The notes beneath the pieces are model-generated. The model was not told the origin of the DNA. It saw only the letters and a list, made by a program, of their open reading frames with translations, and did no database searches. A DNA stretch of 64,000 nt from Candidatus Altimarinota bacterium (GTDB lineage Bacteria > Patescibacteriota > Gracilibacteria > BD1-5 > UBA2023): contig JABFSX010000003.1 of NCBI GenBank assembly GCA_013268835.1, positions 62,001 to 126,000 of the forward strand. Direction: 5' to 3'. Below, piece after piece: positions 1 to 64,000 of the stretch. The translations under genes were made by a program, and so were the position numbers. Within the stretch, counting starts at the first letter, position 1, and every line of letters starts with the position of its first letter.

Positions 1-569
1 TTACCTATAAAATAAATAATTTTTTTGCCTCAAAGGTAAAAGAAAAAGCAGCTCCAGAAAAAGAAAAAAAAGATGTAAATTCTTTTATTTATTTTAAAAA
101 TAAAAGAGAACTTGATACATATAAGAAAAAACTAGGTATTACCGATATGGATATTGTAAAGGCTATTTTTACACTTCAATTTTCTCAATTTAAAAAACTT
201 TTTCTTAAAAGAAAACTCATCTCTCAAAATATAGAAATTATTAATAATCGACTTAATAATCGGGTAGTTTCTTATACGAAGATGATTCACGGATTTGAAT
301 ATTATGTTAATAATTTTGTTAAGACAATAGAGCTTATAGTAAGTGTGCTTACATATGCAATATTCTTTTATACTATCGCACTTATTATTCTTCATACACT
401 TAATAATTTGAATATATTTTCAAGTCAAATTAATGATAAAACGATTCTTTTTGTTACCATAACAAGCATTATTGCCTTTTTATTAACATATATACGAGGG
501 GTTATAAGTGCTATTATTCTTATTCCATCGATTGCAATAATCATATTCTTTATTTCTATCAATTTTTAA
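1..569 (+). CDS. Membrane protein, C-terminal part (5' end outside window)
   Basis: The frame is open from position 3 and ends with TAA at 567-569, so the gene begins before the window. The visible part starts with a lysine/glutamate-rich stretch, continues with a basic segment, and ends with at least three hydrophobic segments (about nt 330-400, 430-500 and 505-565) that look membrane spanning. I recognise no family. The next membrane protein gene starts 3 bases after the stop, so the two are probably co-transcribed. Real coding is likely; function is unknown. Confidence 0.6.
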   Translation, partial: TYKINNFFASKVKEKAAPEKEKKDVNSFIYFKNKRELDTYKKKLGITDMDIVKAIFTLQFSQFKKLFLKRKLISQNIEIINNRLNNRVVSYTKMIHGFEYYVNNFVKTIELIVSVLTYAIFFYTIALIILHTLNNLNIFSSQINDKTILFVTITSIIAFLLTYIRGVISAIILIPSIAIIIFFISINF

Positions 570-572
570 TCC

Positions 573-1751
573 ATGTATCTCTTACTCATAGGAGTTCATG
601 CTGTATTTTTTTTTATTGCTTACCTCCTCTCTAGTGTAGTATTACAATGAGTTTTTGTATTATTTCTTATTTTTTTTCTCCTATATTTTTCTCCTATATT
701 TTTCTCAAAAGGAGAAACGCTAAAAAAAACAGATCAAAAGATTCTTGATATAAATATTTCTCCAAAAAAATCAATTATTATACCACTTATTCTTACGTAT
801 GCGGGTATTTATATTCTTGCTTTTACGGTAACACGGGATTTTTGAGATAATTTTAATCTCCATCTCTATATTCTTTTGTTTATATTTTTTATTTTTGCAG
901 GATATATACTTACATTTGATTGGAATACATTATTTTTTCGTGACGCATTTCGATTTCATCTTATCTGTAGTTATATTACTATATTTATTCAATTAGTGTA
1001 TTTCTTTGTTTTTTCATGAGAAATTAACTATATTCATATCATATTTTCATTGGTTACGCTTGGCTTTTCAACATTCTTTTTTACATATTTTATAGATGAA
1101 AATGTAAATATATTTCTCGCTTTTGTATTATCAATACTTATAACTACTGATACCTGTATTGTATTTTTATTTTGAAATCTTCATATTTTTACACTTTTAG
1201 GACTTACTAGTCTTGTGAGTATTTTTTTGTTTGAGTATACTCCAAAGATATCACTGTTTTTAAAATTTTTAGAGCCAACTCGAGTGCTTTTACTTACTAT
1301 TTTACTATGAATTGCAATTGTATTTATGTTTTCTCCATTGATTTCATATTTTCAATTCGTTTGGTTTCTTCCTATTATTACAGGATTTTTATTTTCTATT
1401 CATATTCGATATTCGAATTATATATCCTATTCAATAGGAATTATTACACTTTTTTTCTTATATAGTTATTTATTTTTCCCGTTATTGATTTCTCCAGATT
1501 TGATATCAAGCTTACTTTTTATATTCTTTTTTTCTCTTTGTATTATTGGAAATACATATTTTTGGGAGGAACGATATCCATATGATTTTTCTATACTTCA
1601 TTATTCAAGTATAGGATTTAGTGCCTTCACTCTTTTTTATTCATTGATTTTTATTGCCTGGTGAGCTGGATTAACTTTATTTCTTGCTTGTTCATTATTC
1701 CTTTTTGCGATTTTATTTCTTCTTTCTTATTTCAGATTTCAATATCGATAA
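573..1751 (+). CDS. Polytopic membrane protein, unknown function
   Basis: A 392-residue frame from ATG to TAA with six in-frame TGAs read as Gly (for example after VVLQ and before EINY). It is almost entirely Phe/Ile/Leu-rich, with roughly ten or more predicted transmembrane segments and only short polar loops. I see no catalytic motif, so enzyme versus transporter cannot be decided. It begins 3 bases after the preceding membrane protein and ends 27 bases before pepN. Under the standard code only its last third would be seen, which would wrongly suggest a small protein. Confidence 0.65.
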
Positions 1752-1778
1752 TAAGTTCTTAACTTATACTTCCCCTCA

Positions 1779-4397
1779 ATGCATACCGAAGAAAAATTCT
1801 TGAGTAATTATATTCCTCCTTCTTATTCCATTCAATCTTGTTATCTTATATTTGCACTCTGAGAAGAATTTACTCAAGTTGAAAACTTTTTAACATTTCA
1901 AAAAAATACAGATTCCAATGCCGAGCTTATGCTCGATGGGGTTGATTTGGAACTTTTGAACATTTCACTCGATGGTAAAAAACTTGAGAGTAGTGAATAT
2001 ATTCTTACAAAAGAATCACTGACACTTCGTGATCTTCCAGAAGTATTCGATCTTCATATTGTGACGAAAATTTTTCCTGAGAAGAACACCGCCCTGGAAT
2101 GACTCTATAAGGCAGCAGGAATCTATTGTACACAGAATGAGCCAGAAGGTTTTAGAAAAATTACCTATTTTCTTGATCGTCCTGATTGTATGACAATCTT
2201 CACAACGAAAATCATTGCTTCAAAAAAATATCCAATACTTCTCTCAAATGGTAATCTTATAGAATTTGGCGATATTGATAATGAAACACATTACACTATA
2301 TGGAATGATCCTTTTAAGAAGCCATCCTATCTTTTTGCTCTTGTAGCGGGTGATCTGGGGAAAATATCTGACAAATTCGTTACTATGAGTGGTAAAGTGG
2401 TGGATTTGCATATTTTTTCTGAACATGGAAATGAGAAAAAGTGTCTCCACGCAATGGAATCACTCAAAAAATCAATGAAATGGGATGAGGATACGTATGG
2501 TCGAGAATATGATCTCGATGTATTTCATATTGTTGCGGTTGATAGCTTCAATATGGGAGCGATGGAGAATAAGAGTCTCAATGTGTTCAATACTATCTAC
2601 GTACTTGCCGACCTAGAAACTGCTACAGATAAGGATTTTCTTGGTATTGAGAGTGTGATTGGACATGAATATTTCCATAATTGGACAGGGAATCGTATTA
2701 CGTGTCGAAACTGGTTTCAGCTCACTCTCAAAGAAGGGTTGACGGTATTTCGTGATCATGATTTCTCTGGGGATATGAATTCTCGTGACACCATGCGAAT
2801 CGAGGATATTCGTGATCTTCGTGAATTCCAATTTCCAGAAGATGCAGGACCAACAGCACATCCTATCCAACCTGCTTCGTACAAGGAGATGAACAATTTT
2901 TATACTGCAACGGTGTATGAAAAAGGTTCTGAAGTGATACGTATGATGGCTACCCTGCTTGGAAAAGAGAAGTTTCGAAAGGCAATGGATCTCTATTTTG
3001 AGACATTTGATGGACAAGCAGTGACAACTCAGGATTTTGTTTGGGCGATGGCAACTGCTGGAAATATAGATCTGACACAATTCGAAGAAACTTGGTATCA
3101 TCAAGAGCGTACTCCAGGAATCAAGGTTTCAGGAATATATAATGAAGAAAAACAAACCTATACCCTTCATTGTGATCAAATTATAGAGAAAAATACTCGT
3201 GGAGAAGAACAAAAACCATTTTTTTACCCATTTCGTATTGCATTATTTCATACAAATGGAACAGAGTTCCCTCTTGTACTTAGTCAAAAATATAATCAGA
3301 GTCGTATTTCTGATGGTGTTCTTATTATTTCTGAGGTGAGTGAATCATTTGTTTTTGAAAATATTGCAAGCGAACCGAAGATTTCATTGAATCGTGGATT
3401 TTCAGCACCAATAAAGGTATTTTTTGATGATATTGATCCTGAATTTATCATTCAAAATGAAACTGATGGTTTTGCTCGATTTGAGGCAATGGAGCAGTAT
3501 ACGAGTTCCGTGTTTCAGGATATTATCAATGGGAAATGAGTTTCTAAGTCGTATCTTGCCCTCTATGGTACTTTACTCGAAAAAGTAGATGATGCCCTGT
3601 ATCAGTCAATTTTGGTGCGAATACCAACACTCAATACCCTTTCAGGAATGTATAGTGATCCAATTGATTTTGAGGTACTCTCTGGTGCTCGTAAGACGCT
3701 TCTGGAGGTTATATTGAGTCAGTATGAGGAAAAAATAGTAAAACTCTATAAAGAGCTAATTTCGATGCTTCCTGAGGATGAATGAATCACCGCTTTTGAG
3801 ATAGGGATTCGATCCTATATCAATAGTCTTCTTGATATTCTCTCATCTTCAAAGAATACAGAGAATATGGTGACTCTTGCTGAAACTCAATACAGGAACT
3901 CTCGAACTATGACCCTTCAGCTTTCGGCTCTGGTGCTACTCGATCAATATAGTGAAGATCGACATCCATATATTCAAAAATTTATCGATACCTATAAGGA
4001 GAATCCTCTTGTAATGATGAAATATCTTACGTTGGTTGGAAATTCTACGAATAGTCGAGTGGTCGAAAACATCAAAAATATTCAGGTGTCATCATTTTAT
4101 CAAGAAAAACTTCCGAATCATGCGAAAGCACTTTTTGGAACTTTTTCCAGAAATCTTGAATTTTTCCATAAAAAAGATGGTTCAGGATATGGATTACTTT
4201 CTGATTTTATTCTTGCTATTGATATAGTCAATCCACATACAGCAGCAAGAATGGTTGGGGCATTCAAGTTATATCCAAAACTTTCAGAAGAATGTCAGAA
4301 TATTATGCGACCCTACCTTGAAAAAATATATACCAAAGAATGACTTTCCAAGAATACAGAAGAAATCGTGGAGAAGATTTTACACTATAAATCATAG
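1779..4397 (+). CDS. pepN: Aminopeptidase N (M1 family zinc metallopeptidase)
   Basis: A cytosolic exopeptidase that removes N-terminal residues from peptides. The frame gives 872 residues, the usual length of bacterial PepN (about 870). The exopeptidase motif GAMEN is at residues 260-264. The zinc site HEYFH is at 296-300, with the third ligand Glu319 in the LKEG context, so H296, H300 and E319 ligate zinc and E297 is the catalytic base. The C-terminal half matches the PepN helical domain in size. In-frame TGAs read as Gly. The ATG at 1779 gives the full N-terminal beta domain; no upstream Shine-Dalgarno is visible, only a CU-rich tract. In CPR cells with few biosynthetic pathways it probably helps recycle imported peptides (inference). 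Confidence 0.95.
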
Positions 4398-4400
4398 TAT

Positions 4401-5021
4401 ATGAGATCATTTTTTATAGCTCTGATGAGTATATTTTTTGATATGTCGAAAGATGGCGAAGCTCAAAAAGATATATTCGTTCCACAAGATCTCACAGAAC
4501 ACTATAAAAAAGAAATCAATAATTTTCAATTGGACGGAGTATATATCGGGGCTCACTATACTGATGTACGAGATTCTATCGAAGCATACAAGTATCGATC
4601 AGATCGACAATATGCATGAGGATATGTCGATATATTGGCGAAAGTTGTCGAAAAATATGTCGAAAATAATAACAATGATCCTCTTATGGTAGCCGTTCCA
4701 ATGCACTGGAGTCGGTATATGATACGATGATTCAATCATATTGATTTTCTCGTGACAAGATTGTCAGATAAACTAAGTATACCATATGAAAAACCCTTGC
4801 AGGCAAATTTTACTCACAGACAATCAAAACTCTCAAAAGTAAAACGAATGCAAAATAGAGACCATGCTTTTAAGATCAAGAATTGAAAGTCTCTTCCTGA
4901 AACAGTAATACTCGTCGATGACATCATATCGACAGGATCGACGGTAAATGCTTGTGCTAAGATCCTCAAAGAGTCAGGAGTCAAAAAAGTATATTGAGTA
5001 TTCATTGCTTCAAATCAATAG
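4401..5021 (+). CDS. comF: ComF-family phosphoribosyltransferase-like protein
   Basis: A 206-residue protein with the ComF pattern: a VPMHW...RGFNH block near residues 98-112, the QSKLSKVKRMQNR block, and the PRPP-binding loop VILVDDIISTGST around residues 170-182. Two TGAs encode Gly in RGFNH and in the segment before the PRPP loop. In other bacteria ComF is needed for DNA uptake during transformation. Most ComF proteins carry an N-terminal zinc ribbon; no Cys pairs are seen here, so that module is missing. It starts 3 bases after pepN, implying one transcript. comM and pilin genes elsewhere in the window fit a DNA-uptake role, but that is inference. Confidence 0.85.
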
Positions 5022-5145
5022 TTTAAACTACTATAATTGTATCTCATTTTTCATTGGGATATTTTTATATTTTATTTTTTAAGAAATTATTGTAATAAAA
5101 TGCCTATTGGATAGAATAGAAGGATTGTATTTTTATCTTGCTACT

Positions 5146-7977
5146 ATGTCTGAAACTATTGAGATTATCGGTGCCGAAACACATAATCTGAAGAATATCT
5201 CTGTCTCTATCCCAAAAAATACCCTTACCGTTGTGACGGGTGTCTCGGGTTCTGGGAAATCTTCCCTTGCCTTCGATACACTCTACGCTGAAGGGCAACG
5301 ACGCTATCTGGAGTCCCTTTCGACGTATGCTCGTACGATTATCTCAGATATCTCTGAGGCAACACATGTTCGAGAGATTCGTGGACTCTCCCCTACTATT
5401 GCAATCCATCAGAAAACCGTTTCAAATAACCCACGTTCCACGGTTGGAACCATCACAGAGATCTATGACTTTTATCGACTCCTTTTTACGAGTATCGGTA
5501 CGCCGTATTGTATTAATCATCCAAATATTCCACTCAAAAAAGATAGTCTAAAGAATATTGTGGAGTATGTTTCTAAGTTTCAGGAGTGAGATCGATTCCA
5601 TATCCTTACTCCCCTTCCTTGTGATGAGAATGATATGAATATTGATTATATAGCAAAAAAAGTCACTGATATGGGGTTTGTTCGTTTTCAGATTGGTGAC
5701 ACAGCTTATTCTGTTGCAGATGAGCTCGATATTTCCCTTTCGGAAAAAGATACTGTATATATCGTGGTAGATCGTCTGATTAAAAAAATTGATGAGAATT
5801 TTGATACTCGTGTGGTCGACTCTCTTCGTATCGCTCTTGAAAAATGAAATGGAAGAGTTTCTCTCTATGTATGAGATACATATGTTCACTTTTCTCTCCA
5901 TGCTTCTTGTCCGGTTTGTGATTATCAGATAGAGGATCTTTCTATTTCCAATTTTTCATTCAATTCGCATCGAGGAGCTTGTCCAAGTTGTCATGGTCTT
6001 GGTTCATCGACAACGTTTCTTGAGGTTGATATCACGAAGCCAGAACTGACTCTTGCAGAAGGATGTCTTCTTCCTTGGCAAGCACATCCTTATTATACCC
6101 TTCTTCTTGAGGCAGTATGTACTCAAGAATGAATCTCCATGAATACTTCTTGGTCACTTCTGAAGGAAAAAGATAGAAAAAAAATCCTGTATGGAGTTCC
6201 AGGATCATTTGAACTCAGTTATCTTGGTAAGGGAAATGATGGAAAAACTCATAAGGCGAAATATGAAGGACTCATTCCGAATCTTGAGCGTCGATATACA
6301 GAGGCAGATAGTGCTCATGATGCGTACTTCAAGAGAATTGCAAACTTCGCCACAGAACAAGTATGTCGAACTTGTGAATGATACCGTCTCCAGAAAGCAT
6401 ATCTCAGTATAAAAATTTGAGATAAAAATATTGGCGAACTTGCGTCATTTAGTGTCGAAAAATCACTGAATTTTTTCAAAAATATAGTTCTATCTAAAAC
6501 AGAAGAACATATCTCAAAACCAATTCTCAAGAATATTATTGAACGACTTGAATTCCTCTCAGGGGTTGGACTCGAATATATGACTCTTGCTCGTCGAGCT
6601 GGAACACTCTCAGGTGGTGAATCTCAGAGAATCCGTCTCGCTACTCAGATTGGTACACGACTGGAAGGGATTATCTATGTGCTCGATGAACCATCAATAG
6701 GTCTCCATCCACGAGATAATGATATGCTGATTGCCAATCTCAAGCGGCTTGCAGCTATCGGTAATACGGTCGTGGTTGTCGAACATGACGAAGATATTAT
6801 GAGAGAGAGTGATTATATTATCGATATCGGTCCTGGTGCTGGGGTTCATGGTGGTGAAGTACTCTTTTCTGGAAAGTATGAGGATCTCTTGAATTCATCA
6901 ACACAAACAGCAGAATATCTCTCGATGAGAAAATCTATCGTTCGAAGAAATCCTGTAACCAAGAGTCCAAAAAAATTCATCGAAATATATGGAGCGGTCG
7001 AAAATAATCTCAAAAATATCAATGTCAGAATCCCACTCGAATGTATGACGGTAGTGACAGGGGTTTCTGGTGGAGGAAAATCATCGCTCATTATCGATAT
7101 TCTCTCGAACTATCTCATGAATTTTTTCTATCCGAGTAGTCGTCAGATAGGTCGACATGATCGTGTCGAATGAGTGTCGAACATCGACAAAGTAATTATA
7201 ATAGATCAGTCCCCTATTGGAAAAACGCCACATTCTAATATCGCCACATATACTGGACTCTTTACCTATGTTCGTGAAGTTTTTGCAGCATCACTCGATG
7301 CTCAGAAGCGAGGTTTTGGTCCTGGAAGATTTTCATTCAATACGAAGTGAGGTCGTTGTGAAATCTGTGAAGGAAGTGGTACGAAGAAAATCGAGATGCA
7401 TTTTCTCCCAGATGTCTATGTCGAATGTGAGTCGTGTGGTGGAAGCAGGTATAACAATGAGACCCTTCAGGTACAATTTAAGGGAAAGAATATCTCAGAA
7501 GTTCTCGACATGACGATCGAAGATGCAAGTGCATTTTTCGTGAGTTTTCCTCGAATCAAGCGAGTTCTCGATGTTCTCATTGATGTCGGACTCGGATATA
7601 TCACCCTCGGGCAATCGGCTCCGACACTCTCAGGAGGGGAGTCACAGCGTATCAAGCTCGCATTCGATCTTGCCAAGAGGTCGACAGGACAGACACTCTA
7701 TATTCTCGATGAGCCGACGACAGGTCTTCATTTCTCTGATGTACAGAAGCTTCTCGACATCCTCGATCGTCTCGTAGAGAAAGGGAACTCAGTACTCGTG
7801 ATCGAACATAATCTCGACATCATTGCCAATGCGGATGCTATTATCGATATTGGTCCTGAAGGTGGTGATAAGTGAGGAAATCTTGTCTTCGCTGGTCCTC
7901 GGGATAAGATTCTCAACGTTGAGAATAGTTATACAGCGAAGGCACTCAAGAAATATCTGGAGAAAAGAGGGAAGTAG
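5146..7977 (+). CDS. uvrA: UvrABC excinuclease ATPase subunit A
   Basis: Damage-recognition subunit of nucleotide excision repair. The frame gives 943 residues, normal for UvrA (about 940). There are two ABC ATPase modules: Walker A GVSGSGKS at residues 32-39 and a second near Lys645, each followed by LSGGESQRI and a D-loop Walker B ([18 protein letters not shown]). Zinc-finger Cys pairs are visible (CPVC...CPSC in module I; CEIC...CESC in module II). About eight TGAs act as Gly. The ATG at 5146 was chosen because it directly precedes the conserved NLKNI start; a TTG at 5107 would add 13 poorly conserved residues. A bidirectional terminator follows. Confidence 0.97.
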
Positions 7978-7995
7978 TTGATTAGTTTTTAATAT

Positions 7996-8027
7996 AAAAA
8001 AAAGATCCAATTTTGGATCTTTTTTTT
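7996..8027. terminator. Bidirectional intrinsic terminator (uvrA / secreted protein)
   Basis: A-tract, perfect stem AAGATCCAA/TTGGATCTT with a 2-nt loop, and a T-tract. It sits between two convergent genes and can serve both strands. Confidence 0.85.
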
Positions 8028-8044
8028 ATTCGAGAAAGAATCAA

Positions 8045-8818
8045 TTATTTGATTCGATTTGCTCGCTTTGTCATAGTGAGATCAGCTTTCTCGAGTTTTT
8101 TGAGAAGATCCTGGTCGTCATCTCCAACATAAGCAGAGATATCACCGAAGAATGCTGCACGATTCGCAAGGATCTTTGCTACGATTGGCGCTGTGTCAGT
8201 TCCGAGCTTACGAGCACTCATGAGTTCTTTCTTGAGTGATGCAAGTTCTTTCTTGGCTTCAGTAGCAGTAGCTACAACATCCTTCCATTCTTCTTCTGTG
8301 AGCTCAGCACTAAGAAGTGGATCAATCTTGGTGAGTTCTGCCATCACTCGCATAGCCTTGCTCTTGATAGAACCATTAATCATTTTCTTAGATCCATAGT
8401 AGAGACGTCCACCCTTTACCTCAATATCTACATTATTGACAGTGAGTTTACCAGTTACACGGAGTTTCCCTGTAACAACAAAGCTATCCGCATTGCTCAC
8501 CGTCATATCTCCATAAACATAGAGGGTATCAGAGATAGTCACCACATCAGTATTATTGATTACAAGATTACCAGAATGAGTTGTAGGAGTATCGATAACA
8601 TACTCATCTTGATTACTAATTCCATCTTCATCTGAACCATTATCAGAATCGAGCATAGAGTTCATATCGTACATATCAGAATTGAGTCCTGAGAGTGAGC
8701 TCATAGAACTTGAACCGTTCGTCATGCCACTACCATCCTGAGTCATAGCTGCAAAAGCAGAAGTATTGAGTGCAAGGATAGTAACACATGCAACTCCAAG
8801 AGAATTCTTTATAGTCAT
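8045..8818 (-). CDS. Secreted protein with repeated strand-rich core
   Basis: A 257-residue protein with a clear Sec signal peptide (basic start MTIKN, hydrophobic core, cleavage likely after AFA near residue 23). The mature protein has an acidic Ser/Met/Asp/Asn-rich linker. A core at about residues 78-150 then repeats short units of the VINNTDVV/VSNADSFVV/VNNVDIEV type, suggesting a right-handed beta-helix. The C-terminal 110 residues look helical and Lys-rich. No TGA codons are used, unusual for its size here and compatible with strong expression. I recognise no family. Confidence 0.7.
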   Translation of the reverse strand: MTIKNSLGVACVTILALNTSAFAAMTQDGSGMTNGSSSMSSLSGLNSDMYDMNSMLDSDNGSDEDGISNQDEYVIDTPTTHSGNLVINNTDVVTISDTLYVYGDMTVSNADSFVVTGKLRVTGKLTVNNVDIEVKGGRLYYGSKKMINGSIKSKAMRVMAELTKIDPLLSAELTEEEWKDVVATATEAKKELASLKKELMSARKLGTDTAPIVAKILANRAAFFGDISAYVGDDDQDLLKKLEKADLTMTKRANRIK

Positions 8819-9149
8819 AACTATAGAAAAAATTAAAAAATAATAACCTATGTGTGAATTTTACATAAGACGAACATAGGATAGTATATTTTTTTAAAAA
8901 AGTCAAATATCTGATATATGAACTTTATTTCGCCAGATTTGAGCCATATTCGTCAATCATCGACAATGAGTATGTCGACCATAAAAACCTCATAAAATAG
9001 GGAACTGTGATATATACTTCAATCTAATTTCGCCAGAATATTGCCAGTATTGGTAGAGTGTCGATAGATGAGAAATGTAAAATACATTGCGAATTGTATA
9101 TAACTATATATACTTTTTAAGTGAATTTTAAATATTTATTTTTTATAGA
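8819..9149. other. Intergenic region upstream of mrr-like gene
   Basis: About 330 bases without a supported gene. It holds two copies of an 11-base word ATTTCGCCAGA at 8927-8937 and 9027-9037, exactly 100 bases apart. No hairpin terminator or RNA gene was recognised. Confidence 0.4.
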
Positions 9150-10037
9150 ATGATTCCAAAATTTAATGAAACAATGTTGCCAATCTTAAGGTTATTATGA
9201 GATAATAATGAGTATAGATTAGGTGATATGGTTGAATGATTATATTCTGAATTTAATATCACCGAAGAAGAAAAGAGAATAAAAATATCAAATGGAACAT
9301 ATAAGTTTGATAATCAAATCGGGTGGGGAAAATCTTACTTGAAACAAGCATGACTAATTTATTACCCTAAAAGGTGATATACAAAAATTACAGAAGAATG
9401 ATTAAGGGTTTTATCTGAAGGACTTTCAGAAATAACAGTTTCTTACTTAAAGAAATATGATAATTTTGTAAAATTTTTAACTCCCACTAAAAAGGAAATT
9501 GGTAATGATATTCAGATTATTTCGGATGATGAATTAACTCCTGAAGATTTAATTGAAGAAGGTTATAAGAAATTTGATTATTCACTAAAGAAAGATCTAC
9601 TCGATAAATTGTTTGAAACAAACCCATATTATTTTGAGAAGATAATTCTTATGCTCTTTAAAGAAATGTGATATTGAGACTTTATTGAGACTCCAAAATC
9701 AGGTGATGGTGGAATTGATGGGATAATCAATCAAGATACACTTGGGCTTGAGCGAATCTATACCCAAGCAAAAAGATACACAAAGTGAAATGTATGAGAA
9801 TTAGAAATAAGAAATTTTATAGGATCAATGAATGAAGTTTCAAAGGGTATTTTTGTAACGACTTCAGATTTTAGTGAATCTGCTAAAATAAAAGCAAGAG
9901 AAGCAAGACATCATAAGATTATATTAATCAATTGAGAAGATCTTGTTACTCTGATGATAAAGTACAATGTTTGAGTTCAAAAGAAGAAAATTTATGAAAT
10001 AAAAGAAGTTGATTGAGATTTCTTTATTGATGATTAA
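9150..10037 (+). CDS. mrr: Mrr-type type IV restriction endonuclease
   Basis: A 295-residue protein, close to E. coli Mrr (304), readable only when 12 in-frame TGAs are translated as Gly; the standard code leaves only fragments. The C-terminal nuclease domain shows GDGGIDG at residues 185-191, then QAK at 206-208, the PD-(D/E)XK variant D-Xn-QxK typical of Mrr. Later blocks GIFVTTSDFS and ILINGEDLV also match the family. The N-terminal half resembles the Mrr winged-helix DNA-recognition part in size. Mrr enzymes cut foreign, usually methylated, DNA. The gene stands alone with its own terminator; no methyltransferase is adjacent, consistent with a modification-dependent enzyme. Confidence 0.88.
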
Positions 10038-10042
10038 ATATA

Positions 10043-10069
10043 AAAAATCCTCCAAGTTTGGAGGATTTT
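10043..10069. terminator. Intrinsic terminator after mrr
   Basis: A-tract, stem AATCCTCC/GGAGGATT with a short loop, then T-rich sequence, 5 bases after the mrr stop. Confidence 0.8.
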
Positions 10070-10266
10070 ATAGGCTATAAACAGTAAGAACCATCTAAAA
10101 TCTTTCATTTCGAGAATTATATAAAGTAAAAGTACCGAAGGAATAGATTGAATACTAATTTTTATTGAAAGTTAGAGTATTTTAGTTTTATATTCATTTT
10201 TGAGTCTGTTAATAACAGTTCTCATGTTTTGTTAATGAAATTAGTAAACTCAATAGCAAAATCTTC

Positions 10267-10959
10267 TAAGAGAATATTTCATTCCTTTCATAAATTTCAA
10301 TCCAATCTAGTAAGTCTATGAATTTTTGGATTTCCCATCAATATTATTTCCTCCATCGGAAGAAATGGTCATTTGTGATATTCTTCATATATTCCCATAG
10401 ATTCAAAAAAACCTTTAGGGGAATCTAATCGACACTTTCATCATATGTAAATGGTTTCTCTATGTTTTGAAACGTCGTGTAATTCTGTTAATTTTTCTAT
10501 CAGTCCTATATTATTTTTCCAATATTCTTGAGTTAATGGAAAATATTTTAAGTATCAACTAATTGGATATATTCAACGTTCATTATTTCCTAAAATATTC
10601 GTAGGACATATTTTTCTTAATGATTTTTCACTTCAAATATCAATAAATATATTTTTATCAACACAATTTCAAAGAGCATTTATTGCATAAATTAAACACT
10701 CTAAAGCTGAATCCATATGAAACATTATTGCTGAGAGTTCATATTCAGGGTCTTTGGGTGCTTGGATCCACTCATGTACCGTAAAGTAATGTTTCTTAAC
10801 TCAGCCAATTCTTGAATAAAATCAGAATAATCATCCTCTAAAAGCACCAAACCAATCACCTTCATTTCCAAAGTTATAATCTTGACATGCAAGTAGAGCA
10901 ATTTTTGTATCAAGCTCGTTAAAGCTTTCAATATCAAAAGCTAATTCAAATTTACTCAT
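10267..10959 (-). CDS. Unknown protein beside mrr and trxB
   Basis: A 230-residue frame (ATG 10959, TAG 10267-10269) that needs about ten TGAs as Gly, so it is invisible under the standard code. The product looks soluble and mixed alpha/beta, with many aromatic residues and no signal peptide. Segments such as ELSAIMFHMDSALECLIYA and LTELHDVSKHRETIYI resemble helical HEPN/DinB-like bundles only vaguely, and I do not assign a family. It starts 15 bases after the trxB stop on the same strand and may be co-transcribed with trxB. The very high UGA use resembles mrr and other accessory genes rather than housekeeping neighbours. Confidence 0.6.
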
Positions 10960-10974
10960 ATTTTATTTACTAAT

Positions 10975-11898
10975 TTAGTGTCCCATTCTCAATATATCCT
11001 CATGTACTGAGTTCGCCGCAAGACACCCCTCAGCAGCACTCATAATCGTCTGTCGAAACTTGTTACTATTGGTCGTCACGTCTCATGCTGCATAGAGTCA
11101 TTTTACGGTTGTCTCTTGTCTCTTATCGACAACGATACATCCTTCCGTATCTTTCTCTGGTGAGAGATGATCGACAAGTCCAGTGTAGGGTACATTTCCT
11201 ACGGCGATGAATATCCCATCGAGAGGAAGTGTAGTTCCATCTTTGCAGAGAATAGACTTCATCCCCATCATATCTCATTGGATCTCTGCCACTTCTGTGA
11301 AGTAGTGGAATATGATATTCGAGTGTTTTTTGGCTTTTTCTACCCAGATATCCTCAGCTCGAACCTTGTCGGTTCTGACGAGGATGTGCACTTCACGAGC
11401 AATCTCGGCGAGATAGAGTGCTTCAGTGATCGCCGTATTTCCGCCACCTACGACAGCCACGGAAAGATCTCGGAAGAAGTTCCCATCACAAGTAGCACAG
11501 TAGGAGACTCCTTGTCCGATGAACTCTGCTTCGCCAGGAACGCCAAGTTTCTTGTATTGATTTCCTGTGGCGAGGATAACAGTTTTTGAGTTATAGGTAG
11601 TTCCACTGGTTGCTGTAACAGTGAAGTCATATTCGCCATTCTTCGTCACGGTTTCGACACGTTCTTGGATGATTGTCGAACCAGCAGAGCGAGCGTGGTC
11701 AGCAAAACTCTCCATAATGGATTTTCCACTATCTGATTGTACACCAGGCCAATTCTCGACACAATGGCTTGTTGCGAGAGCTCCACCAGGGAGTTCACCG
11801 ATGATAATGTTGGAGAGCTTGTATCGGCTCGCATACATACCTGCTGGGAGACCAGCACTTCCAGCGCCGATGATGATGGTGTTGTAGATCTGAGACAT
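10975..11898 (-). CDS. trxB: Thioredoxin reductase
   Basis: A flavoenzyme passing electrons from NADPH to thioredoxin. The 307-residue length fits the family (about 310-320). The FAD-binding GAGSAG is at residues 11-16, the redox-active pair is C134-A-T-C137 followed by DG, the NADPH-binding GGGNTA lies in the middle, and the C-terminal FAD motif YAAGDV contains a TGA-encoded Gly. Without recoding, the last third, including this motif, would be lost. The start follows a CU-rich tract (CTCTCTCCT) rather than a Shine-Dalgarno site. Confidence 0.95.
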
Positions 11899-12016
11899 AG
11901 GAGAGAGTTTTAGGAAATAGTAGTTGGATTCAAAAAATAAAAGAGTAAGTTTTTTAGTATTACTCTTTTATGAGAATAATTCTCATTATATGGAAAAACC
12001 TAAAAATACAAGTTTT

Positions 12017-12562
12017 TTAGAATGTTGAATTTTTGGTGGATGAATGACTGGATCTATATTCATTGATAATCGTATTGATACGGTTACCATTTTCGACTGG
12101 ATTTGGAGCAAAACTCACAATCATATCGGAGTGTTCACTGGCAGTATGGATATGAACATGTCCATAATGGAGAATTGTTTGGAGTATTCCAGTAACTTCA
12201 GCATTTACCTCTTGGACCCGATTGAGTCCACATTCAGTAACTCGTCGCGAGAGCGCTGATATTTGTTCTATTCCGATAATTCGTTGGTCGGTGATCAAGA
12301 AGAGATCGAGCTCATCATTGATCCAAGAAAGAAGAATAAAGGTCAAGAAAAACATCCAGTATATACTAAGTCCTCACCAGAATATCGCAGTACCAAAGAG
12401 GGTAATAAGTCCTCATTTCATCATGAGTATTATTGCAGTGGTAATGAATAGGATAAGAAGATATCCGATTTTGAATGCGAAAACTACCCAATGTCGATGA
12501 ACCATCATAAGGAGTTGTTCACCGGGTCGCATTTGCGATTGTATTTTTAGTGTTTCGGGCAT
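12017..12562 (-). CDS. Membrane protein with bacterial PH domain
   Basis: 181 residues. Two hydrophobic segments near residues 27-65 form a hairpin in the membrane. A bPH_2/YdbS-like domain follows, recognisable by LFLITDQRIIGIEQISALSR and the downstream NRVQEVNAEVTGILQTIL pattern. TGA codes three glycines in the membrane segments. The gene starts inside the tsaB 3' end (16-base overlap), so it is translationally linked to comM-tsaB. Such proteins are usually anchored in the inner membrane; the ligand is unknown. An earlier start is possible because the frame stays open upstream. Confidence 0.75.
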
Positions 12563-13101
12563 GTGATATGAGGAGTTTTGAAATAAATCGGGGACATCCG
12601 GATTTCACAAGGTATACTCGAAAAAACAGAAATAATATTGTTTTTATCTTCTTTGTATTGTATATATTTTATATCTTCTGTCGAGAAAATTCCTGAAATA
12701 ATTCATTGGTAATTTCACTTTTCAAGAGAATCTTTTGGTATGAGGACGACTGCATCATTTTTCTTGATAAGGTATTCTTTTGGATTTGCTTCTATAATCG
12801 GAATAAAGTTTTCGGTAATAAGGTCAAAAAAGTGACAAGATTTGATCTCTATATCTCTCGAATACCTAAGAGCGTTGATCGAAAGGGTTACAATTCGCAT
12901 CAGTGTAAAAGGACCAGGTCAGGTGATGCACCAGATTTCATTTACCTCATATTGATTCACTGTATCAACCAATAATACTGGAAAACTTGTAGCCGTTTCG
13001 AGATTTTTTAGGAGTGTTTTTTTGATGATGGTGGTGTCATTCTGAAATATGAGAAAAGTTATCTCAGTGGAGAGTGGATTGATATAGAGGATGGTTTTCA
13101 T
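12547..13101 (-). CDS. tsaB: tRNA threonylcarbamoyladenosine biosynthesis protein TsaB
   Basis: A scaffold partner of TsaD in making t6A37 of ANN-decoding tRNAs. 184 residues, shorter than E. coli TsaB (231). The diagnostic block reads CITGPGPFTLMRIVTLSINAL, with TGA supplying the first Gly of GPGPFT, then the C-terminal TsaB ending MSPIYFKTPHITCPK. The ASKHA N-terminus MKTILYINPLSTEITFLIFQ lacks the Asp seen in many homologues. It starts 8 bases after the comM stop. TsaD and TsaE are not in this window. Confidence 0.88.
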
Positions 13102-13109
13102 ATATAGTA

Positions 13110-14624
13110 TTAGCTTCAGCGATAGGATAATGCTTCGAGAATATGTCGAACTTCGACAGTTGGCGAATTGTCGATGTCGGCAATAGTACGACCAACCCTG
13201 AGAATTCTATAGTAGACACGGGTAGAGAGCTTGAGTTTCTCTGTCGAAGATATGGCGATAGCGAGTCAATCTTGGCTGATATTTGCAAGTTTTTCGATGT
13301 CAACATTCGACATCTCTGCGTTGGAGTGGATATGTTTTCCAGCAAATCGGAGGTGTTGCATTTCTTTTGCTCTCATTACTTTTTCTTTGAGTTCTCTGCT
13401 CGTGAGCCCAGATCGTTTTTCTCCGAGTTCTCCAGTTTTGACTCGGGGAACTTGGATGAATATATCGATACGATCGAGGATTGGTCCTGAGAGTCGAGAA
13501 CGATATTTTTCGATCGACATCGGCGAACAGATACAAGGTTTCTCAGGATCTCACATATATCCACATGGACACGGATTCATAGCACCAACCAGAGAAAATC
13601 GAGCGGGATATCGACAAGATTGATTGACACGATTGATAGTTATTTCGCCATCTTCGAGTGGTTGTCTGAGGGTTTCTAGGATGGACTTACTGAACTCTAG
13701 GAATTCATCGAGAAAGAGTACTCACTTGTGTGCGAGAGATATCTCACCTGGTCGAGCATCGCGTCCCCCACCAATGATAGAGGCTTCACTGGCAGTATGA
13801 TGAATTACTCGAAATGGTCGATTCTCAATCAAGGGAAGATCACGAGAGAGGAGTCCAGCAACCGAATATATTTTTGAGAGTTCGATCTGTTCCTCGAGTT
13901 CCATATCAGGGAGTATTCCTGCCATCGCTTTGGCGAGCATAGTTTTTCCACTTCCTGGAGGTCATTGCATGAGGATATTATGTCATCCAGCTGCTGCAAT
14001 CAGAAGAGCTCTTTTTGCATGTTCTTGACCGATAATATCAGAAAAATCAGGTGAATAGGTTTTTGCGACTTTTTCAGGAGATTCTACTTTCTTGATTCCT
14101 GCTGGAATCGGAGTATCTCCTGTGAGTATATCGATGGCTTCACAGAGATTTTTTATCCCGATAACCTTTATATCTGGAATTACGGAGGCCTCAAGAGTGT
14201 TATCTACCGGAAGAAATATTCGCTTCATCCCGAGTTCTCTGGCGAGTATCGTTGCTGGAAGGGCTCATCCGATTGGTCTGACAATCCCATCGAGGGCGAG
14301 TTCTCCTAGAAAGAGAGATGTTTCCACGATATTTGATTGGAATTCGATTTCCCTTCCGAGTATACCGAGAGCAATAGGGAGGTCATAGAGGGGTCATTTT
14401 TTCTTGAGATCAGCGGGAGCAAGATTCACGGTGATTCGAGCTCAGCCGGGAAAGCTATATCCAGAATTTTTTATAGCACTTCGTACTCGTTCTCGACTCT
14501 CTTGGATGGCAGCGTCGCCGAGTCAAACTACTGTGAATTGCCCCATCCCAGTGATGACATCTACCTCAACTTCAACAAGATGCCCTGATATTCCATAGAT
14601 GGAGGAAGAGAAGAGTTTTTGCAT
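13110..14624 (-). CDS. comM: ComM/YifB family Mg-chelatase-like AAA+ ATPase
   Basis: 504 residues, matching ComM (about 506). The N-terminal Lon-like domain contains [31 protein letters not shown], with TGA as one of the glycines. The AAA+ domain shows GPPGSGKT whose first Gly is TGA, a Walker B VLFLDEF, and Cys-rich NPCPCGY...PCICSP. The C-terminal arginine-finger region ends in [14 protein letters not shown]. In naturally competent bacteria ComM is a hexameric helicase driving branch migration during integration of transforming DNA. It heads a comM-tsaB-PH operon. The start ATG lies about 35 bases after a plausible promoter TTGCAA-N16-TACAAT (reverse strand). Confidence 0.95.
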
Positions 14625-14789
14625 ATTTTGTATATAAAATGCTATTTTTTTAAACATTGTAGATATCCATATCATAATTGCAAGTGACTCACTTTATTTT
14701 TATTTTCTTTTGCACGATTTTATCCTGTTGTAAAGTAAAAAAGTGAGATTTTTTTTGAGAAATGTCCTCTATATGCTAAGATAGCTATT

Positions 14790-17744
14790 ATGAACAGATT
14801 ACTCTCAAGTATCTTTTTGATATTTTCTACATTTACATTTCAGGAGGCCTTTGCTATAGTTGTAACTCGGCCTGCTACAGTTGCAGAAAAAGCTCCACAA
14901 ACTCTTTGATCAGCGGTTTGAGGGGATTCTTTGGATATTTTAACCATTTTGTGGGAGGTGTTTGTTTTTATCATTGTTGCTTGGATGTGTATTCGTTTGA
15001 TGCGACTCGGATATGAAGTTCTTATGACCCCACGAATGAGATATATGAAGGTGGCACTTCCGCGTGCCGACTCCAAACTTGATAAAGAACAGGATACAAA
15101 AAAAGATTTTAAAGAAAAGATAGGTATTATGACACTCTTTTACAAGAGTGTTCATAAAATTTCTGGAATTAGTGCATGGAATACGATTATGAATTTTATA
15201 TTTTGTCATGCGAAAATATCTCTGGAGATGATATATAGTCAATGACAGGTTCATTTTTATCTTGCTGCCTATGAAGAGCATATGACTCTCATTATCCAAC
15301 AAGTGACATCAAATTATCCAGATGCAGAGGTAAAGCTTATAAAAAGAGCAGATTTTCCAGAAATTAAACCAAAAGGGTATGCTCTTGAAACTGCTTCAAT
15401 AAGTAAGCGCAATGATGATATTTATCCACTCAAGACCTACAAATACTTTGAGGATGATCCACTTTCGTCGTTTACGAATAACTTTGGTTCACTTAAAAAA
15501 ACAGATGTGGCGTCGATCCAGATTGTTATGAAGCCACTTGGACACGCATGGAATCGAAAGGCAAAGAAAGCAGCAGGACTCGTAGCAAAATGAGAATATC
15601 AAAAATGACTCAAATGAGGATTGATTGTTTCGGGAATTCGTTTTATTTTAACACCGATTTCTTGGATATTTTTTCGTTTAATTAAAAATGAGGAAACTGG
15701 AAGTGGCGCTCCCGGGGCGTCAAGTGGAGATTCATACAAGATATTCAATCAGGCGGAGACAGAATCTCAAAAAATGGTAGGAGAGTCCGCTGGACAACCA
15801 TGATTTGAGGCATCAATTCGTATATTGGTATCATCAGATACTCGTGAATCTGCACATCAGGGACTTCAGTCTCTTGTGGCAGCAACATCGATATTCACGG
15901 ATGAATACAATAATCAACTTGATAATCCACAGATGATCGAAGATATATTTCGAATTATATTCGTTCCACTTCGGTATTTTGCTTTTCAGTATCGACTTAT
16001 TGGTATCTTTCAGAAGGTTTCTCGTTTTTCGTCAGATGAGATGTCGACAATATTTCATTTTCCTGATATCAAATACAATAAGTCACCGATTATTGCATGG
16101 TTGGATTATAAGATGTTGCCAATTCCACAGAACCTCAAGTTTCCAAAGACCCCACTTATTCTTAAGGATTACAAGAGAGATACGGCAGGGAATATTTTTA
16201 CGCAAGACGGGTCACTCCTTCGGGTGGATAAAAATAAGAACCTCTATCGAGATGAGAATAAAAATCTCGAATTAACGAGTGGATTGACAGTATCTGTATT
16301 TACAGAAGGAGCAGATATCGGTAAGCCTATTGATGCAGGAAAAACTCCTATTCAGATTGATACTCAGCGATCACTCGGAGGATTTCCTCTCTATAAAGAA
16401 GGAGTGCTCCTTGGTTGGAATGAGTACCGTAATATGAAAACCCCGATATTTTTTGACCGAAAAGATCGAGGACGACACCATTATATTATTGGTAAATCAG
16501 GTTGAGGTAAGTCAGTGTTGATTGGGTATATTGCTCGTCAGGATCTCTGGAATGGTGACGGACTCTGTGTGATCGATCCTCATGGAGATCTTGTGGAAGA
16601 TATTGTTGCATTTACTCCGAAAGAGCGAGCTCAGGATATGATCATATTTGATCCATCGGATTATGAGCGCCCAATGGGACTCAATATGCTAGATATTATT
16701 GCTACAGAACCATCACTTCAGGCCATTGAAAAAGATCGAGCCGCACTCGATGCTACTTCTATATTTATCAAGATGTATGGTGATGAGGTATTTGGTCCTC
16801 GTATCCAACACTATTTCCGTAATGGATGTCTCACGTTGATGGATGATGCAGAAGATGGAGGAACCCTTATCGATGTACCACGACTTTTTGTGGATGAAGC
16901 GTTTATGAAATACAAGGTTTCAAAGATTAAAAATGTGATGGTAAAAGCCTTCTGGGAACATGAATATGCCCAGACCGGGGACCGTGAAAAACAAGAAATG
17001 ATTCCATTCTTCTCAGCGAAATTTGGTCCATTTATCACGAATACCACGATGCGAAATATCATCGGACAGACAAAATCAGCCTTCAATCTTCGTAAAGTGA
17101 TGGATGATCAGAAAGTACTTATGGTAAATCTCTCAAAGGGTAAGATTGGCGATCTCAATGCTCAGCTCCTTGGTCTCATAATGGTTTCAAAGATTAATAT
17201 GGCGGCGATGAGTCGTGCAGATATGCCCGAGGATCAACGAAAAGATTTTTACCTCTACGTAGATGAGTTTCAGAATTTTGCAACGGATACATTTGGTGAG
17301 ATTCTCTCAGAGGCTCGTAAATATAAGCTTGCCCTCATAATGGCACATCAGTTTATTGCACAGATTGGAGGAAGTGGTGCAAAAAAATGAGATAAGCCAT
17401 CAATTAAGGATGCAGTATTCGGAAATGCTGGTACGATTATGTCATTCAAAGTGGGTGCTGATGATGCTGAATATCTGGAAAAAGAATATGCACCACTCCT
17501 TTCTCAGCAAGATATTATTGGTATTGCTAACTTTACTACCTACTGTAAACTCAATATTGATAATGCAACCACTCGACCATTTGATCTCAAGACGCTTTGG
17601 GATAATACCTACAAGAATCCTGAAGTATCAAAAATTATCAAAGAATACTCTCGTAAGATGTATGGTCGTAAAAAAGAATATGTCGATATGGAACTGGAAG
17701 CCCGAATGGGTATCGTTCGAGATAATGATAATCCAGCTTCATAG
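14790..17744 (+). CDS. VirD4/TraG-like type IV secretion ATPase with long membrane N-terminus
   Basis: 984 residues from ATG 14790 to TAG 17744. The N-terminus has a signal-like hydrophobic segment (residues 5-25) and a second membrane segment near residues 53-75. A large Lys-rich middle region follows. The C-terminal motor has Walker A GKSGGGKS at 568-575, with TGA coding the Gly at 572, then DPHGDLVEDI, and a Walker B YVDEFQ with Asp825. The layout fits the coupling-protein/HerA-like ATPases that move DNA or protein through the membrane. A VirB4-like ATPase lies downstream. No relaxase or outer T4SS component was found, so conjugation is not shown. The substrate is unknown. Confidence 0.82.
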
Positions 17745-17780
17745 TTAAAAATAAATACTCAAAATTAATAATTCATTACT

Positions 17781-18989
17781 ATGCTCCACAGAATACTTCC
17801 TATCATTCTTGTTTTCTTGATTCTCCTTGATGGACTTATCCTTCTTGGATTTTGAGACATTGGCTTTTTTGTATATTTCTCTAATCATAATACAATCCTC
17901 GCCTCATTTCTGATTATCATACAGGTTCCTCTTTTATATATCATTCTTTATAAGTCATATATTGAGCCAATCGATAATCTTACGCAAGATATTGCACGAT
18001 TTATGACAGGGATTCAGGATGAGCCTGAAATAAAGGCAAATGCTTGGAGTGATGGTATGAATAAGGTTACAGAATTTTTCATTAAATCACTTCAGATTTT
18101 GAAAGTATTTAAACAAGAACTTAGAGATGGTCGAAAGCTTCGCTCAGAAGTAGATATTGCGAGTGAAATTCAGAAGCAAACCCTTGATCAAAAAAATGTA
18201 ATTGTTCCTGATCTTACTATTGCAATGGCAACCACTCCAGCATCAGAAGTAGGATGAGATTCATTTGATATTATTCCAGGACGAGATAATAATTATTATA
18301 TCTATGTTGGAGATGTTACGGGACATGGTGTTCCATCGGGATTTGTTATGATGATGGTAAATGCGCTTATTTCTGCGTTTTCTCTTTCAGAAAATAATAG
18401 TGCGACGATACTTGCTAAAACAAATAGCATTCTAAAACCTCGTATTAAGCAAAATATGATGATGACCTGTGTGATGTTGCGTTGGGATGCAAATACAAAA
18501 AAAGTTTTTTATACGGGTGCATGACATGAATTTGTACTTGTATATAAGGAAAAAGAAAATAAAGTGTATAAAGTAAAAAGTGGATGAGTAGCTCTTGGTA
18601 TGATTAAGGATTCATCAAAAATTCTTAAAGAACAACAGATTTCTTTTGCCCCTGGAGATGTTATTTTGATTTATACAGATGGTATTAGTGAGGCAAGATA
18701 TCGATCAGAACAAAACGGTATTCTTTTTGGAGTAGATCGTATTATCGAATCAATTATTAAGCTTGAAGTGAAGACAGCAGAAAACATTTTTAGAAAAATT
18801 ACTATTGACCTTTCATCGTGGATGGGATATAAGTATGTCCAATATGATGATATCTCTCTCGTTGTTGTGGAGTATAATTCTATAGGTAAAGCTCCCAATA
18901 CACTTTTAAATATTTATGAAAGTATTGATCGATCTAATATTACAGAATGGAACTGGTGAGTTGATAAGATTAAACGTATAAAACAGTAA
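17781..18989 (+). CDS. Membrane-anchored SpoIIE/RsbU-type PP2C serine phosphatase
   Basis: 402 residues. Two N-terminal membrane segments (about residues 4-25 and 35-60) are followed by a HAMP-like linker, coiled-coil, then a SpoIIE-type PP2C domain: VGGDSFDIIPG (second Gly is TGA), YVGDVTGHGVPSG, TGAGHEFVLVY (TGA), and IYTDGISEARY. The metal-binding aspartates of the PP2C family are in the VGGD, GDVTGHG and YTDG motifs. Such enzymes dephosphorylate anti-anti-sigma-like regulators. Here the gene sits between VirD4-like and VirB4-like ATPases (36 and 10 bases), suggesting it controls or senses the state of that membrane machine. No STAS or anti-sigma partner is seen nearby. Confidence 0.88.
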
Positions 18990-18999
18990 TTACCTTTTT

Positions 19000-20946
19000 A
19001 TGGCCATCCCCACACTTGCAGAACTTATTTCAAAAAATTATACTGGAGATACTGAATGACTTGAAATTATTCCTTCAGTGACCCCTGTTTCTGGGGATAT
19101 TACTAATATATCGACAGTTTCGCCAACTTCGCCAGTTGTTATGGAAACCTCTATTGTAAGTACAGTGTCATCATATATAGATGATCCTGATAGAAAGCTC
19201 ACAAAAGAAGAGGCGATGGAACTCAAAGAAACAGAAAAAGAATATAATGAATCTCTTTCTTTTATCAAAGATGCTATTGCTCCTGCAATGATGCGTATTG
19301 ATGCTACAAAACTTCAGATTTGAGATACCTATATCCGTACTATATTTACCTATGCATATCCAGATGTGCTGGAGTGAAATTGGCTTTCGCCGCTTATTAA
19401 TTGGGATGTAAAATTTGATATTTCAATGTTTGTGTACCCAGTTGATAGTGCTCGAGTGATGAAATTTCTTAGAAAACGACTTACGCAACTTGGTTCACAA
19501 CGAGCAATGAATAATGGAAAATGACTTATATCTGATCCTCATCTCGATGCTCAGATACAAGATGTTGAAGAACTTCAACAGTATTTGACTCGTGGGCAGG
19601 AGAAATATTTTCATTTTTCTCTCTATGTAACGACGTATGCTGATAGTGAAGATGAGATGAAAAAACTCACAAATACCCTAGATATGATGCTTGCAGGAAG
19701 AAATATACTTACAAAACAAACGTTTTTAAGGGCTGAACAAGGTTTTATTGCAACAGGTCCTTTTGCTAGAGACGAAGTAAATGTATTTCGTAATATTTCA
19801 ACTAAAGGACTTTCTACTACATTTCCATTTAGCTCTAATTCGCTATCACAGGATGATGGAATATTTTATTGAATTAATACTCATAATAAATCTCTTATTA
19901 TTTTTGATCGATTTCGTAGTGAAAATGCAAATATGTGTGTATTCGCCAAATCGGGTTGAGGAAAATCATTTGCTGTTAAGCTTGAGATCCTTCGAGCATT
20001 GATGATGGGAACTGATGTTATTGTTCTTGATCCAGAAAATGAATATCGAGCGCTTGTAGATACAGTAGGTGGAACGTATTTAAATATTAGTTTAAATTCT
20101 GATGAAAAAATTAATCCGTTTGACCTTCCACGTTCCCTGAAGGATTCAGAAACTCATGTTGGTGACCTTCTCAGATGAGCCATCGTAAATATGATAGGTC
20201 TTTTGCGATTGATGCTTGGTGTTGTAACCCCAAACGAAGAGGCTCTGTTAGAAAAAGCCATTATTACAACGTACTCTTTGAAGGGGATTACCATGGAAGA
20301 TGACTCGATTGATGGCAAAGAGATTCCTCTTTTAAAAGATCTCTATTCAGTTCTTGAAACAATGGATGGGGCCACATGATTAGTTAATCGACTTGAAAAA
20401 TATGTTTCAGGTGTTTTTGCTTGAGTCTTTTCTCGTCCCACCAATGTAGACCTTAAATGATGATTGGTAGTGTTTTCTGTACGTGATCTTGATGATATTC
20501 TTCGTCCTATAGCTATGTATATTCTTCTTACATATGTTTGGAATGTGGCAAGATCAAGCGAAAAGAAACGTTTTCTTGTTGTTGATGAAGCTTGGAATAT
20601 CATGCAATATGAAGATTCGGCAAAATTTCTTTTTGGTCTTGTGAAACGAGCCCGCAAATATGGGCTCGGTGTTACAACGATTACTCAAGATGTCGAAGAT
20701 TTTATGGGATCATCCTATGGAAAGGCAATTGTTACAAATTCCTCGATTCAATTACTTCTCAAACAATCTCCTGCATCGATAGATGTTTTGCAGAATGTAT
20801 TTAAGCTCACAGAACAAGAGAAATATATTCTTTTAAATGCTTCGGTTGGTACATGATTATTTTTTGCATGAGGAGAGCATGTTGGAATTGAGATTCTTTC
20901 CTCATACTTTGAAGAAAAAATTATTACAACAAAACCGAATATTTAG
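19000..20946 (+). CDS. VirB4/TraC-like type IV secretion ATPase
   Basis: 648 residues, in frame from ATG 19000 through at least ten TGAs. The N-terminal 300 residues match the VirB4 N-domain in position. Walker A AKSGGGKSF lies with Lys322, TGA giving the middle Gly. The Walker B VVDEAWNIM has Asp529-Glu530, and the downstream TTITQDVEDF...SSIQLLLKQSP stretch is typical of VirB4/TraC. VirB4 ATPases energise pilus or channel assembly at the inner membrane. It follows the PP2C gene by 10 bases and precedes a pilin-like gene by 29, so these four genes are probably one transcriptional unit. Confidence 0.88.
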
Positions 20947-20975
20947 ATAGATATATTTAGGTAACTACATTATAT

Positions 20976-21902
20976 ATGAATACACTTATTTCATCTCGTA
21001 AAGGTTCTGCATTAATTATTGGACTAATAATTACAGTTTTGTTGACTATCATGACAACGAGTTTTCTTGAGAAGATTTTGAATCTCGGTCAAACAAGTGG
21101 ATGAATCAATAATTCAGCCCAGGCCTATTCACTTGCCACATGATTGATTGAAGAACAACTTATGGATGCCAATATGACTAAAGAGTCTCCATGGAATATA
21201 CTCACAAAAACTGAAGGTACAGTTACTTCTGATACATGACGAACCCTTTCTGCAAATACTGGTGGTGAAATTATACCAAATTTTGGAAGATGAAATAGTA
21301 GCTTTGATTCTGATTGGAACATTATTGGTATGGGAGAGCCAATTCAAATTGTTATTCCTGAGTGGATAAATCCTACAGATTGGCTTAGTGGTGGTGATAT
21401 AAAATTTTATTTTCGAGTTCCAAAAATTAATGGACAGGTATGAGATACTGGTGCATTGGCCACTATTGCCTGATCAGGTATAATTCTTTGGACATTTTGA
21501 TATTCTGGGGCATCATTGTATGCAAGTGGTGAGACGAATATCTTTACCTTATGAGAGATTGACGGAGGTGCTCAATATTTGGGTTGAAAAAATTGATTAA
21601 CAAATACTTGAATTTCAATTAATTTTCAAAATTTTTATAACACCTATTGATCTCATTGTATATGATATCAATGTACTCTGAAACTTTCAATGATTCGTCC
21701 ATTTTTAACGAATGATTCCTCAAATCCTCAATCATTTTCGTTTCTTGAATATAGAATTGAATTTCCATCAGGAACTGCCATTCCAAGTCAATATATGATA
21801 ATTGATTCTACATCATATGTATATGGATATCTTCGTTCTCGACAGGTTCGTATCCCCCAAATAACTACCAGCACTGCAACAGATTTTGCCGTACTTCAAT
21901 AG
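20976..21902 (+). CDS. PilX/PulG-like protein with pilin-type N-terminal helix
   Basis: 308 residues, with 13 in-frame TGAs read as Gly. The start MNTLISSRKGSALIIGLIITVLL resembles a PilX/prepilin-like leader: a short basic peptide, then one long hydrophobic helix. The rest is a Gly/Ser/Asn/Thr-rich exported domain with many aromatic residues and Cys pairs late in the protein. The length is greater than a normal major pilin. It abuts the pseudouridine synthase gene (TAG then ATG with no gap). Placement beside VirB4/VirD4-like ATPases suggests a surface appendage role, but a family name cannot be assigned firmly. Confidence 0.68.
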
Positions 21903-22880
21903 ATGATTTCATTAATTATTTCTCATTCTGCTGACTCTGGACAACGCCTTGATCGTTTTATCAGAAAATACCTTCCAGGCGCTCCGCTTGGGGGAGTATA
22001 TAAGATGCTCAGAACTGGGAAAATAAAGGTGAATGGAAAAAAGAAAGATCAAATGTATATGCTTGAATTGAATGATGAAGTTAATTTTTGGCTGACAGAT
22101 GAAGAAATCGAAAAATTAAAATGAAACCAAGAAGATAATAGAAGTAAAAATGATAAAGAGATCCCGAAAAATAAGTTACAAAAACCGCTTGATATCCTAT
22201 ATGAAGATGAATATTTGCTTGTAATTAATAAGGTATCTGGAATTAATGTGCATCCAGGTGACCATAAAACTACTGAAGTTTCTATTATTGATCAAGTTCA
22301 AGATTATCTTAAATGAAAGTATGATAGTCTCACATTTCGTCCTGCACTTGTACATCGTATTGATAGAGATACAAGTGGCTGCCTCCTTATCGCCAAGGAT
22401 AAATGAGCACTTGAGAAACTTCTCTCAGATCTTCAATCCCATAAAATGGAAAAAATCTATCACACGATTGTGGTTGGTATCCCTTCCAAAAAACAAGATA
22501 CTATTCGTGCAAAACTACTCAGGATAGAGAATGCTAAAAATGAGGCAAAGGTACGAGTTGATGAGAGGGGGCAGTCTGCCACTACGCATTTTTCTTTTCT
22601 TCAAAAAGTTGAGTTCAATCATAGTTTTTCTCTTCTTGAGTGTCGTATTGAAACTGGTCGTACACATCAGATTCGTGTACATATGGCACATATATGACAC
22701 CCAGTTCTTGGCGATCGTGCCTATGGAGATAGGCGTATTAATTCATATGCCCTTAGAGAGCTTAGTATATCAAGACAGCTCCTTCATGCTCGAATACTTT
22801 CATTTTTTCATCCAAAAACAAATCAGAAGATTTCTATAGAGGCACCATATCCAATAGATTTTGCAAGGGTGCTTTCATAA
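21903..22880 (+). CDS. RluA-family pseudouridine synthase
   Basis: 325 residues. An S4 RNA-binding domain (RLDRFIRKYLPG...LRTGKIKVNGKK) occupies about residues 14-65. The catalytic domain has LYEDEYLLVINKVSGINVHPG and the active-site motif HRIDRDTSG with the catalytic Asp in RIDRDT, then GRTHQIRVHMAHIGHPVLGD. TGA encodes Gly in several conserved places, including IGHPVLGD. The enzyme isomerises uridine to pseudouridine in rRNA; RluC versus RluD specificity cannot be told. The ATG follows the preceding stop directly, so translation is probably coupled. Confidence 0.93.
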
Positions 22881-22946
22881 AAAAGATTTGCATCAAATGC
22901 TTTCTCCTGATATAATGATTTGGATTCTATTAACTACTTTTATAAA

Positions 22947-23417
22947 ATGGATTGGAAAAAATTTACCGATAGTGTTTCACCTTATCTCACCAAAGCGAAA
23001 GAATATTGACAGAAGGCTGCGGAATTTGCTGAAAATCAGATTCAAACTACCCCATTGTTTATTAAAACCCAAGAAGATTACGAATGACTCATTCTTAATA
23101 AGCGAGCTATTATTCTTGCATACGATGATAAAAATATTGTTGCAAAGGATATTCAACTTCTTTCAACTATTTGGCTTACTCGAGCTTTTGTAGATGTAGC
23201 AAAGTGTCGTTTTTTGAGTATCAATGAATTCCCAGATCTTGCAAGAAATCTATGACTTGTTTGACCTCTTGATATGCGAGTTCGTTTTGAATGAGAAGAA
23301 TCATACCGTATCACGGATATTGAAGAAATTAAAAAATGGTGGAAAACACCCTCATATAAGAAAGAAAAGTGAGTAGATGTTCCTGTCTCTAATATTGATC
23401 CACTTTCAGCAAAATAA
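22947..23417 (+). CDS. Unknown soluble protein
   Basis: 156 residues with about six TGAs as Gly. It opens with MDWKKFTDSVSPYLTKAKEYGQKAAEFAENQ, an amphipathic helix, followed by a compact mixed fold (LIVGPLDMRVRFEGEESYRITDIEEIKKWWKTP-like order). No membrane segments, Cys pairs or catalytic motif are seen. It is the penultimate gene of the plus-strand block from 14.8 kb, followed 21 bases later by a small membrane protein. I do not recognise a family. Confidence 0.6.
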
Positions 23418-23438
23418 TATTTATAACAATTATTTTTT

Positions 23439-23645
23439 ATGTTTAATGCACTTGAGGTACTCTATATGGTTCTTGCTATAATACTTCTTCCCATAGGAAC
23501 ACTTATATCAATGATACTTTGGCGTGTATATACGATGATGGATCGAGTTGAGCGCATTTTGAATTTTGCTGATCGTATAGTTGGATATGCAGCAGAATTT
23601 GAAAAAATTCCAATGATGATTATTGAAAAATTTATCAAAAAATAA
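23439..23645 (+). CDS. Small single-span membrane protein
   Basis: 68 residues with one strong hydrophobic segment (about residues 5-28, LEVLYMVLAIILLPIGTLIS) and an amphipathic, basic C-terminal tail. No motif is recognised. It is the last gene before a strong terminator. The ATG is preceded by an AT-rich leader without a Shine-Dalgarno site. Confidence 0.6.
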   Translation: MFNALEVLYMVLAIILLPIGTLISMILWRVYTMMDRVERILNFADRIVGYAAEFEKIPMMIIEKFIKK

Positions 23646-23658
23646 TACATATGTAACA

Positions 23659-23694
23659 ATAAAAAAGATCAGAATTATTTCTGATCTTTTTTAT
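23659..23694. terminator. Bidirectional terminator between 23439-23645 and yidC
   Basis: A-tract, stem AAAAGATCAGAA/TTCTGATCTTTT and T-tract. The yidC stop codon (23675-23677) lies inside the loop region. Confidence 0.88.
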
Positions 23695-24868
23695 TGTTAA
23701 CATACCATTGTTGTGCTATCACGAAGAGTGTTCCTATGAACCAATAGAGTCCAACTCCGAGAGGGAAGAAGTAAGCAGATACTGCAAGCATAAGCGGAAG
23801 CATATAGAGCATCATCTTTTGCATAAGCTCAGGATCAAGCGCTGCCTCAAGTGAATTAGGATCCTTTGGGGTTATTATCTCTTTGCTTGTTTCTTTTGAT
23901 TTTTTCGTATGTTGCATCGACATATAGGCTTGTACCCATTGTGTTGCCCCAAGAATGATACCAAAAATCACTGCTATAACTCATCCGACTTGTGAGAGAT
24001 TGATTCCGAAGAAATCTGTAATGATTCCTGTTGGATTAAAATCTTTGAAGATAGGGTAGAGGTGATAAAAATTAGAAGGATCAGTAATTCATGAAATTAC
24101 CCAATAGAGACCAATAAGTATTGGCATTTGAATAAGAAGAGGAAGACAAGAACCCATTGGATTTACTCATTCTTTTTTATAGAGTTCCATTATTTTTTGT
24201 CCAAGCACTGCTTTATCGTCTTTATATTCGTCTTGAATAGCTTTGATTTTTGGTTGAATTTTTTGGAGTTTTTTCTGGCTTTCCAGCATATGTTGTTGTG
24301 GAACTAGAAGAATCAATCGGATAATAAGTGTAATAATAATTATTGCCCATCCAAGTGAGTGTCCGGGTATCCAGGTAAGAAGCGCTATAAAAAGATTATA
24401 TATTGGTTCATATACAAGAGCAGATAGGCTAGATCGTAGTCATCCTGGTACTGAAAGATTAAATCATACGGTACGTTCTCAGAGAGATGATTTGAATGTA
24501 ATAGAATACTTTCCTGGTTGTGCAGAAAAAACTCGATACATTGAGTCAAATGGAAGTAGAGCTATACTATTCCCAGGTATACTGATAACATTACAGAAAG
24601 TTGGTGCTATTGCTTGAATTCCATTGAGAGGTATAGAATCTATTGTTATAAAAATCTCATTACAGGGATTAACCGTAATGGCTCCTGTTGTTGTATTGTG
24701 TAATGTTATTTTTGGAATATTTGGAACAATAATACTATCTTTCTCAATAGATAAAAATATATCAGTAGGAACTGTTGTGGTATTTGTTTTGGGAAAAAAC
24801 CAATACTGAATTAGTAATGAAGCAAGGAATGCAATTGCGAAAATATTGAGAACCTTAAGTTTGTCCAT
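23675..24868 (-). CDS. yidC: Membrane protein insertase YidC
   Basis: 397 residues. An N-terminal membrane anchor (residues 8-24) is followed by a short periplasmic domain and the five-helix insertase core: IYNLFIALLTWIPGHSLGWAI, IRLILLVPQQHMLESQKKLQ (with the conserved groove arginine), a coiled-coil cytosolic loop, then NPMGSCLPLLIQMPILIGLY and the final QWYVNNKK. The protein inserts membrane proteins with or without SecYEG. The periplasmic domain is much smaller than in Proteobacteria, as in CPR and Gram-positive forms. The rpmH-rnpA-yidC order is conserved near many bacterial replication origins. The stop lies within a terminator hairpin. Confidence 0.93.
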
Positions 24869-24890
24869 AAGTGAAAAGGTTGTTGATTAA

Positions 24891-25241
24891 TTAGTTTTTA
24901 GTTTCTTTGATTTTTTTATAAATGAATTGTAGGTTTTTTTCAAATTCTAGAATATCTCATTCATTCTTATAATTAAGAACAGTTCATTTTTTCATTACAA
25001 GGACAATATCAAGTGGAGTTGCATCGAGAAATGGTAATGAAATATCATAAAATTTTCTTCTCCAGAAATTACGATTTACGCTCCCTTTGGTACATTTTGA
25101 AGATAAGAGTATTCCACATCGTCAATGTTTATTTTTGATATCAAGAGTATTTGCCACACAAGTATACGAAAAAAAAGGTTTTTTTCTATTTAAAACCTTT
25201 TTAACTTCGCGTTCTGTAAGACGATATTCTTTGGAAATCAT
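24891..25241 (-). CDS. rnpA: Ribonuclease P protein component
   Basis: 116 residues from the ATG at 25241. The start MISKEYRLTEREVKKVLNRKK matches the normal RnpA beginning; an upstream ATG at 25313 would add 24 residues unlike the family. The RNR-like block reads GSVNRNFWRRKFYD. RnpA assists the RNase P RNA in tRNA 5' maturation. It lies between rpmH and yidC. The RNase P RNA gene was not seen in this window. Confidence 0.85.
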
Positions 25242-25334
25242 ACCATGAAGGTCATTTTGAATAAAACTCAACGAGATTACTTCATTGTATTGAACAATAA
25301 TTTTACTCTCCAATAAGGAGTTATTATATTGTGA

Positions 25335-25574
25335 TTAACCGCGAAAACGTTCTGTAAGTCCAGGAAAAGTAACAATACGAGCGTTTCCACCAGCAACATT
25401 GTGGTGTTTGCTTTTACCGCGAACGTTCTTAAATCGGTTTGCATAGCTTACTGTAAGGATATGGCGACCTTTTCTACGACGTGCACGAAGGACTTTTTGT
25501 CCATCTACAGTATTTTTACGTGCGAGGAATCCGTGAACACGGAGTCGTTTTCTCTTCTTAAGTTTTCCGATCAT
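25335..25574 (-). CDS. rpmH: Ribosomal protein bL34 with C-terminal extension
   Basis: 79 residues. The first ~43 residues carry the L34 signature ([36 protein letters not shown]). Bacterial L34 normally stops there (44-46 residues); this one goes on for about 35 basic residues ([20 protein letters not shown]...). The gene uses no TGA, so the extension is not a recoding artefact: the stop is TAA. It heads the rpmH-rnpA-yidC cluster. Confidence 0.9.
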
Positions 25575-25647
25575 ATAATATATTTTTTATGAAAAAAGCT
25601 TCGGGATTGTATAGAAAACTTGAAACTTGTCAATCATTTTTTCGAAA

Positions 25648-26886
25648 TTAATCAAAGTCAGAAAGTGAAACACTTGTTGATATAGATATTGTGGGGTCTT
25701 CATTTCTAAGTGTTCTTCTTTTTCCCCAAGAAAATCACATTTCTAGATTCATTCGTACGTATGGGTGGATGAATGGACTAATACAAGTAGGATCATATAA
25801 TGGATTAAGTGTATCTTGTATACAGTCACTTGCTGCCCATGATAACCAAGGATCTTTTACGGGATAAATCTGAAACGAGAGATTTTTTACATTGATAGTA
25901 CTAGGAAAAAGATTAATCCATTCTCCACCTGATCCAGTAGCAAGGTATTGACTAGATAATGGTGCAGGATTACTTCGGCATCATTCCCAATCCTCAGTAC
26001 ATACCCAAGTATCGATAATGCCATCATAAGTAGTCGAAACAGTAGTTGCCCCGGTATGATAATCTCATACATCAAGTCATTTTAATTTTAATATTTGAAC
26101 ATTCCCAATACATCCACTATTTGTCGATGTCATCCCACTTCCAAATGCCGGAAAAATACAAGGAATAAGGGCTCCACCAATTATCGCATTCGGATCCTGA
26201 GATATGTTCCATCTATAGAAAGTTCTTGTTTTTGCTATTTTGTTTATAAGATAGAGTTCCTGAATGGATCCAGTAAGTACCTCTGGAGCATTTCCAAGTG
26301 CCTTATCATCATCATCGCCAATAATACTTCCACTTGCATCAGCATTTTCATCCCCATAATCTCCATCCCCATTTCCGTTATGGTCAGTATATTGAGCAAG
26401 GTATTGACCATAACGTTGATATTCACCCATAAAACTTAATCCAGTTCCTGTAAGAGATCCTTCAGCACCATTATTGTTATTCGTAAGGCATCCACTACTT
26501 GATCAGAGGGTACTTCCACTATCGGAGCGACAAAGATAGATTCCACTTCAGTAGTTTATTGTTCATAGTACTCAGTTGAGTCAATAGTTACCAACTCATG
26601 TTGGATCTTGATAGTGTCCACCTGTTCCAGTTGTTCATACTGCCATTCGGTTCCAATATTCCTCATAATCAAGAGTTCCTCCATCTTTTATCCCAGTGAA
26701 TAGTTGTTCTGAAAAGTAATAGAGTTCTTCAAGAAGAGCTACTCTATTAAGGGTTTTTATTCTTACTACAGATAAACTTTCTACAGCTACTATTACACTG
26801 GTAATGATAAGTGCAAAGAGTGTCATGGATATCATCATTTCAAGAATGGTGAATCCTTTATTATTTTGAATTTTTGTTGCGATCAT
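25648..26886 (-). CDS. Large prepilin-like surface protein
   Basis: 412 residues, start MIATKIQNNKGFTILEMMISMTLFALIIT: a classic type IV prepilin leader cut between Gly and Phe, with Glu at mature position 5, followed by one hydrophobic helix. The exported part is large and Gly/Ser/Asn/Asp-rich, with an acidic Asp/Gly/Asn stretch (DHNGNGDGDYGDENADAS) suggestive of calcium binding, and about 10 Cys residues. At least ten TGAs are Gly. It is far longer than ordinary pilins, so a minor pilin or adhesin tip is more likely than a shaft subunit. A second in-frame ATG at 26916 would place 10 extra residues before the leader. Confidence 0.75.
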
Positions 26887-27094
26887 ATAGTCAGGATAGT
26901 AGAATAAAAGGTACAAATACAGCTCTTCCTATTTTTATAGCAGTTGGGTTTTTTATAAATGATTGTGGTCCTTTTGAGATAATCTCATCAGTAAGAGAAA
27001 AATCTTTATTTTTTTTATATTCTATTTTTCCTAAAAAGAGAATTCACAAAAGTTCTATTATTTTTTGAAAATATTTTATACAAATATTTCAGAA

Positions 27095-27799
27095 ATGAAT
27101 CCATATATTTTTCTGCATGAATCTATTGAAAAAAAAGAAAAGATACATAATATGACATCTATGTCTGATTATATTACAAATTCAAAAAATCGAAAATTAA
27201 AAACAAAAATTCTTTTATTTTTATCTCGAATCAATATCTGAGCTGGAAAACTTCCTCTTTCATGAAGGATTATACTTTTTATGGAATGTATCCTTTGAGG
27301 ATCATTATTTTTACCATGGTTTCGATTCGTCTATTTGAATGAAACCGTTCAAATACAGTCAGGATTTTCTAGTTATGCACTCTATATTGGTTATGGGATA
27401 GTGCTTGCTGTTATTATGATTCCATTTTTTCTTCTTTCTCATACCAAAAAAGAACGTATACGGGCGATGGTTCCATTTCGCCTTTCCGATACACAGGTAA
27501 TTGTTTTTATTACTAGTATGCTACTTATAACTCTGATTAATTTGATAGTGCTGAATGCTATTTATAGTATTCAGATTGCGGCTCATGGTTCGAGTCTCGG
27601 AAGTGGCTTTAAGGTAGCCTTTTCAGCTGTTGTGGCGATACTGATTGCTACATACTTTCTTTCAAAGTCAAATAAAGAAATAAATACAGAAATTTATTAC
27701 ATCGATCATCAGACAGATAAAGAGCTTCTCGAATATAAAGATATCCTTTCTAAGGATGAAAGTAAAAAGAAAAAAAATAATATGAGCTTACCGATTTAA
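27095..27799 (+). CDS. Polytopic membrane protein, unknown function
   Basis: 234 residues from ATG 27095 (three TGAs as Gly). A charged N-terminal 55 residues precedes about four membrane segments (around residues 65-85, 95-115, 140-165 and 180-200), ending in a Lys-rich tail DESKKKKNNM. A TTG at 27335 would start in the middle of the hydrophobic part and is less likely. No family recognised. Its start is divergent from the prepilin gene at 26886. Confidence 0.62.
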
Positions 27800-27882
27800 A
27801 CTTGACTTTACTAGAAAACCTATATTATTATCACATAAGGGGTTTTAAAAAAATCTCAAGAAATTCCTAATTTTCTACACTC

Positions 27883-28923
27883 ATGTCTACTGTAGCTACT
27901 GAGATCCAGAGTACGTTTGAGAACATACTCTCATCACTCGCTGAAAAAGAGCGATCAGTTATTACTCGTCGTATTGGTCTTGTTGGTGAACGAGAAACAC
28001 TTCAAGAAATTGGGGATACATATGGCATTACTCGTGAAAGAGTTCGTCAAATTGAAGATGTTGGTATCAAAAAAATTGGTCGTATTATGCGCACAAGTTC
28101 TTTGATGCGTATTCAAGAATCTGGTGAAAAAATTCTCCAGATGCATGGAGGAATTATGACACGAGATCGCTTGATTTCAGCAATAATTGCAGATATCGGT
28201 ATTGAAGGAGCACTTAATCATAATATTATTGACGTTCTTCTTCAGGCAGATTATAATCTCCAGAGATCCAAGCCTCAACTTGGAACGAATACATATTTTC
28301 ACTTTGCGGAAGTAACAAAAAAAGTAGTAGAAGCGGTTCATAAGGAAGCTCTTAAATCACTGAAGAAAAAAGGAGATATTATGGAGGTGACTGCACTCTA
28401 TGAATCAATTCATCTGGCTCTTTTTGCTCAATTTGGAAACCTTAGCAATGTAATCCTTGATTCTATCATGGATATATTCCTTGATATTGTTAAGGGGGAA
28501 GAGAAATTTATTGGTCTTGAAAAATGGAAAATTCTTAATCCAGCAACTCTCAAAGATAAAGCAATCTATGTATTGAAGAAGAAAAAAGAACCTCTTCATT
28601 TTCTTGATATTGCAGCAGCTATTACAGAGCGCTTCAATGAACCAGTAAAAACTTCAACTATCCACAATGAACTCATTCGAAATAATGAATTCGTACTTAT
28701 CGGACGAGGTATCTATGTTCTTAAAGAATGGGGATACAAGGATGGAACAGTTCTTGATGTTATCCTTGAGATATTCAAGAAAGCAGGTGCTCCTCTTTCA
28801 ACTGAAGAGATCACTGAACGAGTTCTGAAAATCCGACAAGTGAAGATCACTACTATCTATATGAATCTTCAGAATAAGAAGTATGTAGAACGAGTAGGAC
28901 GAAATCTCTATCAATCAAAATAA
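27883..28923 (+). CDS. Sigma-70 region 4 / HARE-HTH transcription factor
   Basis: 346 residues, no TGA codons. Residues about 12-72 match sigma-70 region 4 (AEKERSVITRRIGL...TLQEIGDTYGITRERVRQIEDVGIKKI), the helix-turn-helix that binds the -35 element. The C-terminal half has a HARE-HTH domain (LKDKAIYVLKKKKEPLHFLDIAAAI...NEFVLIGRGIYVLKEWGY, about 225-290), also found in the RNA polymerase delta subunit, then a last winged helix. There is no region 2, so it cannot by itself melt a promoter; an accessory polymerase factor is the likely role. A terminator follows. Confidence 0.85.
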   Translation: MSTVATEIQSTFENILSSLAEKERSVITRRIGLVGERETLQEIGDTYGITRERVRQIEDVGIKKIGRIMRTSSLMRIQESGEKILQMHGGIMTRDRLISAIIADIGIEGALNHNIIDVLLQADYNLQRSKPQLGTNTYFHFAEVTKKVVEAVHKEALKSLKKKGDIMEVTALYESIHLALFAQFGNLSNVILDSIMDIFLDIVKGEEKFIGLEKWKILNPATLKDKAIYVLKKKKEPLHFLDIAAAITERFNEPVKTSTIHNELIRNNEFVLIGRGIYVLKEWGYKDGTVLDVILEIFKKAGAPLSTEEITERVLKIRQVKITTIYMNLQNKKYVERVGRNLYQSK

Positions 28924-28927
28924 ACTT

Positions 28928-28959
28928 AAAAAAATCCTTCAAATTTGGAGGATTTTTTT
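28928..28959. terminator. Intrinsic terminator after HARE-HTH factor
   Basis: A-tract, stem AAATCCTTC/GGAGGATTT with an AAATTT loop (two G-U or mismatched steps), T-tract. It also spans the stop of the convergent O-antigen ligase-like gene. Confidence 0.8.
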
Positions 28960-30172
28960 AAGGATTCACTGTTCTTAGTAGCAGAATACTTAGGAGTATA
29001 AGAAGGAGAATATGTGTTATGATATATACATTGAATGTTAAGAATACTATCAGTAGAATAATCGAGAGTATATATGGATTTTTTAGAGAAACTCATCTCT
29101 TGATACAGCTATATATATAGGTAAAAATTGGCAAGAGTCCATATTGAAAGACGGTATCTATGAAGAGATTATGTGAGGAATCAATATTCATACTATTTGG
29201 GAAATAGCTATTCACAAGATCAGATCTGAAATCTGAGAAATAGGAGAGTATCGAATCAGGGCCAAATCCAATTAATAGGCCCATTGGATGGCTGAGTAGA
29301 ATACCAATAAGTTCTTTCATAAGAATAAAACGACTCTCAAAAGAGAGTAACTTATCTGCTTCAATAAAATTAAATCATAGAGATAATAGTATGCTTATAA
29401 TGAGTAAAAAGATACTGAATTGCTTTCAGATGTGTTTTCAGAAAAAATATCAAAGACTATACCAGAGGAGAAGGAATAATATAAGGGTATTTGCTATATA
29501 GCTTCAAGATACATAGATTCATCATAAAAAAATCAGCAGAGCTCCTATATATCATATAGGAATATATTTTTGTTTTATTTTCCAATCCCAATTCAGTATA
29601 TACTCCATAAGTATGGGAATAAATACGAGCATATAACCTGCCAGATAATTTGGGTTTCCAAGCGTACCTGATGATCTTCCTGGGTACATGCTATACATCC
29701 CTGAGCGATTGTATATATCAAATCATCCACCAAGATGCTCTCCTATAGCAATGAGTGCTACGAAAAATGCTGATATGATGCTCCAATTGAGATATTTCTG
29801 AAGATGTTCTTTTGGATTCGAGATGAGCACAATACTATAACCAATTATAGCAAAATAAGAGAGATATCCATGATGTTTCTCATAGCTTCCTATAAAAAAA
29901 TCAGAATTAAATACACCTCAAAAATAGAGTCCTGATAGGAATGGTATAATGAGCAATATATAAAAAATATAACCATACTTTTTGAGAGTATTTCCTATTG
30001 ATAAAGGAAATCGAATCAATCATTCAATATAGGTGAATACAAGAATAATCAGAAAAAGGTATATTTTTTGACGCTCAAAAGAATAATTCTCTCAAAATAT
30101 CAACCTAAAAGGTGATAGTACATGAGAAAAATGTAGGGGAAGGATGAAAAATAAGGCAGTAAGAGAGTACAT
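28958..30172 (-). CDS. O-antigen ligase/Wzy-type polysaccharide membrane protein
   Basis: 404 residues with about ten membrane helices. The WaaL/Wzy_C hallmark GTLGNPNYLAGYM is at about residues 150-160, followed later by SSHNLFIDTVFQYG. These residues belong to the periplasmic loops of ligases joining polymer or sugar to a lipid or protein acceptor. With type IV pilins and prepilin-like proteins encoded here, an O-linked glycosyltransferase of the PglL/TfpO kind is also possible; sequence alone cannot separate the two. About six TGAs are Gly. Confidence 0.82.
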
Positions 30173-30218
30173 TATACTAAAATAGTATTATTTATATTGT
30201 TTGCCTTATGATAATTTT

Positions 30219-30644
30219 TTATTTTTTTGTATTATTTCGAATTTCTATAAGGAGTTCTTCCATATTTTCAAAATTTGGCTTGTAATTGGTGGTTTCAGTA
30301 TATTTCTTGAATTCTGATTGCACAGTATGTACGTATGGTTCAAGCCTTTGTCCGATAAGGGGAAGATCGATAATGAGTGTGAGTGACCATCCAACAAGAC
30401 CGATTACAATTGTAGCACCCACAAGAGCCCCAAAACCTCGTGCCACACCTGCAATGAAGTTTGGCCAGAGCATCTTCCATGGACTATGGATATAGTCGAT
30501 GAATTCCTCTAGTCCCATTGCTTGAATTGCATCAGTAATACCTTCAATATCTTCTTGAGTTTTTTTAGAAGTTTTTCTAACGGCTGTTACTCGTTTGGTG
30601 GACATTTTTTTGATCTGTTGTTCGTCGTGGATATCTTTTTCCAT
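30219..30644 (-). CDS. DUF5665-like membrane-associated protein
   Basis: About 141 residues. The core GLEEFIDYIHSPWKMLWPNFIAGVARGFGALVGATIVIGLVGWSLTLI matches the DUF5665 family (amphipathic helix, WxNF block, Gly-rich membrane helix). The N-terminus is basic and the C-terminus ends in a soluble helical tail. The start is uncertain: ATG 30644 is used; 30605 is also possible. A still longer frame to 30740 would begin inside the fusA terminator, so it was rejected. Function unknown. Confidence 0.7.
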   Translation of the reverse strand: MEKDIHDEQQIKKMSTKRVTAVRKTSKKTQEDIEGITDAIQAMGLEEFIDYIHSPWKMLWPNFIAGVARGFGALVGATIVIGLVGWSLTLIIDLPLIGQRLEPYVHTVQSEFKKYTETTNYKPNFENMEELLIEIRNNTKK

Positions 30645-30728
30645 AAAATTAGGATGCATTAGAGAATATGGCAGGAGTATAATCGAGAATAGAAGAAGTG
30701 CAAATTGAAAAATTGGTCTCGAAAAAGA

Positions 30729-30761
30729 AAAAATCCCCACTTTTTACAGTAGGGGATTTTT
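30729..30761. terminator. Intrinsic terminator after fusA
   Basis: Reverse-strand stem AAAATCCCC / GGGGATTTT with a loop of about 13 nt, flanked by A and T tracts, just after the fusA stop. Confidence 0.8.
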
Positions 30762-30773
30762 GTTCAGAAAATA

Positions 30774-32918
30774 TTATTCTTCATCATCTTCTTCGAACTT
30801 CACTCCGCGTTCTGCACGGATTTTTTCTGTGATGTTGTTTGGAACCTGAGAATAGTGAGCAAATTCCATAGCGTATGTTGCACGTCCTTGTGATGATGAT
30901 CGGAGATCTGTAGAGTATCCGAACATTTCAGAGAGAGGAACATGAGCTCGGATAATCTTTGCCATACCACGTTCAGTCATCTCGATGATCTGTCCTCGTT
31001 TTGAGTTGAGATTTCCGAGAACGTCACCCATATATTCTTCTGGAGTATTAACCTCCACAAGCATAATTGGTTCAAGAAGAGCTGGACGAGCCTTCTTCGC
31101 TGCCTGACGGAATGCCTTGATAGCAGCCATACGGAACGCAAGTTCGTTCGAATCCACATCATGGTAAGAACCGAATGTAAGAGTAGCCTTCACATCAACG
31201 ATAGGATATCCAGCAATAATACCACGAGTATATGCTGTAATAAGTCCTTTTTCAACACCAGGAATATATTCACGAGGAATCACACCTCCCACTACCTTGT
31301 TCACGAATACAGTTTCAGTAGCAAGTGCTTCTGGATCTGCAGCTCGCATCTCAGGAGTAATTGGTTCGAATGTGATAACAACGTCACCAAATTGTCCACG
31401 ACCACCTGATTGCTTCTTGTGAGTACCTCGTTCGTCAGTTACTGTAGCAGTAATAGTCTCACGATACGCCACTTGAGGAGCTCCAACATTGGCTTCAACT
31501 TTGAATTCTCGTTTCATACGATCTACAAGGATCTCAAGGTGAAGTTCACCCATACCCGCCATGATCGTTTGTCCAGTTTCTGGATTTGATGATACACGGA
31601 ATGAAGGATCTTCTTCAGCAAGCTTATTGAGAGCCATACCCATCTTTTCCTGGTCTGCCTTTGTTTTTGGTTCTACTGAGATAGAGATAACTGGCTCAGG
31701 GAATACCATACGCTCGAGAAGAACTGGATGGTTGATATCACAGAGAGTATCACCTGTTTTTGTATCTTTGAGTCCGATGATCGCACCAATATTACCTGCT
31801 GGGATTTCTTCGATTTCAGTTCGAGTATTGGCGTGCATCTGAAGAAGGCGACCAATACGTTCTTTTTCTCCGCTTACAGAGTTGAGAACATATGAACCTG
31901 ACTTGAGAGTACCTGCATAAACACGAACGAATGTAATACGTCCTACGAATGGATCAGTCATGATCTTGAATGCGATAGCACCAAGAGTTTCATTTGGATC
32001 TTGTTTGAGAGTAATTACTTTTTCGATATCATCAGGATCAATACCTGAGATCATACCACCCTTCACATCAAGAGGAGAAGGAAGAAGATCTACAACGGCA
32101 TCAAGAACGAGTTGTACCCCCTTGTTCATAAGAGCAGATCCACACATAAGTGGATATACCATATCGGCGATAACTCCTTTTCGAAGACCTTGTTTGATTT
32201 CAGCTTCGGTAAGAGTACCATTTTCGAAGAACTTATCCATAAGCTCATCATCTTGTTCAGCGGCTTTCTCAACGAGAGCTGCATGCCACTTGTCTGCATC
32301 AGCCTGATGAGAAGCTGGGATTTCCATTTCAACAACTTTTTCACCCATCTTTCCATCAAATGTATACGCCTTCATATTGATAAGATTGATGATTCCAGAG
32401 AAATCATTCTCTTGTCCGATAGGGAGTTGGATAGGAATCACTTTGTTTCCGGCAAGACGCTTGATGATAGACTCGTAAGTCATCATGAAGTTACCTCCAG
32501 TTTTATCCATCTTATTGGCAAAAGCAATACGAGGAACTCCGTATTTGTCAGCTTGTTTCCATACTGTCTCAGATTGAGGCTCAACACCTTGTGAAGCATC
32601 GAATACTGCAACCGCACCATCAAGAACACGCATAGAACGCTCTACCTCGATAGTAAAGTCAACGTGACCTGGGGTATCAATAAGATTGAGTTGAATCCCT
32701 CTCCATGAAGTAGTTGTCGCTGCAGAAGTAATCGTGATACCACGCTCCTTCTCTTGTTCCATCCAGTCCATAGTCGCTCCTCCATCATGTACTTCACCAA
32801 TCTTGTGATTGATACCAGTATAGAAAAGAACACGCTCAGAAGTGGTAGTTTTACCCGCATCAATGTGGGCACAAATACCGAAGTTTCGGATATTTTTGAG
32901 ATCCTTGGAAATCGCCAT
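30774..32918 (-). CDS. fusA: Translation elongation factor G
   Basis: A GTPase that moves tRNAs and mRNA during ribosomal translocation. 714 residues with no in-frame TGA. G1 [10 protein letters not shown]2/switch I with [12 protein letters not shown]3 DTPGHVDF, G4 NKMDKTG; domains II-V follow (domain IV near [13 protein letters not shown]; domain V near [11 protein letters not shown]). The acidic tail EEDDEE is a small extra. It stands alone, without the usual rpsL-rpsG-tuf neighbours, as in many CPR genomes. The complete lack of UGA in a long, glycine-rich, highly expressed protein is notable. Confidence 0.98.
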
Positions 32919-33020
32919 AAAATGTAAAAATTAGAAATAATATTGCAGAAATCGCGAGAATAATATGGAAAAGAGGGGAAATGTCAAAAAGGATTTAACT
33001 GGAATTTTTTATTCAAAAAT

Positions 33021-33048
33021 TTGCTTTTATTTTCATTTTTTCTATACT
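33021..33048 (+). promoter_or_regulatory. Putative promoter for the tRNA-Leu genes
   Basis: -35 TTGCTT (33021-33026), 16-base T-rich spacer, -10 TATACT (33043-33048). It has the same form as the promoters seen before nusA and tRNA-Cys. Confidence 0.6.
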
Positions 33049-33066
33049 TCCCTCACTCGTTCATTT

Positions 33067-33094
33067 GCTCGGGTGGTGGAATGGTAGATGTGCG
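33067..33094 (+). pseudogene. Truncated copy of tRNA-Leu 5' half
   Basis: The 5' acceptor strand and D-arm of tRNA-Leu(CAG) are repeated here (GCTCGGGTGGTGGAATGGTAG, positions 33067-33087 equal 33190-33210) but no matching anticodon arm, T-arm or 3' acceptor follows. It sits 123 bases before the intact gene and is probably a remnant of a duplication. It may still be transcribed as part of the leader. Confidence 0.6.
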
Positions 33095-33189
33095 GTTCGA
33101 AATGAGCGTTTAGCGAATATTCGAGAGCCATACCTCCGAGACGAAGTCGAGAGGGGTACACGTACCTCGCCCATAAGTCCGAATAATAA

Positions 33190-33273
33190 GCTCGGGTGGT
33201 GGAATGGTAGACACGTACGTTTCAGATGCGTATGCCTTCGGGTGTGTGGGTTCAAGTCCCATCTCGAGCACCA
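33190..33273 (+). tRNA. tRNA-Leu(CAG)
   Basis: Acceptor GCTCGGG pairs with CTCGAGC, discriminator A, encoded CCA. Anticodon stem TACGT/GCGTA with loop TTCAGAT gives anticodon CAG. There is a long variable arm with a CTTCGG loop, as expected for class II tRNA-Leu. T-loop TTCAAGT. Confidence 0.93.
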
Positions 33274-33296
33274 CAAATTGAAGATCCAGAAAAAAT

Positions 33297-33380
33297 GCCC
33301 AGGTGATGGAATGGTAGACATGACGGTCTTAGAAGCCGTTGCCGCGAGGTGTAAGAGTTCAAGTCTCTTCCTGGGCACCA
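33297..33380 (+). tRNA. tRNA-Leu(UAG)
   Basis: Acceptor GCCCAGG pairs with CCTGGGC, discriminator A, encoded CCA. Anticodon stem ACGGT/GCCGT with loop CTTAGAA gives anticodon UAG. A long variable arm is present. Its 3' terminal ACCA is the first part of the 22-bp repeat found again at 35721. Confidence 0.93.
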
Positions 33381-33398
33381 TCAAAATAATAAAAATCT
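33377..33398 (+). repeat. Direct repeat copy 1 (possible attL)
   Basis: 22 bases starting with the ACCA of tRNA-Leu(UAG) and running into its terminator A-tract. An exact copy lies at 35721-35742, so the two bracket the DUF262/HEPN genes. Confidence 0.75.
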
Positions 33399-33420
33399 CA
33401 TTCGAAAGAATGGGATTTTT
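33391..33420 (+). terminator. Terminator of the tRNA-Leu transcript
   Basis: Stem AATCTCATTC/GAATGGGATT with loop GAAA, T-tract. The core CATTCGAAAGAATG is also used after tRNA-Arg (53885-53911). Confidence 0.85.
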
Positions 33421-33497
33421 AATAAATTTGTATAAAAATCAGGTTTCTGTAAACTTACAGTAAATAATTATTTTTTACTTTATAAACTATAGTAGTT

Positions 33498-34568
33498 ATG
33501 GATAACAATTCAATTAGTCAGTTCTTTGAAAATAGTCAAATGGAACTCATTACCCAATCTTCCGATTTATCCCTCGCTACTTTATCTAGTATGATAGAAA
33601 GCGGCGGGATAGACCTAAATCCTGATTTTCAAAGACGGGAAAGATGGGATATAGATGATAAATCTAAACTCATAGAATCATTTATCTTAAATGTACCAAT
33701 TCCTGCGATTTACTTATCAGAAGACAAATTTTGAAAATATACTGCAATTGATGGGAAACAAAGATTAAATGCTATAAATTGATTCATGGAATGAAGATTT
33801 CGACTCAAAGGTTTAAAAAAAGCCTATTTTTTGAATGACTGTCTCTTTAAGGATCTTATTGATGATATAAAGAATGTATTAACCATTCGTCCTCTTGTTA
33901 GAGTGATAACTGTTTTAAAACAATCAGATCCCTCATTAAAATATGAGGTCTTCTTACGCCTGAATCAACAATGAGAAAGATTGAATGCTCAGGAAATTCG
34001 AAACGTGGCATGGAAATGACCACTTAATGATTTACTATTAGATTTGAGTGTTAATCCTATTTTAAGAACAGCATTAAAAATCCCTGCAAATAATAAATCA
34101 TCGGCATTTCAAAAAATGGAGGATGTGGAATTTATTCTAAGATTTCTAACCTTACATAATCTTGGTGATAACTATAATAAAGATTTATCTTGATCAATGG
34201 ATAAATTTATGGAGGAAAATCAGTATGCAAATTGGGAAAATTTAGATATTTATGCTAATGATTTTAATAGAGCCATTAATGGTTGTGATGCTATATGGGG
34301 CAATAATTCTTTCCAACGTTATGACTGAATGTATAGACAACAAATGGTGGCTGGTATGTATGATGCTCAAATGTTAGCAATGGCAAAATTTAGTGATTCT
34401 GAAATAGGGTCACTAACAAATAATAAAGATGGAATCATTGCGGAATTTGAAAGGATATCAACTCAAGATACTATTTTTGAACAATCTGTTAGAGTTTCCA
34501 CTAATGATAAAGCAAAGCTCCATTATCGTGTCTGAAAGATAAAAGAAATACTTACTCAGAATTTATAA
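33498..34568 (+). CDS. DUF262 (GmrSD-N/ParB-like) protein of a two-gene defence cassette
   Basis: 356 residues. The N-terminal DUF262 domain shows GIDLNPDFQRRERWDIDDKS, SFILNVPIPAIYL and IDGKQRLNAI (about residues 35-95). The last is the conserved DGxQR motif of the ParB/Srx-like fold, where the family binds or hydrolyses nucleotides. The C-terminal half is alpha-helical and aromatic-rich, like other DUF262 proteins. TGA codes several Gly. The HEPN-type gene starts 4 bases after the stop. DUF262 proteins are common in anti-phage systems (GmrSD, BrxU and others). This pair lies between tRNA-Leu(UAG) and a direct repeat. Confidence 0.85.
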
Positions 34569-34572
34569 TTCT

Positions 34573-35589
34573 ATGCTAGATTCTCAAAAGATATTTTTTG
34601 AAAGTATCGAAACTTTTCATAATACAATTAAGGAGTATCCAGAACTTTTAAATCAAAATTCAAAAAAATCGGTTTTAGATAACAGAAGGGCTTTATTTAT
34701 CAGCTGCTGATTTGCTATATCTACTTTTAATAGTCTAGAGACTTTTTTAAAAAAACGTTTTGAGGAAATTTCATCTGGTTTATGAGATATATTAACAGTT
34801 GTAAGCTTTAGTGATTTAGGAGACTCTTTTAAGAAAATATATACGGAAGATGCTATTATTTGAATTTCTAAGTACTTAAGTACGAAACATCATAACCATA
34901 CATGCAAAGACAAAATTAATAAGATTGAGGATTTCTCAAAATTAACTAGTAATTTTTTCTCAAATAAGTCACCATCATCTTACTGATTTTGATATAATAA
35001 CTCCAATATTCTATATGATGAGATTGAGAAAGTATTAAGAGCCTTCTGAATTACTATACAACATCCGATTGCAATTGGTGGCACAAATATAGCTAATCTG
35101 ATTTCTCAAGAAATATGCAAAGCCTTTTGAGGAATAACTCCTGCGTATAGGGAAATGTATTCTAAAGTAGGTAGCACTAGGCATAAAGCCGCACATAACT
35201 GGTATGAACAAATTATTAACCAAACTGATGTTGAAAAAAGTCTTGACTACATAAAGAGGATGTGATTTCTATTTGATGTTTCCATTTCATTTGTAATTTC
35301 ACAAATGAAAAGAAGTAAATCACCTTTAAAAGAACTTAAATTTAAATTTGATACAAGTACAGATATCCTAGAAATAGAATTTACAGTAGCAAAAACTGGT
35401 AAGAAATTTATCGAAAAGTTAATGTTTATTTATCTTGATGCTGATGGTAATGGCTGGAAATATTGAACACGTAAATTTCTTAATAAAGAGGTTTTTATAG
35501 AAAGTTGGTTATTAAGAAAGTCATCCAGAAAAGTATTATTAGTTAGAAATTCTTCTAAAGAGATAATAGGATGGTTTCATAACTTATAA
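34573..35589 (+). CDS. HEPN-domain (RiboL-PSP-HEPN-like) putative ribonuclease
   Basis: 338 residues with nine in-frame TGAs; the standard code shows nothing of note here. The N-terminal helical region (FFESIETFHNTIKEYPELL...RRALFISCGFAISTFNSLETFLKKRF) resembles the start of RiboL-PSP/MAE_28990-type HEPN domains. A canonical HEPN active-site pattern RX4H is at Arg203-His208 (GSTRHKAAHNWYEQ). The C-terminal 110 residues are beta-rich and basic. HEPN RX4H proteins are metal-independent RNases used in toxin-antitoxin and abortive-infection systems. It forms a two-gene unit with the DUF262 gene, a pairing seen in other genomes. Confidence 0.75.
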
Positions 35590-35720
35590 CCCGTAACTCT
35601 TTTCTTTACAATCGTAATATCCTCAATATACTCCTCTACGTTGATTTACTCTCTTATTTTTCTACTCATGAAACCAAAAATTGCTGAGTCTCGGAAAAAT
35701 TTGATAAAAGATTCTAATCT

Positions 35721-35742
35721 ACCATCAAAATAATAAAAATCT
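35721..35742 (+). repeat. Direct repeat copy 2 (possible attR)
   Basis: Exact 22-base copy of 33377-33398. It is not preceded by a tRNA 3' half; it runs into its own terminator hairpin. Confidence 0.75.
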
Positions 35743-35767
35743 TTCGTGATATACGGAAGATTTTTTT
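35735..35767 (+). terminator. Terminator after the HEPN gene
   Basis: Stem AAATCTTtCGT/ACGgAAGATTT with a short loop and T-tract. The upstream A-tract is shared with the direct repeat. Confidence 0.8.
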
Positions 35768-35867
35768 AAAATATTTTCCTAAACCAACATCCTACCATTA
35801 GTCAACCAGTTTTTCTAAAACATTCTTACGAATCTATAAAAAGTCAGTATAAAAGAATCAATACTTG

Positions 35868-38036
35868 ATGATTTTTTGTTATATGTCGATATTTTTTCTC
35901 TCTACTGCTTCATTCATTGTACTCCTGATGGTAGCCTCAGGAGTGAGTTATCTGGCAAGACGATGGAAACTCCCCTCTACGGCGGTGCTCGTCGCAGCTG
36001 GGATGCTCATCGCCTATGGTGCAAAATATGGAATTATTCCTTTTATTGATGATTTTGAGCTCACTCCAGAGTTACTTTTTTATGTATTCTTACCGATACT
36101 CCTTTTCGAATCTGCCTATACGGTCCGATACAAAGAACTCCTCAGGAATATCCGATCGATCAGTGCTCTTGCGATCGTATCCCTCATTATATCAGCATTC
36201 TGTATTGCAATCGGACTCCAGTATATTTTTGGATGGCTCGGATTCCAGGTTCCTTTTATTGTGATGCTTCTATTTGGTACGCTGATATCCTCTACGGATA
36301 CAGCTGCAGCGCTGAGTATCTTCAAGGAACTCGGAGTTCCTAGACGATTGAATCTGATATTTGAAGGTGAGAGTCTCTTCAATGATGGGACAGCGATTGC
36401 TCTCTTTCTCGTGGTGCTCGGAGTGATCGAGTCACATGCTAGCGGAGGAGTTCCGATGATTCATACAAATCTTTATGAACATACGATCAGGATGTTCGCA
36501 GGTACTATCGGAGATACGTGGTTTCCGATTATAAAATGAACAATCTCGCTTGGGAGTATGATCGTATTTGGGATTATTATCGGAGCTTGTGCTGGTATTA
36601 TTTTCTCGAAAGTGATCCAAAAAATCCGAAATGATAGCTATTTGGAGATTACACTTTCACTCGCTCTGGCTCATGCAACATTCCTGGTTGCGGAGCTCAT
36701 CAATCATTATTTTATCCCGGTTTCTGGTATTATTGCGACCGTGGCTGCGGCGATGGTACTGGGAAATTATGGTCGTTACAAGATCAGTCCTAAGGTGGAA
36801 GAAGTGATGGAACGATACTGGGGATTTTTCGCTTTTGTGACCAATAGTCTCGTATTTATCCTTGTGGGGATGATGCTCGTGAATCTGGAGGTGAATTGGA
36901 GACCACTTCTTCTCCCGATTCTCATCACCATTCCTGTTGTGATCCTTGCAAGAGCGATCTCAGTATATTCGGTATTCGGGTTTTTGAATTTTCTCAAAAA
37001 AGAAGAACGAGTGCCTCGGTCTTGGCAGCATGTTCTCTCGTGGTGAGCTCTTCGTGGAGGACTCGCTGTGATGATGGTACTCCTCATTCCTACAGGAATT
37101 ATCCTTCCAGAATGGCAACTTCAATGAGTCTTGATTCGAGATTTTCTCCTCTCGCTCACCCTCGGTACCGTGATATTTAGTATCTTTGTAAAAACAATCA
37201 CGATTGCTCCACTCATTCGGCACTTCTGAATCGATAAGCTTCATGATATCGAAGAGTTTGAGTACGTCGAAGGACGGATTCTGGTGGCCTCAGAGGCACT
37301 TGCTAAAATATCAAAAATCAGAGAAGGGGGATATATCGATAGTATCGAGGCAGACACGCTCACAAAAAAATATCAAAAAACACTTTCCCAAACACAAGTG
37401 GATGCCCAATGATTGATGGAAAAACATGGAGAGAATTTCTGAATGTTGGTTCAGAGAGTTGCTACACTTCACGCTCTTGGAATAGAAAAATACTGGCTCC
37501 GTCATATGTACAAATCAGGTGAGATTCCAGAAATAGTGTTTAAAAGGATTATGAAGCGAGTCGTTCTCCAGATTCGTCGTGTGGAGCGAGGCGAGAGTCA
37601 GATTCTGACCGTCAAAAATATCAAACCAAAAACCGATATTTTCGAACAGATTACCGAATATATCATCGATCGACTCGAACCAAAGATTGATCCCATCAAA
37701 GAACAATATCTCGAAATACGAACGATCCATATTATTATCGAGAAGGCTCTGGAGTGACTTACAGAACTTGGAAATATTGATTTTATTGGACAGAGAGAAG
37801 AATTTAGACAAGTGATAGCTCTCTATGAGTGATTCCGAAATCATGCAGAAAGAGAACGTCGTCTCCTCTTCCGTACACACAAAGACTTTCTCAAAAAACT
37901 CAGTGCTTCACTCACAGAAAAATCTCTTCTCGTGGTAGAAGAAGCTATACTTGCTGATCTTGCCGCAAAAGAAATCATATCTCCAAAGCTTGTTCTCAAA
38001 TTCCAAAAAAATATCGGAGCAAGGATGGAGAAGTAG
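35868..38036 (+). CDS. NhaP-type Na+/H+ antiporter with cytosolic C-terminal domain
   Basis: 722 residues. About 12 membrane helices (residues 1-400) match the CPA1 exchanger family: LPSTAVLVAAGMLIAYG, FYVFLPILLFESAY, TLISSTDTAAALSIFKELGVPRRLNLIFEGESLFNDGTAIAL (with the conserved ESLFNDG Asp) and RGGLAVMMVLLIP. The remaining ~320 residues are soluble, helical and charged, as in regulatory tails of other long exchangers. TGAs supply glycines such as the one before ALRGGL. It exchanges cations for protons and sets pH or sodium balance. The start may be ATG 35868 or 35883. Confidence 0.92.
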
Positions 38037-38104
38037 GAAGTTATTTAGAAAAGTTCTGTATTATGGAGCTTTTCTTTTTTGTTATTTTCCCTACAATAAC
38101 TCCT

Positions 38105-39313
38105 ATGCAATCCTTATTCCAACATTCTATTACGCCACTTGCTTCTCTCCTTCGTCCTGAGAAGATCGATGATCTCGTTGGACAAACTCACCTGATCGGA
38201 GTTGGGCGGGCTATCCGCAAGTTTATCGAGGCAGGGAGACTTCCTTCGATTCTTTTTTGGTGACCACCCGGCTGTGGAAAAACTTCACTGGCTCGTGTGA
38301 TTGCTAATTCGCTCGATGCTGAGTTTTTTCATCTTTCAGGAGTTTTATCCAAAAAAGAAGATGTCGTGAAGATTATCGCAAAAGCTCAGAATAATTATAA
38401 AGAATGACGACAGACGATTCTCTTTCTGGATGAGATTCATCGTTGGACCAAGTCACAACAAGATGTTCTCCTTCCGTGGGTAGAAAAATGAATTGTGACA
38501 CTGATTGGTGCCACCACTGAGAATCCGAGTTTTACCGTGATCAATGCGCTCTTGTCACGTTGTCGAACCTATGTACTTCAGTCGATTACTCCTGAAGAAG
38601 TGGTGATATTCCTCCAGAAAAATATAGAAAAAATCAAGGAACGATACTCAAAAATTGAATTTGATACTCCTATTTTTGAGCTTATTGCCAAGCTCGGGAA
38701 TGGAGACCTTCGTAATACCCTCAATCTCCTCGAAACCGCTTGTATACTCCAATGAGAATGACTACTTACGAGAGAAAATATCCTCGAAGCAGGCAGTAAA
38801 TCCCTGAATTATGATGGAGATGGAGAAGAACACCACAATCTCATCTCTGCGATGCACAAGTCTCTCCGTGATTCTGATGGAGATGCTGCTATCTATTGGA
38901 TTGGACGGATGCTTGCAGGAGGTGAAGACCCAAGGTATATCGTTCGTCGAATGATGAATTTTGCGAGTGAAGATATCTATGATCCACAAGCTATCGTTCT
39001 CACGAATTCAGTCTATGAAATCTGTGAAAAAATGTGAATGCCAGAATGTGAACTTCCAATTCTCAATGCCGCATACTATCTTGCAAATGCACCAAAAGAT
39101 AATGGTGTCTATTTGGCGATGCAATCGATGCATAGTGATATCCAAGAGTTCTGAAATCTTTGAGTTCCGCTCCATCTCCGTAATGCTCCAACGGCTCTTA
39201 TGAAAGAAGCTGGATATGGAAAAGGATATGAATACGCCCATAATATTCCTGAAAAGAAAAGCAAACAAGAGCACTTTCCAGAAGAGCTCAAGGGGAGGAA
39301 GTATAGGAAATAG
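38105..39313 (+). CDS. rarA: Replication-associated recombination protein A (RarA/MgsA)
   Basis: 402 residues, a clamp-loader-like AAA+ ATPase acting at stalled forks. [32 protein letters not shown] is the typical start. Walker A is WGPPGCGKT, its first Gly encoded by TGA. Walker B FLDEIHRW, sensor 1 [11 protein letters not shown], and the C-terminal block [25 protein letters not shown] are all RarA signatures. The stop codon directly abuts the stop of the convergent next gene (39313/39314). Confidence 0.95.
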
Positions 39314-40126
39314 TTACTGAAAAATTTTCCTTCCTTTTAGGGTAATTGCTTGATGAATGAGAAATTGTTCAAAATATTTTCTTCTATAATTTCCTATTAA
39401 TTGTGATAGAGATTCTTCTCCTGGGAGATATTCATAATTTGGGTTTTCTTTTGTGTAATTCAATGGAACAAAGGAATTACCAAAGAGGTCTTTATCGGAA
39501 ATAATAGTAGCAATAAAAATCATCTCATGCCATATAGCTTTTTCAATCTCTTCAAGAAGATCAGGATATTTCTGGATAAATGGATTACTTGGATCAAGGG
39601 ATTCCTCCAGACGACTCGAAAAATTTCGAGCATACAGATGTTTTTCTCTTTCAAATTGAATATCTGGATCTGCAAATCAAATGAGCTCTTTTTCTATTCT
39701 ATCTTGATTGTATATCTGAAAAAGTTTGAATCGAATTTGAATCCATTTTTTCATTATTGGAAGTGTCATATTTGGCTGAATTCCTCGAATTTTTTCGATG
39801 TTTCGCTCTATGGTTTCTTCTGAAAGGGAACGGATATTTTTCGCTATTCCAGATAAAGTTGGGCGTGTTCATACGAGCGAATCAAATCCCGCATGATCAG
39901 CAGATCAAACTAATGGAGTGGTAGCAGTAATTGTATTCGTATTATAGAGTTTTGAGTATTCTTCAAAAAGCTTTCAAGACAAACCCTGTAATCATAATAC
40001 GGCTTGCACCATATTTCTTGATTCCTCGATAATCCTTTTTCATTTTGGAATAAAAAATTCTCATAATGCTTCTATTCATCATCAGATAGATTTTAAGTTG
40101 GGAGTTGAGTTGGTTTTTATTGACAT
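39314..40126 (-). CDS. Unknown soluble protein
   Basis: 270 residues (ATG 40126, TAA 39314-39316) with about nine TGAs read as Gly, including three in a row early on (ISIGGGIE-like order). It looks soluble and helix-rich with conserved-looking segments ATTPLVGSADHAGFDSL and DPSNPFIQKYPDLLEEIEKAI. No membrane helix, no Cys pairs, no motif recognised. Convergent and abutting with rarA. Confidence 0.6.
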
Positions 40127-40198
40127 AATTGATTTATATGTAACTTTTAACTTAAATCAAATTTATTTGATATTCAGAAAAGAGGTTTTTACTAAAAC

Positions 40199-40225
40199 TT
40201 GCTTTTTTTATATTTCCTCTATAAT
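40199..40225 (+). promoter_or_regulatory. Putative nusA promoter
   Basis: -35 TTGCTT (40199-40204), 15-base T-rich spacer, perfect -10 TATAAT (40220-40225). Predicted start near 40232. Confidence 0.65.
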
Positions 40226-40244
40226 GTCTTCAAGTAAATAAAAG

Positions 40245-40271
40245 GACCTGCCCCCGTTGGCGAGTCTTTTT
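40245..40271 (+). terminator. Leader terminator/attenuator before nusA
   Basis: Stem GACCTGCC/GGCGAGTC (one mismatch), loop CCCGTT, then eight Ts. It lies between the promoter and the nusA start, so it could end transcription before nusA unless antiterminated. Confidence 0.6.
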
Positions 40272-40307
40272 TTTGACCTAAGTCCCTATTTCCTAATATT
40301 TCCTCCT

Positions 40308-41405
40308 ATGTTTGATATACAAAAAATCAAAGCTGCCATTGAGCAGATCGCTGCAGAAAAAAAGATCGGTAAAGATAAACTTGTTGAGATTATTGAACAT
40401 GCTATTAAGACGGCATACAAGCGTGATTATGCAAGTAAAGATGCCAATGTGAATGTACACCTTGATATGGTGAGTGGTAAGCTCGATGTCTCTGTTGAGA
40501 AGACCATTGTTGAAGAAGTAGAAGACGAAACTATCGAAATCAGCTATGAAGATGTTGGTGGAGAAGAGAGCGGATACGTCATCGGAGATACAGTTGAGAT
40601 TGATGTTTCTGATGAGCTTCTCGAAAGTGAAGGATTTGGACGTATTGCTTCTCAGGCAGCCAAGCAAGTAATTGTTCAGAAAATCGGAGAAACAGAGAAA
40701 GAAAAACTCTATCATCTTTTCAAGGATAAAGTGGACTCTATTGTGAGTATGCGAGTAGAACTCGTTGAGAAGAATCGTGTAGTTTTTGATTACAATGGTC
40801 ACCAAGTGGTGCTTCCTCGTAGTGAACAGAATTCTAAGGATAAATATATTCCAGGACAACGTATGAATCTCTATATCCGTGGATGTGAGATTGATCCAGT
40901 TACTGGTCCTCGTGTGATTCTCTCTCGTAAGGATAAAGAACTCGTTGTAAAACTCTTCGAGATGAGTACTCCAGAACTCGAAGAAGGAGTAGTTGAGATT
41001 GTTTCTATTGCTCGTATGCCAGGAGTGAAGACAAAAATCATCGTGGCTTCTGATGACGAAGATGTTGATCCAGCTGGATGTCTTATTGGTCCAAAGGGTA
41101 TGCGTGTTCGAACGATTGTTGATGAACTCTTCGGTGAAAAGATCGATATCCTCAACTATACTACCAATCAAAAAGAGATGGTTCGTCGAGCGCTCGTTCC
41201 TGGTATTGTAGAAGATATCGAGATTGACGAGGCAACTACGACGATTCGAGCAACAGTAAAAGATGAGGAAAAGGCGAAGGTACTTGGTCGTGGAGGAACG
41301 AATATCAATATTGCAGGAGATCTTCTTGGATATCGCATTTCTCTCACAACGCTTCCACCAGTTGAATGAGCAACACCAGCTCCTACAGAAACTATTTCAG
41401 AATAA
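40308..41405 (+). CDS. nusA: Transcription termination/antitermination factor NusA
   Basis: 365 residues. N-terminal RNA polymerase-binding domain (IEQIAAEKKIGKDKLVEIIEHAIKTAYKRDY), then S1 domain (near residues 130-200), KH1 with GPRVILSRKDKELV and KH2 with GCLIGPKGMRVRTIVDELFGEKIDIL and VLGRGGTNINIAGDLLGYRI. There is no C-terminal acidic repeat region, as in Gram-positive types. A single TGA (Gly) is near the C-terminus. The ATG 40308 is favoured over an upstream in-frame ATG-like start because it gives the conserved N-terminus. A leader hairpin with a T-tract precedes it, consistent with autoregulation. Confidence 0.94.
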
Positions 41406-41414
41406 TTATTCATA

Positions 41415-41440
41415 TAAAAAGTCCCAAATTGGGGCTTTTT
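41415..41440 (+). terminator. Terminator after nusA
   Basis: A-tract, stem AAGTCCC/GGGGCTT with a short loop, T-tract. Confidence 0.78.
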
Positions 41441-41478
41441 ATTTTGACTTCAATTCGCTTCTCAATATTCTCCATCGT

Positions 41479-42540
41479 ATGCTTTCCTCGCTTTCCATTA
41501 CATCATTTCGTGGTATTGATTCTCTCGATATTTCTCTTGGACTTCGCACCTATATCATGGGAACGAATGGCTCTGGAAAGACACATATTCTTGATGCGAT
41601 CCATATGCTCGCAGGATCTCGTCCTCTCTATGGGGAGTCATCACTCGAGTCGGGGAGTCAGTTTGAATGAGTTTTTTTAGAATCAGATCTTCCGAAGAAT
41701 TATCGTCTCGTGCGAGATGATATTCGAGAATTTTTCGTGATTCAAGGAGCTAAGATTACGAAGCCAAAATATATGCAGGCACTCCCTTGGCGAACGGTGC
41801 ATATTTCCCCATTTGATATGAATCTGCTCTACTTTGCTCCAAGTATGCGACGTGACTATATGGATCATATTCTCTCGCGTACCCATGAACAATTTTCTCA
41901 TACCAAGCGAGATTATGATCTGGCGATGCGCCAGCGGAATGCACTTCTCAAAAAGATTCGAGATGGGTTTGCAAAAAGAGAAGATCTCGATTTTTGGGAT
42001 CATAAGTTTGCAGAATACGCTTATACCTATTGACTCTATCGAAGTCGATATCGAGACTATGTTCGTGCTGCTATGACTCGTTTTCCAACTTTTTTTAGCA
42101 AGTATTCGCCAATTTTTCATTATGAAAGTAATTGGATAGATACAGAAGATTCACAATCTTTTATAGAAAAATATCTTTTGGATAATCGTGAACGAGATAT
42201 CCTCACTGGACATACGCATATTGGCCCTCATCGAGATGATTGGGGATTTCGCATCGAGAAAAATGGAGAAGATATTCCTGTGGAATCCTATCTTTCTCGT
42301 GGAGAGATGAAAATGCTTCTCCTTGGACTCAAGATGATTGAGATGGAATATATCAGTTCAGAGCTTGATTTACCAGTTATTCTTCTGGTTGATGATATAT
42401 TTGCAGAGCTTGACGATATCAACTCAGATATTTTCTTGAACTCTCTTATGCAATATCAGATAATTTTGACAAGTCAGAAACCGCTCCCAAATCACGAAAA
42501 AGATCATAATTTTATTTGCATAAATCTCTCGAATGCGTAG
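41479..42540 (+). CDS. recF: DNA replication and repair protein RecF
   Basis: 353 residues, an SMC-like ATPase loading RecA at gaps with RecOR. Walker A GTNGSGKT is at residues 28-35. RecF-specific blocks are TGHTHIGPHRDDWGF, YLSRGEMKMLLLGLKMIE (signature motif) and the Walker B VILLVDDIFAELD. Two TGAs give Gly. It is not next to dnaA/dnaN but follows nusA. The upstream frame stays open, but the ATG at 41479 gives the conserved start. Confidence 0.92.
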
Positions 42541-42601
42541 AATACGCCAGAATATCACAAAAAAATCCCTATTATCCCATTTTTGTTAATTCATTATTTT
42601 T

Positions 42602-44263
42602 ATGAAAAAACTTCTTTCTTTGTTTACTGCTCTTTTTTTTATGGGTAGTATTTTTATACCAGTAGCATTTTTGAATGCTGCGAGTGAAACAGTAAAATTA
42701 GAGCTCATTGCCCCTACGACTACTCGAGTTGGAGAAGCAATTGATGTCACTGTGAAGGCAATTGATAAAGATGGAAAGACAGTAACAAGCTACCGAGGAT
42801 CGATTATATTTAATACCGATAATATCGGTGATACAGTTCCATCGCCAGGGAAAACAATTACTTTTACTGCCGATATGAATGGTGAAAAAACTTTTTCTAA
42901 GGGTCTTATTTTTAAGAAGTCATGAAAACAAAAACTCTATGTATCTGATATTTCTGAAGATATCATCGGTGAAATAACTATTAATGTTGATCCAGAGGGA
43001 TCAACCACAACAGGAGGTGATCAGACTATTACGATTATTACTCCAGAGAATGGTACAAAGATTGCTGGGGAGACGGTTATGGTAAGTGGTAAAACTCGTA
43101 AGAATAGTAAAATTTCATTAACTTTGAATGGTCAAGATGCATGAACGGTTATCTCAGATGAGAGTGGTATTTTTACAAAAAATATAACTGGTATAACACA
43201 AGAGAATAATATTTTACTTGCTAAGCTTCTTGATGGATCAAATGCTCCTGTTGCAACTTCCTCTGAGATTAAATTTGGACGACAAGTTTCAAATGTCGCA
43301 ACTTATGGAGTAACAATTTCTCCTTCTTCTACGGTTGAAGTGAGCTCACCTATAGATGTAACAGTTGATGCTACTCCAGGACTCAGTGAACTTACTATTT
43401 CCCTTGATTGATCTATACTTACGACCAAAGAGACTACCAGTGGGAAATATACAATCAGTACTATCGCACCACAAAATGCGGGAACATATAAAATATCGAT
43501 TTCTCAGAAAGATGCACTTGGACAAGCTAAGACAACGGAATCAGAGACAATTCTTACTACAACACCAAAACCAGTAGAATTGCCAATTCTACCTCCCCCA
43601 TCAACGTTTAAAAATATAAAAACCGTTACAACAGGATCAAAGGTGGTGTTTGATTTTGGTGTAGAAAATGCACCAACAGACCTTGCTGGATTTAAGATTG
43701 CCTTCTGAACAAACGCAGATAGTCTTACGCAAGAGGTATCAACATATACGCTTGATCGAATCGCTTCACCAGTCAATTCAGGAGCCTATACATGGTATAT
43801 TAATAAAATTCCTGAAGGAACATATACATTTAAGATATTTGGACGAACTCAATCAGGAACCCTTATTTCTGGACTCGTTTCAGAACCAATTATTGCAACC
43901 CTTGGTAAGGATTCTTGTACTATTGCTAATGTTGGAGGACTTGTGGTAGATACAGATACGAGTAAAAGTGTTATATCTTGGACAGCTATTCCAGAGGCTG
44001 TATCTTATAATCTTTATAAGATAACTCCAGCTGGAGATTATACGTTGTTCCAAAATACAAAAGAAGCAAAATATACACTATTTCTCTCTAAAGGAGCTGT
44101 GATGTATGAAAACTTTGCAGTAAAGGCTCTTTGTGATGAATCAACTGAATCAAAAGAGTATTCAACAATGTCTCGAGTTCAGTCTGGTCCCTGAATGATT
44201 GCAGTTCTTGTGATAATATCAGCGATTCTCGGAGCCTTCCTAATGCGAAGACGATATATTTAA
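42602..44263 (+). CDS. Secreted multidomain Ig-like protein with C-terminal anchor
   Basis: 553 residues. Signal peptide (MKKLLSLFTALFFMGSIFIPVAFLNAA). Several Ig-like/beta-sandwich modules follow: VKLELIAPTTTRVGEAIDVTVKAID (about 30-125), a second starting near ITIITPENGTKIAGETVMVSG, a third with GVTISPSSTVEVSSPIDVTVDA, and a fibronectin-III-like unit VISWTAIPEAVSYNLYKITPAGDY near 455-540. One membrane helix and the basic tail MRRRYI end the protein, resembling a sortase-less surface anchor. It is probably displayed on the cell surface; adhesion is a guess. TGAs encode Gly at module turns. Confidence 0.75.
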
Positions 44264-44348
44264 TCATTTTCGTTTGACAAGAGAGCCGTTTTTTATACAA
44301 TGCACCCACTTTTCCAGATAGAATAATTTTATTTTGCCATTTTCTCCT

Positions 44349-44621
44349 ATGCCAATAACTAGTTCAGCAAAAAAAGCTCTCAAGGTTAGCGAAAAAAAAC
44401 GATCTCGTAATCGTCACTTCCTCGCTCTTCTTAAAGAGAGTACAAAAGCGTTTTCAGCTCTTCTTGTAGAAGAGAAGAAAGATATGAAGAAAATCAATGA
44501 GGCACTTTCTCTTGTTTATTCTCGTATCGATACACTTGAGAAGAAAAATGTTCTTCATAAGAACAATGCTGCTCGAAAGAAAAGCGCATATGCAAAGGCT
44601 ATAAAATCTATAACAGCGTAA
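44349..44621 (+). CDS. rpsT: Ribosomal protein bS20
   Basis: 90 residues (family about 88). MPITSSAKKALKVSEKKRSRNRHFLALLKESTKAF and the C-terminal KKNVLHKNNAARKKSAYAKAI match bS20. No TGA. The start ATG follows TTTCTCCT, a CU-rich tract rather than Shine-Dalgarno. An in-frame upstream ATG-like start at 44334 would add five residues. It begins the rpsT-infC-rpmI-rplT cluster. Confidence 0.92.
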   Translation: MPITSSAKKALKVSEKKRSRNRHFLALLKESTKAFSALLVEEKKDMKKINEALSLVYSRIDTLEKKNVLHKNNAARKKSAYAKAIKSITA

Positions 44622-44628
44622 ATCTCCT

Positions 44629-45168
44629 ATGCAAAAACGAGGATTCCCTCAGAAAAAAAATGATAAACGCATCAATGATGCTATCATTGCACGTGAGCTT
44701 ATGGTTATCTCTGATAGCTGAGAATCACTTGGCAAGATGACACGTGATGCAGCCCTTACTCTCGCTGGAGAGCAAGATCTTGATCTCGTAGAAGTTGGAA
44801 TGCAGGAATGAATTCCTCTCGCTAAGATAATTGATTATTGAAAATTTGTTTTTAAACAACAAAAACAGCAATCACAAAATAAAAGCAATACAAAAAAAAC
44901 AGAACTCAAGACAATGAAACTTACCTATAAGATAGGAGATCATGACCTTGATGTAAGAAGAAAACAAGCAGAAAAATGGGCCAAAGAATGAAATCCAATG
45001 AAAATATTTCTTCAGCTTCGAGGTCGAGAGAATCAATATGAGGATCTTGCCATCTCAAAGATTCAAGAATTCGTTGCTTCAATGGAAGAATTCTATCGAA
45101 AGGATGAAAAATCAAAAGTACTGAAACAAGGAAATACGTTCAATCTCATTCTTTATCCAAAAAAATAA
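44629..45168 (+). CDS. infC: Translation initiation factor IF-3
   Basis: 179 residues. N-domain NDKRINDAIIARELMVISDSGESLGKMTRDAALTLAGEQDLDLVEVG, a Lys/Gln-rich linker, and C-domain KLTYKIGDHDLDVRRKQAEKWAKEGNPMKIFLQLRGRENQYEDLA. The start is ATG, not the AUU used for IF-3 autocontrol in enteric bacteria. Four glycines, some at conserved positions (SGESLG, AKEGNP), are TGA, unlike its neighbours, which have none. It begins 7 bases after rpsT; rpmI follows after 17. Confidence 0.95.
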
Positions 45169-45185
45169 TTATAATCTTATCTCTT

Positions 45186-45383
45186 ATGAAACTCAAGACT
45201 CACTCTGGTGCAAAAAAACGTGTTAAAATCACAGGAACTGGTAAGTACATCGTTGATAAAACAGCTAAGAAACATCTTCTTAAAGACAAGAGCAATAAAG
45301 CAAAAGGTCGAGATGCTTACGGTCGTGTTCTCCATGTAACTAACCAACTCGAAGCTCGCCTCTCTCTCCCATACGGAAGATAG
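45186..45383 (+). CDS. rpmI: Ribosomal protein bL35
   Basis: 65 residues: MKLKTHSGAKKRVKITGTGK is the L35 signature and the length is typical. No TGA. It follows infC and precedes rplT, the universal order. The start follows TTATCTCTT, again pyrimidine-rich. Confidence 0.95.
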   Translation: MKLKTHSGAKKRVKITGTGKYIVDKTAKKHLLKDKSNKAKGRDAYGRVLHVTNQLEARLSLPYGR

Positions 45384-45419
45384 TCCTCCTCGTATAATTC
45401 AATATCTAATCTCTCTCTT

Positions 45420-45764
45420 ATGACTCGTGTAAAACGTGGTGTGATGACACACAAAAGACATAAAAATATCCTTGCTCTTGCAAAGGGTTTTCGTCGAATG
45501 AACGGGAATGTTTATTCTCGTGCAAAGAATGCCATCATGAAGGCAGGTCAAAATTCATATATCTCTCGTAAACTCAAGAAGAGACAATTTCGTCAACTTT
45601 GGACAGTGCGTCTTAATAACGCGGCTCGTCTCAATGGTATGAATTACTCTACTCTTATTCATTCTATGTACACTAAGCGTGTTATGTTGAATCGTAAAGT
45701 TCTTTCAAATATGGCAATCACTAACCCTCAAGTTTTTGCTAAGATCGTTGATTTTGTTAAATAA
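45420..45764 (+). CDS. rplT: Ribosomal protein bL20
   Basis: 114 residues: MTRVKRGVMTHKRHKNILALAKGFR and the C-terminal YSTLIHSMYTKRVMLNRKVLSNMAI match L20, which also organises early 23S rRNA folding. No TGA. It closes the operon before a strong terminator. Confidence 0.96.
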   Translation: MTRVKRGVMTHKRHKNILALAKGFRRMNGNVYSRAKNAIMKAGQNSYISRKLKKRQFRQLWTVRLNNAARLNGMNYSTLIHSMYTKRVMLNRKVLSNMAITNPQVFAKIVDFVK

Positions 45765-45771
45765 TAATTTT

Positions 45772-45803
45772 AAAAAAATCTCTCCAAATTGGAGAGATTT
45801 TTT
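45772..45803 (+). terminator. Terminator after rplT
   Basis: Stem AAATCTCTCCAA/TTGGAGAGATTT with T-tract. Confidence 0.9.
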
Positions 45804-45822
45804 TATTGTTTCCAGGTTGATA

Positions 45823-46140
45823 TTATCGTATATCTTTAATTTTTTGAATACCTCCATTTGCATTGAGCTTCCCTATCCATTTAGAGTTTCCTTCATTCAT
45901 CTCTAGTGTATTATCTGGTAGAACTGTAATAATAAGTGGCACGCTGCATGTGGATAATCATTTTAAAATATTTCACCAGTCGCTTCATTTTGGGTAAATA
46001 AGTGTTGTTTGTTTGGTACATATTGGTGAGAGCTTTGGAAGAAGTATTTCTTCCATTTCTATTTGAGTTTGTGCTTGTACTCCCATTGCAAGAGAGAGGA
46101 GGCTCGCTGTAACAAGTGATGTATGAGAATTTAGCTTCAT
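45823..46140 (-). CDS. Small secreted protein
   Basis: 105 residues with signal peptide (MKLNSHTSLVTASLLSLAMGVQA, cleaved about residue 23). The mature part has three TGA glycines in PKGSDWGNILKGLSTCSVP, two Cys and no recognised family. The C-terminal part NEGNSKWIGKLNANGGIQKIKDI looks like a small beta domain. Convergent with rplT. Confidence 0.6.
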
Positions 46141-46244
46141 AATAGTTGTAAATAGAAACATATAATGTTAATTATTTTAATTTTGTCAATTTTATATACT
46201 ATTTTCCTTTGTTTTTCAGCTGGACTCGTATATAGTAGCTCCAT

Positions 46245-46847
46245 ATGAATTTTATCAACCAGCTTCTCGATTTCGATCTCTCTCTTCTTCAATCTGCCCG
46301 TTGACTCGTTTGATCACAATATGCATCTTTGGTTCAGGTAACTGGAGAACTTGTTGTATTTTTTTGAGCCGGAACCCTTATTGGATTATGGCTATATGGA
46401 GTATATAAAAAAGATAATGAATATAAAAAAACTGCTCTTACGATTTTTTTTACTATAGTAGCCGTATTTGGAATCTATGCTATCATCAATCTTGGTTTGC
46501 CAAAGTGGCGACTTGGAGCTATGGAAATAGCAGGTGCCATAGCCCCCCTTATTCCTCATCCCACTGATAACTCGTTTCCATCTGGTCATGCGCTTTTTAC
46601 GGGAGCATTCCTTGTAGCCCTACTTCGTTATTATCGATATAACTCTTCTATTGTTATCATAGTAGTACTTGTAGCTCTTATCACCCTTGTATCTCGTGTT
46701 ATTGGTGGCGTACACTATCCTGGTGATATTATCGGTGGTCTTGTATTTGGATCTGTTGGTGCTTATTTTCTTCGGCCAGTTGTTGATATTTTTATTAGTA
46801 AAACTTTTCCAATTTTTATAAAAATAGCGAGCTATATTCGATTATAA
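46245..46847 (+). CDS. PAP2-family membrane phosphatase
   Basis: 200 residues, about five membrane helices. The acid phosphatase motifs are KWRLGAMEIAG (C1-like), NSFPSGHALFTG (C2, PSGH) and LVSRVIGGVHYPGDIIGG (C3, SRxxxxxHxxxD). Members dephosphorylate lipid phosphates such as undecaprenyl pyrophosphate or phosphatidate; here recycling of the cell-wall lipid carrier is likely, given the penicillin-binding protein next door, but this is inference. Three TGAs give Gly in the N-terminal half. Confidence 0.88.
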
Positions 46848-46881
46848 AAAAAATATTCTCAATTTGAGAATATTTTTTTTA
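46847..46881. terminator. Bidirectional terminator
   Basis: A-tract, stem AAATATTCTCAA/TTGAGAATATTT, T-tract, between PAP2 and the convergent penicillin-binding protein. Confidence 0.85.
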
Positions 46882-46886
46882 TAAGG

Positions 46887-49244
46887 TTATTTGTTTTTTG
46901 GTATCTTATAGTATCCAAGAAGATATTCTGCAATCTCAGAGAAGAGCGCTGATGAGGTAGTTTCTGAATATATACCTGTACGAGGACGTTCTAATGATAC
47001 AATTAGTACAAATCTTGGATTATAGGCAGGTGCATATCATCCATATGATGTAATAGTGTGTCATATATTTTGATTGAAGTAGATATTTTCATACGTTCCC
47101 TTATATGGAATCTGAGAAGTTCCTGTTTTTCCAGCAATATTATATCCAGGAACTCCACCACTTTTTGCGAATCAGTATCGAACACTATCAACAAGCATAG
47201 CAGTGATTGTTTTTGATGTTTCTTCTTTGATTACTCTTCGTATGGGCATAGGTACAGTTTCTATAATCTTTCCATTTGGATAAGCAACCTTTTCAACAAT
47301 ATAGGGTTGCATATATACTCCACCATTTGCAAGTACAGAGTAAGCTGCTGCCATCTGTAGCATTGTTGCATTGATACCTTGACCAAATGACATTGTAAAA
47401 AATTGAATACGTGACCATTTTTCATAATTACTAATTTGGGAAAATACCTCCCCATCAATAGTGATATTTGATTTTTTCCCAAATCCAAAATCATTGATAT
47501 ATCGAGCAAATAATGATCTTCAGATTTTTTCAATGATATTAATCATACCAACGTTACATGACCAGTTAAGTGCATTGGCATATGTGTTATTTCCAAGACA
47601 TTGCGAAGCAATATTGGATATTCTTTGTTTTTTCGGTCCACCAAGATCGAGTTCTACATACCCTCGATCATAGTATCTGTCATTTGGTTTTATTTCACCG
47701 CTATCGAGTCCAATAGCAACAGTAATTGGTTTAAATACTGATCATGGTTCATAGAGAGATCCTACTACATCATTTTTATAATTTCCTACTCCGAATCCAT
47801 TTTTGAATTTATATTTGGTGATAGCAAAATTAGCAACTTCATCATCAAGGGCACTTCTCATTTTTATTCTTTTTCCATCAATATTAGTACTCATAGTTCC
47901 ATTGGTTGAATCAATCACAAAGAGTGGATACCCGAAAAGGTCAATACTTGGATTTGGGTAGTTCATATAGAGAACTGGTTCCATATCATATACATTTGTG
48001 AAATTATTCGGATCATAATGCGGGTAGTTTACCATAGCAATAATAGCCCCACTAATAGGATCCATTACTATCACACTTCCTCGATTGGCTCGAAATCGAG
48101 TGACGGCGCTCTCAAGTCGTTTTGATATTTCTTTTTGGATATTTCTATCTACTGTAAGAGTGATATCAACTCAATTTTTGAGAATCAATGAGCCTGATGA
48201 TGCATAATCCCTAATAGGTCTTCATTGAATATCTTTTGTAATATATTGGATCGGGCTTTCTCATTGAAGATCAGACTCAAAGTAGCCTTCTATACCATAT
48301 CGACCATGCCCTTCACCATCGACAAATCCAGTTATTTGCCCAAGCGCTTCTCATTCAGGATAGTACCTGACAAGGTTATCTTCAATTTTAAGGAATGGAA
48401 ATATTGCATTTTCGGCTGTCCATATTTCTCTTGCTTTATCTTTTGTTGGAATAGTGCTAAGTACTCATTTTTCCGTATCAATACGTTTTTTTACAAGATC
48501 ACGAGTGGTGATATTCATTTTTCTGAGTATCTCAAGATGCCGACGTTTTTTGACTATAAAAGATGTTTCAAGAATATTGGGTGGTATCTGAATAATACTT
48601 GTAAGAGTATCTGCAAGGAGTTTTGAATTAGTAACTTTTGTTGGATTAACATACAGATTGTTTACCACAAAAAATAAGGCTGGATCATTAAGTTTACTGA
48701 TATTTTCTATCGTACTTTCATCGAGCGCTTCTTTAAGAAGAATACTTTCGATAGGAGTACTAATTCGATTTTGTATGTATGATTCAATCATTTCCCTAAG
48801 GAGTTCTTTATTGAGTCATTTTTTTTCTGAAAGATCTTGTCTGATATAGTTACCAACACTTACTATACAATCAGCAAATATATGTGAATCACAGGAATCT
48901 TGATAGATGATATCTGATAAAAATGGAAGCAGCTTACTCATTGATCCTGATTGTGTTGGATCAATAGCAAGTGTTCCAAGATTGGTTGATACTGCTAAAA
49001 TTCCATGTAATGAAGCATCTGATGATGCTATATTTCATCTTGATACAGGATTTTTTATGGTTGTTTTTTGTTGCTTCTCGGCAGCTTTTGTAAAATAAGC
49101 ATGATCAATAACAGTATATCAAAATGTTGTTAATAGAATTATGAAAATCCAAAAAACAAGACCATACCAAAGAATACCAATTCTATCTAGGTGTGTTATA
49201 TATCGTATGAGTCGTGTAATAAGTATTTCAATATTATTTTTCAT
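46887..49244 (-). CDS. Penicillin-binding protein (class B transpeptidase)
   Basis: 785 residues. One N-terminal membrane anchor (residues 24-46), a long pedestal region, then the transpeptidase domain with SxxK in GSLYEPGSVFKPIT (catalytic Ser; the Gly before Ser is TGA), SxN in NWSCNVGMI and KTGTS in YNIAGKTGTSQIP. It cross-links peptidoglycan, as FtsI/PBP2 do. It is longer than ordinary FtsI (about 580-600) owing to an extended pedestal. The PriA-like gene lies upstream 9 bases away on the same strand, so they form one unit. Confidence 0.92.
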
Positions 49245-49253
49245 GAAGAGAAT

Positions 49254-50135
49254 TTATACAAGAGAAGTAGATAAGATATTTTTTATATCAAAATGTCGAA
49301 AGTGCGTAAGAAGAGTAAGGGTTGGAATGCTAGTAATAATATTGAGATTTATATTTTGTTGTGATTTTTCAAAAATACGAAGGATATCATTGTAATTAAT
49401 CCGAATTGGATAGTGCCAATAATCGGGACCAAGAGCATCTTCAATATAAATGATATTTTTATATTTTGAGAGATTATAGTAAAGAAGCTTGCGAGTTCAA
49501 TAGATTATCGGAAAAACACCATTGGTGATATCGATCCAAGCCCGAGCACGACGAGTATCGGTCATATCATTGGTTACAAAGAGAACTCCTTCGGTATCTG
49601 AAAAATATTCTTGATAGGGTATGATCGAGAAATCATCAGGAAGTATTACTACTGTGGGTTCTCCATTCAGATATTTTTCTATATATTTTGGACGTACAAT
49701 ATCATCTTGAAGGATATGGATGTTTCATTTTTTCTTCCCTGTTTGTGTTTCATTTTTTCCTCCCTCAAGTTGTTCATAGTTCTTTTTTTCAAGGCGTGAG
49801 AGGATAGGACGAGTGAGAAAAATAGCTAGTACTCTATGGATAGGAATCATATATCGAGATGAGATCTCGCATATCATCGTGAGTTGGTTTGAATCTAAGA
49901 TAACCTTTGAGCTTATTATTTGAATAATAGCCTTAATTCTGTTGAAGGCTTCACTGTTGGTATCAATCGGTGAAGTATCATAGAGGGCAACGATGATGCC
50001 ATTTTCTCTATTGTTTCCATAGGGAATCTCAACAATCTGACCAACAAATAATTGGTCTATATCAGTATCTCAACAGGAATAGAGAAGGGGCTCAGTACCT
50101 ATAGAATGTAGGAATGGGATAATAGTTGCAAACAT
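49254..50135 (-). CDS. Shortened PriA-like primosome protein
   Basis: 293 residues against about 730 in PriA. The N-terminal 3'-DNA-binding-like part is recognisable (DQLFVGQIVEIPYGNNRENGIIVAL). The following region resembles the start of the PriA helicase lobe (GVFPIIYGTRKLLYYNLSKYKNIIYIEDALGPDYWHYP, compare GTRSAL...IIVDEEHDSSY). The Walker A and DEEH residues are not preserved (IEDA instead). No zinc-binding Cys cluster or second lobe follows; the frame ends in TAA before PBP. It may be a non-enzymatic DNA-binding remnant. PriA assignment is moderate. Confidence 0.65.
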
Positions 50136-50163
50136 AAAAAATCTCCCGTATTGTACGGAAGAT
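50136..50163 (-). terminator. Terminator upstream of the PriA-like gene
   Basis: On the reverse strand: stem ATCTTCCGTA/TACGGGAGAT with T-tract, between the gene at 50180-50611 and the PriA-like start. It separates the two transcripts or attenuates the second. Confidence 0.72.
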
Positions 50164-50179
50164 AGTTTGAAATACAAGC

Positions 50180-50611
50180 TTAGAGTCCAAGAGTTTTTTT
50201 GAGTTCTTCAGCCTTGATAGCATCCTCATTGGCTCGAATAGTGGCCCGCTCTTCCTCGATATAAATATCCTTGAGTTGTTCCCATTCATTCTGAGCTTTG
50301 ATCACAAGACCCTTGATAATCTCACCTTCAGTTGGCATCAATTTTCGGAATTCTACTCGTTCATCTTCAAATACCTTTACAAGTTCATCAATCTGAAATT
50401 GTGAAAGAGTTGGAATAGCATCAATCACTCGTTTTTTCTCAAAAGTTGAGAGTGAAAGAGAATGCTCGAGAAGATCCATAAAACTTTTTTCTTCGAATGT
50501 TGTGAGAGGATGCACCATAAACTTCGCTACAAGACCCTCATTGGAGGTCTTAGGACGAGGTGGTGGAGGTGTAACTCCTTGATCAGTGATCGGTTGAGCT
50601 TGATCAGACAT
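50180..50611 (-). CDS. Unknown soluble helical protein
   Basis: 143 residues without TGA. Pro-rich start (MSDQAQPITDQGVTPPPPRPKTS), then an almost fully helical charged protein (FEEKSFMDLLEHSLSLSTFEKKRVIDAIPTLSQFQIDELVKVFEDERVEFRKL) resembling helical repeat/coiled-coil proteins. No family known to me. It lies 59 bases after yebC. Confidence 0.7.
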   Translation of the reverse strand: MSDQAQPITDQGVTPPPPRPKTSNEGLVAKFMVHPLTTFEEKSFMDLLEHSLSLSTFEKKRVIDAIPTLSQFQIDELVKVFEDERVEFRKLMPTEGEIIKGLVIKAQNEWEQLKDIYIEEERATIRANEDAIKAEELKKTLGL

Positions 50612-50670
50612 AGATAGAATTTAAGATTTATGCACTATTATAGACGATAGAACAAAAAATACAAAAGATT

Positions 50671-51441
50671 TTATGTTCGGAATTTTTTACTCGCAACGAA
50701 TTCAGTAACTTGCTTCCAGAGTTCATCCGATATATCAGCAGTATTCCATACCGTTTCGACATCTTCATCGGCTGCAAACTCCTCGAGCATCTTGTATATC
50801 TTGAGAGCATTATCCATCTCTGTGACTTCTGTATAGTTTTTTGCTCGATATCCGAGACTTGCACTATTGATGGTATATGGAGTTTTTTCTATGGCTGATT
50901 TTACACTTGCATAGTTTTCTCGAGCGGTTGTGATAATGATCTCTTCTCACTCTATCTTGTAGTCTTCAGCACTGGTATCGAGGATCATCATCTCAAATGC
51001 GTCCATATCATCGGGTTTTGCTATACGAATCTCTCCTCCGTATTCGAATGCAAAGTTCGAAACTGATCCAGATTCTCCGAGGCTTCCACCAAAAGCTGAG
51101 AATATATGTCGCATACTGGGAGCGGTTCGGTTGCGATTATCGGTAAGAGCTCGGACAATGATAGCAACTCCACCAGGAGCATATCCTTCATAGAATATCT
51201 CTTCTACTTTGCTTGAATCTTTATCGATACCAGCTCATCGCTTGACCGCTCGTTCAATCACATCAGAAGTAACTCCGTCTCGTTTTGCACTATGGATGGC
51301 ATCAGCGAGTGCTGCGTTGATGCTTGGATCGGATCATTTTTCAGCGGCAAGAGTGATGAGTTTTGAGTGGATATTATAGATCTTTGATTTTGCTTTTGCA
51401 GAGGCTTCTTTTTGTCCTGCTACGGTAGGTCATCTTCACAT
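50671..51441 (-). CDS. yebC: YebC/PmpR-family translation or transcription regulator
   Basis: 256 residues. The domain order fits Yeb[50 protein letters not shown], then [57 protein letters not shown]. The usual MAGHSKW start is replaced by [20 protein letters not shown], where TGA supplies two early Gly. Recent work on the family points to relief of ribosome stalling or DNA-binding regulation; which applies here cannot be told. A promoter TTGCCT-N16-TATACT (reverse strand) precedes it. Confidence 0.9.
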
Positions 51442-51589
51442 AGTATGAGCGTGTTATAGGAATATAATGATGATAAAAGTATATGAAAAAATGAAAAAGA
51501 GGCAAGATGGAGAAAAATATAAAAATTCCTCAATATTTGATATATTCCCTTCAATAGGGTAGTATAGGATTCTATTACCAGTATTTGCT

Positions 51590-52744
51590 ATGAATTTTAT
51601 AGAAAAATCTATTTTTGATGAAACGAAGGCGAATCAGAAATTTATGAATACTTCAAAAATCGTGATTTCCCTTATTTTGATTGTTTTATTTTGATTCTTA
51701 TTTTTATTGAATGGAAATATGGTCTCAAAGGTGATCGCATATTTCTTGGTGTGTTATGTAATCGTATATACCGCATTACGATTTTTATTTGAGCGATTTT
51801 TCAATTATTACAAGTATATATCCACGAGTATAGATATCTTATGAATCTTATTTTTGGTATATGGCATTACTACCTATTCTGAAGGAATTGTAGTTTCACT
51901 CTATTTTATACCATTTTTGCTCACTATTGTTGTGATTTCTGGATTATTATTTCAGATATTTTATACGTTTAGTGTAGGATTATTTAGTATTTTTGTAAGC
52001 GTGTATTTACTTTCTTTTGATGGACTTTTGGACAAGTATTCGATTATTCCACTTTTTTTTATCACGATTATCTATCTCGTATCGCTCTATAGTAGCTCCA
52101 ATCTCAAGCGAATTATACAAAAAATATCAAACCTAAAACAACTCGAAAGATATACTGATACAGGATTACTCCAAGCGATAGAATCCAATCCTGATACTCT
52201 AAATCAGGGATGAATAGAGAAAGAATTGGTAATTATGTTTTTGGATATTCGTGGATTTTCCAAGATTTCTGAGAATATGGAAGCGAGCGAGATATTCGGG
52301 GTGCTCAATAAGTATCTTGGGTCTTTTGCCACTCTGGTAGAAGAGAATTCCTGAACATTTGATAAATATATCGGGGATTGTATTATGTGTCACTTTGATG
52401 GTGAAAGCAAGGTACAAAATTCCTATACAACGGCTCTAAAAATACTAGAAAAACTTCATCAATTACAGAAAAACTCTGGCTATAAGATTAGTATCTGAAT
52501 CGGAATCCATATCGGAAATGTATATGCAGGTTCTCTCGGAAATGAAAACAGGATGGATCATACTATCATCGGAGATAATGTGAATATTGCTTCTCGATTG
52601 GAGTCTCTCACGAGGGAAATATGATCAGATATTGTAGTGTCAAAAGACTATTTTGATACGATTGATTTTGAGACGGATTTTGAATTCGCAGGAAACTATC
52701 ACCTCAAAGGCAAGGATCATACGATTGATGTCTATAAGATGTAG
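51590..52744 (+). CDS. Membrane class III adenylate/guanylate cyclase
   Basis: 384 residues. Six membrane helices (residues about 25-170) are followed by a short coiled linker and a class III cyclase domain: [15 protein letters not shown] (metal-binding Asp), [65 protein letters not shown]. The Asp in RMDHT suggests ATP rather than GTP use, but this is not firm. TGA glycines occur in loops and in [10 protein letters not shown]. The architecture (6TM plus one cyclase domain) implies homodimers. No CRP-type receptor was seen in the window. Confidence 0.9.
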
Positions 52745-52746
52745 GT

Positions 52747-53064
52747 TTATATATTTTGTATTGCACTATCTGCTCTTGCCCATTCATTCAGGAGCTCTAT
52801 TCTCTCATTGAGGGATTTTCATCGTTCTGTAAAAGAATACTGGATCTTTATCGGTTTTCCATCGATTACCTTTCGGATAATAAATCCTTCTTCTTCGAGT
52901 TCAGTAAGTCGTTCTGAGAGGATCTTTGCGCTAATTCATGGGATCGCTCGTTTAATCTCATTAAAATTTTCTTTTCACTCTGCAATCACCCTGAGAGTAT
53001 GCATTACCCAGCGTTTTGAGAGCGTATTCATGAGTCCGAGAACAGGACATACAATGGATGACAT
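52747..53064 (-). CDS. HxlR-family transcriptional regulator
   Basis: 105 residues. CPVLGLMNTLSKRWVMHTLRVI is the HxlR start (Cys near the N-terminus, often redox-sensing), then FNEIKRAIPGISAKILSERLTELEEEGFIIRKV, the winged helix. TGA gives Gly in the IPGIS turn. Its stop is 3 bases from the cyclase stop (convergent). Family members respond to redox or electrophiles; the signal here is unknown. Confidence 0.88.
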
Positions 53065-53166
53065 AGTTACTTTTGAGTAAGTTAGTAGTGGTTGCTTTTT
53101 ATAAGTTAGTTAATAATATATACCAGCTTCGACGGAATGCAAATTTATTTTTTACTTTTTTATATT

Positions 53167-53370
53167 ATGAGCCAAGAAACTCTCTATAAGGTTGGTGATC
53201 TTGTTCCTGCTGCTGGTCGATATGTTTGTACGGTTTGCGGATTCTCTATTGAATACCTCGAAAAACACCTTGCCTATGGTGTGAAGTTCCCTGTATGTCC
53301 TGTGTGTCATGCTGGAGAAGAAGGTGGAGCAAAGGCACCACATGAAGACTTCTGGAAGAAGGTTGCGTAG
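53167..53370 (+). CDS. Small zinc-ribbon protein
   Basis: 67 residues with two Cys pairs: VCTVCGF (about residues 20-26) and VCPVCHAG (43-50), forming a likely zinc- or iron-binding rubredoxin-like knuckle. The Trp near the C-terminus (EDFWKKVA) and the YGVKFPVCPVC order resemble rubredoxin/zinc-ribbon proteins, but a family name is uncertain. No TGA. Followed by a terminator. Confidence 0.78.
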   Translation: MSQETLYKVGDLVPAAGRYVCTVCGFSIEYLEKHLAYGVKFPVCPVCHAGEEGGAKAPHEDFWKKVA

Positions 53371-53377
53371 TTTTTTT

Positions 53378-53412
53378 GAAAAATCCTCTCAAGAAATTGA
53401 GGGGATTTTATA
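53378..53412 (+). terminator. Terminator after zinc-ribbon gene
   Basis: Stem AAATCCTCTCAA/TTGAGGGGATTT with a short loop, T-rich end. Confidence 0.8.
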
Positions 53413-53469
53413 ATATTGAAAGAATCCATATTATAGATAATATCCACTTTATTATCTTATCAATTGAAT

Positions 53470-53859
53470 ATGTTTACTCTTGAACAAATCGAAGTAGCTC
53501 ATGCAAAAACAAAATCTGGAGCTGATTTTCCTCAGTATATTCGCGAGATCAAGGAACTCGGTGTTACTCGGTTTCAAACATTTGTTACGGATTGTCATAG
53601 CGTATACTCTGGTGGAGATGGATTTCAGATCCAGTCATGACCACAGTATGAATCTATAAAAATCAATAGCACTCTCGATGTAGAAAGATTTAAAAAATGA
53701 CTCAAGGATAATCAAGAATGAAAAAATAATTTTTATGAATTTTGTACTATTTTTGCAGAATCAGGAATCGCATATTGGATTATGGATCTCGAAGATATGA
53801 CGTGCACGTACTATGATATCTATAACAATAGTATTCTTACAGAAGTGGTGCCAAGTTAG
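53470..53859 (+). CDS. DUF1398-family protein
   Basis: 129 residues. MFTLEQIEVAHAKTKSGADFPQYIREIKELGVTRFQTFVTDCHSVYSGGDG and FCTIFAESGIAYWIMDLEDMTCTYYDIYNN match the DUF1398 (YbcV-like) pattern. TGA encodes Gly in three places. Function of the family is unknown. It stands alone between a terminator and the tRNA-Arg gene. Confidence 0.75.
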
Positions 53860-53884
53860 ATAGAAATCTATAAACTTATAATAA

Positions 53885-53911
53885 AAAACCCATTCTTTCG
53901 AATGAGTTTCT
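53885..53911 (-). terminator. Terminator of tRNA-Arg
   Basis: Reverse-strand stem AAACTCATTC/GAATGGGTTT with a GAAA loop and T-tract, sharing its core with the tRNA-Leu terminator. Confidence 0.8.
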
Positions 53912-53921
53912 GATTTTTCTA

Positions 53922-53999
53922 TGGTGCAATCGACAGGGCTCGAACCTGTGACCTCCTCCTTCGCAGGGAGGCGTTCTAATCCAACTGAACTACGACTGC
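53922..53999 (-). tRNA. tRNA-Arg(GCG)
   Basis: Complete cloverleaf on the reverse strand: acceptor GCAGTCG/CGATTGC, D-stem GTTC/GAAC, anticodon stem CCTCC/GGAGG with loop CTGCGAA (anticodon GCG), T-stem ACAGG/CCTGT with loop TTCGAGC, discriminator A, encoded CCA. Bacteria usually use ACG (inosine) here; this gene has G34. Confidence 0.92.
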
Positions 54000-54019
54000 A
54001 TATGTTTCTGGACGCTGGG

Positions 54020-54046
54020 ATTGTATGTATTTTTGAGAAATTGCAA
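54020..54046 (-). promoter_or_regulatory. Putative tRNA-Arg promoter
   Basis: Reverse strand: -35 TTGCAA (54041-54046), 15-base spacer, -10 TACAAT (54020-54025), about 20 bases before the tRNA. Confidence 0.6.
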
Positions 54047-54067
54047 GGAGAAAATATCATTTCTCTT

Positions 54068-54403
54068 CTAGCTTCGTGGCATCCCGTAGAAGTCGAATCC
54101 TTTGAGATCCGTCATAGATTTGGTGATATAGTTTTTTTTCTTTCCTTTTTTGAAAAATCCACGTTCATCGATGATTCCCATCTCAACGAGTTGATCGATA
54201 TTTTTTGTTGGGAGCTTTTTCTTAGGGAATGCTTCTTTGTTCTGATAGTATCGAGTTCGTTTCTTGTAAGAGAGATTGAATCGTGATTGCTTGTTTTCAT
54301 TTCCAGTATAAATAACCATCGCTTTTTTCTTTCATTTTGAAAGCTTTCGAGCGGCTGCTTGTTTTTTTACGATACTAGATTTGAGTCCATGACTGTTTGC
54401 CAT
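54068..54403 (-). CDS. Small basic protein, unknown
   Basis: 111 residues, very Lys/Arg-rich (MANSHGLKSSIVKKQAAARKLSKGKKKAM...SYKKRTRYYQNKEAFPKKKLPTKN), with a more acidic middle (DQLVEMGIIDERG). It resembles a ribosome- or nucleic-acid-associated protein, but I recognise no family. One TGA gives Gly (KLSKGKKK). It lies 17 bases downstream of tRNA-Gly(UCA) on the same strand and may be read from the tRNA promoter. Confidence 0.7.
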
Positions 54404-54420
54404 TTTGTTTTTTGAAAATA

Positions 54421-54499
54421 TGGAGCGGGGAACCGGGTTCGAACCGGTACACCCAAGGGTTGAAGCCTTAGTACACTCGCTCATTTATGTTACCCCCGC
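54421..54499 (-). tRNA. tRNA-Gly(UCA), the UGA-decoding glycine tRNA
   Basis: Reverse strand. Acceptor GCGGGGG pairs with TCCCCGC, discriminator T (U73), encoded CCA. Anticodon stem TAAGG/CCTTG with loop CTTCAAC: U33, anticodon UCA, A37. T-stem ACCGG/CCGGT with loop TTCGAAC. D-arm ACAT/GTGT is weaker. The first base pairs G1-C72, C2-G71, G3-C70, U73 and C35 are glycyl-tRNA synthetase identity features in bacteria. tRNA-Trp would not show this acceptor stem. This tRNA explains the in-frame TGAs in the window. Confidence 0.92.
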
Positions 54500-54518
54500 T
54501 TGTGTAGATGTGGGCCGC

Positions 54519-54546
54519 ATTGTATACAAGGAGTCAAAAAAGTCAA
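54519..54546 (-). promoter_or_regulatory. Putative tRNA-Gly(UCA) promoter
   Basis: Reverse strand: -35 TTGACT (54541-54546), 16-base spacer, -10 TACAAT (54519-54524). It lies 8 bases from the -35 of the opposite elp3 promoter. Confidence 0.65.
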
Positions 54547-54554
54547 CGCTCACC

Positions 54555-54582
54555 TTGCTATTCGCCCTAAAATTCCTATATT
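54555..54582 (+). promoter_or_regulatory. Putative elp3 promoter
   Basis: -35 TTGCTA (54555-54560), 16-base spacer, -10 TATATT (54577-54582). The chosen start codon at 54592 lies only 10 bases after the -10, so the mRNA may be leaderless or nearly so. Confidence 0.55.
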
Positions 54583-54591
54583 CTATGGCAT

Positions 54592-56313
54592 ATGGAACAG
54601 ACAATAATCATCGATGAGATTCTTTTTTCACTTGCGAAAAATCAGAATATTACCACCAAAGAAGCCTTTCATAAAATAAAAAATGAGGTTTTAGCAAAAT
54701 ACCAAGTTTCCGAATGACCTTCACACATTCGGATGATCGAGCGATATGAGGAGCTTCTTACTCTCTCTGAAATTCCAGACGAGATTCGTATTCGAAAAGT
54801 GCTTCGTAAAAGAGCGGTACGATCGCTCTCTGGAGTTTCAGTGATTTCACTGCTGACCAAGTTTTGGGGATGTCCTGGAAAGTGTATCTATTGTCCTACG
54901 TATGAGGGTCTTCCAAAGAGCTATATTTCTGATGAGCCAGCCGTTCAACGAGCGGAGATGAATGCATTTGATCCGTTTCGTCAAGTACAGAATAGACTTC
55001 AATCACTTCGTATGACAGGAAATGCAATATCAAAATGTGATGTTCGGATTATTGGTGGAACTTGGAGTGTTTACCCAGTTGCATATCAGGAAGATTTTAT
55101 CAAACAAATCTATGATGCTCATACAGCATTTGAATATACTATTCGAACAAAATCAGAAAATGGAGGTGAAAATAATCCATTTCTTTCAGCATCGATAGAT
55201 TCTCATCCAGATTGGATTCCTTCACAGACACTTGAAGAAGCAAAAAAAAGAAATGAAACAGCAAAAAGTCGAGTGATCGGTATGGCGATCGAAACCCGTC
55301 CAGATTGGATTACTCCGGAAGAGATTATTCGGTTGCGTCAATATGGAGTGACTCGTGTAGAGATTGGATATCAGACAACTCATGATTATATCAATGAACT
55401 CAATAAAAGATGACACGGAAATAAGGAATCCATAGAAGCCACGAGACTTTTGAAAGATGCAGGATTCAAGGTAGTAGCACATATGATGCCAGGTCTCGTT
55501 TGAGCAACACCAGAGCTCGATCGATTAGCTATGAATGAAGTATTTGCAAATTCACTTTATCGTCCTGATGAACTCAAGATCTATCCAATGGTGGTAACTC
55601 CCAACTCTGAACTCACCGAGCTCTGGGAGAGATGAGAATTTGTTCCCTATGAAGATGATATACTTATTCCACTTATGGCAGAGCTCCAAGGAATGATTCC
55701 TGAATATGTTCGCTTAAATCGTATGTATCGTGATATTCCAGCTCATGAGATTCTTGCGGGGTCCAAACTTGCCAACTTGAGACAAGTTACTGAGATTGCT
55801 ATGCGAGCTCGTGGTATCACTCGTCATGATATCTCAGCTCGTGAGATCCGTGCTCGTGCCAATAATCCTCAAGATGCCATCCTAGATGTTATATTTTATG
55901 AGGCAAGCGATGGTCATGAATACTTCATTCAGATGATTGATCCAGTAGATCGTACGCTTTTTGGGGTATGTCGTATGCGAATCCCTTCACAGATATTTAC
56001 AGGTGAATCACACTTTATTCCAGAACTTGATAATTCTGCCCTGATTCGTGAACTCCATGTATTTGGTGATCAAATACCGGTATGAGTATCTGGTTTTTCT
56101 TCTCATATTTGAGATGATTTAGTGCCTATGGCAGGTCAACATATGGGATTCTGAAAGAAAATGCTCCAAAAATGTGAAGATATCTGTAATGAAAAATATA
56201 AAAGTGTCAAAAAGATTGCGGTTATCTCTGGAATCGGTGCCAGAGAATACTATAGAAATCGAGGATATGAGCTAAAAAATGAATATATGATAAAGAATAT
56301 TGACAGAACGTAG
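54592..56313 (+). CDS. elp3: Elp3-type tRNA U34 carboxymethyltransferase
   Basis: 573 residues. Radical-SAM domain with Cys94-x3-Cys98-x2-Cys101 (FWGCPGKCIYCPTYEGLPKSY) as the Fe-S ligands, then IIGGTWSVYP, AIETRPDWIT, GVTRVEIGYQTTHDYI. A C-terminal GNAT acetyltransferase region (VRELHVFG...VPMAGQHMGFGKKMLQKCEDIC...GIGAREYYRNRGYEL) follows; Gly there is often TGA. Elp3 uses acetyl-CoA and SAM to make cm5U at wobble U34. It is common in archaea and eukaryotes and sporadic in bacteria. It is divergent from tRNA-Gly(UCA), a U34-containing tRNA. Confidence 0.92.
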
Positions 56314-56464
56314 ATATATTTCAATATTTGACATTATCGAAAATATAAGATATCCTCTTCACCGAGTTATACATACCCACATAAAAATGTCTCTATTGAA
56401 TCTCTTGATTTAGTGATTGCTATATGTAAAATGTGCTCACTTTATTTCTTTTCTTCTCTAAACT

Positions 56465-56974
56465 ATGAAACTCACTAACCGTGGTTTTACCCTCGTTGAA
56501 CTTATGATCGTTATTGCGATTATTGGTATCCTTGCTGCTGCTCTCTTCCCATCACTTACAAGTTATCTTAAACGAGGTCGTGATACGGCTCGTGCTTCAG
56601 GTGTTAAGGAGATCTCAACTGCCGTTGCCGCATATCAAGTAGATAAGCAACAACTTCCTACTGGAGTAGGAACCAATGGTGGTTGTGTTAATTCAGGTTC
56701 ACTTACAGCATACATCCAAAAATTTCCTGTTGATCCAAATGCAACACTTATTTGTGTTGGTGCTGCTGCTGGTATCTATGGTTATGGAACATGACAAATT
56801 AGCTGAACAACAACAGCTATCATAACTGCCATATTTGAAAATGCTAATGGTGGTAATACTGGTGGTGTTAGTATCGGTGCATATCAAAATTCTGTTGGAA
56901 CAATGACAGGTACTGTATTATCTGTAGATACTGCCATAAAGGGTAATGGTTCAGGATATGTTGTTCGCAATTAA
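56465..56974 (+). CDS. Type IV major pilin-like protein, copy 1
   Basis: 169 residues. Prepilin leader MKLTNRG cut before FTLVELMIVIAIIGILAAALFPSL (Glu5 conserved), then a helix and a Gly/Thr/Asn-rich globular head with two Cys (about residues 74 and 97) that could form a disulfide. Two TGAs give Gly late in the protein (YGTGQISGTTT). TGA-terminated reading would cut the head and lose the C-terminus. The leader tract TTTCTTTTCTTCTCTAAAC before ATG is pyrimidine-rich. Type IV pili act in attachment, twitching or DNA uptake. Confidence 0.92.
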
Positions 56975-56997
56975 TTATTTCTTTTCTTCTCTAAACT

Positions 56998-57507
56998 ATG
57001 AAACTCACTAACCGTGGTTTTACCCTCGTTGAACTTATGATCGTTATTGCGATTATTGGTATCCTTGCTGCTGCTCTCTTCCCATCACTTACAAGTTATC
57101 TTAAACGAGGTCGTGATACGGCTCGTGCTTCAGGTGTTAAGGAGATCTCAACTGCCGTTGCCGCATATCAAGTAGATAAGCAACAACTTCCTACTGGAGT
57201 AGGAACCAATGGTGGTTGTGTTAATTCAGGTTCACTTACAGCATACATCCAAAAATTTCCTGTTGATCCAAATGCAACACTTATTTGTGTTGGTGCTGCT
57301 GCTGGTATCTATGGTTATGGAACATGACAAATTAGCTGAACAACAACAGCTATCATAACTGCCATATTTGAAAATGCTAATGGTGGTAATACTGGTGGTG
57401 TTAGTATCGGTGCATATCAAAATTCTGTTGGAACAATGACAGGTACTGTATTATCTGTAGATACTGCCATAAAGGGTAATGGTTCAGGATATGTTGTTCG
57501 CAATTAA
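56998..57507 (+). CDS. Type IV major pilin-like protein, copy 2
   Basis: Identical in protein and DNA to copy 1, including the leader sequence and both TGAs. It starts 23 bases after the copy 1 stop. A terminator hairpin follows at 57533, so the two copies probably share one transcript, which would raise pilin dosage. Alternatively one copy could be the substrate of antigenic variation, for which no silent cassettes are seen here. Confidence 0.92.
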
Positions 57508-57532
57508 TTCTTGATTTCTTTGCTTAAATTTA

Positions 57533-57565
57533 TAAAATACAGGGTACTTACCCTGTATTTTATTT
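57533..57565 (+). terminator. Terminator/attenuator after the duplicated pilins
   Basis: Stem AAAATACAGGGTA/TACCCTGTATTTT with a short loop, T-tract; directly upstream of the third pilin start. Confidence 0.85.
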
Positions 57566-57567
57566 TT

Positions 57568-58074
57568 ATGCTTTTTCGTCGTATTGGATTTACTCTTGTA
57601 GAGATGATAATAGTTATTTCAGTTATCGGTATCTTGGTTGCCTCAATATACCCTCAAGTTATAGTATACCTTGTTCGGGGGCGAGATACGGAACGTATTG
57701 GTGGAATTAAACAACTATCTATAGCAGTAACAGCATATCAGGTAAAAAATCAAATTCTTCCAGTATGAACTGGAACTAGCAATAAATGTATTAATCAATC
57801 TATTCTTAGTGCTTTTTATTTTCAAAAATTCCCTATTGATCCTATTAATACTAGCCTTCATTGAGATTGTAATCTCTCTTGAATGTTTGGCTATGGAACA
57901 GGAAAAATTCTTGCAGAAAATAAAGCAGTTATTTCTGCATATTTGGAGAATCCAAATGGTGGAAATACCTGATCAATTAATGAGTATCAGGGTGATGCTA
58001 AATCAAATAGTACAATGAGTGAGATTAATTTCTTAAAAAAGTGATCGGGTTCAGGATATGTGATACATAACTAG
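57568..58074 (+). CDS. Type IV pilin-like protein 3
   Basis: 168 residues. MLFRRIGFTLVEMIIVISVIGILVASIYPQ is the leader and helix; cleavage before FTLVE. The head matches the first pilin in order (two Cys, YGTGK, ending GSGSGYVIHN) but has diverged, so it is an older duplicate. Six or more TGAs encode Gly, against two in the major copies. It starts a few bases after the terminator hairpin, so its expression may be lower. The longer frame from 57511 overlaps the hairpin and is unlikely. Confidence 0.88.
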
Positions 58075-58120
58075 CTTGCTTTTCAATACCAAATAGATAC
58101 ACTATGTAAAATTTTTATTT

Positions 58121-58687
58121 ATGTTTTTTCGTCGTGGTGGCTTCACTCTTCTTGAACTCATGATTGTTATGTCAATTTTGGGAATTATGATAGCTGCAAT
58201 ATATCCACAGACAGTTTTTTACTATGCTCGGAGTAGGGATCTAGAACGCCTTTCTGAGATCAAAGATCTTTCTGCCATGATACAAGATTACAGTAGAATA
58301 TATTCAGTATATCCTGCAACGGAGAATGCAAATGCCACTGCTAGTGGGAATTGTGTTTCGGAGATATTTTTATGGCCAGATGCCCTACCACACATTCGAG
58401 ATAAGCAATTTTCTCAATTATGAGGATCATGAATTTCTCTTAAAAAAGACCCTTCGGGGTATATATTTGATCCACTTTTTTGTAGTGTGGCAGGTTCATA
58501 CTTTTATAACAAGATGGATGCTTATGGATTAGTCGCAGCTCGTATGGAATTACAGGTTACTGGTGCCAATTATAACACAATGGTAGATCTAAATAATCCT
58601 ACAAAGATTAATGATTTGGTAAAAGCACAACCCCTTGATAAGGATGCGAATGATCCAGATAAAATATTTCTTATAATAACAAACTAA
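58121..58687 (+). CDS. Type IV pilin-like protein 4
   Basis: 188 residues. MFFRRGGFTLLELMIVMSILGIMIAAIYPQ is the leader and helix. The head differs from the first three (FLWPDALPHIRDKQFSQLGGSG..., long C-terminal domain ending in KIFLIITN) and has two Cys. It may be a minor pilin. Three TGAs read as Gly. It is the last gene of the pilin cluster and overlaps nothing; gatC converges from the other strand 7 bases away. Confidence 0.86.
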
Positions 58688-58694
58688 TAGTTTG

Positions 58695-58973
58695 TTATTC
58701 TCCTATCATAATCCCTCATAGTACAATCTGATGTGCTGCTTTTTTTTGTTTTGAACAGTTAAGTAGGTTATCTGCAATATTGCTACTAGATATAACATCT
58801 TCACGAAGGGTGAGTATAGGATTCCCACTTCGAGAAATATCTGTTACCATTGATGTGTCAGTTTTTGAAAGAGATTCAAATGAGTCTAGAACACTAGATA
58901 TCTCTAGGTTACTTCATGGGTGAAGTGCGGTAAGTTTTCCAAGATGCTCAATTTGTGCTTGTGTGAGTGACAT
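58695..58973 (-). CDS. gatC: Glu/Asp-tRNA amidotransferase subunit C
   Basis: 92 residues. Matches GatC by size and order: SLTQAQIEHLGKLTALHPGSN (N-terminal helix), FESLSKTDTSMV, and LREDVISSSNIADNLL, the conserved LREDxV block, then the C-terminal tail. GatC is a small stabilising subunit of the enzyme that converts Glu-tRNA-Gln or Asp-tRNA-Asn to Gln-tRNA or Asn-tRNA. gatA and gatB are not adjacent here. Two TGAs give Gly (HPGSN and LGGIM). Confidence 0.82.
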
Positions 58974-59008
58974 TTTTTATTATAATATGCACATAATATA
59001 ATAAAAAT

Positions 59009-59410
59009 ATGCCTAAAATCAAGGATATCATCGAGAATATGAAATTAAATGGTACAGAATACCATGATTTGAATCTACTTGTTTCAAAACGAGTTTGGCT
59101 TATTGTAGCAACACTATACTATCTTTCATATCTTTTTACGGTATGAGGTTTCTATTTTGGTCCAATATCTCTCGAATATCTTTCGATGATAACATTTCAT
59201 TTGTATTCAGTTCTTGTTATCGCAACTGCTTGGTTTTTTTATTCACTCTCTGAATATGCTGTTATGGTATATTTTCCACAGAAAAAATGACTTATTTTTA
59301 TTCCGATTGTTGTTTGAGTAGTTGTCACTATCACTATATTAGTTGCTCATATTGGTATTTTTGGGGATTTTGGTGGTACCATAAATAGTCTTATGTCACG
59401 TATTAAATAA
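59009..59410 (+). CDS. Small polytopic membrane protein
   Basis: 133 residues with a soluble start and three hydrophobic segments (about residues 30-50, 60-80, 95-118). No recognised family. TGAs give Gly in VGGFYFG and KGLIF. The start is divergent from gatC with 35 bases between. Confidence 0.62.
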
Positions 59411-59426
59411 TCCTGTTTTTTTGTTT

Positions 59427-59972
59427 ATGTTAAAGTTTTTACTTCTACTTATTCCGTTTTTTTTAAGTGCATGTACTTTTTTACCTGGTACCCAGGTGGA
59501 GGTTCAAGATAATGCGAGTGTATACACGGGTTCTTGATTTTCTATGCAAGTTCCAGCTATATGGACAACAAATACTGGGGTGCTCCTTGGGAATCCCAAG
59601 ATGGGCTCTCTTGAATTAGCACTTATCTCACCAGAGGTTCGATATGGATTTTCGAATAATCTTATTATTATTCGAGATACACTCAATGGTATTATTACTT
59701 CAGCAAGATATGCGGAACTCAATGCTGCTCAAACAAAATGAAATTATTTAGAATATGTAAGAATAAAAAATGATCCTATTCTTTATTCTGATAGTGATGA
59801 ATCTCGTGTAATTGTATTTGAAGCAAAATATAACCCATCAACACCAAAATTAAAATTTATTCAGACTACAAAAGTCTGTGGTACTAGTGTATATATGATT
59901 CATTTCGCTATCGCACTTGATAAGTCTCCTGATGCTTATATTGCCCTTGCGAAGACATTTGCTTGCAACTAA
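59427..59972 (+). CDS. Lipoprotein, unknown function
   Basis: 181 residues. Lipobox in MLKFLLLLIPFFLSACTF: Ala-Cys at residue 16, so lipid attachment is expected. The rest is a soluble domain with one further Cys pair near the C-terminus (VCG..FACN) and no motif I know. Two TGAs give Gly. It follows the membrane protein 17 bases downstream and precedes the tRNA-Cys promoter. Confidence 0.7.
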
Positions 59973-59977
59973 AAGAT

Positions 59978-60004
59978 TTGCTTTTTCCTTATTTTCTCTA
60001 TAAT
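59978..60004 (+). promoter_or_regulatory. Putative tRNA-Cys promoter
   Basis: -35 TTGCTT (59978-59983), 15-base T-rich spacer, perfect -10 TATAAT (59999-60004), 12 bases before the tRNA. Confidence 0.68.
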
Positions 60005-60016
60005 GCACGAGTCTCA

Positions 60017-60090
60017 GGCGCTATGGCAGATCGGTTATGCAGAAGCCTGCAAAGCTTTGTAGCCCGGTTCGACTCCGGGTGGTGCCTCCA
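60017..60090 (+). tRNA. tRNA-Cys(GCA)
   Basis: Acceptor GGCGCTA/TGGTGCC, anticodon stem GAAGC/GCTTT with loop CTGCAAA (anticodon GCA), T-stem CCCGG/CCGGG with loop TTCGACT, discriminator T (U73 is the Cys identity base), encoded CCA. Confidence 0.93.
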
Positions 60091-60127
60091 GTCTTACACT
60101 TCATACTTTACTAGGTTTCCTAGTACT

Positions 60128-60157
60128 CAAAAGAGCTCTATATAGAGCTCTTTTTGT
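60128..60157 (+). terminator. Terminator of tRNA-Cys
   Basis: A-tract, near-perfect stem AAGAGCTCTATA/TATAGAGCTCTT, T-tract. Confidence 0.88.
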
Positions 60158-60660
60158 TATTTACTACTAGTTCGACACTGTCAATTCAAAGAGCTTAAGT
60201 GGATCTTCTTGTATTTCTGGAATTTCCTCTTTGCAAAGGACATTATTGAGGAGTTCGAAATTAAATCCTGCAAGTATATTATATTTTTCAATATTGCTTT
60301 TTCTTGTATTCGATTTCTGTTTTCTATTTTTTCAATTTTTGAATCTGTATTTCTTTTTTGAACCCGCAATCCTTTATTCATACAATAAAAATTATTGCGT
60401 ATGCTATCCACAAATGTTTCAAAGGCTTTATGGGTTGTAATTTGTGAAAAAATGATATTATATCTGTGCCAAAAAATATTTCCGTCTTATTTTATCATTT
60501 CAACATACAGTTTAAGTATGTGTTCTAAAAATGATTTAGGGCTTATGCCACCCACCTCTATTTCAGAACACTGAACAGGATGGTAAATGGTTTTTGGCGA
60601 AACACATTCAGGATATAAAGTCCCTTTTGTTTTTTTACTAATAGATCCATTTAAGAATTA
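60157..60660 (-). pseudogene. Decayed reading frame, perhaps recombinase-like remnant
   Basis: On the reverse strand the frame is open from about 60657 to 60490 and, after one TAA at 60487-60489, again down to TAA at 60157-60159. The first piece (GTLYPECV...YHPVQCSEIEVGGISPKSFLEHILKLYVEMIK) has spaced Cys and the second (FETFVDSIRNNFYCMNKGLRVQKR...KIEKIENRNRIQEKA) ends in a coiled-coil-like part, an order reminiscent of the zinc-ribbon and helical C-terminus of large serine recombinases. No start codon joins the halves. I see no intact gene in 60158-60719; the remnant assignment is weak. Confidence 0.35.
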
Positions 60661-60719
60661 GAAAACCAAAGACTTTACATCAAAAATGTGAAGTCTTTTA
60701 TTTTTTATCTTTATTATTT

Positions 60720-61079
60720 ATGAATACCATTGATGATAAGACGCTTATTTTTACTATTTCATACTGGTTCAGTAATAGTGATGATTTCAGGTATCTTCAC
60801 GATGCTGAAAAATACCCACTTATTTCATATAGCATTACCACAAACCTTATGAATGCGATTAATGATAATTATATCGAAGATTGGGTAAAGAAAGAAATGG
60901 GATTTCAAGGATTAGATTATGGCAGTTTTAATAAATCTAATAAGGTTAGAAAAGATGATTGACTGACTTGGCATTTTGGTATTTATAGCAAAAACCATAA
61001 CAGTCCTATTGGTCGCTGAACCATTGATTGCGTTCATGCATGAAATATGGCTGATTTTAGAAAATTTCTTGATATCTAA
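60720..61079 (+). CDS. Unknown small protein
   Basis: 119 residues. MNTIDDKTLIFTISYWFSNSDDFRYLHDAEKYPL... is soluble, aromatic-rich and without membrane helices. Late segments TWHFGIYSKNHNSPIGRGTIDCVHAGNMADFRKFLDI contain a TGA-encoded Gly twice. I recognise no family. It follows a decayed region and precedes the J-domain gene by 6 bases. Confidence 0.6.
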
Positions 61080-61085
61080 TAAACT

Positions 61086-61772
61086 GTGGGTAAATACTTC
61101 AAAAACTCATCCTATACTGAAACTTCCTTAAACAAGGAACGCAAAAAATTATCTTTCAAATATCATCCAGATAAATGATGAAAGGAGGGTGACTTTATAG
61201 CGATGAATGAAGAATATGAAGTATTATTGAAGCAAGTTCAAAATAGCCCTATCCAATCCCAAATACCAGAAGAAAGCAAGAAGAAAGAAAATAACTACCA
61301 ATATCAAAAATCAACAAGTTATCAAGGACAATGATTTCATAAAGATGAGTTTATCAAATACAATAAAAGCAAAACTACAAAACAAGTAGAGCCAACTTTT
61401 TCAATCAAGAAGTATTTTCAAAATAAGATATTTTATCGAATTATATTCGTAATTACATCAACCCTTTGGCTTCCTGCTGGTATTCATTTAGATGTACCAT
61501 TATTTGTGATTGTTATTTTTTATAGTATCCCTCTTATATTTGCCTTATATACACGCATTCATACATTTGCTTGGTTTATGAACTTATTGTTTTCTGGGTT
61601 TGTTATCGCAAAATTACAACTCACTTTTATGATGCCTTATTTTAATTTCTGGTTTTTCTTTTTAATGTTTTATGGCATTGCTTATTCTATTAGCACTATG
61701 CCATACCAGCAAGCATATACGAGAAAACAATGGAATGAACTATGAAGAAAATTCAAGGACAATTTTTTATAA
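61086..61772 (+). CDS. J-domain (DnaJ-like) membrane protein
   Basis: 228 residues with a GTG start. The N-terminal J-domain reads YFKNSSYTETSLNKERKKLSFKYHPDKGGKEGDFIAMNEEYEVLLKQ: helix II, the HPD loop and helix III; the two glycines after HPDK are consecutive TGA codons. It lacks the Gly/Phe and zinc regions of DnaJ, so it is a class III J-protein. Membrane helices follow (about residues 125-205), ending in a basic tail. J-proteins recruit Hsp70 (DnaK) to particular sites; here probably the membrane. The last 31 bases overlap the next small frame, which was not called. Confidence 0.78.
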
Positions 61773-61799
61773 TCCTATTTTTACCACTAACTTTCTTTT

Positions 61800-62807
61800 A
61801 TGAAATATATTTTATCAACAATATTAATTTCCCTGATATTGACTTCGTGTTCTACATCAGAAGAACAACAATCAATCATTTCATCAGTTCCAGTTATTCA
61901 ATCTTGAACTATACAAACAGATACAATCACTTCTTCTGTCCCAATAAATACAGGAACAATTTCCACGGGTTCAATGGTCGCAAAAGTTCGCACTTTATGA
62001 ATGGAAAATAATAATGTTATCCTTTGGGAAGATGGGAAAAAATTAGATAGCCTTACAACAAAAGGAAATATAGACTTTTCAAATGTTGAAAGTTGTGATG
62101 TTCCAAAAGAAAAAACAGCCTATAAAATACTTCAAGCAACAGGTGAATATGGTATAGTTCAAAAAGTATGGAATACTTGCGGAGGTGTTGTTGAAAAAGT
62201 ATATTATTCAATTCCACTGACTTCCAATGTAGATACTCTTCAAGAAGTTTATAAAGGCTTTGATACTGTAAAAGTGAATAGTTCAACTATAAGTATTATA
62301 AATACTGATGAGGTTGTAAATATTGAAAATGAAGAATGAATGGGTATGGTTGCGAAATCAACACTTATAAAAGAATGATATAAACAAGAATGAAAGTATT
62401 GGATTAAAGTTATTAACTTATCATCACTTCCTAATTCTAAGGAAGTTCAAAAAATAGAAATACAGAAACCCATATCGCTAAACGGAATGTATCTCTATAA
62501 ATGAGATAGTGAAGACTATTCCATAGTCGTAAAAAATGTTTCTGATAAAAGTTTTCAGGTGGAAATGACTTCATCAAATGACGATAATAAGGCAGGTATG
62601 GATGATTGAACCTTCAAAATACAATCTGATGGAAGTTGGTTAATGTTTCTTGATGGTGATGGAACTTCTGAAAGCCCGAACTGTAATAACTTAAAAATTC
62701 AATGAAAAATTGAAAATAATACTTTTATCATTACTTCCGCTGAATGATTATTTGAATGTTATTCTGGAATGCCACCCGTCAAAAAAGCAATATACTACAA
62801 ACAATAA
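61800..62807 (+). CDS. Lipoprotein, unknown function
   Basis: 335 residues. MKYILSTILISLILTSCSTSEE has a lipobox (LTSC). A Ser/Thr/Ile-rich linker (QSIISSVPVIQSGTIQTDTITSSVP) precedes a repeated beta-type domain of about 130 residues twice (ENNNVILWEDGKKLDSL... and GMYLYKGDSEDYSIVVKN...), with two Cys late. About ten TGAs are Gly. Standard-code reading splits it at several points. The family is unknown. Confidence 0.7.
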
Positions 62808-62840
62808 CACTAATTTATTTAGTAATTCTAACTTTTTCTT

Positions 62841-63647
62841 ATGAAAAAACTCATACCTATTTTATTCCTACTTATTTCAGTTCCAGTATTTGCTGATACA
62901 GCAATTCCAACCACGCCAGCAGTTGCGGATTTTATGATTACGACTATTCGTCCAGCATCATATACAGCAAGAACACCGCAATGTAAAACAGATGGTTGAC
63001 TCATTAGGGCAATATCTAAGGATTATTATAATTCAGTAATGAGTGTTGTTGAAAAATGGAAAGTTGACATTGAAGCAAGTCGTCAATTGACACCTGCCGA
63101 AAAGAAAGATTATGATTATGTTAAGTCAGTGTTTACAGTAGAAAAGAATGCCCCAAAAGCACCAAGTTGGAAAATATGTGATGTTGCTATGACAAACTTT
63201 ATAGCAAATATTGAGACAATGGCTACTGATTATTCAAAAAATAAAACAGCAGTATTAAATGATTATAAGACGGCACAAATGACGGTTGTTAATAACAAAG
63301 TTTCAACATTTACAAGCCCTACATTGAATAAAGTTATAGCAGTGGTTAATTTTAGAGATGTCGTTTCTAATAGTAGCGTATTAAAATCTTATGATTTAGT
63401 TCTAAAAGTAAAAACGGATGTTTCATGAAAGGTTGTATCACAAAGTGTAATGATGAAGAATTATGTTGTTAATAATAAAATGGCTGAATTCTATGGATTT
63501 AAGATCCCATCAGTAAATCCACTTTCGCTTCAAAAAATATTTAACTGGTATTCAGTATCTGGTAATTCAGTTTATACAGATTATGGTAATGCAGCAGTGT
63601 ATCCTTTAAGTCAACGTGTTGGTGTAATCTATTATATAGAAATGTAA
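62841..63647 (+). CDS. Secreted protein, unknown function
   Basis: 268 residues. Signal peptide MKKLIPILFLLISVPVFA, then a helical domain (KDYYNSVMSVVEKWKVDIEASRQLTPAEKKDYDYVKSVF) with two Cys (about 51 and 115) and a beta-rich C-terminal half (VVSQSVMMKNYVVNNK...WYSVSGNSVYTDYGNAAVYPLSQRVGVIYYIEM). TGA gives Gly in TDGGLIR and in TDVSGKV. No family recognised. It follows the lipoprotein by 33 bases and ends before a terminator. Confidence 0.7.
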
Positions 63648-63730
63648 TAAAATAGTATTTCGATTAGTTTATTTTAATATTCATAGTAATTTCTATATAT
63701 TTCCCATTCTAGGACCTCCAATAAATACTC

Positions 63731-63758
63731 AAAAACTCTCTGAAAAGAGAGTTTTTTA
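63731..63758. terminator. Terminator between convergent genes
   Basis: Stem AAAACTCTC/GAGAGTTTT with a short loop and T-tract. Confidence 0.85.
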
Positions 63759-63773
63759 TTGTATATAGGCTAC

Positions 63774-64000
63774 TTATTTTGCCTTAATAACTGAAGACCA
63801 ATGATCACGAAGTGTATCTATCATTTTTTTGAGTTCATCTGTATCAATATCCTTCATACGTTCATATTTTTCCTTCACTTCATCTATGATCTTCTCAAGA
63901 ACGGGTTCTGTCATATCTTTGACCTTATCAATTTTCTCCACAATTTCTCGCTCCATATTCATAGCCCACTCTTTTGCTTTAGGAGCATTTTCTTTACCAT
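63774..64000 (-). CDS. Charged helical protein, partial (5' end outside window)
   Basis: The reverse-strand frame is open to the window edge and ends with TAA at 63774. The visible part is highly charged and helical (NMEREIVEKIDKVKDMTEPVLEKIIDEVKEKYERMKDI), resembling YtxH-like or coiled-coil envelope proteins. No TGA in the visible part. The start is beyond 64000. Confidence 0.65.
   Translation of the reverse strand, partial: GKENAPKAKEWAMNMEREIVEKIDKVKDMTEPVLEKIIDEVKEKYERMKDIDTDELKKMIDTLRDHWSSVIKAK

Follow-up and report, generated by a model that had tools for sequence, protein, structure and literature searches.

A divergent tRNA-Gly(UCA) and elp3 locus in a Candidatus Altimarinota bacterium: Elp3 as a probable general U34 enzyme and a conserved orphan neighbour

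In the Candidatus Altimarinota genome examined here, a tRNA-Gly(UCA) gene of the kind expected to read UGA as glycine lies back to back with elp3, the gene of an enzyme that acts on wobble uridines. The reading that we favour, at a probability of about 0.77, is that Elp3 is the general C5-U34 enzyme of the class, that tRNA-Gly(UCA) is one of its 14 targets, and that the divergent gene order was inherited and is not required by the recoding. The most constant neighbour of tRNA-Gly(UCA) is a small basic orphan protein, which is a more informative lead than elp3. The window referred to below is the whole stretch of 64,000 nucleotides that was analysed, and the features of the locus are listed in Table 1.

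Table 1. Coordinates of the features at the tRNA-Gly(UCA) locus, numbered within the window
Feature	Position	Strand	Remarks
tRNA-Arg(GCG)	53922..53999	-	near tRNA-Gly(UCA) in most genomes of the family
Orphan basic protein, 111 aa, pI 10.3, one TGA codon (G24)	54068..54403	-	
tRNA-Gly(UCA) gene, encoded CCA end	54421..54499	-	ARAGORN, Rfam, comparison of relatives
UCA anticodon of tRNA-Gly(UCA)	54461..54463	-	
tRNA promoter TTGACT-16-TACAAT	54519..54546	-	-35 at 54541-54546, -10 at 54519-54524
elp3 promoter-like site TTGCTA-16-TATATT	54555..54582	+	-35 at 54555-54560
elp3, 573 aa, radical SAM and acetyltransferase domains, 7 in-frame TGA read as Gly	54592..56313	+	

The tRNA-Gly(UCA) gene

The anticodon-UCA tRNA is reported by ARAGORN, which names it tRNA-Gly(tca) under table 25, and by the Rfam tRNA model when permissive filters are used (42.1 bits, cut-off 29). 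It is the lowest-scoring of the 40 Rfam tRNA matches in the window's genome, and with default filters Rfam did not detect it. The UCA anticodon sits in a standard cloverleaf with the acceptor stem GCGGGGG/TCCCCGC, the anticodon loop CUUCAAC and U73, and the molecule carries G1:C72, C2:G71, G3:C70 and U73, the glycine identity elements given by Shulgina and Eddy 2021. A comparison of 21 variants found in relatives shows standard pairing throughout at 21 of the 22 stem pairs, the outermost T-stem pair being broken in three variants; several stems show paired changes on both sides, and the anticodon loop and the U at position 73 are invariant. The preliminary description of a reverse-strand UCA tRNA with U73 and a GCGGG-type acceptor is confirmed by these data. 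Two further traits are an invariant GA in the D-loop, where other tRNAs have GG (compared by eye), and an anticodon stem that could form six pairs, also invariant among the 21 variants. The same genome encodes a second tRNA with the serine anticodon GCU in which the long variable arm expected of serine tRNAs is missing.

The tRNA was found in 64 of the 77 genomes of the order, and in the phylum sample that was searched the window's genome was the sole match. This genome has no RF2 over the cut-off and gives weak RF1-like matches only; the order as a whole behaves in the same way, with the exception of one strong RF2 match in G252, a large fragmented assembly. In-frame TGA aligns mainly with glycine positions. 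As judged from sequence, the gene encodes the tRNA-Gly(UCA) that decodes UGA in genetic code 25. It has the anticodon and the four identity elements of the tRNA-Gly(UCA) known from code 25 Gracilibacteria and Absconditabacteria, where RF2 over the cut-off is likewise missing and in-frame UGA likewise falls at glycine positions, and it shows no difference from the tRNA-Gly(UCA) of its own order. In contrast, the tRNA-Gly(UCA) of a second recoded family (G042:C1, 450769) has a clearly different sequence, and separate origins of the two are possible. That family (f13, presumably Absconditabacteria), the second without RF2 over the cut-off, was checked in one complete genome, G042, which was read in stretches because the strict tRNA pattern is too narrow for f13.

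Elp3 in the window and across the class

The product of elp3 scores 484 bits against TIGR01211 (cut-off 350, a whole-protein score), which bears out the earlier assignment of a forward-strand elp3 starting 92 bases from the tRNA. Its acetyltransferase domain is covered by full-length alignments (TIGR01211 and MinElp3 6ia8); the Pfam GNAT models alone remain below their cut-off. An alignment to MinElp3 6ia8, checked by eye with residue numbers from PMC6367351 and PMC13315578, the papers in which the residues important for Elp3 were shown, retains K150, E207, K266, K302, Y304, Y517 and the Fe-S cysteines. The protein is complete and should be an active enzyme. It has the radical SAM and acetyltransferase domains, Fe-S motif and catalytic residues of single-subunit Elp3 (archaeal MinElp3, bacterial DmcElp3; TIGR01211), and differs from known members in adjoining a UGA-decoding tRNA gene; the linker cysteines, which PMC6367351 reports to be conserved in the Elp3 of bacteria and archaea, are also missing from it. 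MinElp3 binds a broad range of tRNAs and is activated by U34 tRNAs in general, Ser(UGA) and Gly(UCC) among them, and Elp3 was active on any U34 tRNA tested (PMC6367351). U34 tRNAs make up 14 of the 40 tRNAs in the window's genome.

Elp3 over the cut-off is present in 200 of the 288 genomes of the class, and MnmG over the cut-off in none of the 288. Many elp3 genes of the class are free of in-frame TGA, and Elp3 is frequent in standard-code families that have RF2 over the cut-off, which together argue that Elp3 precedes the recoding or is independent of it. Elp3 was rejected as a marker of the recoded code. The only two genomes of another order in the class differ in this respect: G012 (L098) has an Elp3 with 27 in-frame TGA, mostly aligned with glycine, and no RF2 match, and G023 has RF2 and an Elp3 without TGA. 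A large family of the class (f7) is mostly without Elp3, and as MnmG over the cut-off is missing class-wide, the family may have no known C5-U34 pathway.

Nor does Elp3 always accompany the tRNA. G113 and G206, which belong to different genera and are 93% and 88% complete, both carry tRNA-Gly(UCA); G113 has no Elp3 match and G206 has one at E = 6.8e-5 only, which is not convincing. The RpoB gene of G113 contains an in-frame TGA. Incomplete assembly is a possible, less likely reading of the missing Elp3 in these two genomes. Loss of both the tRNA and elp3 in G097, G282 and G290 was not accepted, missing assembly of the locus being simpler because the orphan gene is also absent in G097 and G282.

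Modification of U34 and the reading of UGA

In the favoured reading, Elp3 would place a 5-carboxymethyl group on the U34 of U34 tRNAs generally, tRNA-Gly(UCA) included, a general role that is suggested by the missing MnmG, the usual bacterial enzyme. The altered U34 of tRNA-Gly(UCA) would favour purine-ending codons and keep the tRNA off the Cys codons UGU and UGC, and UGG would be kept separate through competition by tRNA-Trp(CCA), of which the window's genome has two copies. What the data show are the genes, the conserved catalytic residues, the missing MnmG and the limited synteny; the modification and its effect on decoding are inferences. Formation of cm5U34 in tRNA-Gly(UCA), as first suggested, is plausible in view of an apparently active Elp3 and the class-wide failure to find MnmG; the special link between this tRNA and Elp3 that was part of the same suggestion is unsupported.

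It had also been proposed that the modification limits misreading of UGG. This is doubtful, since C5-modified U34 strengthens the reading of A and G and blocks pyrimidine-ending codons, and the mitochondrial tRNA-Trp with taum5UCA reads UGA and UGG (PMC4066797). The expected effect of a C5 side chain would thus be to block misreading of Cys codons rather than of UGG. The mitochondrial tRNA-Trp resembles tRNA-Gly(UCA) in reading UGA with a UCA anticodon, and C5-modified U34 is reported there; unlike tRNA-Gly(UCA), it is charged with Trp and reads UGG too. Its modification, in a further contrast, is the work of an MnmE/MnmG-type pathway. In E. coli tRNA-Arg(UCU), mnm5U34 reads the G-ending codon weakly, so that some discrimination against UGG by a C5-modified U34 is possible; the UGA/UGG ambiguity itself was already pointed out by Shulgina and Eddy 2021 (both PMC8629427).

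The orphan protein downstream of the tRNA

The orphan gene begins 17 nt downstream of tRNA-Gly(UCA) on the same strand. Its product has no convincing match in Pfam, NCBIfam, PHROGs or PDB sequences, and its AlphaFold models (low overall confidence, means 73 and 74) match no PDB fold. Its 34 matches in named genomes bear the labels Gracilibacteria, Patescibacteria, Altimarinus or unnamed bacteria. The protein might be a partner of tRNA-Gly(UCA), that is an RNA-binding or ribosome-associated factor of the order that supports UGA-glycine decoding or the function of the tRNA and, in some genomes, shares its transcript. We regard this as unlikely, although several observations speak for it: the protein is encoded by 55 of the 60 genomes in the order and by none of the 228 others in the class; of the 57 genomes in which both genes were located, 38 have the orphan gene on the strand of the tRNA and at most 1 kb downstream of it; 29 of its 111 residues are K or R (23 K and 6 R); and 39 aligned sequences have a mean column identity of about 81%. 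Of the 48 cases in which the two genes share a contig, 47 have both on one strand, and a spacer of 16-22 nt in four genomes leaves no room for a promoter, so that co-transcription is likely there. Against a partnership stand the genomes in which the two genes are unlinked, and the many members of the order's second family in which the spacer measures about 100 nt or more and contains a hairpin resembling a terminator as well as -10-like sites (by eye). The protein is also absent from G012 and from G042, the complete genome of the other UGA-recoded family; given its absence from G042, UGA-glycine decoding as such cannot depend on it.

Another unlikely reading makes the orphan protein a translation factor peculiar to the order, which would have evolved alongside the recoding of UGA to glycine, with elp3 joining the same locus in one family; it may, for example, be a chaperone or ribosome-bound factor for tRNA-Gly(UCA). 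Between the tRNA and the orphan gene of L116, L155 and L157 there is a short and possibly structured stretch, bordered by repeats of the tRNA T-arm and 3′ end, in which Rfam names nothing.

The divergent arrangement and its conservation

The two genes are divergent across a gap of 92 bases, and the two -35 boxes described earlier are both there, with 8 bases between them. Matches to the promoter consensus are weak taken alone (5 found, 2.2 expected). The tRNA promoter recurs upstream of tRNA-Gly(UCA) in many relatives, and linked genomes have a -10-like site immediately upstream of the elp3 start; in the window the elp3 -10 box ends 9 bases before the ATG, from which a leaderless elp3 mRNA is likely. 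Beyond elp3, on the forward strand, tandem genes at 56465-56974 and 56998-57507 encode identical pilin-like proteins of 169 aa and are followed by two more pilin-like genes.

Close divergent promoters could co-regulate elp3 and tRNA-Gly(UCA) as a dedicated pair, so that the UGA-reading tRNA would always be C5-modified. What recommends this is that seven genomes from six genera keep a spacing of about 92-120 nt amid mostly different flanking genes; within 5 kb they have little in common except the orphan protein and, in most cases, tRNA-Arg(GCG). Retention of the linked pair in changing surroundings makes a mild advantage of the arrangement possible. However, of the 48 genomes in the order for which both genes could be placed, only those seven, all of one family, have a divergent pair within 0.3 kb. 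A further genome has the pair at 1.9 kb, and in another elp3 lies on the tRNA strand at a distance of 0.57 kb; in the remaining 39 the genes are on different contigs, many of them contigs of fragmented assemblies, or more than 200 kb apart. The 20 Elp3 loci fetched from unlinked genomes came with about 5 kb of flanking sequence, or as much as the contig offered, and none had tRNA-Gly(UCA) there. The order's other two families lack the pair, and it is broken within its own family, where linked and unlinked genomes are intermixed in the Elp3 tree (its deep branches not resolved), and in G042 the tRNA (450.8 kb) and elp3 (near 979 kb) are some 0.5 Mb apart. Conservation of the divergent pair throughout the order was accordingly rejected. 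The tie between a wobble modifier and code reassignment thus fails two of the tests set in the preliminary description, that of a conserved neighbourhood and that of Elp3 in relatives which keep the tRNA. Together with the tRNA genes that occur without a convincing Elp3 and the spread of Elp3 through standard-code families, this makes a dedicated pair quite unlikely. The weakest alternative, a selenocysteine tRNA (the label comes from ARAGORN's bacterial code), shares the UCA anticodon and is next to impossible, being rejected on structure because a 7-bp acceptor and a short variable region stand in place of the extended acceptor/T stack and long variable arm, and because of the glycine identity elements, U73 and the in-frame TGA aligned mainly with glycine.

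With Elp3 as a general U34 enzyme, the divergent arrangement is most likely a local gene order that part of one family inherited and that was broken several times, and not a requirement of the recoding.

Implications

The class, in which Elp3 is the apparent replacement for MnmEG, offers a testable setting for the question of how tRNA-Gly(UCA) is kept off UGG, UGU and UGC when UGA means glycine. So do the two related genera in which UGA is read as glycine and Elp3 is apparently missing. Among possible components of a translation machinery associated with recoding, the orphan protein is a concrete new candidate.
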